A model generated the notes under the pieces. The model was not told the DNA's origin, did no database searches, and saw nothing but the letters and a program-made list of their open reading frames with translations. 64,000 nt of DNA, taken from Urechis unicinctus (taxonomy: Eukaryota > Annelida > Polychaeta > Xenopneusta > Urechidae). The position numbers and the translations under genes were made by a program. Positions within the stretch are counted from its first letter, which is position 1, and every line of letters starts with the position of its first letter. The stretch spans positions 18,103,288 through 18,167,287 of the forward strand of contig CM067350.1 in assembly GCA_034190875.2 (NCBI GenBank). Direction: 5' to 3'. This document shows positions 1-64,000 of the stretch, piece after piece.

Positions 1-40
1 TTTTATGCAGAGCTGGAACAGCAAGACTAAATCGGTTAAT

Positions 41-620
41 TATTGTTGTTATTCATCTCACAAATATGTTTCGTTGGGCATAATTGATACCATTCTTATA
101 TGATATTTTAAAGGACAAGGGGTGTGACATCGTATTCGCAAACTCTTACCGCTGTGTTTAAATAATGCTTATGGTGTCCGATAATGAAGCTTGCATTCGT
201 TTATCGATATCGGTTAAAGACCACGTTAACCACCTTGTTACATCGAACGTTCACTGGCAAAGGGAGAATTACAAACAAATCAATATATGCATCAAGCTTC
301 ATTATGCCATTTACTTCTCGTCTGGGACAAAATTAGTCGTGGACAATTTTGGACTAGTCTATTTTGATTTTGGCATTTGAACGTATATTCTTGTGTCTCC
401 TTAATATTGATTACTTCAATTGTTTCCATTAGTGATTACTGCTTAAATAACCTTCTGTCCCTTGGCATGCAGTTGTTCAGCTAAAAACTTTGTTAAGAAC
501 ATATTATTCAACTATATAAAGAGCTGTTCAAGAAGACCACTCACCCATGCAGCTTGACTGCAGCGTCGCGAAATATGTAAATCGCTAAACGAAGGTTATG
601 TTTTGTGTTCACATTCATTT
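41..620 (+). repeat. Dispersed repeat family B, copy 1 (with internal insertion)
   Basis: The left part shares TTATTCATCTCA and GGGGTGTGACATCG with 4967-5046. The right part (about 510-620) shares TATAAAG, GTTCAAGA/AAAGACC-like and CACCCATG with 5078-5180. Copy 1 has about 370 extra bases between the two blocks, as if something inserted there or was lost from copy 2. Similarity was judged by eye only. Confidence 0.5.
240..360 (+). repeat. Dispersed repeat family A, copy 1
   Basis: Contains CTTCATTATGCC and TCTGGGACAAAATTAGTC. The same landmarks recur at 6945-7050 and 62960-63130, with a shared downstream GGACAA or GAGAAAAA and TTACG motif. There are three copies in one orientation. No coding capacity is visible. 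Confidence 0.5.
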
Positions 621-1317
621 TATCACTAATGAGCGGTCTAAAATGACATGCTAGGTAAGGCTGGTGGGATACATTTGACCAATAAGCACACGATTAGTCA
701 ACAAGCATGAACAAAAATGTTCTCGGTTGTTTCAGTACGACGCTACAGCCGATGCAACAAATGCCGCCGCAGATCTAAGACCCAAGAACGATTGTTAACC
801 TGTCGTGACAGTTTTGAGACTAGAAATGAAGCGCGTTTAACGGCTCAAGCTCCTTTGATCAGAACATTAACTTCTGAATTGATATGTCTTCGGATGTGTT
901 GGACTAACTCACTTTCTGGCCTATACTCGCCTCTCTCCAAAGCCGTGCATACGCGCCACTGGGCCATTCCGACATCGTAACAATATGTCTCAGCTTAAAA
1001 TCGCCAACAGCCATTGCAAAATTCTGAAGTTGCCTTGCAAGTTAATGCGAGATAAAGATCACGATAGCTTGGTAATGAATAACGAAGAACTTCAACTAAG
1101 CATATGACGCACGTCCGCCCCCCCCAAAAAAAGCTAGCAAAGTTTCATCTCTTGCGATTTAACAATCCTCTAGTTTCTTCCTTGCCTTCCTACAACGCGG
1201 CATACTTGTGCGCCAATGGTAGGACTTGGTTTGAAGATTAACAGCATATTTAGGGATGGCCCGTAACAAACCTAATTGCGTGACCCAGCTCGACATGCTT
1301 CGGCCATAGATATTTGA

Positions 1318-1435
1318 TATTGCATGTATGGTGACTTGCTATCGCTTGATAAACGTGCGTTGGCTGAAATAAAAGTTTTGCTTTGCGTCCATCATCACTT
1401 TTTTTGAGTCTATCACACATACTCAGAGAAAAAAA
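1318..1435 (+). repeat. Dispersed repeat family C, copy 1
   Basis: By eye this stretch aligns with 12300-12425. Shared landmarks in order are GTGACTTGC, TTGATAA(A/G)CGTG, GTTGGCT, GCTTTGCGT, TTTTTGAG and TATC. Identity is moderate, as expected for an old repeat. Confidence 0.5.
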
Positions 1436-2802
1436 TTATTTTTCTACAAATCCCATCACAATCTACGTTTATCTACTTTTTTGCAAACCAAATTAAATAT
1501 TACTGCGCATATACAAAACGATGTTTTAAATCATACTATGCTTGGATAATTATGGGCACTGAGGGCTTAGCGGAACCGAAAACTGACTATATTTCTCCCT
1601 TAATAATCGTATGGGTTTTTAAAAACGAGCATAACATTAGACTCATACTCTCTCTCCAGCCCTCTAGTTCTCTCATCATTGAGTTTAATGCTTGCTAGTT
1701 TTCCTTTCTTAAACATAATGTCCTGTAATTGTTAATCGAGACATTGAGAAAGCCCTCGTACCATCATAACCTTGCTGCATGGAGGCTGTAATTTTATTAG
1801 AGAACCTCTATAATTCGCTTCGACCACATAGCGAGCTTCAGAAACGCTGCGAAAAAAGTTAATAGCGGGGTTTTATGTCACATGTAACAACGAGGTGATA
1901 TCGCGACGGTGATGGATGAGAATAGTTGTGATGCATGTGACCTTAAGTGGCAGTGCCCACCTGTCACGATTAGATTCTGAAAAGGTAACATTCTTTTTCT
2001 GTTGAGCATATATGCATGAAATTTGGACAAAATACTACAGGTCCTGTTTGGTCGTCTATTGAAAGCTGGTGCATTTCATTCGATTAGCTAACCCAAGTTA
2101 ACAGATTCTAGTTTGTGAGAGACCTTCATCTCATTGTCAATACAATGTTTACTCCTGTGAATCATTGACATTATCATCTTGATCAGCATTAACGTTGATC
2201 AGCTGTAGATGGAGGGATAATAGCACCTTGTCCAGTGCGATGTAACCCACTTAATCGCAAAAACGCATAGCGAATCTTTGCCATACGTGGTGCGCTTCAT
2301 ATATTAATCATTTTCACCGTCCAAACCATTGCTACACATTACTAAATGCCACGAGTGTCCGACATGAGATACAATCAAGGGCATCTTAGCGTCTCCAGGT
2401 GAAATGCATGAACCAAGCATGAGGTGTCAATACATTGTTGCTTAGGCTGGTATAAATATATGCTATAAAGGATGAGCTTTGTAAGTGTATCACACATCTT
2501 TGCTAAACAAATTACAGAAACGGGCCATGCTATAGACTCCTAAAGATGCAGGAAAACCGCTTATCTGTAATCTGCCTCAATCCAAAGTCTGTAAAAAACA
2601 AGACATTTTTCCCGCCACAACAATATCGTGACAAAAGACTATGATGTTGTCGAACTAACATCAACATGGCTTGGGATTATATAATGAAATGGGGAGATGG
2701 CTCCATCCGGTTATGTACTGAAGCGTGTCTCCCGACCTGGCAATGGTAATGTTGATGGTGATATTGGGGTTTTACGTCACTTTCAGAGATTGGACCGCCA
2801 TT

Positions 2803-3175
2803 TAACGTGATCATCCGAGTCACCATCTCGATATTGACCGAGATCGTACAAACCAACGCCTCTTGGGCGCCTTAACAGCATCTGCTATGCCTCAATATGC
2901 ACGTGAACCAACCCTTGTACATGGCCACACACTTAATGTTGTGATAACACAGGATACGAATGCCGTCATCTCCGGTCAGATTTACACACCTTGGTATCGA
3001 CGAAATGCTACGCAGTGTACCACTACGCCACGAGAGCTGGCTCCCCAACCTGGCACAAAGAAAGGAGGTGGTAATGATTTAGCTTACAAATCGGCGCTAT
3101 TGCTACGTGTGTTGGGCTTCAGTAGTTGCGAAACCTACACAAACTTTGAACTTATGGGCTACTGCATTAGTTAAG
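2803..3175 (+). pseudogene. LINE endonuclease fragment, copy 1
   Basis: The frame reads SHHLDIDRDR..., the putative DxxxH-proximal region of the endonuclease, and then MPQYAREPTLVHGHTLNVVI near 2887-2946. The GHTLD(L/V)VI motif is a hallmark of the endonuclease end in CR1/L2/Jockey LINEs. After about 2975 the translation jumps to something like the post-endonuclease linker (TPWY at about 2987), skipping the segment that copy 2 retains. It is a decayed fragment with no plausible start. Confidence 0.65.
2821..2971 (+). repeat. Direct repeat, unit 1 (partner 3325-3476)
   Basis: About 150 bp repeat at 3325-3476 with high identity. Shared stretches include CACCATCTCGATAT, CCATGCCTCA- or CTATGCCTCA-type starts, GGCCACACACTT or GGTCACACACTT, GTGATAACACAGGAT and GCGAATGCCGTCATCTC (copy 1 ACGAATGCCGTCATCTC). 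The start-to-start distance is 504 bp. Confidence 0.85.
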
Positions 3176-3324
3176 AAATGTATAAAAGTCTGGCAGTGGT
3201 GAGTCGTCCTCTGTCGTCTATTGTCAGTGGTTTCAAGATGAGTGGTTTACATGAAGATTGGCCAATGTTCCTCAGCAGAAAAACCATTAACTCTAACAAT
3301 ACTGTGATCTTCGGTTGCCTAAAA

Positions 3325-3476
3325 CACCATCTCGATATATAACCGTGATCGTAAAAACCAACGTTTCTTTGGCGCCTTGAAAGCATCTGCCATGCCTCAG
3401 TATGCACATGAACCAATCCATGTACATGGTCACACACTTGATATTGTGATAACACAGGATGCGAATGCCGTCATCT
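3325..3476 (+). repeat. Direct repeat, unit 2 (partner 2821-2971)
   Basis: Second unit of the LINE-derived direct repeat. It carries the same endonuclease segment as unit 1 with scattered substitutions and small indels. Confidence 0.85.
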
Positions 3477-3640
3477 CTGACATGCAGGACACGGAGCCCG
3501 CTCTATGTGACTACGCAAGCATATTGTCCCATGACTATATCACCATGTTTTTTAATATGTCGATTTCACAGCCTTCCCAAATATCGGAAGCTGTATCATT
3601 CGTGGAAACTACGATCCATGGATGTTGACTCTCCCAAATA
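3325..3640 (+). pseudogene. LINE endonuclease fragment, copy 2, with linker
   Basis: Contains MPQYAHEPIHVHGHTLDIVI (about 3391-3450) followed by a D-x-E-x-ALCDYASILSHDY segment. This is the usual end of the endonuclease with its final SDH-like signature (here SHD). The neighbouring frame then gives KLRSMDVDS (about 3600-3635), the linker towards the reverse transcriptase. At least one frameshift separates these parts. Confidence 0.65.
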
Positions 3641-3885
3641 CAGGTGAAGCTATCACAGCACTTTTGACAGCATTTTTGTGCAGGCCATCACACGTCGAGT
3701 CATGCAATCTAGATCCTCTACCAACCTGGCTTCCAAAGGCGTGCATTGATGACCCGGTGCCCATTTTGCAGCATCTGGCTTCAACAAATATCTTTGGTGT
3801 GTCGCAAACCACACACAAGAAGCATCATTCAACATTCATTGGCTCACGCAATTATGGAAGGTTGTGTAATGACTGGCGGTAAAAG
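3622..3885 (+). pseudogene. LINE reverse transcriptase, N-terminal fragment
   Basis: The frame from 3622 includes CNLDPLPTWLPKACIDDPVP (about 3703-3762). This resembles the conserved opening block of CR1/L2-type reverse transcriptases, where an S-x-x-LDPIP-like stretch is followed by a Leu-rich helix. The catalytic YxDD box and the rest of the enzyme are missing; the sequence loses resemblance after about 3790. The element is truncated or disrupted here. Confidence 0.6.
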
Positions 3886-4963
3886 GAGTGACGTTTCGCT
3901 ACTGTGTTTGTCAAAGCTTTGCCCATTAATGACAATAGTGTTTGCTTGAACCTATACTAGTCATTCATCATGACAAAAAAGGTATAATCTTTATGACAAT
4001 TGCCATTGTGGCAAATGACAGAGTGTATTGGTTTGTAATTTCAAATATAAGCCTGGGTTATGATGTTCTATGAATTCGGGCGCCTCCGGCCAATCTAGAA
4101 TAAAAAGCTCAGCACAGTTATATGTGTATATTGTGACACAACATCTCAAGTCAGGAGACGGTCCCTCTAATTCAGTATAGGCACATTCCTTATAGTCGAT
4201 ATAGTAGGCTGGTTAGGCCGCAACATCATGCTTTAACATTGCTAATGATAACTATTGAGCTGTGCTTATAATATCGCTGAAGCTAACCTCATATACTAAC
4301 ACCGTACAGCGCGTCAGCGGCTGCGTCAGACGGAGCGGTACAATATTGTGGTGCATAACCCGGCCAAGCGCTAAAGAAGCGTCATTGCTTTTCCAATTCG
4401 CAAATTGAATAGCCGCTGCAATCTAACAAGTGATTCAGCTCATAGATTGATTGAATTCATACAGCATCAATATATCATTGTTAGTCAGCTGTTACAGTAT
4501 TTTTTTTATAGAGCTATTCAATTTGCTTAGTTAACGATCCTCCAAAAGGTTGAACAATATAATTTACGTTTTGAGAACATATATAGTCACAGCATTATAT
4601 TAATTAAGGTGGCGCATTACACGTTTGTGCGGCTCAAGCCAATACCGGCGATGACGAATATAACTGAAGCTTCACTGTTATCGTAAATAATTAACGCAAC
4701 CTCGCTCTATGTCAGCGACTAATTGAGTCCGAGAGGAGATGCGACATGAATAGTAAAAACCAAATGTTAAAAAAGAGAGGATTTTATACTTCATGAAATG
4801 CATTATTCCCTCCCTTATAGCATGCATTTGGCACGTAACGTTGGCCTAAAGGCAAACTCGAGAAACAAACAATACTTTGTCGATGAAGTTCTGTTGCTTT
4901 TGATAGACAGCGAACCACGTTGCAGAGCCCATATTCCTGTTTTGCAAAATTTTGCCATTACTA

Positions 4964-5180
4964 TGTTATTCATCTCATTTATAAAGTTATTTTGTTAGGC
5001 AAAGATTATACCATCCCGATATGAGCCTGGGGGGTGTGACATCGCAGTGTGTCATAATTGCAGAATTATGCTCCAGATCATATAAAGAAGTGTTCAAAAA
5101 GGCCGCCCACCCATGTACCCGTGAATACATCGTGCAATAACTATGCTTATCGAAACATGAAGTTTATGGCTTGAGCCGGC
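4964..5180 (+). repeat. Dispersed repeat family B, copy 2
   Basis: This is the shorter counterpart of 41-620. It has the blocks TTATTCATCTCA, GGGGTGTGACATCG, TATAAAG, CACCCATGT and a shared tail in the same order. The family is unnamed, non-coding and old. Confidence 0.5.
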
Positions 5181-6944
5181 AGAGAGGGGGTGCCAGTCCA
5201 ATGTAAGCCAATCAGGGGTCCTTTAGTTTCTACAGGGCTACGTCTAACGCAGCCACTTGATTATGTCGCTGTCTTGTGTGGCAAATGTTACAAAGCCGAA
5301 TAAATATGCTGATCATTTTTACCATCAATGTGAGGCTGGAATACACATGTACAGTATAAAAAACTATTTTCTCGTATCATCTCATCGATTAACGGCACTT
5401 TCCTAAAGCCACGAACCGCTCGAGTGGCGGCTGCAAGTCACTCCGCGCGCCATGTAACTAACTCATTAAAGCTGTGTACACTTTTGCTTAGGTCACAAAA
5501 AGTCGATTGGGTCAAATCGTCAATCATTTAAATTGTTGGCTGCGCCCTAAAGCTACTTAGTAACTTTCTACGTATGTTACACTGTATTTTATATCGAGGA
5601 GTTAACAGTGTATGTTGACATAGCATAAGGAGATTTGTATCATTGGGATGGAGATTATAAACCCTTCAACTGTCCATAAATAGATAATTTCCCACACCCG
5701 CCTCAATCTAATACAACTTAAGAGGTGTGCAAATTGCGTTCGTGTGCAATGCATCGCAGCTCATTCATGCCAAATTTGAATATTGCGCTGGAGATGACCA
5801 GAGGGGAAATGAATTATCTTGTCTAATACTATAACGACCGTCCATATCATTGCCTCATTCGTCACATTCTATTCACCATTCTGGAAAATAGTCACGTTGT
5901 TTAAGATTATTGATGTCAGTTACCTGTTTGTCCAATTATACGTTGGTTGATTTTTGTTTTGGTGGTGTAAGAACTGTAACTCATTTGTGACAAATTTTTA
6001 GTGGTAAGAAGCTGAAAACGACGCAATACAGCAGTGTTTTATTTCATGTCTTTTCCTCATTGAGTAAAAATATGAAACCCAGATATCAGCAATTGCTGTG
6101 TTAGATACATTGTGTGGGTAATCCTAAATGAATGTAGAAATACTGTGCCTCGCTGTGTAAAATATTTCACCCAGATACCAACAATTGTTGTGCGGTTATA
6201 TGCTTTGTGACGTTAAACGGAAATGACTGAAAAATACAGTATGAGTGATTTATCGACACAGGCAAAAATGTAAACGGACTCACCCTATTCTGACAACGGT
6301 CATTTGCAGTGGTCATGGTCTTTAATGTAGCAATCACACGGCGTTCTTTTGCGTAAAGTCATGCTATCGAAATCATGTTCTTATACATAATATCACCAAG
6401 ATTGGCATATTTCAGTCGTGTTCTGCTAGCAGGCCTTATCTCTGGCGATGCCTCAAGAATTGATCAAAGGTATAATGTATGACAAGATACTCTAACTCGT
6501 AAGAGGTTGGTTGTTATGCGCAACATTAACCTACTATGAGACAAATTCACACGAAACACCTATCGTATGTGTGTATATGGATGTGCGCACATCTCTAGAA
6601 AGCGATTGGCGATCATTTATAACAAATAATTGTTCGCTGTAGTTGGTGGACTCTTTGCCAAGTGGATATAAAACGTCTATGCTTACGCGTTGGCTCACAA
6701 AGCTAAGATATGCCAATTAGCATATTCATTAACAATATAATCGGAATCGTTTGAAAACAAATTACTGGATGGTCTGTTTTAAGATTTTTTCAATGTTATA
6801 GTCACTATTCCAAACATATGACATTATTTGCGTTGTTTTACTTGACCATGCGAGCTTCCTCAGAATTTGAGGTCATGCTTTTCCAAAGCCCATACTCCCC
6901 CCAACGAACTACTGCTTCTCTGAAGTAGCAAAGAACGCTCTACT

Positions 6945-7050
6945 TTTGCCTTTGACATTCATTATTCTTGTTACATCCCATCTGGGACACAATTAGTCAT
7001 GAGAAAAATTTACGTCGGCATTTACGTCGGTTATTACGATTCGTAAGCAG
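6945..7050 (+). repeat. Dispersed repeat family A, copy 2
   Basis: Contains CATCCCATCTGGGACACAAT followed by TAGTCATGAG and TTTACGTCGGTTATTACGAT. It is best matched by 63047-63112, which has CATCCCATCTGGAACGCAAT, TAGTCAGGAC and a similar TTACGCCG...TTACGAT tail. Confidence 0.5.
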
Positions 7051-10000
7051 TGTAGAGTGCAATACCTCTGCAGCAAAACATGTGCCTGTAAACCTAATCC
7101 CTAATACGTTGCCGATGAAGGTGATTATCCAATCTTCAACCTTCTGGTCCAATTTTACAAAGAAACATCAGCATACGCCACGGTTTTAATGGCATCATCT
7201 TATGTCAATTGTTATTTCATAGAATGTAATTATTTTGAATAAATGCGTATCTTGATGATACTGAAATATCGTTCTTGACCTATTTCCTTATCTGTAATCG
7301 GTAATTATAATGCATTAATACAGACGAGCTTATCCACGGAGTTTAAACAGCCAACCAGTGCATTTCTACAGTGTCAATTATATCAACAAGAGCAATTTGT
7401 AACTCTCAGTAAGTCATACGACTAAATTTCTGATCATGCACACGTGCATAACAGTGTGCAAGCTACCGAACAACCTACTTTGCATTTTGCAACAATCAAT
7501 GTGATAAAGGGGTTTGTATTCAATTTTTCACCCTAAACATATGGCTGCATTTTTGCCCACTTAAAAGGGAATATGGAACAACCATGACAGGCCCATGGAA
7601 AGACGAATGGGTTTTTCAATTAATGTATGCACGCACCTCATGCGGGTAACTATGATGACGCATTATCAACGTTTTAGTATAAAACGCATACTTGGTAAAC
7701 ATCCTGTCGCTTAATACAGCAATGCGCTCGTTTTGTGAGCTAATGAGTCTTATTAATTTGTGCGTTCAATTGCATTACATATATAAGGAGTGTGCTATTG
7801 TACAGTACAGTTATGAAATATAAATAGGAGAATGAAAAGCATATCATGCTGATAGGTGCCTCCATGAGTCATACTGTATGCCGGGACACATAATCTTCAA
7901 TCAGACAGATTAGACAGGAGGCAGGAACGCATTTTCGATTATAAAAAAAAAACCTTTCAGCATTTAGTTGTTGATATTAAAGCAGTGTATTTGCTTAATT
8001 TGAATATTTGCTTTGAAAGCATGTATCAGAATGTTTCACAGCTAGCACAATTTCTTCCAAGCTATGAGTTCGCCATCACTGAGTTCAGTTAAACTATCGT
8101 TGAATACATTGCCTTTATGTGTCATATATTTAATCAAATGATTTGTTATCTCATATATAACAATATGTGTCCCATCATTCAATCTGTTGTTAGTTTGGAT
8201 GGTACAAACTGCAACTTAAACGGATAAAAAATTCAGATTGATAATTGTTGCGCCCCGGGGCCTACCGACTCAAGCGCTAGCAAACTGCCAAAATATAACG
8301 CTGCATCTACTTGACTTTGAAATACATTAAAATGCGCCTTCAAATAAATGCCAGTACTGGCAAAAACCACACCTCCGGATGTGATTGGATCCTTAAATAG
8401 CGACAATTATCTTTTGTCCCATTACTGGTCATTATTTTGCGTGTACGCAGGCGTGTCAAGCACACGTTTGCGTATTTCATTGTGCTATTCCAGTAGACGG
8501 AGAGTTTGTCACTACGACTTTTTTTCACTCTCTTCTCATTAACTGCAAATTTGGGTCCATTCATGAATGATTTACATATTTAATACGTACACTTGGCAAA
8601 TGTACCGCCTCCAACCAACATGCCTCTACCTCTTTTTAGCTGGTGCTTACTAAGACGTCGAATGTATTGTCATGGTCAGGATAATTTATCATTCGTCTTT
8701 TGTACGTATATACATGTACATGTAGGCCGCGGCAGCCTTTCTCGATCCAAGCTCCGCGTCTCTAACACACACACATACTTACGGTTTGGCGTTGCCGTGA
8801 GATCGAAACCAATAGGGCGAGGTTGTAACGGCTCCGAACGTAGCCTATAGTCAAGGCTCACGTGGCTCTGATGAGGATGAGAGCTGTCGGTAAGCATTCA
8901 ACAATGTGAGAGGTGCTTCAGGAATGATGTCTTTCTCGTTTTTTTGAAAATTATTAGCTTGCAATTTGAATGACCGATTGAGCCAACATTTCCACATGTG
9001 CAATTTTAATGACGGCAAAGGCAAAGATGCATACCCTTTGTTTGCTTATGATCAGGGCCTGATATAAATAACAGCTCCCCTATCAGCATCCGCCACAATA
9101 TGCTTGTCAAGAGGCAAATAACTCATATGACTCTCTTCGTAACTGTTGCCACAGCGGGGATACCCCATGCAACTGACACTGTTCAAAACAATCAGCTAGT
9201 AAATGGGTGCAATGCAAATCAATACATTGAGGGTGTCAGCTAGACCATTATAGAGAAGCTGAGCGTATCTACAACTAATGGTTACCGAGTACTGAAGTCC
9301 TTAATACAGTTGCATTCATAACCAATTTTAAGTAATATGTCGGGGAAGTGGAGGATGTAAGTATTTTAAAGGGTTGCATGCCATATGTTGTCAAACTAGA
9401 CTAAACGATTACAGGGTACAGCGTTCGCCCTTGTATTATCAACGGGATGATTTTGGTAAACCACATGCGATGTGGATACCATTGTTTTTTCGAGAATGAA
9501 CGCATATACCGGGTCTATGCCTAGTTTTGTTCGTTGTTTCATCAGCCCCATCTGTTAACAAAAGGGTGGAAGACAAATAAAGAGAACAAATGTAGAAGAA
9601 AACAAACTGAGCCAATATCTCGCTTATAGACAACTACCGATTAAACTCGTCCGTGACCAAAGATAAATCAAATTAAGTATCCCCATGTCTGATTTGTAAC
9701 ATCTAAGACTTATGTTTATCCGTAGTGAAATATAACTTCTTGATCAAGGCCATGCATGTAAGCTATCGTGTCAAAGCATTTAGAAATCGGAGCATTTTTT
9801 AAACTTCCTTCCTCTATTTAGTTGTTAACAAGCGTTGTGTATCAAATTGGGAGAATGCCATGGTTAAAGCAAGATATAAAGTGCTCTATAAAAGTTATAC
9901 AGCGAAACGTCAACTACGAATCCATTGATATATCCCCGGTTTTTGCTTTAGCAGAATTTGCCGTATTTGTTGTTATTTTGATAGCAATGTGATTGTTATT

Positions 10001-10639
10001 TCCAGTGCAACCGCTCACTGCAAGTAGGCAATGGATATGTCACAGAAAAGTAACTAATAATGAATGCACATTTTATCGAAGATTGCCTGTTATCTTAATG
10101 ACGCTTTTATCACCATCATGACAAAAACAGACCCGTCCAGGACCGCGACGAATAGCAAATCACATAGAGAGTGTATTGATTAATAAACAACAAACAATAG
10201 TTGTAATGACTGTACCATATAACAATCTCAATAACATACATCGTCCCGAACACTAGATGATCTCATTACAATTTACAATGACTATAACGTCGTTACTGAT
10301 ACTGATGTTCTAGACGCATCACTTCAATGTCAATTGTGTCAATATTTAGCTATGTACCTCAGTTGTAAAATACAACATTTAAACACATCCGACAGCATTG
10401 TGATGGAGACAATCGTCCGTAATGTGGTCAAAACAGGATTCAAATATCAACGAGATTACCCATCTTATTACCTATATTGTAGCTTGCTATCATGCATAGC
10501 TTCATCAGTTCTGATTTGAATAACGAAGCTCCGATTAATGAAAACTGCCGAGACTATTGTGATGCAATACGCAATCAGAAATTTGGTGGAAATGCGGTGC
10601 AAATACAAAATCGAATAATCATCTAACGGCTTAGATTGT

Positions 10640-10740
10640 TGCTTGCTGTCTTAGCGACCGACAATCAACGAATTCTTTCAACGCGCTTATTACAAACTGA
10701 GAGAACTTTATGCGTTTTGATATCAGCTTGAACAAGACAG
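10640..10740 (+). repeat. Dispersed repeat family D, copy 1
   Basis: Resembles 37850-37955 by eye. Ordered landmarks are CTTAG...AGCGACYGAC, TTCTTTCAACGCGC or TTCTCGACAAGCCGC, ACTGAGAACTTT or ACTGAGAGAACTTT, and TTTTGATATCAGCTTGA or TTTTCGTCTTGATG. No gene is present. Confidence 0.4.
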
Positions 10741-13700
10741 CTGTCTGATCGGAGCGGTGATATACCGTTATGCTGTCAAATGACTTTCAAATATAACATT
10801 GGGTATATTGATATCTTCTTCTAGGCAACGCAGTATATGTTTTGCTCAAAAGTGGAATAAACTATAGTTATTGCAATATAACTGCAATGCACGCACATGA
10901 TGGCGGTCCTGTGATTACAGCGAAATCACATTTATCACAGTGAGCAAGATAGTTTTGGTGCTGCAAAAGTACTCTTGGTTGACGCTGATAAGAAATCTCA
11001 GTACTAACCAGCGTGAACAAATATCATAATCAAAGAGAACGGTCATTCAAGGAAAAACCAGACATGTTAGATTAAGCATTCGATATTGATAATTTGGGTT
11101 ACCTCAATGATGGTGATGTACTCGATCCGGGGACTAAATCATCGTGTCGGACTTCCATCTCTGCAACTTGTCACCCCAATAGCAATTGCAAATCATGATA
11201 CTTGAGTTAAGAAAACCAGATTCGAATCAAACTGCCAATATCATCAATGATGGAGGTTGGAATAAAACCTTTTCAATATTTACGTCATAGTAGTTATGCT
11301 GTTCAAACCTATCAACAACAAGCCACTTATGTTGCTTCCACGCAACACTCTTATGAAGTCTATAATGCACGGTGTGTGGATTGTGCTAGATTAATTTTGC
11401 AGCATTGTTTGGTTCAAATGATCATCAATAGTACACAGCAACTGTACACATGGCAATGTGCGCGTTTATGAGGATGAACAATGTTATAATACTTACTCAC
11501 ATATTTTTTAAATATCTTACCCCTTTCATCTCTGTTTCAATCGAGTACTTTCTAACCTAAATCAACCCCCTGTTCAAATGTCGCGCATTGCCACGAAGCC
11601 TGTATGTCGGGAATGGTTACAAGATGGATAACTACTCGTAATTATCTGCCATCTGATCATTCTTTTCCTATTCCATTATAGTTCGGGCTTATATGTTTAT
11701 TATCATGAAAAGGTTAAAAGAACAGGAAGCCAGCATAACTAATGTGTCGGCATTTTACTGCTGCTGCTTTCACATTGTAAGCACATACCGAGGGTGTATG
11801 TTTATTCATTGGCTTACTTTTTTTAAAGGTTTCTTAATATAGGGATATAGTTAAACAATTTCCGGACATTAGCAAGAAGCTGTTCAGGCTTCACATACCC
11901 TTTCTGCGTTCAAAAGGCTTTCCCATGTTTAAAGCAGTTCGTTTGACAGAAAGTGTAGCAATACTATTCAAAATCACTTGCAGCAAGTTCACGCAACATG
12001 CCGGTGAGGCGCTGAGAATACCTCCCTGAGAAAAGCTCTGACCATATAATTACACAGAGATCAGCTTTTTCCTGTAGCAAACAAGTAACAATATTATTGT
12101 TTGCATCGATGCACAATTTGTTCGCTGTTTATTTCTTCTTCAATTGCTTGCCGACAAATGGAAACATAGGTATGTCGAATAGACACATATGTATATTTAA
12201 TGGCTTTTACACAAATAGCGGTTGCTGGGGTTTGCCTCTACCGCAACTAATTGAGTGATCCAATCTGCCACGTGTTGGTTGTAAATATCGGTTATCACAA
12301 GCAGGATACCATCAAAGTGACTTGCAACTGTTTGATAAGCGTGAAGTTGGCTTAAAATACATTTGGCTTTGCGTTCACTATTGCCTTTTTGAGCCTTATC
12401 GCACCTGCTTTGTGCAAAATTCAAGCATTTACGGCTTGTTCTGAAAAAAACTTCTCTTGATAACTGTCCCCGTTTTTGTGACTTAATGAAAATTCAGCTG
12501 TGCCATTTATTGAAGTATCAACTGTACTCAGCGCAACAGGATTCCTAGGTATGTTATATAATCTTCGGCATTGGCCATGTACGCTCCCTACATCAGATGC
12601 TGTTTTCGACTATTAACTAGATTGATCTTCTTTGCGATGTTAGTTAGCTGTGTTTTGAATCTGGAGAGCATGCAACTTAACATAAACACGAATCGTAGGT
12701 AAACTCATGATCAATGATAATACTTTTGTGGTCATTAAAGACATGTTTTGACATCTTTATCATATGTAGCACCATGTCATATGAAACTGATTGATATGGT
12801 TCGATTGCATCGTTATGGAATATGCGTCTTCGATTACCTACCCTGCTGCCTACCGGCAAGATGTAATGATGTCTGATGATGAATTCTGTAACCTGCACGT
12901 ATCATTTGCTACGTATGCATTTATTCAACTCAAAATACTTTGATGGCCGACATTATTCGAGGATATCTATAGTAGTCACGTAGCACTAACCTGCATCTCC
13001 GACTATGCTTACCTGCTGCTTGTTGTTTTTTCTCACGACGTATTACACTGCAATTAATGTATCGTATCGATACCAGAAAATCTTAACTCCTAGCGACTAT
13101 CTATATATTCTGTATCCATAAAAACACCAATAACAACGGTGCATGTCAAATTAATGTAAAGTCTTATTGGAATTCATGTCATGTTTACGGTTATTGCACC
13201 GCATTTTTTTTGGGCACCGGCGTACGCCTGTTGTTTACTAAGTTAGATCTTAGCGTAAGGCGACGCGCCTTGTGTGGTAAGCTGTGTTTACGTCTCTTTG
13301 TGTCCATATGGTATATCAGATAAGTTCTTTATATGTTAATAAATTTTCGTATTACTAAGTCTGCATCCTTATCATGTTTAGTATGCAGTCGATGTAAGGC
13401 TGTAGAAGCTCTCCTCCGATTCCGTGACTAGAGTTTTGGTAAAGCAATATGGTAAATACTATTGCAGACATAAAGTTACTCACACAGTCATTTTTAACCA
13501 CACAAGTAATAGCATGTATAAATATATAGATTTCAACTGCGAGCGGGACTGATAGGATAAGTAATGGACCCTTAGAGAGGCATTGCATATTGTTCAACTC
13601 ACTGGCGGCATCGTCTTGCTAGAAAGCCAGCTACAACATCTACTTGATGAGCACAGACTCAACATCATCCTGGAATATATATTTGTGTTTCCTGCTCTCC

Positions 13701-16189
13701 TGTAAGCACAGAAGAGTAAAAACAAGAAATACAATGAACCACACAAAATGGTAGTATATATTTGTGCAATATAGTGTGCCATGTATATATATTTTTGCCG
13801 TGTCATAATACCTAGATATTTGTTGTCAGCTGTATTATATTTATTATTTGCGATGTATTTGTTAAGCCAAAATCAAAGATATATGAATAGAGCCTATAGA
13901 GCAATTTATACTAAATGATAATATCTGTTCTACATGGTTACACACTGAGATGATCCTTCTATAAAATCTTAGACCTAACTTACATCTAGTGATTTAGTTA
14001 CCGATAGAACTATTTTGGGAAAGTAATGTCCATATTGCTCTGATTAATAGTTCCGCTGTATATCGAATTGCAAGTTCGTTCATTGGATTCCATATTAAGG
14101 GAGAATAGCGCTTACACCAGGAGGATAACAAATCAACCTTTGCCTTGCCGACGTTTACATGGCAATGATTGCATAATTATTGTAAAGGCAATGTAACATG
14201 CTCAACTACTGTAGATCAACGCTAATCAAGCGGCATTCATTGCATTTTATCTCTGATGAGCTAATGTAACCTTACTGTTCCATTGAAATGAAGTCAATAG
14301 AGTCGAAGAGGTTGTGCATCTAGGTGATGTAGGAAACTCTGTGAGCAAAGCTTTTGCAGCCAAGCTGTTAAGGTAGTCATGCTAACCATGGGGTTAATTA
14401 TTTGACGAATTTAGTTCTCAAAACGATTTCATTTGGCTGAGTAACTTTACTAAAAGCTGCACAAAGTGTGTTTTCGGAGTTTAGATCGAAACCTTTTCCA
14501 TATAAACACATAGACGTATATAATTATCGTCCCAAAACGCAGGTATTACTGTACCTTATGTCTGTGGATATTAATCCCTGAAAAGACATAAACATTGCAC
14601 TTTATCTATATTTGAGAAGCGCAATACGCAATTAGTTTTTAAAACAATATCTGGTGCCATAACAAATTAATTAAGGCTAGGTCGCCGTTGTCATAATTGA
14701 TGTATTAGCAGATAACAGGGCCAATATGGCCATTCCAAACCTAGACAGAAAGCTAGTACGCATTATGATGCTCCTCATGTGTCACATCACAAGTGTTCAT
14801 CACTTACTAACAGAGGCCAACAGGCGCATCTGAATTTTCCATGGTGATAAGCCCATGAATTGTACAGATTATCCGGGAGATAGTTTAGAAGCTTTGCGTA
14901 TATCACAAAACTTGATCTAAATGAAGTTACACTTTTATGTAAAAGTTAATATTCTCCGAGATTAGCTTGGGGGAATAGGAACCAATCAGACCCAAAGGTT
15001 CCCTGGTTCAGCCTTGTGGTCCGCTTATGGTTCGGCTCAAACATAGTCGACCGATGCCAACGTTTTCTCTGGAAATATCATGCTAAAATTTTGGCGTCTC
15101 TGGATGCATAGTGATGTATATGTTATTGGACTACAATTGTTAATGACATAAAAAGAGTATTGATTATTTGCTTCTGTTTTCAAACTCCGAACTTCTTTTC
15201 TGAAAAATCAGGACTTGAACGATTGTATGTCAACTTCATTTTTGAGAAAAAAATTATACATATTGGCTTGGGCCGTTTATTCATCACCATAAACATACAC
15301 ATGTAAATATTATTGTGAAGTAAACAATTGTAATTTGCCAGTTTCGGTATGATCAGCATTACAGGTAACCAGTTCAATGGGTATCTTCTAGCGTGGTTTT
15401 GAGAAGAGAATTTCTCGTCAAGCTAAAACATCGGAAGCCCATCTCATTTCTCTCAGTCTGTAAATCAATAATCATCTCCTTTTGATGAGCACATAATAAA
15501 GATTAGCTCCTGCATTAAATTGGCCTATCATGGTGTGCATAGTAGGGTGATTACTCGTGATTTTGTGTATATCATGCTGTGACAATTTGCGTGTAGGCAA
15601 GCCCAGTGCCACGTTTATAACGATTCTGTGTATCATAGGGGACGGAAAATAATCTACAAAATATGACTTAGTCACCAAAAATTCGCTGTCACTTGCCTGG
15701 ATTGTGTCAATATCCGCATGGATGAGGCTCTTACATTTCGACTAAGGCTAGCTTGCTTTAAAACAACGGGAAACTATCTGATATTTTACACTGCATGTGA
15801 TTGATTTGTGTTTAGGGCAAAGTTCAAGCATATAATGGCATTTTAATCAAAGCAAAGTTTATGGCTGATAATATTACTTTAATGAGAATAAAGTATGTTT
15901 GCAATAGCACGATACACACTAAATAAATATGCATTACATATTACCATTTATATTTATATGTGTATGTATAACAATGACCGGTGACACATCGGTCAGTTAT
16001 AAGCAATTATGCTTTTTTTCTTTTCTCTAACCAGCTGGGCCAAATTGCACGGCAGCTGATTAGGCGAATTGGAGAGTATTACTTGTAGGCCATTCATTCT
16101 GGCGTTCGATTACGTGACTGTTCGCCAGCTGCTCCAGCGCATTGCGAACATGGCATTAAATGAGGATGTGCAAGTGCGTGTGCTTGTGC
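10741..16189. other. No gene recognised
   Basis: AT-rich sequence without coherent coding signal. One family C repeat copy lies at 12300-12425. Isolated open frames of 60-80 codons on both strands show no domain, no splice-consistent partner and no conserved-looking motif. Confidence 0.5.
12300..12425 (+). repeat. Dispersed repeat family C, copy 2
   Basis: Counterpart of 1318-1435 with the same ordered landmarks (GTGACTTGC, TTGATAAGCGTG, GTTGGCT, GGCTTTGCGT, TTTTTGAGCC). No gene is visible in it. Confidence 0.5.
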
Positions 16190-16700
16190 TTCTGTGTATG
16201 TGAGTGTGTGTGATTGTGTGTTACTTAGCAGGAAACGCAAGATAACAACAATGCACGACCATGTGTACTGCGGCAAAAGGAAATTCATCGTTTTTCTTGC
16301 AATGTTTGCCCGATTACTTAAAAGCGACATTAAAACGCGGGTATGTGAAAAAAATACTTGCCGCATTTTGTCCTGGAAGCGTCAGTAGTGGAAAGTTTTC
16401 AAATCGCTCTCAGTGATAGAACACGATGCTAGCTATGGACGTAACCAATTCGGTACCAGACATAATGGATACAGTAACGATAGAGAGCGAAACAAAGCAA
16501 CTTTACTTGAAACTGTCGGGCATCTATGCCTCGGGCCAAACATAATGACTCTCAAGCGATAGGTGTTGATGGTCCTGCTATCTAGCTGACTACGCACCGA
16601 GTCGATATCACAAACACGGCATGACTTTCTGATGGAAAAAAGAGGAGCGCAGCAACAGCAAAGGGTCCACTTGATCATTACATGAGGTAAGGAAGTGTGA
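16190..16700 (+). repeat. Dispersed repeat family E, copy 1
   Basis: Resembles 20040-20390 by eye. Shared ordered landmarks are GTGTGTG, CATCGTTTTTCT, GTTTGCCC or TTTTGCCC, AAAACGCGGG, GATAGAACACRATGCTA and ATTACATGA. Copy 2 carries a hairpin that copy 1 lacks. Confidence 0.5.
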
Positions 16701-17285
16701 CTGCATATAACGGTGGCAGGAAGTCAGTAAAAAAGAAGGCTAACTGTATGTGTGATTTGGGATAGAAGTGCACCAAGCGATTTAACATGCAGTGGACAGG
16801 ATTGGGAGGTTATTTAATAGATTATTTGTTTATGGCGTCCGTTTGGTCTAGTTACGCGCAGCACATACGCTGTGTGATATATTTGATCACGTTTGTTGTT
16901 AGTCGCACCCAGCCCAACGCATAATAGCATCGATGTAATGTCATAACATTGTGTTATAGATTGTCCTATTGAGAAGGGTCAGATCTATTGGCTTTGATCC
17001 TTTTACGTGGTCACGTAATTGTCAAGTTTGAAAAACATTGTAAGCGAGCTCAATAAATAGTGGCTGCTCGATCATAATGATGATCGTTACGAATTTCAAC
17101 GCATTACTTGCACTTATTTAGTGGCATGCTGTAAGGCGCACATTTTCAATTGGCACCATGGTTATTGACCGATATGAATATACCAAGATTTTTCTTGAGT
17201 AGATCAACGTTCTGCACCAATTCATATTATTATAAACTTCCCATTCATATTATTAAAACTTCCCATTGGCATTACACTAAATTAT

Positions 17286-18013
17286 ACATACATACTCGAA
17301 AATACAATACATACTACATACATACATACATACATACATACATACATACATACATACATACATACATACATACATACATACATACATACATACATACATA
17401 CATACATACATACATACATACATACATACATACATACATACATACATACATACATACATACATACATACATACATACATACATACATACATACATACATA
17501 CATACATACACACATACATACATACATACATACATACATACATACATACATACATACATACATACATACATACATACATACACATACATACATACATACA
17601 TACATACATACATACACATACATACATACATACATACATACATACATACATACATACATACATACATACATACATACATACATACATACATACACATACA
17701 TACATACATGACATACACATACATACAGACAGACATACATACATACATACATACAGACATACATACATACATACATACACATACATACATACATACATAC
17801 ATACATACATACATACATACATACACATACATACATACATACATACATACATACATACATACATACATACATACATACATACATACATACATACATACAT
17901 ACATACATACATACATACATACATACATACATACATACATACATACATACATACATACATACATACATACATACATACATACATACATACATACATACAT
18001 ACATACATACATA
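17286..18013 (+). repeat. (ACAT)n microsatellite, about 0.7 kb
   Basis: Long tetranucleotide array, nearly pure, with occasional ACAC and ACAG variants, a TGAC interruption near 17708 and CAGACAGA variants at 17724-17760. Because the unit is 4 bp, all frames stay open and translate as repeating Thr-Tyr-Ile-His or Met-Tyr-Val-Cys; these are artefacts. No promoter or domain supports a protein. Confidence 0.97.
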
Positions 18014-20039
18014 GCCTCATCATGTGCTATGTGCCAAATTCTGAAAACCTTCTTTTTCTCCGACTCCATTCAAGCATTATATCAATTACAAAGCATGTAA
18101 CAACTTACGATATGATGATGAGGGTTTTGGTAGTTATTTATATACTTTGTTGCTAACTGTTGGAAGAGGAGAGGTAAATGCAACGAGGAATTGTAAAAAG
18201 AAATTGATGCAACCTATGTAAGTTCTAAGAAACATTGATTATCCGCGAACATAGATTAGGTGGCTTATTAGTATTCACGGCATCGAATAAATTATTGGTG
18301 AATCATGGAAGGTACGTAAGACATATTCTTCCAGCCATAAATCACATTTTAATATGATAAAATATCCTTAATCAACACAAAATATGATTCAATGCAAAGA
18401 CATTTTTTTTGAAAGAAACTCACTTGCTTCAGATACAATATAACTATGTACCTCAACGCTGTTACATCTGGCATCATTGCGCAATCGTTTGTTGAGAGAA
18501 TGTCAAATTTCCGTGGGTGGGAAGCAATCGACAAACATCTTTAGCGCGAAATTGTGGCAAGAGATAAAAAATAATTGGATAAAAATGACTTGTTATATCA
18601 AATATCTGGAGATTTGAAAGAGCCCGGAATATAATAATTCCTATCTATGCACAACTCTAAAGAAAAGAAATTTTCACATTTTCCCCGAAGCCACATAGAC
18701 CGCTATTTATTGCTCGTTTTGCGTGCATATTTTCTATAAACTGAATTAATGTCGCGCTAGATTTGTATGCCTACCTTGAAATCCAATAAGTGGCCAACGG
18801 TACTGACCCAGACACATGTAACGAACTGTGCTAATTGCTAAGGTTCTCATCTTGGCAAAGAAGGTATTATCACCTTGTGGTTGAAAAAAGGTAATTGCTT
18901 TCGCAATGTGCACCTGACTAGTAGCTCATATATCCTGTTTTCTTTTTTGTAACGTCCGTGAAAAAGCTTGGCGTTGAGCTTACGTAGGAAACCTGATCTC
19001 TACTGCTCATTTAAGTAATTCTTGCATATGAAGTTTTTGTACCACGATATCCGCAATATGTTTGATCGTGCATCACATAACTTCCACTGGTGCTTTACAT
19101 ATTGACGTGTTCGTGGTGATATGATTCTTTCATAAATATAGGAGTATGGATTTGTGCTCTTGCATGTCCACCAATAATAGTGCATAGCTTCAAACATTGA
19201 GTTTGTATAATGAAGCCATAAATATATTAGCTATTTCGATAGAATGGTACAGGTGAGAATTGCTGCATGGTAAACTAATTAAGTATTGAAATTAGAAATG
19301 CCGCTTCCACGTTCCCACTCTCAATAGTCGGTATGGAACTTTGCCAGTTCTGTTGATATTTCATTACCGAATAAGTATTTCATCAAACGTTAAGGGCTGA
19401 AAACAAGAAAATATGAATGCGATCGATGAAATACCATATAATTCCGCTTGTAGTATCCTTATGCAAGTAATTTAATTGTACCAGCGCAACATGCTAATAG
19501 AATGATCGGATAAACCATCCATATCCGTCCCTTACATAAAATGTGCATGCTTTTGAGGACAATTGATACACATGATCCTGGCTTCAAAGATAAGCTGCAG
19601 TATTGCTCAGCGTTAGAAACTTTCTTTGAGTCATTAGGTGACCTTAAGCACTCTTTACTGGTGAGCGAAGCTAGGATATAATAGCATCTGGAAAATTTTC
19701 ATCACATTTTGTCGAATTTTCAAACTGCGCCGCAAGGGGTTCATAATATTCTTCTTCACCTAGACAGAAAATTCATTTTGAAATAAGCTCAGGACTATAT
19801 ATATCTTCTATGGCTTAAACGGTTGTTTAAACACGATTGTAAAATCAAAATCGGCATAAATCAAGTGTAAGATAACTGCAATGCCTCAGTTACTGTCGAT
19901 GTCGAGGATATGTCCCGAAATATCATCCAGGTTTTTGAGCGGCCAACAAACCAAGGCACTGAGTTCAAACAATCTTATGGCCTGTGTTATAGTTATAAGG
20001 GCACATATTTATTAGTGACCAATTTATGACAATGACACC
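18014..20039. other. No gene recognised
   Basis: Unique-looking AT-rich DNA with only short isolated open frames. No RNA gene, tandem repeat or transposon signature was seen. Confidence 0.5.
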
Positions 20040-20390
20040 TGTGTGTGTTTTACGGCTAAGCAGAGCCATCGTTTTTCTCTGGATTTTGCCCATTTATAGC
20101 TACTAACTGGCGATATCAAAACGCGGGCAGAGGACCGAAATGTCGTGTGCCAGGCGTTAAGTACCCAATATTATCCATATTCTGTCTATAAACCAACAGT
20201 CGTGGAACGTTTTTTAATTGCCATCAATGATAGAACACAATGCTACTCATTAATATTAGCAATTTGGAATCATTCAGTGTACAATATGATGGCAATACTG
20301 AATGATTTCCAAATTGCTAATATTAATGAGCTGTTGAACGACACCGCTTCATAGGCGATCTGTGACATTACATGAATTAAGATTACCTAC
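20040..20390 (+). repeat. Dispersed repeat family E, copy 2
   Basis: Counterpart of 16190-16700 with CATCGTTTTTCT (20067), AAAACGCGGG, GATAGAACACAATGCTA and ATTACATGA in order. It contains the 33-bp-stem inverted repeat at 20246-20330. Confidence 0.5.
20246..20330. repeat. Near-perfect inverted repeat / hairpin
   Basis: The left arm 20246-20278 begins CTCATTAATATTAGCAATTT and the right arm 20297-20330 is its reverse complement with a single extra T. The loop is 18 nt. The predicted transcript would be an 85-nt stem-loop with about 33 paired positions, within the size range of a pre-miRNA or a short fold-back element. No transcription signal was identified. Confidence 0.9.
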
Positions 20391-20923
20391 CTACAGTCTT
20401 TGGTGTATGGTGATATTAAATTTGATTGACACAGCTTTGGTGGAGGTATGGTTTGCATCAGACTGGAGCACACACTGTATTTACCATCTATTCTTGATGA
20501 ATTAAAATGTCCGATTGCACACAGTGAACATTACATAACCCATGACTGATTCAGAGACAAAAGAGTCTTAGAGGTGGCGGGTGAGCAGCATCTGAATGAT
20601 TGTAGTATTTCTACACAATTACGCTGACATTTTTTGATTATGAAATGGTGACAATTTGCATGCATTTGAAACAAAACCACAGGAATGGGAACTTCTGGTA
20701 GAATTACTCAATTTACCAGCTATTCGCATACCTTTTTGTATGACCCACGCTACTGTAGTCGTAGATGCATCGGGATACCTAAGACAAGCGTCCCCTACCG
20801 CCATTTGCAAAACAGGCACATGTTCTCTATGTACCATGGCAAGTGCATTCCTGAACGTTGTCATGCGGGGCTGTTTCAAACGGAGTCTCGACTGGGTTTC
20901 TTAGTCCTGATCGGCTTGATCAG

Positions 20924-21515
20924 GATATTCTGGCATAATGTATGCCAACGTTACTTTATTTTGAACAGGGAGCTCATAGGGAAATTTTACACTATATGTT
21001 CCAATACTATATGTTGATTTAAACCGATGGCCTACTGACAGTAAAATTCATAAGGGGTCTATTGCCAAAAATAGAAGACTAGACTAAAGTTAGTGCGTTT
21101 ATATACTATTGCTCATTAGATATCTGCACTCATGATTGTCAGCTCATACCATAGTGTATCACATCAAGTTAGGTCATAAAATTGATTATGTAGTTACAGG
21201 TTGGTATAGGCGTCTGTTAGATGTCATTTCATAAACCAATTCAAAACTGCGAGGATATTCTGGCATAATGTATGCCAATGCTTTATTACTCATTCTATCA
21301 TAGGTAAATTTTGAATCGGGTAATATAGTGATTGTATGGTGATCGTATATAGTGCTTATTTATAATAAGGGGTCGCACTGCATCAATAGAAGACTACAAA
21401 TGTTCATTCTTTATATACATAGGATGATTTCATTAGATATCCACATGTCATTGATTGTCAGCTCTACCATTGTGTATCACATCAAGTTAGGTCATAATGG
21501 CAAGCAGTTGATCAT
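20924..21515 (+). repeat. Two-unit direct repeat, about 325-bp period
   Basis: Unit 1 (20924-21200) and unit 2 (21254-21515) share GATATTCTGGCATAATGTAT, AAGGGGTC, ATAGAAGACTA, TTATATAC, CATTAGATATC, GATTGTCAGCTC, and GTGTATCACATCAAGTTAGG. The offset drifts from 330 to 318 bp through indels. It is non-coding and the family is unknown. Confidence 0.8.
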
Positions 21516-22880
21516 CCTTTTGGCGACAAACCAGTGTATCGAGAGAATAATAGCATTAATACAATGGTGTTAAATACAGTCACACTAATTATCACATGGT
21601 GCCAGGTTTCTGGATACATAGAATGCAATAAGTTCTTATTGCTGCGGTAATTCGCTCCCCACCCCCACCTAACAAATGAGTTGATGAACAACTCTTGCGG
21701 AATGAGTTGGATAAATTGGAGTATGCGGTAAGTAGTCAGACAATGACCCATTTAATACGATTGTGTTACCTTAAGAATCACTGTATCCATATATCAGCAT
21801 TTGGCCCTTACGAGTTCTCTGTTATTGATATTATGAACATGAATCTATTGTCCGAATCAGTTTGAAATTTATCTTCAACAAATGCCACAAACCGTTGCAG
21901 TTCTAACGTTACATGCTGAGTTGGCTAGTTTATTTTAGTTTTGCCGTTCCAAATTGTGTACAGCATTAGACTAATAACATAGGGTGAAAAAAAGTTTAGT
22001 TCAGATATCAGAATATTCCTACGCTTTGCACTATTAAGTTTCACAAACTGATAAAGATGCCATATCTAAATGGAGTACGTGTGTTCTTGTACAACCATAA
22101 TTGGACAATTTCATTACCATGACTGTATTGCGTTTGTTATACATAATTACATAACTACATCGCGCACGTTTGCGTTTTTGGTTCAAAACAGCCCGTTCGT
22201 TAAAGTAAAATGACAGGGGTTTTGCGGATCTTCGTTCCATATCTTATAGATAAAAGGGGCATGCATTTCAATTGTTGCAACAAATGCCATGTCGATATGC
22301 CCCTGGACAAGCTTTACAAAAAAAATTAATATGATAAATATGATGCTATCTGCAGTAATGCAAAGGCCCTTGATTCAGCACCTACCATTGTTTGATGGTG
22401 ACATTACTCCGAAAGCATTGCTACTCCGACTCCCCTCGGAGCTAGCGATTCTCGTCTGAATGATATGGTTGACTAAGTTGGCTGATGATAACAGAATGCC
22501 TTAGTTTAGATATTATATTAGCCTAGCATACAGAATTCTAGCTTGCCCTAGCAGTGCAGTTGCTAATCTAATATCAAAGGCCGATTAATTTGCTTGTGAC
22601 GCATCCGAAGATCCTCACGAGTCAGGTATGATACCTGTGCGAGCATGGAGCATCAAGATGGTCGCTTCGATCAGATGTTGCTCTTTCACTGAACGCTTCA
22701 GTGCTCAGTGTTTAGGCCAAATCATAATGAGAGAGAGTGCACTCTGATCAATGAGAAATAACTATAAATACCGTCAATGCTTATTATAATATTGATATGG
22801 TAGAGATTTTGTGACCAATTATAAAAACTCCGCTGTCTAAAACGAAGCGATATATAGTTTGATCAATTGCTTCTCTCGCT
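21516..22880. other. No gene recognised
   Basis: No supported coding sequence, RNA gene or repeat was seen. The short minus-strand frames at 21.5-22.2 kb have no recognisable content. Confidence 0.5.
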
Positions 22881-22889
22881 TCTCATTTA

Positions 22890-23520
22890 GGTACACTTGT
22901 ATACCCTTCCCATGCACAACCCTTCCCTAACCCCAACCCCGTCCTCCTTGAATTCCACCCCAGACACTTCTTTCAGTGTTACATTTTACAAACTATCACC
23001 CTCCCGGTTCCATGTAATTCCGTTTTGATTTTCCTTATTCACAGCGTTTCTATCCTATTTCATCACCCCCCCCCGCCTCCACCTACTACTGCTCTGCCCC
23101 GCCCCGCCCAGCCGCCCCCCCCCCCCACCCATCCCTGCTCATCACGTCCACATTTCATTCTATGAACGTTATATTTTAATACCTACCTTCTGCCGTTCGT
23201 CTAACCTCATCATCGCTACCCCTTTCTCCCCCGCCTCCCCACCATCCGTCTCCGCTCGCCCCCCCCCACTCACCACCACCACTCTGTCTCTCTCACTCTC
23301 TCATTTGTAATATGCACTTGAATATTAACAATTATTCCATTTGTATCCTTTATATCTAAACCACGCCCTTTACTGAACACCTATTCGCCCTGCCAATGCT
23401 CCTACCACCCACGCAGCAAACATCACCACCATTCCCCACACCAAAACCCAGCCACACCTTACTCCCCACTCACCTCAACCCCGCTACACTGCACCCGTTC
23501 ACATTTACGGCATGCAACTG
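22890..23520. other. C-rich, G-poor strand-asymmetric block
   Basis: Over about 630 bp the plus strand is dominated by C, T and A with very few G. It has runs of 7-13 C (for example near 23066, 23115 and 23260) and CCACC, CTCTC and CCCCA tracts, and it is bordered by ordinary AT-rich DNA. The long poly-C tracts could form i-motif or, on the other strand, G-quadruplex structures. No gene is visible. Confidence 0.8.
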
Positions 23521-23740
23521 GTATCTGCGGAACGATTGAGCCTCTGTCTAACCTAAAACCGCATGGCCTTGACATCGAATACTCATAATTAAATCTCCAT
23601 ATAAATTGATAAATCTGCTATAGTTTATCGTGACTGACATCATGTCTTCGTCCAATGATGGTGGGTTTGAAATACATTCATATGTGACAGCATATGCTTG
23701 GTCATTTCTGTAAGTGTCAGAGGTCAAATGATTTACGTAT

Positions 23741-23844
23741 GACAGGGGATAGTAGAAGCCAAAGATTAGCATTAGCTCGGCCGCAGCTATCTTCTATGCC
23801 AGAGACTGCGGCCTGGCCAATGATAACCCCTGTCCTCAAAGCGA
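23741..23844. repeat. Imperfect fold-back with GC-rich inner arms
   Basis: The outer arms GACAGGGG (23741-23748) and CCCCTGTC (23837-23844) pair, as do the inner arms GGCCGCAG (23779-23786) and CTGCGGCC (23816-23823). Part of the interval pairs loosely. It lies about 280 bp upstream of the zinc-ribbon exon and may be a fold-back element or chance. Confidence 0.55.
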
Positions 23845-24126
23845 GTGTAATTATTCGATCCTGCTGCTTTTCGCAGACATATTAAAAGTGATGCTGCTAT
23901 ATGATAAGTGCCACATGTACCGACGGATAATTTATCAATTTGCCTCGCCTATTAAGTGTATGTAAAGTTTGTGTTAAATCATGTGAAATTCATGCAAGTC
24001 CAACAACACTTACTATGATTTTGCTATCACTTGCTTCTAGCTCTTCATGGCTTATCTGCATTTATTATTTGATTGTAAATCACCCAATGTTGCTAAACGG
24101 ACATTTTTGGTAAATTGTGGTTTTAG

Positions 24127-24990
24127 GTAAAATTGAAATGTTCAAGACACCTTGTCCATCATGTGGCTCCCTGAATCGCTGAAAAAGGTTTTCTTGTGAG
24201 TGTGGGTATACCCTCTGGAAGCATTCGCAAAGAAGGCGGGCATCAGCAAATGAAAAGAGAGCCACATATGGGGGCCAGTATGCACCCCAGCAATGTTTAC
24301 AGAATAGTGGTTGTTGTTCAGTGCCCGTAAGGTACCATCTTACAAAAATACACCTAATTTGAAATTATATTAGGTTCTTATGCACTGATTGGTAAAGAAT
24401 TTTTGGCTGCCCCTTTTTTGTGTTTAGATGGCACAGTGGAAGGAGGCTGGGTTTGACTGCCTCTTCCTTGCCAGGCATACAGGGACAAGAAAGCGGGTAC
24501 ACGTAACCATGAGGCCTGGCAGTGATGTAGTTGCTGCAGGGCTGGCATCCCACCGAAGTCACTTAACAGATGTGTACAGCAAAATGCTAGATGTGGCATA
24601 CCACAACAAGGGTAAGCTATTATACATTTGAAAGCAAGTTTAGTTTTGAATTTGTGATTAGGGACATCATGGAGAAACTAAACATGATTATCACGCAGTT
24701 AGTACGTACATCAACTTTGTTTACTCCTGACATACATACAATGTTTGTATTTATATTCACATTGCACTTATGAGACATTATTCGATAACCTATCTGATAC
24801 CTTATACAGCTTGCGCTGTGGTGTCACTCATCTGCCAGGTGGTTACTAGCTCTTGCTGGTTGTAAAAAAGACGCCATCCGTATGATAGGTAAAACTAGCA
24901 TGTGCGCTTTGTTTTTATGGGATCTATTCATTGGCTTTCACAGAAACAGATGAATTATGTTGGCCAACCACAACCAACAGCAGCCAATGA
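24127..24990 (+). pseudogene. Three-exon zinc-ribbon gene with one nonsense codon (3' part)
   Basis: Function unknown. Exon A (24127-24326) follows a TTTTAG acceptor. It encodes a zinc-ribbon-like pair, CPSC (Cys codons 24153 and 24162) and CEC (24195 and 24201), then a basic stretch and an LQNSGCCSVP block, and ends at a GTAAGG donor. Exon B (24428-24611) follows GTGTTTAG. It encodes MAQWKEAGFDCLFLARHTGT, a Val-rich segment and LASHRSHLTDVYSKMLDVAY, and ends at a GTAAGC donor. Exon C (24944-24990) follows TTTCACAG and gives ETDELCWPTTTNSSQ then TGA. Exon phases join without loss of frame (0, then 1). One in-frame TGA (24180-24182) between the Cys pairs, in an NR*KR context, suggests a CGA to TGA mutation and loss of function. 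AATAAA at 25088 could end the transcript. Upstream exons were not found. Confidence 0.6.
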
Positions 24991-25087
24991 TAGTAAGAAC
25001 AGACTACATGCATAGTTCGCATATTTAGTATTTTCCTTTTTCAAAATATAAATGTAACTCGAGTATGTGCGTGAGGCAGGTGTGGAG

Positions 25088-25093
25088 AATAAA
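25088..25093 (+). promoter_or_regulatory. Possible polyadenylation signal AATAAA
   Basis: AATAAA lies about 100 bp after the stop codon of the zinc-ribbon gene on the same strand. It is a short motif in AT-rich DNA, so position is the only support. Confidence 0.35.
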
Positions 25094-25502
25094 AAGAGAA
25101 TCATTGGTATATGTATCCATTTATTGTTTCAATTATCCATACAAGAATTGGCTATATCATCTAAAACGCTCAGATAAAATATAATTGGTCTTTAGCAACC
25201 ATCTATATGCTTTAATTGTTATTCTGCTGACCAGTCGGAACTGTTGGTAAGTGCGTACTTTTATTAGCTCAGTGATCATACATGGATGTCTTTTTCATGA
25301 TAACACAACTAGAATTGAAAGACATCATTATAACCTGGCCCAAACTTGATTTGATTCAGATGACAAACAAACCGAAATTTCAGTTGGTAAGTGCATGCTC
25401 ATATTGGTTACGTTATATATTGGTGAACCACATGTCAACCTTCAGGTTGTGGGACCATAAAATTGACCAAAACAACATAAGTTTTGATCCATATTCAACA
25501 GA

Positions 25503-25708
25503 ATCACCCTTTTAGGGCATGTACTGAAGAAATGCAGTCTTCAGTTGAGGTGAATGGACATGCATATACAAGGTATCGTGTTTGTTTAGTCATCCAATTA
25601 CTTGTATATTTTTCAGCTCATGGATATGCACAGTGGGACGAGGAAGTATCTGAAGATGACATCCCACTAAGTTTGTTAAGATTTGTCGCAAATGGAGAGA
25701 ATAAATAA
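25503..25708 (+). pseudogene. Possible last two exons of a second decayed gene
   Basis: A candidate exon ends at ACAAG|GTATCG (about 25573). A candidate terminal exon starts after TATTTTTCAG (25616) and reads HGYAQWDEEVSEDDIPLSLL, then RFVANGENK and TAA, with overlapping AATAAATAAATAA as a polyadenylation signal. Joining the two keeps frame for MDMHIQ|AHGYAQW, but an in-frame TGA precedes the Met in the first exon. The acidic tail and Ile-Pro-Leu-Ser motif are not diagnostic. It could belong to the zinc-ribbon gene's neighbourhood or be chance. Confidence 0.3.
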
Positions 25709-28135
25709 ATAAGAAAATGTTCAGATCATCTGTCCACATCATGGATTTCTTAACCTACGCATTCCTGCTATCTTTGGCTGATGAAGCTTGGGAAGCGGGA
25801 TCCTTCCTTATTTTGCGCCCCATGTAAAACAATTCTCCTTACACTCTATTCTATGTGCGACAGTTTATGAAAGGTTGTCGGGTATAAGCGCAGAGAGGCC
25901 TTCTTACACTACTATTGGTGCTAATGTGAGGCGAAGTGACCACTATACAATGATTGACAGGGCAAGCTCGAGAATGGGTTGGTTATGTACAGCCTCTTCA
26001 ACATTTTGGCCTGCACCGTAGATCTATCCTATCTCAGCAAACGCACATCTGTTGTCAAAGGCTTTGATCAATGGCCTTACTTTTCAACTCAGCTCAGCTT
26101 TCAACAGATAACGCGTATACATTGGACATGTATGCATCATCACAAATCGCGCTGTGTGCTTCTGCATGATAATTATGTCGACTTCCTCGAACAAAATACT
26201 ATATATGACTGCTGCTAGTTATAACTGATGAAAGTGTGGCTTTGGGTCAGCATTTCTCAGCCTGAAATGATTATATGGTAAACCGGTTTGAATCCAAAAA
26301 GGAAGGTGAAGCAAGGTTACAAAATCGGGACGAGTGCTCCATCAGAGTCATAAACCATCTCAACGTTGTAAGCACAGTAACATGATCATGAACCATATCC
26401 CACATGATATTGCATGCTACATATTGTGCACCCCATGAATAGAATAAAATCGATTATTCGGAATAATTCAATGTTGTGGAAGCAGTGAGACTGACAGTCG
26501 TTAGCCGTCATGGGTCCACCTAGTATGATGCGATACGTCAATGCTCCTTCTGGCCAATCGATCGTTCGGGCTGCTGCTCTCCCAATACCCTGGGGAAGTC
26601 ATTCAAAGCAAAAACAAAATATATAAATTAATGTCATTGAAAACACTGATTTTATCATTGAACATAAAATTTATTAATTAAATGATAATCGCCGCCTGTA
26701 GCCATTTGTGCAAAGCTGATAAAATCTATGAAATTTGATTCAGATGATAACGCGCGGTTGCGGATTAGGTAAATGCAACGCTACATGCAATATTGGTCAA
26801 CAATTGCATGAATAGCAGTTGCCTTTATATAAACAACAAAGGTAATATAACGTGAGTCATATTTCAAAAGGTAGTTTTAGAGAAGCCTATTATGCTTAGA
26901 AGGTTTAAACGCTGGCTGGATTAGAATCAAACGAGTGTGTGTTTGTATGCCGAATCGGTAGTGCAGACTAAAGTATCACTACCTTGAATGCTTGCAAAGC
27001 TAAACAAAGGTATTAATGTCCGAAAGTGCGATGAGGGCGCTTTCAAGATACCCTAGTAACGCCGATTTTTCAAGGACCTAGATACAAATTGTACTTTTGC
27101 CTATACGAGTGCATTTGCCCATGGATAGGATGATAACGCTTGTGTAAGTAATTAGTAACATATCGTCACATCTTCACAACATTTATATTTTGATATCACC
27201 GCAAAAGTTGCCTTGTTAGGTCCAGTTTTACATTGGATTTACCGCAAAGGCCGCAGTCAACATGTTTCTCAAAATTACTTGATCGAAACTATTGATGATT
27301 CCGAGGTTAACATCCGTAACATTGTATGCGCTTTATCAAGTGGTGCGCTCTGTCGGTGGCTTGTACAAAAGCAGAACGGCTTACACTTGTCACAATTGTT
27401 GCTCGAGATCGCAACAATTAATACAACTGATATTTATACCACATACGAACTATATCTCTGCTAGATGATGCGAGGTAGAGAGTGATGGGCTGACAGGCAA
27501 GATATACAGTTGACTGGCAAATAAGGTATCAAAATAGAAAGAAAAGGCAGTCATATATGCCAAAAGCTTACTGGCATCAACAATCTTTGTAGTAACGCAA
27601 ATGAAATCCTTCTCGGCATCTATATATCAGCAGTAACTTTGATTTGAACACAGGTTTGCTTTTCACAGTCGACAGTTGACCAGAACCTCGCGACTTTGGG
27701 ATCAATTAAGCCGATCACAATAGGTTGGAAAGACCTTGTAAGTACCGTAACTCGACGTTTAGCACAATTCACTGAACTAGTTAAATAAATGCGACCATAC
27801 TCTCTGCTCGGTAGCTTGTGCATCGATACACTGAGCAGTACACATAACAAATAAGTGCATAGAAACATCCAATAAGTATGTATCAAACGATAGCCTACAG
27901 CAGCATAGACGAATTAAATGGTAACTATAAAGAAAGTGTAGATCATACAACTGATTAACCGTCGTAAGCAAACAAGGTAAAATCAAACCGAATAACCGAC
28001 CGATGAGTGATACCTGTAATTGGTGCGTTCAAGGCTATAATTTAACACATTCGATCGTAGAGAGATAGTATAAGTCTAATGCATGTTTACCCTTTTCATG
28101 GCAGTCAGCATTGTTTTTTTGTTATTGATATTGAT
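25709..28135. other. No gene recognised
   Basis: No domain, splice-consistent exon set or repeat could be supported in this stretch. Frames of 70-88 codons occur on both strands without recognisable content. Confidence 0.5.
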
Positions 28136-28320
28136 ATTTGATGTTATATTATATATATAGCTTATGGTTGGAATAGTTTATATATATATATATGAATGCT
28201 GCTTTTTAGTTTAAATTATTGTATCATATATGTATACCTTAATACGAATTATACATATATAACAACTTGTCAATATATGCCGTTTATATATATATGTTGG
28301 AATATCTTATCATTATAAAT
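28136..28320. repeat. AT-rich tract with short (TA)n runs
   Basis: Several short TATATATA runs (28152, 28181, 28285) lie in very AT-rich DNA. This is simple sequence, not coding. Confidence 0.7.
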
Positions 28321-31190
28321 TCAATACAATAGGCTGATTGGTTTGTGGACTGGGTTCGACAGCGTGCAGATAGATAGTACATGAGATTTGCAAGTTGGAT
28401 ACTGTGACCTGCAATATACTCTACTTTTTTGCACTTGTATCGGCTTATATAACATAAACTAACTGAAGCACATCCGCATCGTGAATAGGTAGTTGTCTAA
28501 ATGCATGAGATTTCGATAATATAAACTTTTTTGCACTTGCCATCAATCACATCCGCAAATAAAAATGAAATAACCCAATTAAGGTTTGCGTCGCTTGTAG
28601 CATTAAGGCGACATCGCGATGGTAATTGATGGCGATGAATGCGATGCTGTCCCCGACTTAGCAAGAGCCTGTTGGCTCTAACCACGTTACCGCTGAAAAA
28701 TACGCAAATGTGTATAACATTGGTCACAGAACCTGAACTACCAATGCAGCATAGCACAGGCCTAATGCCTCGATTAGGCTGCGTACAGGTGTCATTGTGA
28801 TGGATGTTTTGCATGCAACAAACTGCCCCCGCCTCTGCGATGACCATCTGCACTTAAGTCGCCCCCTCGCAGTAAAATGTGCATTGTAGCGAATGAAGGC
28901 ACGGACACGAGTTTCTTTTACAGACCACGAGGCCTAGTTAAACACTGTATAAGAATGTATAAGCACAATCGTTTTGTACTTTCAAAGACCAAAATTGTTT
29001 GTTGTGAGTCGGCTATCGGGCTTTGTGGTAATCTGCGGCATAAAGTGAATGTCCGGTTGCTACTATTGCAGAAACAGAAAGCTAAATATAACCAAAGCAT
29101 GTTAACCAGCTAAGTAACAAGACGTTGAGCAGCATTCCTTGTACGAAGCCAAAGGATCATCTTATGTTTTTCTAATATAACACAGCCCACAGGTGCATGT
29201 CTCACGGAACATCTCAAGCATATTAGTGAATAGAGATTGTTGTATTCAGCGTTGAATAGCATCGAAAGTAAACCGAGCATCTCACCCGTTGCCGCTCTTA
29301 GTCGTAAATTGCCATAACTATTGATTTAATTATCAAAATATACACTATCCTATAAATAGCGAAATCTCCCCGCCCCATGCAATAAATTTTGTTTGACCCC
29401 TATCAAACACAATGTATAGCGCCATACGTGCTGTATGACCCCCCCCCCCCCCCCCCACCCCACCTTTCAACAAGAGGTATCATATCGGACAAATGACGTC
29501 ACGGCGTTGTGTTATATTTCTTATACGTTTTGTCGGAACACGATACTTACTGTCGACCATGGTTTTCGAGAAAGCGGTACATACGTCACTTTATTTGTCA
29601 AAGCTGCATTTCGGCCGGGTGTAATATACCATCTATCTTTTGGTGAACATACCGGACTGAAAAACGTGAAGAAGGCATGCTGTGTCGAATGTCGTGCCTG
29701 ACTGACATGTTTGAGACTACGTACAATAAAACTCCGGAATCGGAAGCCATACGACTCTATAAATTGATTTCATCAAATACCGAAAGCAAATCGAAACGAA
29801 ACACCGAAAGTAATAAAACGTTATATTTATGGCTTCCTTTGGCGACGACAATATGGCGATCACGATGATACTTCTGCTGATGGCTGTTACCATGATGGCG
29901 ATATTGCCAATGTGGTAATAGTAAAGATAATACAAATATTCATGATAATAAATATACTAAATGAAACAACAGGCTTGTGAGGAAAATGAACGAAAATATA
30001 TAGAAGCAGACGGTGATTAACAATCACAAAATCAGTAACTCTCGCATTTAAATTGGATGCATAGCTGTCACCAAAATATTTGAACGCAATGCAGTAGTTT
30101 ACCGCCAATTTGTAACCTCCAAACTGATTGATCCCTTCGGCATCGAAATCGCGATTAAGCTCTGTTTTATTAGACAATAAATGCATATGTGTAGCCTTAT
30201 TTATAAAAAGGTTACAGTGCTTCGCTCCTTAAAGTTTAATTACATTTGTTATGTTTATAGATTAAGATTATAATATCAACTGCGCTATTGTATTCTTTAG
30301 AACAATTGAGTCGTCAGGATTTGGGAGTTTGATGCTGGAACAGTCTATGGTCTTTGGCGTCGCCTTGATAAACAAGGAATTTTACCTATCGTATCTGTGC
30401 TGCATAACACAAAGTAGTTGACAGCTTGAAGCTTCTAGGATATGCTTGGTTGATAGGCATTGTGTGTGTACATTGTTGCCAGGTGCGCGACGAAGATACT
30501 GTCGGCCTTAACTGTGCATTGTGTTTTTGGCGAGCAATGCGCTAGTGCCTTTTGACTTCTCATGCGCGTACCATGCCAAACCCTATTTGGAATTGGAATT
30601 TTCTGTTCGAGCATTCCGGAGCTGTTAAGATTGCACATTTATGCTTGTACAATCTGCCAAGCGTGCAGGTTGTTCATTTGGCTGCTGACAGTTATGTTGA
30701 TCTATACTTAAGATTAGATGCCCCACATACCGTTCGATTATGGTTGATCTCTTCATATTGTACAAGCCATAATAATGACAATACTGAATATCAAATTTGG
30801 CGAAGCTGGTTTAATGCGTCATTACATTTATTTATAAGAATCCGTGGCTACAAATAATAATAAGCTTTATCTACACGTGGCTATCGTTTGATCAACAACG
30901 CTCACTGGGTTACTCTTATCAGCATTCACACTCCCGTAGACATTATGAGTTCGTTCAAATTCTCAATAGCTCGATGAGCAAAAACCTATCACTTTAGCAA
31001 CTGATGGTGCGGTCACACCAATATCCCACCATCACGCATGAACGCGCAGTAAAGATACCGATTAAACTTTTGTGTTGTGTTGTTTAACGCAAGATATAGG
31101 CATTAGTTAGGGAGGAGTAGTGGAGGTACACATTTGGTATCATCAGAAAGCTTAAAAAAAGAGAATTTTACCAGTGCAAGAATTATGTTT
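28321..31190. other. No gene recognised
   Basis: Includes an 18-base poly-C run at 29439. The minus-strand frame at 28497-28853 and the plus frame at 30552-30857 are the longest, but their translations show no domain or motif. I treat them as chance frames. Confidence 0.45.
29439..29456 (+). repeat. Poly-C tract (18 C)
   Basis: An uninterrupted run of C followed by ACCCC. It is a simple homopolymer that is prone to length change. Confidence 0.95.
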
Positions 31191-31196
31191 ATATCT

Positions 31197-31202
31197 TTAT
31201 TT
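31197..31202 (-). promoter_or_regulatory. Polyadenylation signal for the minus-strand gene
   Basis: The reverse complement reads AATAAA, about 115 bp beyond the TGA at 31318-31320. Placement and strand fit the end of the transposase-like gene. Confidence 0.5.
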
Positions 31203-31317
31203 GTACAAAAACTGCACCTGTATTACAAAATATGATACATATCTGGCACTTTTGAGTTTTTCGAGCATATTATAACATCAACACATATGTACATATCAAT
31301 GATCACTTTATCACCAT

Positions 31318-31446
31318 TCAAATAAAACAAACAAAACTTAAACCTAGCTCCAAATCACCACTTGCATAGTCAGTCAGGAGTTGGTAGGTGTAGAGCTGCC
31401 CATCGTTGTCATACTTGACATTACACCAGGTATTATAACCTGGCAC
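31318..31446 (-). CDS. Terminal exon: second half of a Tudor-like domain
   Basis: Follows a TTGCAG acceptor (intron 31804-31447, 358 bp). It encodes VPGYNTWCNVKYDNDGQLYT, then YQLLTDYASGDLELGLSFVCFI and TGA. Joined to the previous exon (RRIRHKF...HWYYGWVISQ) it gives the pattern of beta strands typical of Tudor/chromo-like barrels: basic strand, W-Y-x-G-x-V, V-x-Y-D and a tail Y-x-L. Such domains read histone or methylated ligands in known proteins; that role here is inferred only. Confidence 0.65.
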   Translation of the reverse strand: MPGYNTWCNVKYDNDGQLYTYQLLTDYASGDLELGLSFVCFI

Positions 31447-31804
31447 CTGCAACATATAACATTGTACAGTTTTTGTAAGTTTATACACCAAGAATATGTA
31501 ATGTAATTACCCAGGAGAGGAATTTGATCTGTGCTCTATTCTTATTTTTTAAAATAATAAAGTAATATAATGCATGTATTTGGAACTCACAAATGATTTG
31601 TATTCACTGGGATTAAAACAACAATCAAATATGTGTTCATAATATAAACAGTAAGCAGGTAACAATCAAAGAACTGCATTAACATGCAAACGATGCAAAT
31701 AACGCTGGTGAGACATCTTGAAATGCTGAACCTGTAGATAATGGAGACTATTAGTATAACGAATGAAAAAACTGCATGAATAATGTTCTTCAAATTTCTT
31801 TAAC

Positions 31805-34504
31805 CTGTGATATAACCCATCCATAATACCAGTGCTCAGCTACTCCTTGGAGAAACTTGTGGCGAATTCTTCTCCCAACAAGGATGGGTTGCCCAGAGCC
31901 ATCCTCTTGGGGCTCAGCAGCATTCAATGAGAATGAGGGCTGAATGAGTTGCAAGAGATTATGGGTTAGCTCTTCTATGGTTAATGCTCTCCTTCGACCA
32001 CCACTCATTTTTGTGAAAGCATGCACATTGTTCATGGTAGGATCTTCGGACTTCTGTTTCAGGACATTTTTTCAGAATTGAAGTTGCGCTTTCAGAGCCT
32101 TGATTTGTTCTCCTTTTTGCCAGCTATCTGCAGGTGGTCAAGGTAGTCATGAACTTGTTGCATACTCTGCCAGAAGCCCTAGTGTACTATGTCTGCGGTT
32201 TGCTGCACCTTCTTCTGCAGTCTGGCAGCTTGGGTTTCCTTTTGTGCTCGCATTTTTTTGACAACGGCAGCTCGACGTGCCTCTTGAATTTCCATTTGTT
32301 CGCTTTTGAAAGCTTTGCGTACATACTTTACATAGTTTACCGACTTTCTGGCATCTCTTAATATTTGGGATTTTTCACCTGACGACTTAGCCTCAAGCCA
32401 CTGACTGGTACAATTGTGGCTGAATAGAAGGTACGCTTCGGCGGCAATCGTCGTCATATTGGGTTTCTCCCTCATCAATCGGTCAAGGTGGCCGAAAACA
32501 CTTTCACTAAATTTGTTGTGCTTTGGTAGACCTGTAGCTTTCCTTCTGATGTCAGGTGACGGATCGCTCCATTTTCCACCATCAAGGTGATGGGTGAAAA
32601 TTCTTTGCATAAGCCGTGCTGTTGCGAATAGCATAACTTGCAGTACACGTTCGACTTGGTCGTCATGCTCCCATGGTGCAAGTAATTGTGGCAAATGACA
32701 TTGTCGTCTCATTTGGACATCAACAAATGGCAGCCTTGTTATACCATTCATAAAATCCCTGGTGTTGGTGCTAACATTAACCAAGAAGTCGATTACTTGT
32801 TGATATCTAATGCCGATGTCAAGGAGGTGAATATTGCTGTCTTCGATGGAGGACCACAATGACATGGTGACAAGGTGTGAGACCAACCCAAGAGCTTTGC
32901 AACCAGTTAGATATTCAGGCACGTTTGAGTCAAACAGCACAGCTTTTAGTAGACTGGTTTCTAGAAAGTAGATTACATCTTCTTGCAGATAGAAGGTGCT
33001 GGCTGCATTTTCAAAAGGAATATTGAAACGATTCCCTCGGAATGGCTCAATTTGAAGACGATCAAGGCCCTCCTCCTTCAACTATGGACGAAGATATTCC
33101 AGAAAGCTTTGGTGGCATCCAGACTTTTCATCTCCATCCTGAGCTACAGCTTTAGATGTTGTCCTTGCTAGTCTGGTAGCTCCTGATTCCTTTATCTTCC
33201 GGAAACATCTATCAAATATGGGTGCATCATCTGGAAAAAATCCATGATCTCTCTGTGAGTGTAGATAAAGCAACTTCAGCAAGGTGGACCAAAGCATGTA
33301 AGCCGCAAAAGAAATTGCATAATTTTCCCAATGAAAGTTTTCCTGCTCGGACAACAGTTCATAATTCTCTATAGTTTGTGGCAGCATTTCTTTCCGGTAC
33401 TCTTCCAACAGCTGATTGAATTTGATTTGTGTGCTGGCCCTGTCAGACATAGAACAGGAGATGTTAAGCAATATTTTCTTGGCAATCTCATTGAGGTTCT
33501 CTTGAGAGACATCTTCAATGTCTCTTAATATTGTCCTAAATGTTGCAAGAACATCCTGTCCTGATTTTGAAACAATATCACGCAGGCCAAGAACATAGAT
33601 GTTTCCTTGAGAATCACTAGCATGGAATCCTCAACACTTTTTGTCGTACTTAGAGGTTTCATCTGAAAGAAGTCCCATATGTTCCTTTTGTGGCAACTGT
33701 TCAGCCAACTGCTTTTGTGCAACAATCAGTCGCATGATGTTCCAGTCCTTGACAGTCGATGCACAGGGAAGATCAGTGGCTTTTTTCCTTGCCAATTTCA
33801 GGGTACTTGCAATAACTGACGAAACCTGTCCAGTAGATACATTGATAACAGGTTGAATACGCACTCTTTGACTTTTTCAGTGTACTTGCCATCATCTTGT
33901 TTCGTTTCGACCTTGTCATCCATCATTTCCCTTAGCCAATCATTCTCTTCAATTGTTTGGTGCTTAGTTTTTTTGCTCTGTATGAAGACTTTCCTCATGG
34001 ACATGATTTTCGAAGTCAAGAATCTCTTCGAAATTTCAGATGCTTTTCGCCTTAGCTCACATCTTCGTTGGAGCAGTCTTGCTTACATAGACTTACAAAT
34101 CTTGTTTGCTTCTGCCAGCTTCAATTTGTTTTGATTTAGTTGAATTTTGCTCCTTGCCAGTGCAAATTTGCAAATTCTCACCTTTGCAAGCTTTTGCCGC
34201 ATGTTGATCAACTATTCACAGGACTGTTTAAATTCAACTGCCAATTCATGACTTACGCGAGTCTGGCAATCAAGAAGGTCTCGTAGTGATGACGAAGCAG
34301 GCTGCTTAGGCTGTCGGGTCAATGAAGCTCCCTTTGATGGGGACAGCTCCTCCATTTTTTTATGCGCGAGATATGTTCTTTCTGATATTTTTGTATTTGA
34401 CAATTAAACTGTTCAATTTACTCTGATAGACAGCTTTAGTTGGTGGTGTATCAGTTTCATGCATTGACATCAACATTTTCACACAGGCTACAATCCCTAC
34501 AGAA
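31805..34504 (-). pseudogene. Large central exon of the transposase-like gene
   Basis: About 2.7 kb of one exon with protein-like sequence almost throughout, but split by six stop codons and three frameshifts. After the TTTAG acceptor it reads SVGIVACVKMLMSMHETDT, then a Lys-rich region, the RNase H-like core and a Gln/Arg/Lys-rich coil. It ends within the Tudor-like domain at ISQ|GTTAAA (intron from 31804). Long in-frame stretches between the stops (for example 300 codons from 33081 to 32182) show that decay is recent or slow. Confidence 0.7.
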
Positions 34505-34602
34505 CTAAATCACTTCTTGGTTTTTTATTGTTGCAGATTGTAGAACTACTGCTGAAAAATGCATAAGACACGTATATAAGACAGGGTGCATGCTACACTT
34601 AC

Positions 34603-34703
34603 ACTAGTACAAATAAGTCTTAACAGGAGACAAAATGAAATGTCTCATCGGCATTCTTCACTTTGCTGAAAAGAAAATATTCCAGGTACTCAAGACATTT
34701 CCA
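34603..34703 (-). CDS. Proposed third exon of the transposase-like gene (with TAA)
   Basis: Follows a TTTTTTATTTCAG acceptor. It encodes WKCLEYLEYFLFSKVKNADE then TFHFVSC and an in-frame TAA (34620-34622). Reading on, the frame reaches a GTAAGTG donor at 34602 in phase 2, which matches the acceptor at 34505 (one base completes the codon). The TAA may therefore be a nonsense mutation, or the true end of a short separate protein. Confidence 0.5.
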
Positions 34704-34748
34704 CTGAAATAAAAAACACAACAAAGTACTAATCATTCAAGTAAATAC

Positions 34749-34796
34749 CTTGGTTTGAAGGAAGTATTTCTTGTATTTTCTCATAACTGGTACAAA
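34749..34796 (-). CDS. Proposed second exon of the transposase-like gene
   Basis: Lies between a TTGCAGTGACAG acceptor and a CCAAG|GTATTT donor. It encodes FVPVMRKYKKYFLQTK in phase 0. The basic-aromatic composition continues into the next exon. Confidence 0.5.
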
Positions 34797-35156
34797 CTGT
34801 CACTGCAATCAACAAACATACACCCACTAACACTTAAGAGAACACAACAACTCTTGTCTTTGCGAGGGATACATAATACATGATAGTGGAATATGATACT
34901 GATCCCCTATTATCGCACACACAATCAAGCGGCACCCGCGCAGGTGATGAAGGTGGTTGCACAAAGTACAGGTGTGCTCATTTGCGTGAACGATTATGGG
35001 TGATAGATGGTTTCAACGTTTTCTCCAGTTATTAAGCTTTCTAATTATATATCATTCATCATACTTTTGAACGAAATTCACATTTAAAATATTTCACTTT
35101 CTTTAATATGCACAATGTTATTCTTTTCCATGCAAAAACAATAACATGACACATAC

Positions 35157-35192
35157 CATTCGAAAGCGCGGGTTTTCGTCGTCAGGATTCAT
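35157..35192 (-). CDS. Proposed first coding exon of the transposase-like gene
   Basis: The minus strand reads ATG AAT CCT ... (MNPDDENPRFRM) and then a GTATGT donor at 35156. It ends in phase 0 and joins exon 2 in frame. The assignment rests on the donor, the phase fit and the open frame; the exon is only 12 codons, so it could be wrong. Confidence 0.4.
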
Positions 35193-36991
35193 TAATCAGC
35201 CATCCCATAATACTGAAAATATCGCGAGAAGTCGAGTAAAACGAAACCGACCCATCATCAACAAATCAAAATGGATGCCACCAAAACATAGCCAATTTCC
35301 CAAAAACGCTCGCCGCAGATTGCCATTTGTGGTGCTCCATAGTAATCTGAGTATCGAATCGTGGTTTCGATAGAAATAGAATTTCTTTGGCTTTAAAATG
35401 AAAATCGATTTATCTTTTTTCCGGCACAAATACGCAAACATACACAATTTAAAGTTGACATCCGTAACATTGTGCCAGATGGGAATTCCGTTGACACCCA
35501 TTCGCTGTCCTCGCTACACTAGCGCGGACATGGCTTACCGGATATGAGATATATTGGCAGGCTATTGGCTACCTAGGCGGACACAATCTCCCTCATATCC
35601 TCTGCATGTGATATAATAGCTACAGGCTCACAGATTATTCATTTGCTGTATATATGTGTTAACCGACTTGAAGCCAAATGTGTATATTTATTTTATGTAC
35701 TTATTATGGGCTAGCACTACAAGCAATATCGTATGCATGGTTGGACAATAAAACAGTTATAACCTATTTTAAAATGTGCTATATTTTCATTAGCTCGTCA
35801 GTGATGACAAATAACATGCCAAGCAGAGCAAAAATGCAATTGGCGATCAAGGCGATTTCTAATGTCAGATCAAAATCTCATGTGGTAATGGAAGTGCCCA
35901 AGCCAATATACAATATATAATTCATGGCTTAGCAGGCGCTGCCAGCGCATATGGTCTTATCTTGACTTGTGGCGCACGTTTTAAAATATACATTAACTTA
36001 CAGGTGGGTCCATCTTAGTAGCATTATAATATTGATTACATATCTTTTGCATTGTCTTGTAATATTGTTTTGCCCCTGAAAAATTTGAATTCCACTGCCA
36101 AATTTGACGCAACGAAGGCGATTCTCGGCAATAGATATATATTGGCGCGCACTGTAGGTGAGCGGTTCATATTGGTTCATTTGTATAGATAACCAATCAC
36201 CAGATGCGTCATAACTATGGACATAGCTACGAAAATATTATTTTATCTCTGTCAATTGGTTGAATAATCACCTGGGAATGTTTATTAATCTAAATTATAA
36301 CGATTTTTTTAATAAAGTCTGAATAACATTATTGTGTGTTTAATGATGGAAATCAGAGTGCCAGAGCAAAATTAACATATAACATGGTGCAAATGCGAAC
36401 GACGATTGCAGGGGGGTATTTGCATTATAATTTCTTAAATATGTCACAGCTTTTGTGTATACCTCTTGCAGCAAACTTGACCTAAAAGATTTTGGGCAAC
36501 ACAACTTGTCAGCATTGAAATACGTTATCGTCCATCTAAATGCACTTCAACATAATCTGCTACCTCATCAACTAACTTAAATGTAAAAAACTTAATCAGG
36601 TTTTGCATCGCATGAAACATTCAGATAAAATCACGGCAGTGATGAGTGAAGTTGATTGCGATGCCGTCGCTCGGGTTAGCACTAACTCGTTGCTTTATAT
36701 GAGAGCGTAGTGATGCCTCTAGTAAGGATTATATCTTCGCATCTTACAAAAATTAAGCAACAATTTTGAGACAGTACGCAATTGATCATTCCCACAAACC
36801 GGGATGCATAAATAACTAGGCGAAAACAATAACTCTGAGGCAACATTTCGGAAGTGGTTGAACATGATTGTCGACTTTGTAACATTGACCTGTTTCATCT
36901 CTCTAACTGGATACGGTAAACGCATGGAGAGGCATTCGCAGAGCTTCAGCGGAGAGAAAACCCTCATAGGGAAGGAAACTATATTAGTGTT
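35193..36991. other. No gene recognised
   Basis: This would be the 5' flank of the minus-strand transposase-like gene. No clear promoter was seen. Open frames of 60-100 codons on both strands lack recognisable features. Confidence 0.45.
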
Positions 36992-37032
36992 CAAGATATT
37001 TCGAATGAACCAAGTTCATTCGAAATATCTTG
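36992..37032. repeat. Perfect 19-bp inverted repeat with 3-nt loop
   Basis: CAAGATATTTCGAATGAAC (36992-37010), CAA, then GTTCATTCGAAATATCTTG (37014-37032). All 19 bases pair. It could form a cruciform or an RNA hairpin, and it is too short and too tight-looped for a usual pre-miRNA. Confidence 0.95.
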
Positions 37033-38254
37033 GGTGAAAGATAGACACAAATTGCTAATTTGTATCTGTTGATGAATCGGACTTGATGAAAGTACGACAA
37101 CTATTCAATATCATTCGGTTGGCAAACGTTGGAGGTGGTAATTGCTTCAACCAGATGAAATGTGATAGTATCAAACTATGTAATACAAATTGGCAATCTG
37201 CATCACCGCTCGATCTGAACATTACTGTGTACAAGTTAAATAAAATGCAATGATACATTGGGTTTATTCTCCCATGAGAGCGTTGGTGATGCTTGCATCG
37301 GGTAGCGGTTAAGCTAATATACAGCTTTATTTAGACACTGGGTTCTTGTCCTCAATTGCAGTTGGACCAAGTTAAGCTTGGTCCGGCGCTTATGTTGCTC
37401 TTTCCAATTATGATCGCTAATGTCTTAAGCAGGTAACTATGTCGCCATATAGTGATAATATTGATTGCGTATTTCCATAATTTCTACCTACTGTTAATTA
37501 ACAAGATGGTCTAGAAATTCGAAATGTTTCCGTAAATTAATCGGTGCTTAAATTGGTGATAGCAACTAGATAAGGTTGGACATTTATTATGCTAAGCGAG
37601 GTACACGTTCCAGTGAATAATTCAAAGCTTGAATGATACATACATCAATAAGCCAAATGCATCACAACGGCACTACCACTGGACAGTGGCACTCACTACA
37701 ATATTGGGAGCTTAAGTGACAGATGCATTACTTGTTCAGTCGCAGTTCATTTACGGAATTGAAATGCATTCGAAAAATGTCACATAACCGATGTTCCAGT
37801 TCAAAGCATATTCCTGTTAGCAAGATATAACGCAATTAGACTCAGCAATGGTTTTCTTAGGTCTAGCGACTGACATTAAAGTACATTCTCGACAAGCCGC
37901 GCGATAACTGAGAACTTTAAAGGGTTTTCGTCTTGATGCAATGCAAGATGAGTAGCTAGCAGCTAGCTGCAAACAGCTAATTTTGTCGAAGGGGCCTTCG
38001 ATGGTAATACCTTACACAAATGAACAAACCACCCAATACCCTACCGTAGCATTAGCTTGTAATTTAAATGACCAACCGTCTTACATTATGCACAATCCTT
38101 CCAGCAGCCCTAAACTCGGTACAAAGCGGATAAATCACTATGTGCGGAACATTATACATAAAATGTTACGGCAAATACAAGATGCTAGACAGCAGGTGAC
38201 ATTATGATGGCCATTTATAGCTGAAAAGTATAAAATTGTCGAATATATCACTCG
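37033..38254. other. No gene recognised
   Basis: Holds the family D repeat copy at 37850-37955 and otherwise no supported feature. Confidence 0.5.
37850..37955 (+). repeat. Dispersed repeat family D, copy 2
   Basis: Counterpart of 10640-10740, sharing AGCGACTGAC, a GCGCG-containing centre, AACTGAGAACTTT and TTTTCGTCTTGA in the same order. This is a low-identity, old copy. Confidence 0.4.
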
Positions 38255-38584
38255 TATGCATGCATGTATGCATGTATGTATGTATGTATGTATGTATGTA
38301 TGTATGTATGTATGTATGTATGTATGTATGTATGTATGTATGTATGTATGTATGTATGTATGTATGTATGTATGTATGTATGTATGTATGTATGTATGTA
38401 TGTATGTATGTATGTATGTATGTCTGTATGTATGTGTATGTATGTATGTATGTATGTATGTATGTATGTATGTATGTATGTATGTATGTATGTATGTATG
38501 TATGTATGTATGTCTGTATGTATGTATGTATTGGTGTATGGATGTATGTATGTGTATGTATGTATGTATGTATGTATGTATGTA

Positions 38585-38679
<95 letters not shown>

Positions 38680-38720
38680 GATGGATGGATGGATGACTGG
38701 TTGGTTGGATGTATGTATGT
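38255..38720 (+). repeat. Composite microsatellite (ATGT)n-(AT)n-(GGAT)n
   Basis: (ATGT)n spans about 38262-38587 with a few CTGT and GTGT variants, followed by (AT)n 38588-38674 and a short GGAT/GGTT tail to about 38715. The same two-part organisation, reverse-complemented, occurs at 61784-62522. The open Met-Tyr-Val-Cys frames are repeat artefacts. Confidence 0.95.
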
Positions 38721-42205
<3,485 letters not shown>

Positions 42206-42634
42206 TGGATCGTGAGTAGCTGAACATTGTGGTAGTATTGGCTTATTTATATCCATCGACATATGGGCAGTGGTTTCGGCACACGTCTATGCTCAAAGTC
42301 AATTGAGATTGCCATTGAAGCAACAGATCCCACACTAATAATGCATTTTACTCAATCAGTAATATCTGACCGCAGTTTGTGGCGTTCATACTAGATTGGA
42401 GATGTACACTTAGTACAATTGATACATTGCAAGGATAACAGCTTATGTCATCAAGATATGTACAAATTTGATTGTTTGCTTTATAGAACATGGCAATTGA
42501 ACGCACACATTATGGATGCTTGCTTGCGAAAACAAACTTTGTTAACATTGGTTAGGGCGACGACATCAGGCAGATTTTTATGCACTTAATGCAGCAAAAC
42601 GAGGGACACAGTTTTGTGCGGGTAAGCGATTGAT

Positions 42635-42768
<134 letters not shown>

Positions 42769-44269
42769 CTGAGAGCCTCTTTAATGGATATATTTTCCCA
42801 TGCTCCTGAACCAGAAATATTACTTCCTCTCGTATATGTCTATAACCAAAATGGTTTATAAAATGGTCTACATTGCCAAATACGATGCCAATATTACGAA
42901 ATCGGCCGCGGAAAAGTGACTATAGAAATGCTATTAGTATCTGAATCACCCATATAGTTCGACGGTAAATATTTCCTGAATCTATTTATGTGTACATCAT
43001 ACGTGATGCTGCGATGAGCAAAGGGGTATATATATAGCAACAAGCATTAGTGAGATATGGTTCCTCATTTCAGAAAATGATGTTATAGATGGCAGTTCTC
43101 GATATCACGGAGATCTATGGAGAGGTCTGCTTGGCAATTTGAAATAAATTACAAGACCACATGATAGTTTAGAGGTAGCAGCTACGCTTCAATTTTTGTG
43201 CTGCAAAATCTGTTATACGACGCACAAGGAGAGAAGACGAATAACTAAGTTTAATGAGTTATGTAGAGTGTAATATAATAATTAGGCGTTAAGGCTATTG
43301 CAACTTTCAGACACACTTTTAAATTTTGAGTGTCAAATTTCAAACAATGATGAATGCTGGTTAAGAAATGTATACCAGCCCCAAGTACGATCGTGTAATG
43401 AATATTGATGTAAATATACTTCATATGCTATATGATCGGGTCGTCTGCAGCCAAAGATCAAATACAGAAAAGTCGTCGGCCAACCAATAATGGTATTTGA
43501 GGTATGAGATAACGGGATGAACTTAACCTTTGCAATAAGAATGGTCGGAATGGCGGGGGAAGGGGGAGATGATTGGTACAGCTGCCCATTAGTCTATGCA
43601 TCAATAAGCTCACTCGACGACATGCATGGATATATATCTTCCAGGTTAACAGAGGGCAGTGCAAATGCCGGTAATAGGTGAATAACACTTTTGCAGATTT
43701 AGAAGTTGCCCTATAACCCAAAAATACATTTTGCAGTGTAGATATCTCCAACGGAATCAACGGCCTTTCATTTCAGCGCGTTCTTCGACCAATAGATAAT
43801 CATCCGTCAGCTACTGTCTTATTTGCGACCACGTCTATCGCCATATCCTTCTTCAGCAGGCACATAGTTAACCCTGACCTATGAATATCACTTAGATAAG
43901 GGCTCGCTACGTAATCATGATGCAGACCATCAGGTAAGCATCTGAAGCTTAAAGGAAAATGCAACAGCTTACTGCGGAGCCACCCAGCGAACGTCGTGTA
44001 ACTGCGCGTCATTTGGCGGGAAGCACCTTAGAAGCGCTGCGCGTATTTTCGCACCCGGTGCGCCCGCTTCTGCGCTGCAATGAGTTGTCTTCAAAGTAAT
44101 TTGCACACAAATTATTTCTGTTGAGTTAAGATCAAAGGTACACCTCATGTATGACGCAATTTGTAAAGAGGGGCGTTCTAGAATGGTGAATCTAAATACA
44201 GCAGTTATCACAAATTGTAAACATGATCTTTGACGTTATGAATGTGGTGACGATGTGTCTTCGATGACT
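42769..44269. other. No gene recognised
   Basis: Three minus-strand frames of 70-100 codons (43.46-44.21 kb) have no recognisable domain and no supporting splice sites. Confidence 0.45.
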
Positions 44270-44274
44270 TATAA

Positions 44275-44670
44275 TTTTTTTAAAATTTCGTTCATATTAC
44301 ATATATATCTGCACCATATAACAAAGTTTACTTCAAAAGTCAGAGGTTAAAATTTTATGGAGGTTTGAATATTGTTATAGACCGCACTCACGGAATACAA
44401 CTGAAAATCCGTTGTGGCTTCCCATAGACTGCGCGGACCTATTATTCTTTAAAATTCTGTACATATAGCAAATAGCACTGCACCATGTTACCAAGTTAAC
44501 TTCAAAAGTCAGTAGTCAAATTTACCACAGAAAATCCATTGTGGCTTCCCATAGAATACACGGACCTTTCATTTTTTTTACATTCTGTTCATAGTACATA
44601 TATCACTGCACCATATTACCAAGGTTACTTCAAAAGTCAGTGATAAAAATTGTTTTATGGACGTTTGACA
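44275..44670 (+). repeat. Short tandem array, three diverged units
   Basis: The core (T)GCACCATATTACCAAG followed by TTACTTCAAAAGTCAG recurs at 44311, 44480 and 44608. GAAAATCCRTTGTGGCTTCC and CATAGA...CGGACCT recur between the later units. Spacings of 169 and 128 bp indicate indels between units. This is a local satellite-like duplication and is non-coding. Confidence 0.85.
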
Positions 44671-47600
44671 CCAATATTGAGAAAAATTAACAATTAATTC
44701 ATAGTTGGCTTGCCGTAAAATGAAGCAAGACATCATTTTTGTTAAGCAGATACTGTTCAGTCTGTATGTCAGATATAATGTGATTCGCTGCATGAACTTT
44801 TCTATAGAACCAAAATATTATCAAAAACGCATAATTCCCATCATCTGAACATGTGGATCTTAAATTCGTCATACTCAGAAATTTAAACCCGTGACCATGT
44901 ACTTTTTATTTTGCATTTCTTTAGCTTTATATACGAGCTAACTCTGTGAAAAAAATCGCGAAAATCTATGTACGAATTTAGAACTGTCGCAATTGTCATT
45001 AAACCTTTCACGTATTTACTGACAAAGACCCTCCATCGAAAGCATTTATGAAAAGCGCTTGTAATGAGCCAGAGGTTTACCACGGAATTCAATACAGAGT
45101 TGAGCAATCACTCAATTCCAGAACTCAACTGCAGCCAAAATACTCATTTAACACACTTACGAAATATAAAGGTATATGAAGGAAGAAAACAGTGTTTATG
45201 CATCATAAGCAAACAAATCACATTGCATAGTGAGCAAATAATGCCAATGAGACACTGAGATCCGATTCTATCCAACGCGGATTTTTCATTTGTAAATAGT
45301 CTGTTATAAACCGCTTAATTTTTTATTTTACAAATTCATGCAACAGTATGCAGGTTCAACTATTACTGCGTAACCACCTTTTGTCCTACATGCCTACCTG
45401 GTTGTGATATTAGCCTTTGCGTATAGCACTGTGACTAAAGGAGGGAAGATTGCTTGGAAAGATAATGAGAGAGCTTTATCTTCTTCTCTTTCTGTCTTAC
45501 TGTGCCTGAAAGACACACCCCTGATTGAGTTTGTCATTTCTTCAGTTAATGAACTGTGGAGCGTTCTTAAATCTACGTTTGGGGTTAAATAATAAAACAC
45601 TCTTTCTGTAAGCCGCATTGTCAATATTAGTGTGGTATTGCTTTGCCAATGATCTGTTACTGCACACTACGCACCATACAAAAAACCGTATTTACGAAGC
45701 TTAGCAGCTAGCATTGAAGTAAATTTGAACTTAACACACTCAAGATCTGCAGAGTTAGGCATGTTATGTGTATGAACATAAGTGTAAACGTATAATACAT
45801 GCACGTAGACTGACTTTTTTGTTCGCTTTTTTCGAGTAAGCGTTTATTTGAACGATACCGTTTACTTATTAAACGGGTTTGTCCTAAAATTTGCTTGCTG
45901 CCCATGGACAACAAAATCGTACTTTTACCTATTTGCTCAGTGCTCCGTGTCCCTCTCTTAAAATCTATCCAACAGTGAGTTTGGTGTTTGAACAAGACAG
46001 GAAGGACGCGCTTTGAGACTCAAGAAATCATGAAGGCAGCTTGCTGCCTAAAATGCAGGCATGTCCCTTGTTTCACTTTAAAAAGACTATAACAAAGATG
46101 CTATAGTATGAGACGGGGGTTTTGTTGCACCATTCATCCAGTTGGAATACTGAAAGCAAGATCAAGGAAATATAGTGTATTAGATCGTATAGCACGACTG
46201 ACTCTTATCATCGGAAAATGCTTTGGTTGAAGTAATCTGAAATGGTGAAGGAGCACTTTGTTCGATATGAAACTGAAAATTTATCGAATTTTTAAACATA
46301 TGTAGTGTGGAAGCCTAGTGTATTACGCTGAAGCAGGAACCTTAACATTTTGCTACATCGGTTCGCTATCAATAATTAACTGCAATACGCAAGTGAGTTC
46401 AATATGCTGCATAAAACATTACATGGTGTGTGCTAATTCAGCGAATCTGGATTTGGTTTAACGGAATGGTGGTGATTCACCGTATTGCTCGTCTTCAAAT
46501 AGTTACTTTGAGAACGGGGTTTTCTTCATGTGACTATCTGTTTGTTCGACACTTTATTGTGACAAATTAAAGGAATGTGCGGTCAACAAGGGTTATTTGT
46601 ACATATCAGCTCATTGCGATTGATATTGAGTGGCACAACAATATGGCCATATTTCGCAACGATTTTGTATCCAACAGGATGCACGATGTTGAATCGCTTA
46701 TCATTGTGGTCAAATAATTCTAGATAATCGTCAACGCTGCAAGATGTCCCGTACCTTCATCAGACACTGGTTAACAGTTGGGTTCTCGTGCCTTGCCTGT
46801 CGACAATGCTAATACCAGGTTAGTCAATTCTTTAACAGCCCGCATCGTTTGACTATGTTTCCCATATATACCTTGCGTTTTTGTATGTTTTACACACTGC
46901 ACTCGACGCTGATGAATAATGCAGCGCTGCATTGCCTTGCCGCTTCTTTAAATGAGAGTCATGTAAAATCGAACAATATATGAATCTTTCATCTATTTTT
47001 CTATGCATAAAAGACTTGTTACATCTCAATGCGTATTTCAGGTTGGCTGGCTTTATCCCCCACGAGGGTTATCGTTAGAATAATTGAATTTACTGAATGA
47101 CCTTAACAGAAGGTCTCCCATGACATGCAGCACCCAATTCATGATAACTACCTCAATCCGAGGATATGTTACGTTCCCTTTCTGTAGCTATGGTACAGTA
47201 AAACATATTCACATGATGTGCATTGGCAATTAACTTCAGAGCATTGTTCTACACGAGGCACACCACTAGAACATATCAATATTGCTAATTAGAACCAGCT
47301 TGAATGAATGAGCAATCTTAGGGTAGAAAAATATATCACTGTTTTAAATGTTTTGTATTAACAACTAGCGTCATGGGATGTAATTTACGATGCTATCACT
47401 GATCAATGACAACACAGCTCAGTTTAATCTCAATAATTATATGGAATTAGGGTGGGTGCGTGTAACCCAAACTTGTATACGGTTAACGACGGCCGACTAA
47501 TCTGAATAATCTGCAAAGAGTGACAATGGTGTCTCCGGACAATATGGTGGACTGACACGCTTGCAGCGCAACGCATTAATATTGCATTTCATCTGCAATG

Positions 47601-48030
47601 ACTACTGCGTCAACTGGGTGCTTCACATGACACGCCATTGGTATTGAATTACCTAAGCTGAATAAGCTGAATGCCATCATACATTGCCTAATATCAAATA
47701 CACAACATGAGTACGAGAGTAAATAACGTGGCATGCTAGGTGTTTACAACCTCGCAAATTGATGAGTGCATGCTCTATTGCACCAATAAAGTGGCAGGTA
47801 GGCTGGTAGATCGTTTTATGAAAACATGATTATTTGGTCGACAGTTTTCAATTTTCCTACAAACACAATAAATTTTGTAAGTATTATGGTAGAAGTCTAA
47901 AATTTGTTTGGCTCTGGCGGTCAATTTCTGCATATTTATCAACACGAATATCTTCATGTGTCATATCTGCAATGTGCACCGGACACTTTGGGACACGTTT
48001 GCTGACCTCTGTGTTATTTTGTTGGATGAC
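44671..48030. other. No gene recognised
   Basis: No coherent coding or RNA feature was seen. The frame at 45404-45592 has a hydrophobic stretch but no start context or partner exon. Confidence 0.45.
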
Positions 48031-48312
48031 GAGCACCTGGATCTTTGCGCGGAAACTGCGATGACAAGATGTCTTTCATAATTAACGTCAGCCAAAATCA
48101 ATGTCAATGATAAGACCTCTAAGATGTGATACTGTAAGGGAATGGGCTTGTCAAATGGAAAATTAACTGACTAGCACCTGGATCTATGCGTGAGAAGCAG
48201 CCATGACAAGATGGCTTTCATAACTAACGTCAGCCAAAGGCAATGATTATGATAAGACCTCTTACATGTGATACTGTAAGGGAATGAGCTGGTCAAATGG
48301 AATATTAACTGG
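48031..48312 (+). repeat. Tandem duplication, 141-bp unit, two copies
   Basis: AGCACCTGGATCT begins at 48032 and 48173. Both copies continue with CATGACAAGATG or GATGACAAGATG, CTTTCATAA, TAACGTCAGCCAAA, GATAAGACCTCT, TGTGATACTGTAAGGGAATG and GTCAAATGGAA. Identity is high. Confidence 0.9.
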
Positions 48313-51300
48313 GATATATATAATTTGAAAATCGAGAGGTTGCGTACCAAATTTATTATTTCAGAAAAAAAATCCGTTAATCGGTGAATTTAAAGGTAAA
48401 ACCTAAAAAAACACTACCAAGAGTTGCAATGATAAAGGTATCTATTTCATGTTCACAACGCGGCAAATACAATTCATAATGCTAGTAAACCGCAGCTAAG
48501 ACTCATTGTTTATTGGTTTAGTCTGTAAACGGATGCTCAAACAATGATTAACAACAAAATATGTACTGAATTATATATTTTTGACAGTATCAATGATTAG
48601 TTTTGCAATGATGCATTCAAGTGAGCTTGAATGAGATGAGGTTAACTAAATCTTTTCATATATTTTATCAATATTAGAAAAAGTTATAACCCACATTTTT
48701 TTTATCTAATTATTCAGGAGCATTACATGTTTTAAAACCTGTAAGAGGGTAAATTCACGCAACTCTTTTAGACAACTCTGTAAAAGAATTTTTTCTTCTA
48801 AACTCAATACATGGGTCATGCTTACCCTACTTTGACTTACTGATCATTCCTTGCACAGGTTTATGAATCAATTGATATCAATCTGACTGATCCGATCACC
48901 AAAATGCTACGATTACGCACGTATTTCGCCAAACTTTGATATATTAAGGCAACATGTTATATGATTTTAGCATGTTATCAGGCATAATATTGACTAAGCT
49001 ACGGCGAATAGGATATCGGCAGATAATGAGGATAGCGACTCATACTATAATAAAGCTCAAGTTATCTAATGTGGTTCGCACTAGGATAGCTATAATTCAC
49101 AGTTCCCAACCTCTTGAGCCTCGGGGAACAAAGTAATTGATAGTGCAGTTAGCTGAGTCAGTCACAATCAACGGGTCGATTATTCGTAAGTTTTACATTA
49201 AAGATAAAAATCTAACACTTCCAAATGTTACCTGTATGGGTCAATGTAACACAATCCCACCCCATACCCCCTCCCGCATTACAATCTCGGTGGTTTGTTG
49301 CTGCATGCAGTGCAATGACAAATAACAGTAAATAATACAAGCTGTTACTCTAATTGGAATATACATCCTCCGCGCGAAAAAGCCAGCCCATCCTAACCAT
49401 AACGAAATATCGCCATGGTCATTAAATAGATTGTTTATGTACTCACTGAATAAACATGAAACGCTAGGCACGAGTCCCGCACGTAAAGCACTTCCTGGTA
49501 TGTTGTTTTTCATGTAGCCGTGCACTCTACGCATGATTTAATGCGAAGAACCATACCGTTGACTTGAAAAAGCCTTTTGCTCAGTTAAATGAACGGCAAT
49601 CATCGACAAAAAAGCCGTCTTAACAATACAACATTGGAGGTTAGCAATGTCACTGCACCATCGTCATTCTGATTCAAAAATTACCGGTTTTGTTATCCAC
49701 TTGTGAATTACCTCAAACAGGCACTGATTAAGTTATCTTCTTGGGATAAGGAGGTAACTTCGTAATAGATTAAACATTACATCGAAAATTTAAGGTACAC
49801 GACACCAATGCATATGTATGGCCATGATCACTAGAACGAAAACACCGCAAGCATGTGAATGAATGTTTTGTTGTTGTATTGTATTCATCCTCAAATTTAA
49901 CTAACCAAAAAACGGACAATAAATATGTGGCTCTGTGCACATCAGCTGTACAATTAACGCACACACTTAACCACTATTTTGCCAATCATACTGGAATGCG
50001 TTAAAAAGAAATAAATCTGCCAGCTGACCGGTTTTATATGATAGTTGTAGTGAAAACTTATTTTTGGTACCTCATGAAACACATTTATTAACATATTAAT
50101 AAGTATCGTTAATACATAATACGCTGAATAATATATGGGAAAGGACGCTAACGCCGCGCTTTTTCTATGCTTTCATAGTTCTTTAATGCAACCTTTAGGC
50201 TAACGGTGCATAAGCAATTGTTAAACAAAGCAAACGGTTATGGATACACGGTGAGCGAGGGTATGAATTTGCAATGGACTGGGTGCAATAAAAGATGTTA
50301 TGATGTCCTTGATTATTCGATAAGCCTTTCCGAGCGGAACTGGCTCTGTACCAATCATCTGACAGGACGTCGAAGAACTGCGACAAAAACACAAACTATT
50401 TGTTTAACATCGGTCTGGTGGTTTTCGCGTTGTGGCCCTCCGTGAACGCTTATTGTTAAATGCGACTGCCAGTTCATGATGTATGCAGTGCTGGAAAGCA
50501 GGACACAAATTAGACTTTGTATTACACCCCATCAAATCATCGAGATCCTTATAAAACCCTTGCATTATTTTCTTTGAATGCAAGAGGAACATCAATTTAT
50601 TAAGGGGATGGCTTTTGTACTGCATATCAGATTGCCTATGAATATCAGGCACGAATTATATGAGCCCGCCTAGGTGAATTTCGCAGCGTAAAATTATTGT
50701 AGTGTGTCATTTGAAAACTGCTTAGGTTTCAATTCAAGAAATGCTACAACATGTTGGGTCAGCCGTGTATTCCCTGTAGTTTTACCCAATTAACCCTTCA
50801 CAGGGAGACCGTTTGAAGATCGAATAACATTTCCGAGCAATCGCTTCCTGTAGAATGTCCCAAAGCTAAAATATTACATTTATATGGAATGGTTTCGTGA
50901 TTGTGTGATTGGACATAGACAGCATTTTATTGCTCATATCTTGTATCAGTGTTCGTGGCCCAAAGCTATAACTATATTAATATAATCGGATGGGTCTGTC
51001 TGATTTCATTTCTTCTGGGTGTTTAGCTACGATAGGATAATTTTTACACGGTCATGCAATAGGAAAGCAGTGCATGGATTGATGCCTTTCCGAAGATAAT
51101 ATGAGACATGACTAAAATAACAAGACACCTGAGCTCATATCGTTAATAGAAAATGTTCCTGCTCTATTAGATTCCAGAAACCATTGGTAACAACGTTTAT
51201 TCCAGATCAGTAGTTTCTAATGCAGCTGCGTTAAATCCTATCCAATTTATGGCATTAAAGAACATATGTAATGACGAAAACTCATAAGTGACAAAGTTGT

Positions 51301-52375
51301 CTGAACGTGTTTGTCTGATGTCTTTACCTGATTACCACATGTACCTTTTGTTTGCGCTTGAGAAGGAAAATCTCAAGAAAGGTTATTTTTTTATGGCAAA
51401 ACGTATTCAACGGGCAGATGCAAATAAAATGATAGATATTAAATGATCATGTACTCGGTTTACGACAATCGTGATATTTGCAGTGTTACGAAAACTTGAA
51501 AAAGGCATGACCAGGGCTTGCAATGGTTAAATATTTGGCTACTTATACAATCGATATGCAGTGTGCACGATAAATTGCTGTGTGAATAACTATGTGTTTT
51601 GTCACATAAAATGTAATGAATATGTGTATTACAAATATATAAGAAATACCGTGCGGATAATTGCTACTATTTTGCTGCATTTATGATATATTTTGGAATA
51701 GATACTTATTATGATAAGGAATATTGCACATTTATCAAACTGTATGTTGGAGCAATTGGAAGTGTTTTTGCCAAATAAGGGGGTGAATATGGGCTCTCTC
51801 GTACTCACCCATGCGTTCACCACAAACATCAGAGCGCAGAGTGCCAGTTGGTTAACCATGTACAATAAACATTTCGGGTCATTACGTTTGCCGTTGCCAT
51901 GCTATAGCGAAAATGGTCAGGGGAGGGCAGTGTCTAATTCACAGCACGAGCAGTTCAAAAACACTTGTAGTTCTTTCTAGGTCATTCAAATAACACCAGT
52001 GTAGAATTAAGATGTTGATTTTGTCGAGCTGTGCATATTCATTAGTAATCTCAACAGACATTACGGAGAATGTATTGCATTTCATTTTGTATATGTGTCG
52101 TCAAAATATACATGAGCTTCTTTAGAACCAATACCGCTGCACGCGATCACCGGTATCGTCGGTATGCACTCAATAATAAATTTCGTAATGCTCACATTTT
52201 TATTCGTAAACCAATCCGTTCCATCACGTTGATACACAAGTTCAAACGAGTATTTTGCACTGGGCAAAACATGTGACTTTGCAGCAGTACCTGACCAATC
52301 AACGAGGAAGAACACTGAGACAGTTTTGAAGCAATGATACCATTGGGTTTGTATGTAAACATATAAATATATGTA
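48313..52375. other. No gene recognised
   Basis: AT-rich DNA with only short isolated frames. No repeat or RNA gene was supported. Confidence 0.5.
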
Positions 52376-52445
52376 CATAAATATATATATGTTATATATA
52401 TATATAATATATATGGGATATATATATATATATATATATGATATA

Positions 52446-52488
<43 letters not shown>

Positions 52489-52565
52489 CCATACATTCAT
52501 ATATAAACATATATATATATATATATATTCATATTATATATGTATATATATATTAATATATATAA
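52376..52565. repeat. Interrupted (AT)n tract
   Basis: About 190 bp of TATA dinucleotides with frequent short interruptions. Ile-Tyr frames here are artefacts. Confidence 0.95.
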
Positions 52566-54686
52566 CTTAATGACTGTTTTACATACCTGAAATATGTATA
52601 TGATGCAATTCCTCTTACGAACATTTGAGATCGATCGACATTAACCCCGAAAGCCCATCGGGGTACATCATATACTCTTAGAAATAATAGAAAACAAACC
52701 TAAAAACAGAAATTGATATTTATATCATATATCTTTATCACGATTTATATTAAGCTTCTCATCTAGAACACGCTGGAACTGAGGGATTTCATGGGATATC
52801 ATTAGCTTCCCAACATTACTTACAAAATGCGCTTACGTGTCTGAATACGACGTTTCGCATTTTGTGAAAGCAACAGGGTAAATGATATAGCATAAACAAA
52901 CTGCAGTTCTGTGCGCTGCAGCCATTGATAATTGTATTCGTAGATCAACGTAATATCCTTCCAATGTCAAGAAATGATTTGGCCCCTGATGAGATGAGAC
53001 ATGTACAATTAATGCCAAAGGGAAAAGGCATTCTCACTGTATATGCGTGGAAAGGAACGACCACTAGCAGGACGAAGTATCCTTGCAACACATATTTGCT
53101 GCCAATAGCGCGTGTGTGAACGCAGTAAGCACCGTAATTGCCTGAATGTAGATAAATCTCATTGAATAGTTGGATGCATGCTAAATCGGGCTCAGGTACT
53201 ACGGAATGTTTTATACGTTACACGTTAGATACGTAGGTAAACAATGGATACAGAACTTAATATTGTATCTCCAACATTTCAATTTAAGGATAGCAGAAAC
53301 GTGTATAATGTGCTAGTCTAACGGTATAGCCCCGTGAGAATGTAACAGCTTGATTGATTCTACCATTATGTCCTATGATATCATCTTCATTCAAACTAAG
53401 TAATGGCTTTCAGAACCTTAGTAATTGGAGCACAGGATGCGAAAGAGGAGCAGTAAAGATAAATATTTCGTATTGCCTTGCGCTTTTTAACTCTTTATTT
53501 TATTATATTCATCCACATATACGGACACCTATGTCTTGTGATTAACTGTTGAAAAAATATATCTTGCGTGAGTACACCAATGGGACATAGTGACCGCCTC
53601 TCAGATAATCCCACTCAAGCTGCATTTTGCATTTCACGAGTGACGAAAAGAAACCTTACAGCCGTAGGGGCTAATATCAAAGCTAAGATAGAGTAGGATG
53701 CTGACGACCCAGTGCGGACTGATCGCCAGAGGACTGGTCGCTAGCGTCTGTTATATGCATGTGATATGGGCCTTACTGCTGCGTGAATGAGGCAGTGTTA
53801 ACAAAAGTCATTCTAGATTGGGATTGGCTTAAAAGCCAATATTACAATATTCGCATTCATCCGTTATTCATTTTTAGAAGACGCATTAGAATTACAGTTA
53901 TGTTGTAGTTATTGTTCACAAATAAATGCATAACTTATGAGGACGCAAAGTTATTAGGCGACATACGACAAATTTGTCTATATTACAGCGCAATCAAAGT
54001 TATTTCTAAATGTTTGCAATATAATCAATCCCGTAGATAGAGATTTGTCTTTATTTGCTTCCATTAATACAACGGACATAGACGAATAATGTGAATAAAT
54101 AGACACATGCTATAAACTCGCAAATATTGACTTGATGACAATTCATAAGAAGGACCAACAATCTAAATCTCAAAATTGTTCGAGATTCTACCGCCAAAAA
54201 TTCTATGACGTATCGCATAATTCATATTGCAACAACACATGCGTATATTGTGGTTAATTAATTAGTCAATCTATTGTATAGTATACATTAGTGGTTACGC
54301 TATTTGCCGCTGTATGATTAGTAAATAGCAACGTTTTAAAGCACTAACCTAAATCGCCAGCAGGATTAACTATTCAAGCAATATGTGACCCACAAAGTAC
54401 GGCGTGTAAATAAAGGCGCATTTGTTAATTCATTGTTACTCCTGACATAACATCAAACGTAAGCTTTAGGAAGTCGTAATATTGATAGTCACCTGATAGA
54501 TGAGCATGTCTATGTAAGCAATATGTTTTATGGCTTATAATAAGTGTGCCAAGATTAAGTAAAGAATATATCAGTATAGTAACCATCTGAGGAGATTAGA
54601 ATTTGTTGAACTACAACATCATCTTAAGTTGTGCAACCAACAACGTTCATCCATATTGCATGTCTGCTAAAGTGTATAGTGAGAAA
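52566..54686. other. No gene recognised
   Basis: No supported gene, RNA or repeat. Confidence 0.5.
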
Positions 54687-54868
<182 letters not shown>

Positions 54869-55739
54869 TCAGAAGTGCATTTGCATACGACACTTGATAT
54901 ATGATAACAACTGTTCTTCGGTCTACATTTTAAAAATAGAAATTGTTAATCGGCGCATAGCTATAAACAAGACGCCTGCAAACATTGCACAACAAATATC
55001 ATGGCATTGATTAGTCGATTCATCTTCATGTGCTTTTTCTCTAATTAATCAATCTCATCTACCCATTTATCTCCTACTTACTCACTCAGTTTTTTTGGTT
55101 GGTCAGTCAGCGTTTTGAAGCTAGCCCTGCTGGGTTGTGGTCGAAGTACACCTGCATCCACCCCACCAACGAAAGATATTGTCCGGGTGAGGGCATTAAA
55201 CATCTGAAATTTGCATAAAGAGAACGGTGGTTTGTAGAGTAATTTGCAGGTCAGGAACGCTTAGGTTTCTGGAAACGTCATGAGTATTGCCAAAATGCCA
55301 TTATCACACAGCTCTTATGCAAGTAGATCAATCGCAATACGGCCCAATATCGCTCTCATCACGACCTTGCTGCCAGCTGCTGTTTCCTGAACCCGCGGGT
55401 ATCCTTTGTGGGATGCGGGATAGCTGCGCATGGTTGGATATAAGAGGTAGTGTCGTTGCTACCAGGATCCTATTGTTATAACTATAACTATATCCGCACA
55501 TATATTACTGTGACACGGAGGGAACTCTTGCGTATAAAGATCCCCATGAATTGACAATTACGATATTATCTCACTCTTCCCGGGACCTGGTGGCAGAGGT
55601 TCATCAAATGTGTAGCTTTTACACGTTCTAAGTATGCACCATCGAATTTCTATGCGACATTGATATTAACTGCGTAGGCATGCGTGTTCACGACAATGAC
55701 GCCCCGTAATAAGACCAATGTTCTAAATGGAGAGGCTGT
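54869..55739. other. No gene recognised
   Basis: Left flank of the inverted-repeat element. The frame at 55287-55481 has no recognisable domain. Confidence 0.45.
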
Positions 55740-55812
55740 GCAATGAGAGACCTCAAGTTTTAATCCGCTACGCGGCGCCACAGAGCAATACGGTCCCTCG
55801 CCCGCTTCCGGT
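55740..55812 (+). repeat. Left terminal inverted repeat
   Basis: GCAATGAGAGACC at 55740-55752 pairs with 57690-57702 (12 of 13). CACAGAGCAATACGGTCCC at 55779-55797 pairs with 57642-57660 (18 of 19). The segment between is looser and needs a short gap. Confidence 0.85.
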
Positions 55813-56004
55813 ATCCTAATACACACAGTTTACCATAGAAGGTGGCGCAACATCGTTAATTTTGATTGTAACCTTTCGAGTTATATCGTTGGTAGCATTG
55901 TAGCAAATCATAACTGATGGATAAGTACGGCCGTCTGAAGAAGCGAAATGCGATTCTTAGCGAGCAAAGAATTGAACTCCCAGTTTGGCAGGATATGCAA
56001 AGCA

Positions 56005-56054
56005 ACTATCAAAACAGACGTGGTCGCTGACTATCAAAACAGACTTGGTCGCTG
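56005..56054 (+). repeat. 25-bp tandem duplication inside the transposon
   Basis: The unit ACTATCAAAACAGACNTGGT plus CGCTG occurs twice back to back, with one G/T difference. It lies just upstream of the surviving nuclease sequence. Confidence 0.9.
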
Positions 56055-56622
56055 ACCCGCGTTAATCAGATTCGGGCCAAAGCAATCTACAAGGTATCCA
56101 TAATGAGCCTGTAGCTCCGAGGAATATGCAGAGTTGACTGGGATCGAAGTCAAGCCATGTGGGATTGTAGTGTCCCAAACACACCCCAACCTCGCATGCT
56201 CACCAGATGTGGTTGTGACTGATGACATGAATGCTGAGGTCAAGTTTCCCTACAGTACCAGGGACAAACCTGTCACTCCTGTCTCAGTGCCATACCTGGT
56301 CAATGAGAACAACCAGCTCACCCTTAAAATCAACATGACTACTATTACCAAATTCAGGGCCAGTTGTTTTGCACGAACAGTCAACTTTGTCATCTTGTGG
56401 TGTTTACGTCTCAGAGTATGGAGATTGTTCCAGTTACCCGTGACGATGAGTTTATTACTTCTATGATTTCAAGGTAAGAGGTGTTTTTCAGGGACTATTT
56501 CAAAGAGCTATACTTGATTCAATGTTTTTTCACAATTTCTCTTACTGAGTAGTCTTGTGCACTGATTTCTTTTTTCTTTAAGGAAGCATTTGCCTGCACA
56601 TTGCATGTGGTGGAATGTATAA
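56055..56622 (+). pseudogene. YqaJ-type nuclease fragment (two 3' exons), frameshifted
   Basis: Resembles the YqaJ family of PD-(D/E)XK exonucleases. Visible motifs are ACSPDVVV with Asp at 56206-56208, AEVKFPYS with Glu at 56236-56238 and Lys at 56242-56244 (the ExK pair), and YYYQIQGQLFC, the Gln-rich motif in the alternate frame. The exon ends TCAAG|GTAAGAG at 56473. The terminal exon 56583-56622 after TTTCTTTAAG reads KHLPAHCMWWNV then TAA, in phase, and an AATAAA at 56621-56626 overlaps the stop. Frameshifts are seen near 56092, near 56119 and at about 56328, where a run of A appears one base short. The N-terminal part is missing, including the region before QGIHNEPVA. In intact elements the nuclease presumably assists transposition. 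Family assignment is by motif recognition. Confidence 0.75.
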
Positions 56623-56626
56623 TAAA
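56621..56626 (+). promoter_or_regulatory. Polyadenylation signal overlapping the stop codon
   Basis: AATAAA directly overlaps the TAA of the nuclease fragment (56620-56622), giving a very short 3' UTR. Confidence 0.55.
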
Positions 56627-56911
56627 CTCTTGAAACTTGAAAAGTACAGTGTTTTAATTGAATTATAAACAATTAACCTATTGGGGGTTCTACAGTCACT
56701 TATTCAATTAAAGGGACCAAAATGAATAGGGTGACAAAAATTTTCTTCAACAGTATTCACGTGTAGGGTTATTATAGATTACACTATAAGGCGCATGGTA
56801 TAAAAAGACTATTACATATCACCTTTCATTGAGATTCATATAATAACACACCCTGAGTGGGATAGACTTAAAAACATACACAGTCACACTTCACAAAAAC
56901 TAAACTTCACC

Positions 56912-57466
56912 TTAGGCAGTTGTGGGGACGTTGCACTGCCGAAATTTACATAACATATAACAAACAAAGATTATGTCTGAGGAAATTTGGACCTCACAGT
57001 GGATCATAGGTTCCACCAAGATTTTGAAGGTATTTCCCAATCCTATTATCCGCTCAATGTGCACCCTCTTGCTGGAGACCTTCCGGTCTCTCTGTACCAC
57101 TTTCCCTCTCAGCTGATTCTTCTTACTGAAAAAGGTTGGTATATTAACGGTGACATCATAGGGAGCAAATAAGTCCTGCATGACAAAGCCATTACCGAGT
57201 CATCCTGGTCAGACATTTCTGGTAGTTTACTCCTTTCCATCACCTGCCTGTCACTGGTTGCGCCTACATAAGATGGAGACACATAGGACACTAGGCCTCC
57301 TGGTGTAGCACCCACCACCACCTTCATTGTGATACGGTTCTTGTACGTTGAAAAAGTGGCCTAGAAAACAATATACCTGGGTCTCTGTGATCTCGACTTG
57401 GCCAGTTGTTCGTCGCCGGTCGGCACATTTCACAGCGTTTCGGAGATGCTCGTCCGCTACGCACAT
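56912..57466 (-). pseudogene. DDE_Tnp_4-like transposase C-terminal fragment
   Basis: Reading from about 57360 down, the protein is ATFSTYKNRITMKVVVGATP, GGLVSYVSPSYVGATSDRQV, ERSKLPEM, then after a frameshift near 57172 QDLFAPYDVTVNIPTFF, RVHIERIIG and a Val/Cys-rich end, stopping at 56912. This matches the transposase type of the PIF/Harbinger-ISL2EU group (DDE_Tnp_4) in motif order. The catalytic Glu of HIERIIG (57053-57055) is present. The second Asp, expected in a MADxGF-like motif, is lost at the frameshift and deletion, and the first catalytic Asp is absent. Upstream, 57377-57466 reads into VEITETQ and is separated by a 16-bp GTATAT...TTTTCTAG piece that looks like a collapsed intron. 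The fragment is non-functional. Confidence 0.75.
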
Positions 57467-57629
57467 CGCATTGACAGTGACAGCTTTACCCTAAATGTCG
57501 TCACCATCCAATATCTCATGACCGCGTGACATAGAGCGAGAAATCTTATTCGTCGAAGTAAAGCAAAATGGAAATGAATCTCTTGTATTTACGCGTAAAC
57601 CACGAAGTAAGCGCATAACCTGATAACTT

Positions 57630-57702
57630 CCGGTCGAGCTTGGGACCGCATTGCTCTGTGCCGCCACCTCTCGGAGAAAACCGCAACGCGGTCTCCCATT
57701 GC
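57630..57702 (-). repeat. Right terminal inverted repeat
   Basis: Read on the minus strand from 57702 it begins GCAATGGGAGACC, continues through a GCGG-rich spacer to CACAGAGCAATGCGGTCCC, and ends near CCGG. This mirrors 55740-55812. Confidence 0.85.
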
Positions 57703-58792
57703 TAATTTACATACATAGCCCATCTATAACAGTGATCTATGTGCAGACCTTCGGTTGGCTACTTATACTGCAGGCTAGTGTCGCCATATAACTGTGAAGT
57801 CGTCAGATAATGGAAGCATGTTTATCTAATATATTGTCCGGAATTAACGATGAAACAACGTGGGTTTACCTGAAATGATGTTCCCTGCGTAGGATCATAT
57901 GAATGCAAAATATGCCAATCAGCAGTTGACCGCATAAGTAAACGGCCTATGTTGTAACAGAATATCACATATAGAAATATGGAGTATAATGTATAGCCCA
58001 AAATGCAATTCTTGCAAAGGTACACAAAGACATTTATAATCCACCGCATAGAAATATAGCTTCTAGCCTGCGAGCTTTGTATCACAGAAGTAATATTCAT
58101 TGGTTGCGCGGCTAGAGACATTCGATAGGCAGGGATTCGGTGCAAGAAACCGTCTAGTTCCTCAGGTAATATACTAAAGTCAATGTAATTGTTTATCTGG
58201 TTTAAATTATTCACGAACTATCAGACTAGCCTCCAAGCCATGCAAGAGGTTTGTGATTCTTTTTGATTTTCACGATCCTTGGTTTACTTTGTAAAAAACC
58301 TTAATATGTACATGTAATGGGGTATTTGTACACTTCCATGCACCTCTATAAGTATTGCTAGTTTCAACTGACACGAAGCGCAAATATCGGGCGATAGAAA
58401 CCGATTATAGAAATTACTTGGTGTTGGCCAGCATTGCAGTTGGGAACACGATGACAAATATGCAAAGCCAATGAACTCGACGTTAGGTCAAACCCATCAT
58501 GCTTCAGCAAGACAAAGTAGACTAATAAAATCACGATTCTGTCTAAATTACCATTAGCCGGTCATTAACGTGTCCCCTTGTAGTTAATAGACGATCAAAT
58601 AGCGCGGCCTAATTCTGCTATAAATTGCATATATAGTGCATTTAAGGAACCTTTAATTCCTCTCCTTAGTAGTGGGATTACAATTGAACCCTAGGCTAGT
58701 TTTGGAAGCCGCTCACAAAATATGTGCTAGAGTGATGATAGAGAAATAATCATTTGTTACGCTCCCGAACTGCAGAAATCAGCCAAAAGCGA
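57703..58792. other. No gene recognised
   Basis: Right flank of the transposon. The 130-codon minus frame at 57822-58214 shows no recognisable domain and has no supporting exon signals. Confidence 0.45.
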
Positions 58793-58925
58793 TGATGTAT
58801 GTATGTATGTATGTATGTATGTATGTATGTATGTATGTATGTATGTATGTATGTATGTATGTATGTATGTATGTATGTATGTATGTATGTATGTATGTAT
58901 GTATGTATGTATGTATGTATGTATG

Positions 58926-58959
<34 letters not shown>

Positions 58960-59272
58960 TGTATGTATGTATGTATGTCTGTGTATGTATGTATGTATGT
59001 ATGTATGTCTGTATGTATGTATGTATGTCTGTATGTATGTATGTCTGTCTGTCTGTCTGTATGTATGTATGTCTGTATGTCTGTCTGTCTGTATGTATGT
59101 ATGTATGTCTGTATGTACATGATAATGTATGTATGTATGAATGTATGTATGTAGTATGCTGTATGTATGTAGTGTATGTAGATGTATGTATGTATGTATG
59201 TAGTAATTGTCAATTGTTGCTTATGTATATATATGTATGTATGTTGTATGTATGTCTGTATATATGTATGTA
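58793..59272 (+). repeat. (ATGT)n microsatellite with CTGT variants, degrading to the right
   Basis: Pure ATGT to about 58976, then mixed ATGT and CTGT units to about 59118, then broken remnants to 59272. Open Met-Tyr-Val-Cys and His-Thr-Tyr-Ile frames are artefacts. Confidence 0.95.
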
Positions 59273-61778
59273 TCCATCTGGACATGAAGTATATAACGGT
59301 TTTATGCATATAGATTATTTGAAAATCAGTCTGTATGCTTTTATAGAATATTACAGCCAACATATTTCCATCACTGTCACTTAGCATTGTTTGCCGCTAA
59401 AATTCTGTGAATAAAAAGCTCTTCGTAACGCAACATAAAAGGACCTAGTAGGTGTTAGCCACAGGCCGTTAGCGGTTTGTTTACTTTCTGTGATATTCCA
59501 GTCAAATAACAGCCAACATATTTCTAAGTTACAGTATCTCAATTCTTTAGCGTAATTTACACAAAAACAAACACGGCGAAGACATTATGCTTTGGCATCG
59601 GAATGAAGATAGTGTTGCAATGTTGCAAATCAATGTGATTATATTATACTCGGATCTCTGCATTATTTACTTTCATTCCTCATGTGGACCTGTCAGTACA
59701 TAAAAGCGTTGGGCTGGTAGAACATCAATATTCCAGTTAATGGTCATAGAAATACATCGTTCTAGTTAGGGTTGAGTTGCCCCTTAGTGCACATTATGTA
59801 TATTGTGGCCACAGCACCAACTTGCTGTTATGATATACGGCTTGCAGCACTGTGAAACGCCATTAATCCCTGCCCTTGGAGAGTGGGAGTCTATTGCATA
59901 AATATTCGTCAGAGACTAGAATTTAGAATTGCTAATATTTAATTTATAACATGAATTCGAAATAATCCCTCTCTCACTACCATTTAAAACAGTTTGTTAT
60001 GACCTGCCCAGCTTATCACTCTAGGTAAGCCATGACCACATTTATATCCACTAAATTACATTAAAGTATCTTGCGCTTCAAAGAATGGTCAAGATAATGT
60101 CGGATAACTCGCTATTGTCTTATAACTTGATGTACGCAAAGCAAATCTTTCATCATTGGGCCATAGTCAACAGTACAAAATGATGTCAAAGTATCGTTGC
60201 ATCATTGTGTCAATATTTACGTCCATTAGTATATTAAATTGCTAGCCATTGGTCAGGGAAAAGACCCAAGAGGCAATATATAATTCATTCACAATGCAGC
60301 TGTCTTTCATAAGGCACTATAACCCATTATCTTCTTCCATTTGACAATTGTGTTTGTCAATAGCGATCGATGAAACCCCACGAAGCATAGTATGCAATTG
60401 CGGCTTACAGAACAAAACGAGTAAACCAACATATGCATGCATGCTTAGGTTAATACTGTACCTGTCGTGGGTGTACAAGATGAAGGTTTGGCTTATTTAC
60501 CTTCACGAATACGATGTACGCCCAACTATGCAAGCTTTCAGCTGGGTTATTCCAATACCATCGCAGCATTAGATTAAACGCCCAGCACACACACACCTTG
60601 TGAGCGCAAACAGTCCCATTAAATTGCATTGCGAGCATGCCATCCATCCTATATGTTCGGCAGTAAAAACCTGACCGTTAACGAGGAAGCAATCACTGCA
60701 ACAGTGCTTAAATAATGGATCGACGCATCATAGCCAGTGTTCGTTGTGCCGACCGGCTTATAAAAACTCATGATTGATGTAAGTGACATGAAAATTAATT
60801 CGAACTAGAGTGACAAATTTTTTAAGCTTGTTATAATTATGCAGCCAATGTGACAATGAATGCTATTGTGAATGCTCTTTAAAGTACACATAAATTTGAA
60901 ATGGTGTTTCGGGCGATCTTAAACGAAAGTATCAGGCTCTTGAAACTGTCGCTTAAAACTAAGTAATTGGCTGCAGTTGGTGTCAAGCTTTTGCCTTCTG
61001 GTTCCGACACGCAAGCTCTTCTCTGAACTTTTCTGGGTAAAATCCAAATATTGCCTAATGCATTATAAAGCTACTGCAACTATGTATCACATATTACTTG
61101 AGTTTTTGAAAATCTGAAAACAATTGAGAATAAGCTCAGAAAATGTCGTCCTTATTTCAATACAATACGAAATATTGCGTTTCGCACAAAACTATATTAT
61201 GACATCCTTAAAATGAGGTATTACCAGAATATGCAAAGGGCGTCCACATTTTGTTTCTATCATTATTTACCTGCTCATATAGCAAACGATCAGTTGCTAT
61301 TCGACCTAATCAGGGCTGTTTTCCGTAACGCGAAGAAATATTTCAGCACGATAGACATTTAATCCAAATAGTATGATTATCGCATTATAATTAAATTGCC
61401 GACGGATTGGTAGAATTGTACATTGGCAAGTTGAAGTCCATCTCACAATTCTTCGGGATGTTTCATGAAAATGGTTAATGTATTGATTTGTCTTCTTCCA
61501 AGGCGATACACTTATATAGGATGGGTTGTAGTAGATGGTACTTTTGATATACGAATTGGAACGATATATTAACCGACAAATACGATAATGCACGCACAAC
61601 AATACTATTAACACTCCTGTTACGATGTCGAAATTGTCCTTTAAATAATTATCTGATGTTGACAAATATAATGCCCAGCGTGAATTGATGTTTAGCGCAT
61701 TGAATCGATTAATAAATATATATGAATGCTCTAGTCTCTAGTTGTTTACTTGAAATGTTGTAATTTTACACATGGCTT

Positions 61779-61783
<5 letters not shown>
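59273..61783. other. No gene recognised
   Basis: A short ACAGCCAACATATTTC segment occurs twice (59352 and 59509). The minus frame at 61306-61665 has no recognisable domain. Confidence 0.45.
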
Positions 61784-61813
<30 letters not shown>

Positions 61814-61824
61814 TATATATATAT

Positions 61825-61897
<73 letters not shown>

Positions 61898-61956
61898 TAT
61901 ACATATATGCATATAAATATATATATATATATATAGATATATATATAAATATATAG

Positions 61957-62022
<66 letters not shown>

Positions 62023-62310
62023 GTAAAAACATACCTGCATACATACAGACATGCATGCATGCATACATACATACATACATACATACAGACATACATACAT
62101 ACATACATACATACATACATACATACATACATACATACATACATACATACATACATACATACATACATACATACATACATACAGACATCATACATACATA
62201 CATACATACATACATACATACATACATACATACATACATACATACATACATACATACATACATACATACATACATACAGACGTACATACATCAATACATA
62301 CATACATACA

Positions 62311-62342
<32 letters not shown>

Positions 62343-62522
62343 CATACATACATACATACATACATACATACATACATACATACATACATACATACATACA
62401 TACATACATACACATACATACATACATACATACATACATACATACATACATACATACATACATACATACATACATACATACATACATACATACATACATA
62501 CATACATACATACATACATACA
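61784..62522 (+). repeat. Composite microsatellite (AT)n-(ACAT)n
   Basis: (AT)n with small interruptions spans 61784-62016. A short junction (to about 62034) precedes (ACAT)n from 62035 to 62522 with few variants. It is the reverse-complement arrangement of the 38255-38720 array. Repeat-encoded frames are artefacts. Confidence 0.95.
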
Positions 62523-64000
62523 TGCATTTCCTATAGCAAATGTTATTCTTAATAATGCATATCTATATCTAGAGAAGATCGAAACGCAAAACTTACATCA
62601 TTTTTTGTCCTTAACGACGCAATTAGTTTTTTGCAGTATTGAAGATAAGCTTTAATAATTGACAAGCAGCACGACGGACGGAAACGCTTGCGCCCAGAGC
62701 CTATTGGTGGTATATGACGCAAAATTGGCAATGATTTTTTTTATCATCAAAGGATGGATTGGCGAATATTTTGAATGAGAACGAAATGATTTAACCGGAA
62801 TTTAGGACTCGTGTCTCTATAGGCGTTAATATTAGAATATGTGCTAATTAATTAACGACGCACTGCGCTGATGCCGGGCGTTATCTTATTTGAAAACGAA
62901 CCCTTTGCATAACAAGCCTAATCGTAATTTGGATCCAGCTTGTGGCCACTCTTTGTCAACTGCATTCAATGGCAAACGAAGTCACAAAATACTGGGAGTT
63001 GTGCAAAAAAGTCTTTCGTCCAATTAGGTCTTCATTATGCGTTTTGCATCCCATCTGGAACGCAATTAGTCAGGACAATCAAAGGATATTACGCCGATTA
63101 TTTACGATTACAATTTTTGCTCTGCGCTGATCTCGGTATCACTGCGGCAGGAATAATATTGGTCGCTTCACTTATCACTGGTGACGGCTCAGGTTTTGCT
63201 CTGCCCATAACTTGTAGCGTGCGCAACATCAGATAATGTATCTATTGAAGTTATCATATTACCGCGAGACACTTATACGCTCGATTCAATTCACTATGGC
63301 TACAAATAATGCTCGACCGCAAGGGTTGATGCATACAGGTTATTATTTTTTAATATTAGAGTTCAAAACTGCGCAAAAATTGTCCTTTGACCAACATCCC
63401 AATGGGCAGTCAACACGCTACACATAGGTTGATGGAGCGTCTATCAATAATACAAAGGGGCAAGCCATTATATCAACTGATTGGTGCTGTAAATACTAAT
63501 AATATTGTCGCAGCCAGGAAGTGCCATACTTAGTTCTTGGCGTTGATACATGCTATCGTCAGGACATGGTCAGCTTCCCAGACGTGATTGCAAACGTTTG
63601 CGCGTTTTAATGATTGCCATGCATAAGGTGATCAAAATGTGCCATGCATAAGTTCAGCTCACTAAAATATGCCTAAAATATCTTGGGAAAAAGACTAATA
63701 AAAGACTGACGATATGTTCAGCTCACATTGGTTTCATGTGTTGCCCACCAATATTATACCTAAAGTAAAACGTTATCTTCATATACCTTGATGCCATTAA
63801 CATCTTGTTAACCCTATGAACAACAGTCTAAGCTACGACGTGTTTGATTAAATACGGCTTATATAAAATCTGAAGTCGCGTGTTTGTAAAAGTAAGGCAA
63901 GTTTTGATGATCACGTTTATAAAACGTTACGCTTAGGCTCGTTTTAACAAATGACTTCCAGAGTAAGCATGCATGCCTCTTTGTTGTACAAATACAACCC
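62523..64000. other. No gene recognised
   Basis: Contains family A repeat copy 3 (62960-63130). The plus frame at 62940-63236 overlaps that repeat and has a hydrophobic C-terminal part, but it shows no other coding support. Confidence 0.45.
62960..63130 (+). repeat. Dispersed repeat family A, copy 3
   Basis: Shares TTCAATGGCAAACGAAG with copy 1 (TTCACTGGCAAAGGGAG) and the CATCCCATCTGG...CAATTAGTCA core with copy 2. Open frames across it seem incidental to the repeat. Confidence 0.5.

Follow-up and report, generated by a model that had tools for sequence, protein, structure and literature searches.

The question raised by this locus is whether a decayed, transposase-like gene ending in a Tudor-like domain belonged to a mobile element or to its host, and what the tail was for. 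The window is the whole stretch of 64,000 nucleotides that was analysed. What is left of a single protein lies on its minus strand, between about 34509 and 31342. When 107 relatives were compared with the window by tblastn, 204 HSPs were found at E<=1e-2, all inside 34509-31333 of the minus strand, and the same search of the reversed window gave 0 HSPs. The presence of protein-like sequence broken by stops and frame changes, claimed in an earlier note on this DNA, is thus confirmed. The 64-kb window holds one copy of the family gene. No relative matched 34510-35192 in the tblastn search, so that the coding match begins near 34509, and the outermost matched piece, at that end, is weak. The locus probably represents a defunct gene copy from a cut-and-paste DNA transposon; Table 1 lists its features.

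Table 1. Features of the decayed gene, with positions in the window.
Feature	Position	Strand	Remarks
N-terminal helical domain remnant	34309..34509	-	frame -2; weakly supported by 3 tblastn matches (best: P0005, 31% identity, E 0.004)
Coiled coil and next small helical domain	33825..34382	-	frame -3; stops near 34212 and 34083; 25 tblastn matches
RNase H core, helical insertion, long C-terminal helix	32080..33867	-	frame -2; 110 tblastn matches
Putative catalytic Asp 1 (SDETSK)	33661..33663	-	D304 of P0047; codon checked
Putative catalytic Asp 2 (MSDR)	33442..33444	-	D377 of P0047; codon checked
CxxH motif (CGLH)	33296..33307	-	shifted frame -1 here; shifted segment 33334-33251
Putative catalytic Glu (SESVFGHLD)	32503..32505	-	E691 of P0047; codon checked
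Spindlin-type Tudor barrel, first half	31805..31888	-	frame -1; Spin-Ssty profile, tblastn
Intron in barrel (supported)	31447..31804	-	GT...AG, 358 bp, phase 0
Tudor barrel, second half	31342..31446	-	frame -2; 11 tblastn matches, best P0042 (54%)

Decay of the copy has been measured against its closest relatives. The core piece in Table 1 finds its best tblastn match in P0002 (660 bits, 57% identity); inside this piece the frame changes twice, near 33350 and 33250. Frame-tolerant alignment to P0002 spans 745 amino acids, 426 of which are identical, and alignment to P0003 spans 735, with 398 identities; each features 4 stops and 4 frame changes, counted over the stretch from about 34064 to 31780. 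Two further stops bound the coiled-coil frame. The seven stops and three frameshifts reported earlier were roughly right in number. The codons of both aspartates and of the glutamate, as well as the CGLH motif, are retained. The earlier division into five exons did not stand. Predicted proteins of the relatives read without a break from the coil through the core and the first barrel half, and for this reason most junctions in the window are read as frame changes.

One intron, placed inside the barrel, is supported by sequence comparison. The first barrel half is present in 59 of the 222 relatives examined; 30 of these continue across the second half, and the other 29 stop at most 52 residues past the donor point of the window, a split in which six sequences were moved by inspection from the ending class (the automatic count was 35 ending and 24 running on). 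P0042, a Mya sequence of the NCBI protein collection, reads over the junction just as the spliced window would.

The architecture of the intact protein was modelled on P0047, an intact relative 36–37% identical to the window core. The AlphaFold2 model, built from 87 aligned sequences including the window core, has a mean pLDDT of 90.1 and a pTM of 0.70. It features, in order, N-terminal helices, a long coiled coil (115–215), helices (231–295) and an RNase H core with strands at 299–308, 311–319, 325–333, 371–376 and 419–422, followed by a helical insertion (helices 443–680), a helix (688–703), a long helix (732–796) and a small barrel (887–943). D304 lies on strand 1, D377 just past strand 4, C423 and H426 just past strand 5, and E691 on the helix following the insertion, positions typical of DDE transposases that carry an insertion domain. 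These residues were counted in 216 sequences of at least 300 amino acids, P0001 (the window core) included and gaps set aside. D304 is Asp in 178/180, D377 is Asp in 199/201 and E691 is Glu in 140/142 of them; C423 is Cys in 196/201 and H426 is His in 197/201. The N-terminal domain of P0107 is predicted to fold into four helices (pLDDT mostly 92–98). Coiled coil, RNase H core and Tudor barrel, read earlier from the window itself, are all three predicted in P0047, and the structure prediction that had been proposed as a check returned both the RNase H fold and the barrel. Overall, the earlier note's observation is partly confirmed, its domains standing and its exons not, and its interpretation of the gene is partly supported. 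The family protein is very probably a transposase.

The P0047 model matches the fold of Hermes over residues 262–727, at 12% identity, and the match to ISCth4 is clearly weaker. In the available text of PMC7780238, ISCth4 is an element of the IS256 family which moves in bacteria by a copy-out/paste-in route. Fold, order of the catalytic residues and the CxxH motif are hallmarks of hAT elements in the accessible portions of PMC7780238 and PMC4763223, and by these same features the modelled core would work like a hAT transposase. A conserved GNRFN motif, with R in 177/181 and F in 179/182 sequences, may stand at the place of Hermes W319, the reference tryptophan for hAT comparison in PMC4763223.

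Window pieces matched no hAT or other transposase profile and no BED finger in Pfam at E<=10. In P0067, and among the best 25 of the 49 Pfam families matched by 45 members (each of the other 24 is matched by no more than one member), neither a hAT profile (Dimer_Tnp_hAT is an example) or other transposase profile nor a BED finger was found; the eight echinoderm-type members scanned with Pfam likewise lack a hAT or other transposase profile and a BED finger. The search for a known transposase family, also suggested earlier, gave no transposase profile among the Pfam matches listed, and a PDB sequence search with the core-only profile A4 returned no transposase. The family is likened to hAT but kept outside it, neither a hAT profile nor a BED finger having appeared among the Pfam matches listed. 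It is possible, if doubtful, that the superfamily is already in Repbase or Dfam, as hAT proper or, for example, as Kolobok, Dada or KDZ, which are superfamilies without a solved structure, and that its Tudor tail was overlooked. The Hermes-like fold fits such a reading, many library families have no Pfam model, and P0042 already carries the name 'SPIN3-like protein', so that the tail has been met by automatic annotation. The lack of a transposase profile among the Pfam matches listed (best 25 of 49 families) argues against it, as does the failure to find such an element in the literature searched. Were it true, the mechanism would be the same and the novelty reduced to the tail.

Relatives are found in several animal groups. 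The protein search with P0001 (33876-32182, with two stops read through as X) returned 107 relatives at E<=1e-3; the top one reaches 1.6e-197 and shares 57% identity with the query across 98% of the query's length. Named relatives, a minority, come from the bivalves Mytilus, Mya, Mercenaria, Pecten, Pinctada, Dreissena, Tegillarca and Ruditapes, the urchin Strongylocentrotus and the sponge Dysidea avara; the second search contributed its best 120 of 170. P0106 and P0224-P0235 make up a second, distant subfamily, the echinoderm-type one, whose named members are all echinoderms: Amphiura filiformis (a brittle star), two urchins of the genus Lytechinus and the sea star Asterias. They have an extended N-terminus, and a tail which looks barrel-like by eye and is undetected by the Pfam Spin-Ssty profile in the eight members scanned. 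In a tree of 36 cores chosen from 137 long enough, the window groups with S. purpuratus and three others (100/100), and the position of the echinoderm-type subfamily is unsure owing to long branches. The fusion of transposase and barrel looks old. No relative was confirmed in IMG/VR, bacterial or archaeal genome contigs, plasmids or phages. P0076 comes from a record assigned to a bacterium (Sedimenticola sp. MAG), in which it probably represents DNA carried over from an animal host.

Several copies reside in the same species. Mya, Mercenaria and Mytilus edulis hold three distinct proteins each, 30–96% identical where alignable, and clusters contain up to 93 sequences at 90% identity, a figure which may count repeats across assemblies. 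The family is transposase-like and may be mobile. These divergent copies, the large clusters (with the same proviso on repeats across assemblies), the decayed state of the window copy and an active site near-invariant even in very divergent members argue against an anciently domesticated, transposase-derived host family, of which the window would hold a pseudogene and in which the tail would serve chromatin regulation and not insertion. We regard this alternative as improbable; catalytic residues could persist for host use, and two further observations agree with it. The first is a pair of Mytilus proteins, P0094 (M. edulis) and P0098 (M. coruscus), whose shared branch is long (1.64) and whose tips are very short (0.067 and 0.016), as may be the case for a host gene. 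Their predicted sequences are without the Tudor tail, and they form a candidate domesticated member.

The second concerns the ends of the element. Elements of the hAT type have short terminal inverted repeats and an 8-bp target duplication. Around the window copy, inverted repeats with target duplications, another of the checks proposed, were not found above the level of shuffled sequence. A narrower scan, run in nine settings with 20 shuffles each, gave 0–4 candidates per setting, a number equalled by at least 3 of the 20 shuffles in every setting. The excess over shuffles in a wider scan was due to AT repeats, the scan having reached the microsatellite at 38254-38720. The pair 35323/29028 (12 bp, 1 mismatch), considered as element ends, is within chance.

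Other repeats mark the window. Arrays of four-base units (ATAC/GTAT/ATGT type), measuring 467 to 743 bp, are found at 17284-18013, 38254-38720, 58795-59273 and 61785-62527. Direct duplications on a local scale, some 85 to 150 bp long and 77–88% identical, lie at 2821-3477, 21050-21497, 44266-44668 and 48027-48311; the third includes a 128-bp tandem unit (44396-44641). At 36992-37032 lies a 19-bp inverted repeat without mismatches, its arms separated by a 3-bp loop (single-stranded DNA fold z -9.6 versus shuffles). An open frame on the plus strand, 56107-56463, has a weak match to a YqaJ-like viral recombinase (PF09588, E 0.007, below the curated cut-off), and is perhaps a fragment of another mobile element.

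The tail of the family protein is predicted to be a barrel like repeat 2 (Tudor 2) of Spindlin-1. The two window halves match complementary parts of the Spin-Ssty profile, the first at positions 1–28 (E 0.048, 13.9 bits) and the second at positions 26–50 (E 0.0014, 18.8 bits), both below the curated threshold of 25. In Pfam scans Spin-Ssty was found in 15 of 45 members at E<=0.1, the best at 2.2e-12, and in 0 of the 8 echinoderm-type members scanned. In alignment with Spindlin-1 Tudor 2, the four columns of the aromatic cage read F, Y, Y, Y in the window, with a W one residue ahead of the Y in the second. The cage was counted in the 47 relatives that have no gap in any of the four columns, seven of these relatives being seeds of the profile used. 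Columns 1 to 4 are aromatic in 45, 47, 47 and 12 of them, and all four in 10; Leu occupies the fourth position in 26. The barrel is conserved, but its ligand may vary.

A mechanism can be proposed for the intact protein. Behind the N-terminal helical domain, the long coiled coil would mediate dimerisation, and the small helical domain, which may be a helix-turn-helix, would recognise the ends of the element. The RNase H core, with its D, D, E, CxxH and helical insertion, would excise the element as Hermes does, presumably by the same cleavage route. By analogy with Spindlin, whose Tudor 2 binds H3K4me3, the C-terminal barrel would grip methylated histone tails, and the tail would steer insertion to chromatin bearing the mark, probably open promoters. 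We consider the chances of such steering to be evenly balanced; the state of the chromatin may have decided where the element inserted. With appreciable but lower probability, the tail belongs to the transposase and does not target a mark, and would dimerise, bind a host protein or act as a loose chromatin tether. That all four cage columns are aromatic in just 10/47 relatives, and that Spin-Ssty is absent from the eight echinoderm-type members scanned, is consistent with a non-targeting tail; the near-constant aromaticity of the first three columns speaks against it, as does the barrel-like tail, seen by eye, of the distant P0106 group.

The broadest reading, which we put somewhat short of an even chance, is that of an undescribed, deep lineage of DNA transposons in sponges, molluscs and echinoderms, with a Spindlin-type reader in each deep branch and histone-methyl targeting as an ancestral trait. 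If true, this would be the first known case of DNA transposons that recognise histone methylation through a Tudor domain of their own. How cut-and-paste transposons choose their landing sites is a largely unsettled question, and a transposase covalently joined to a relative of a histone reader, with many apparently intact members, would make target choice testable. Reader-guided integration would be extended from retrotransposons (chromodomains, and one Tudor Gypsy) to DNA transposons, and the family could become the basis of a gene-transfer tool that brings its own chromatin preference.

The literature searched, which included few subscription papers, yielded no DNA transposon bearing a Tudor domain. 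The available text of PMC12477816 presents the Tudor-bearing Gypsy-10_Ec32 of Ectocarpus as, to its authors' knowledge, the first reported transposable element with a Tudor domain. The family resembles hAT elements in its RNase H core with D, D and E, as judged from the P0047 model and the residue counts, in the helical insertion between the second D and the E, and in the CxxH motif. According to PMC4763223, many hAT transposases carry an N-terminal BED zinc finger, which Hermes does not need for cleavage; in the present family a coiled coil takes its place and, unlike in Hermes, a Tudor barrel stands behind the core. Spindlin-1 has more than one Tudor repeat (PMC7864079), whereas the family protein has a single barrel, set on a transposase. 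Chromodomain and Tudor Gypsy elements similarly bear a C-terminal histone reader on the protein which joins their DNA, as described in the accessible part of PMC12477816. In contrast to these LTR retrotransposons with an integrase, among them Gypsy-10_Ec32, the family described here joins a barrel of the Spindlin type to a hAT-like DNA transposase.
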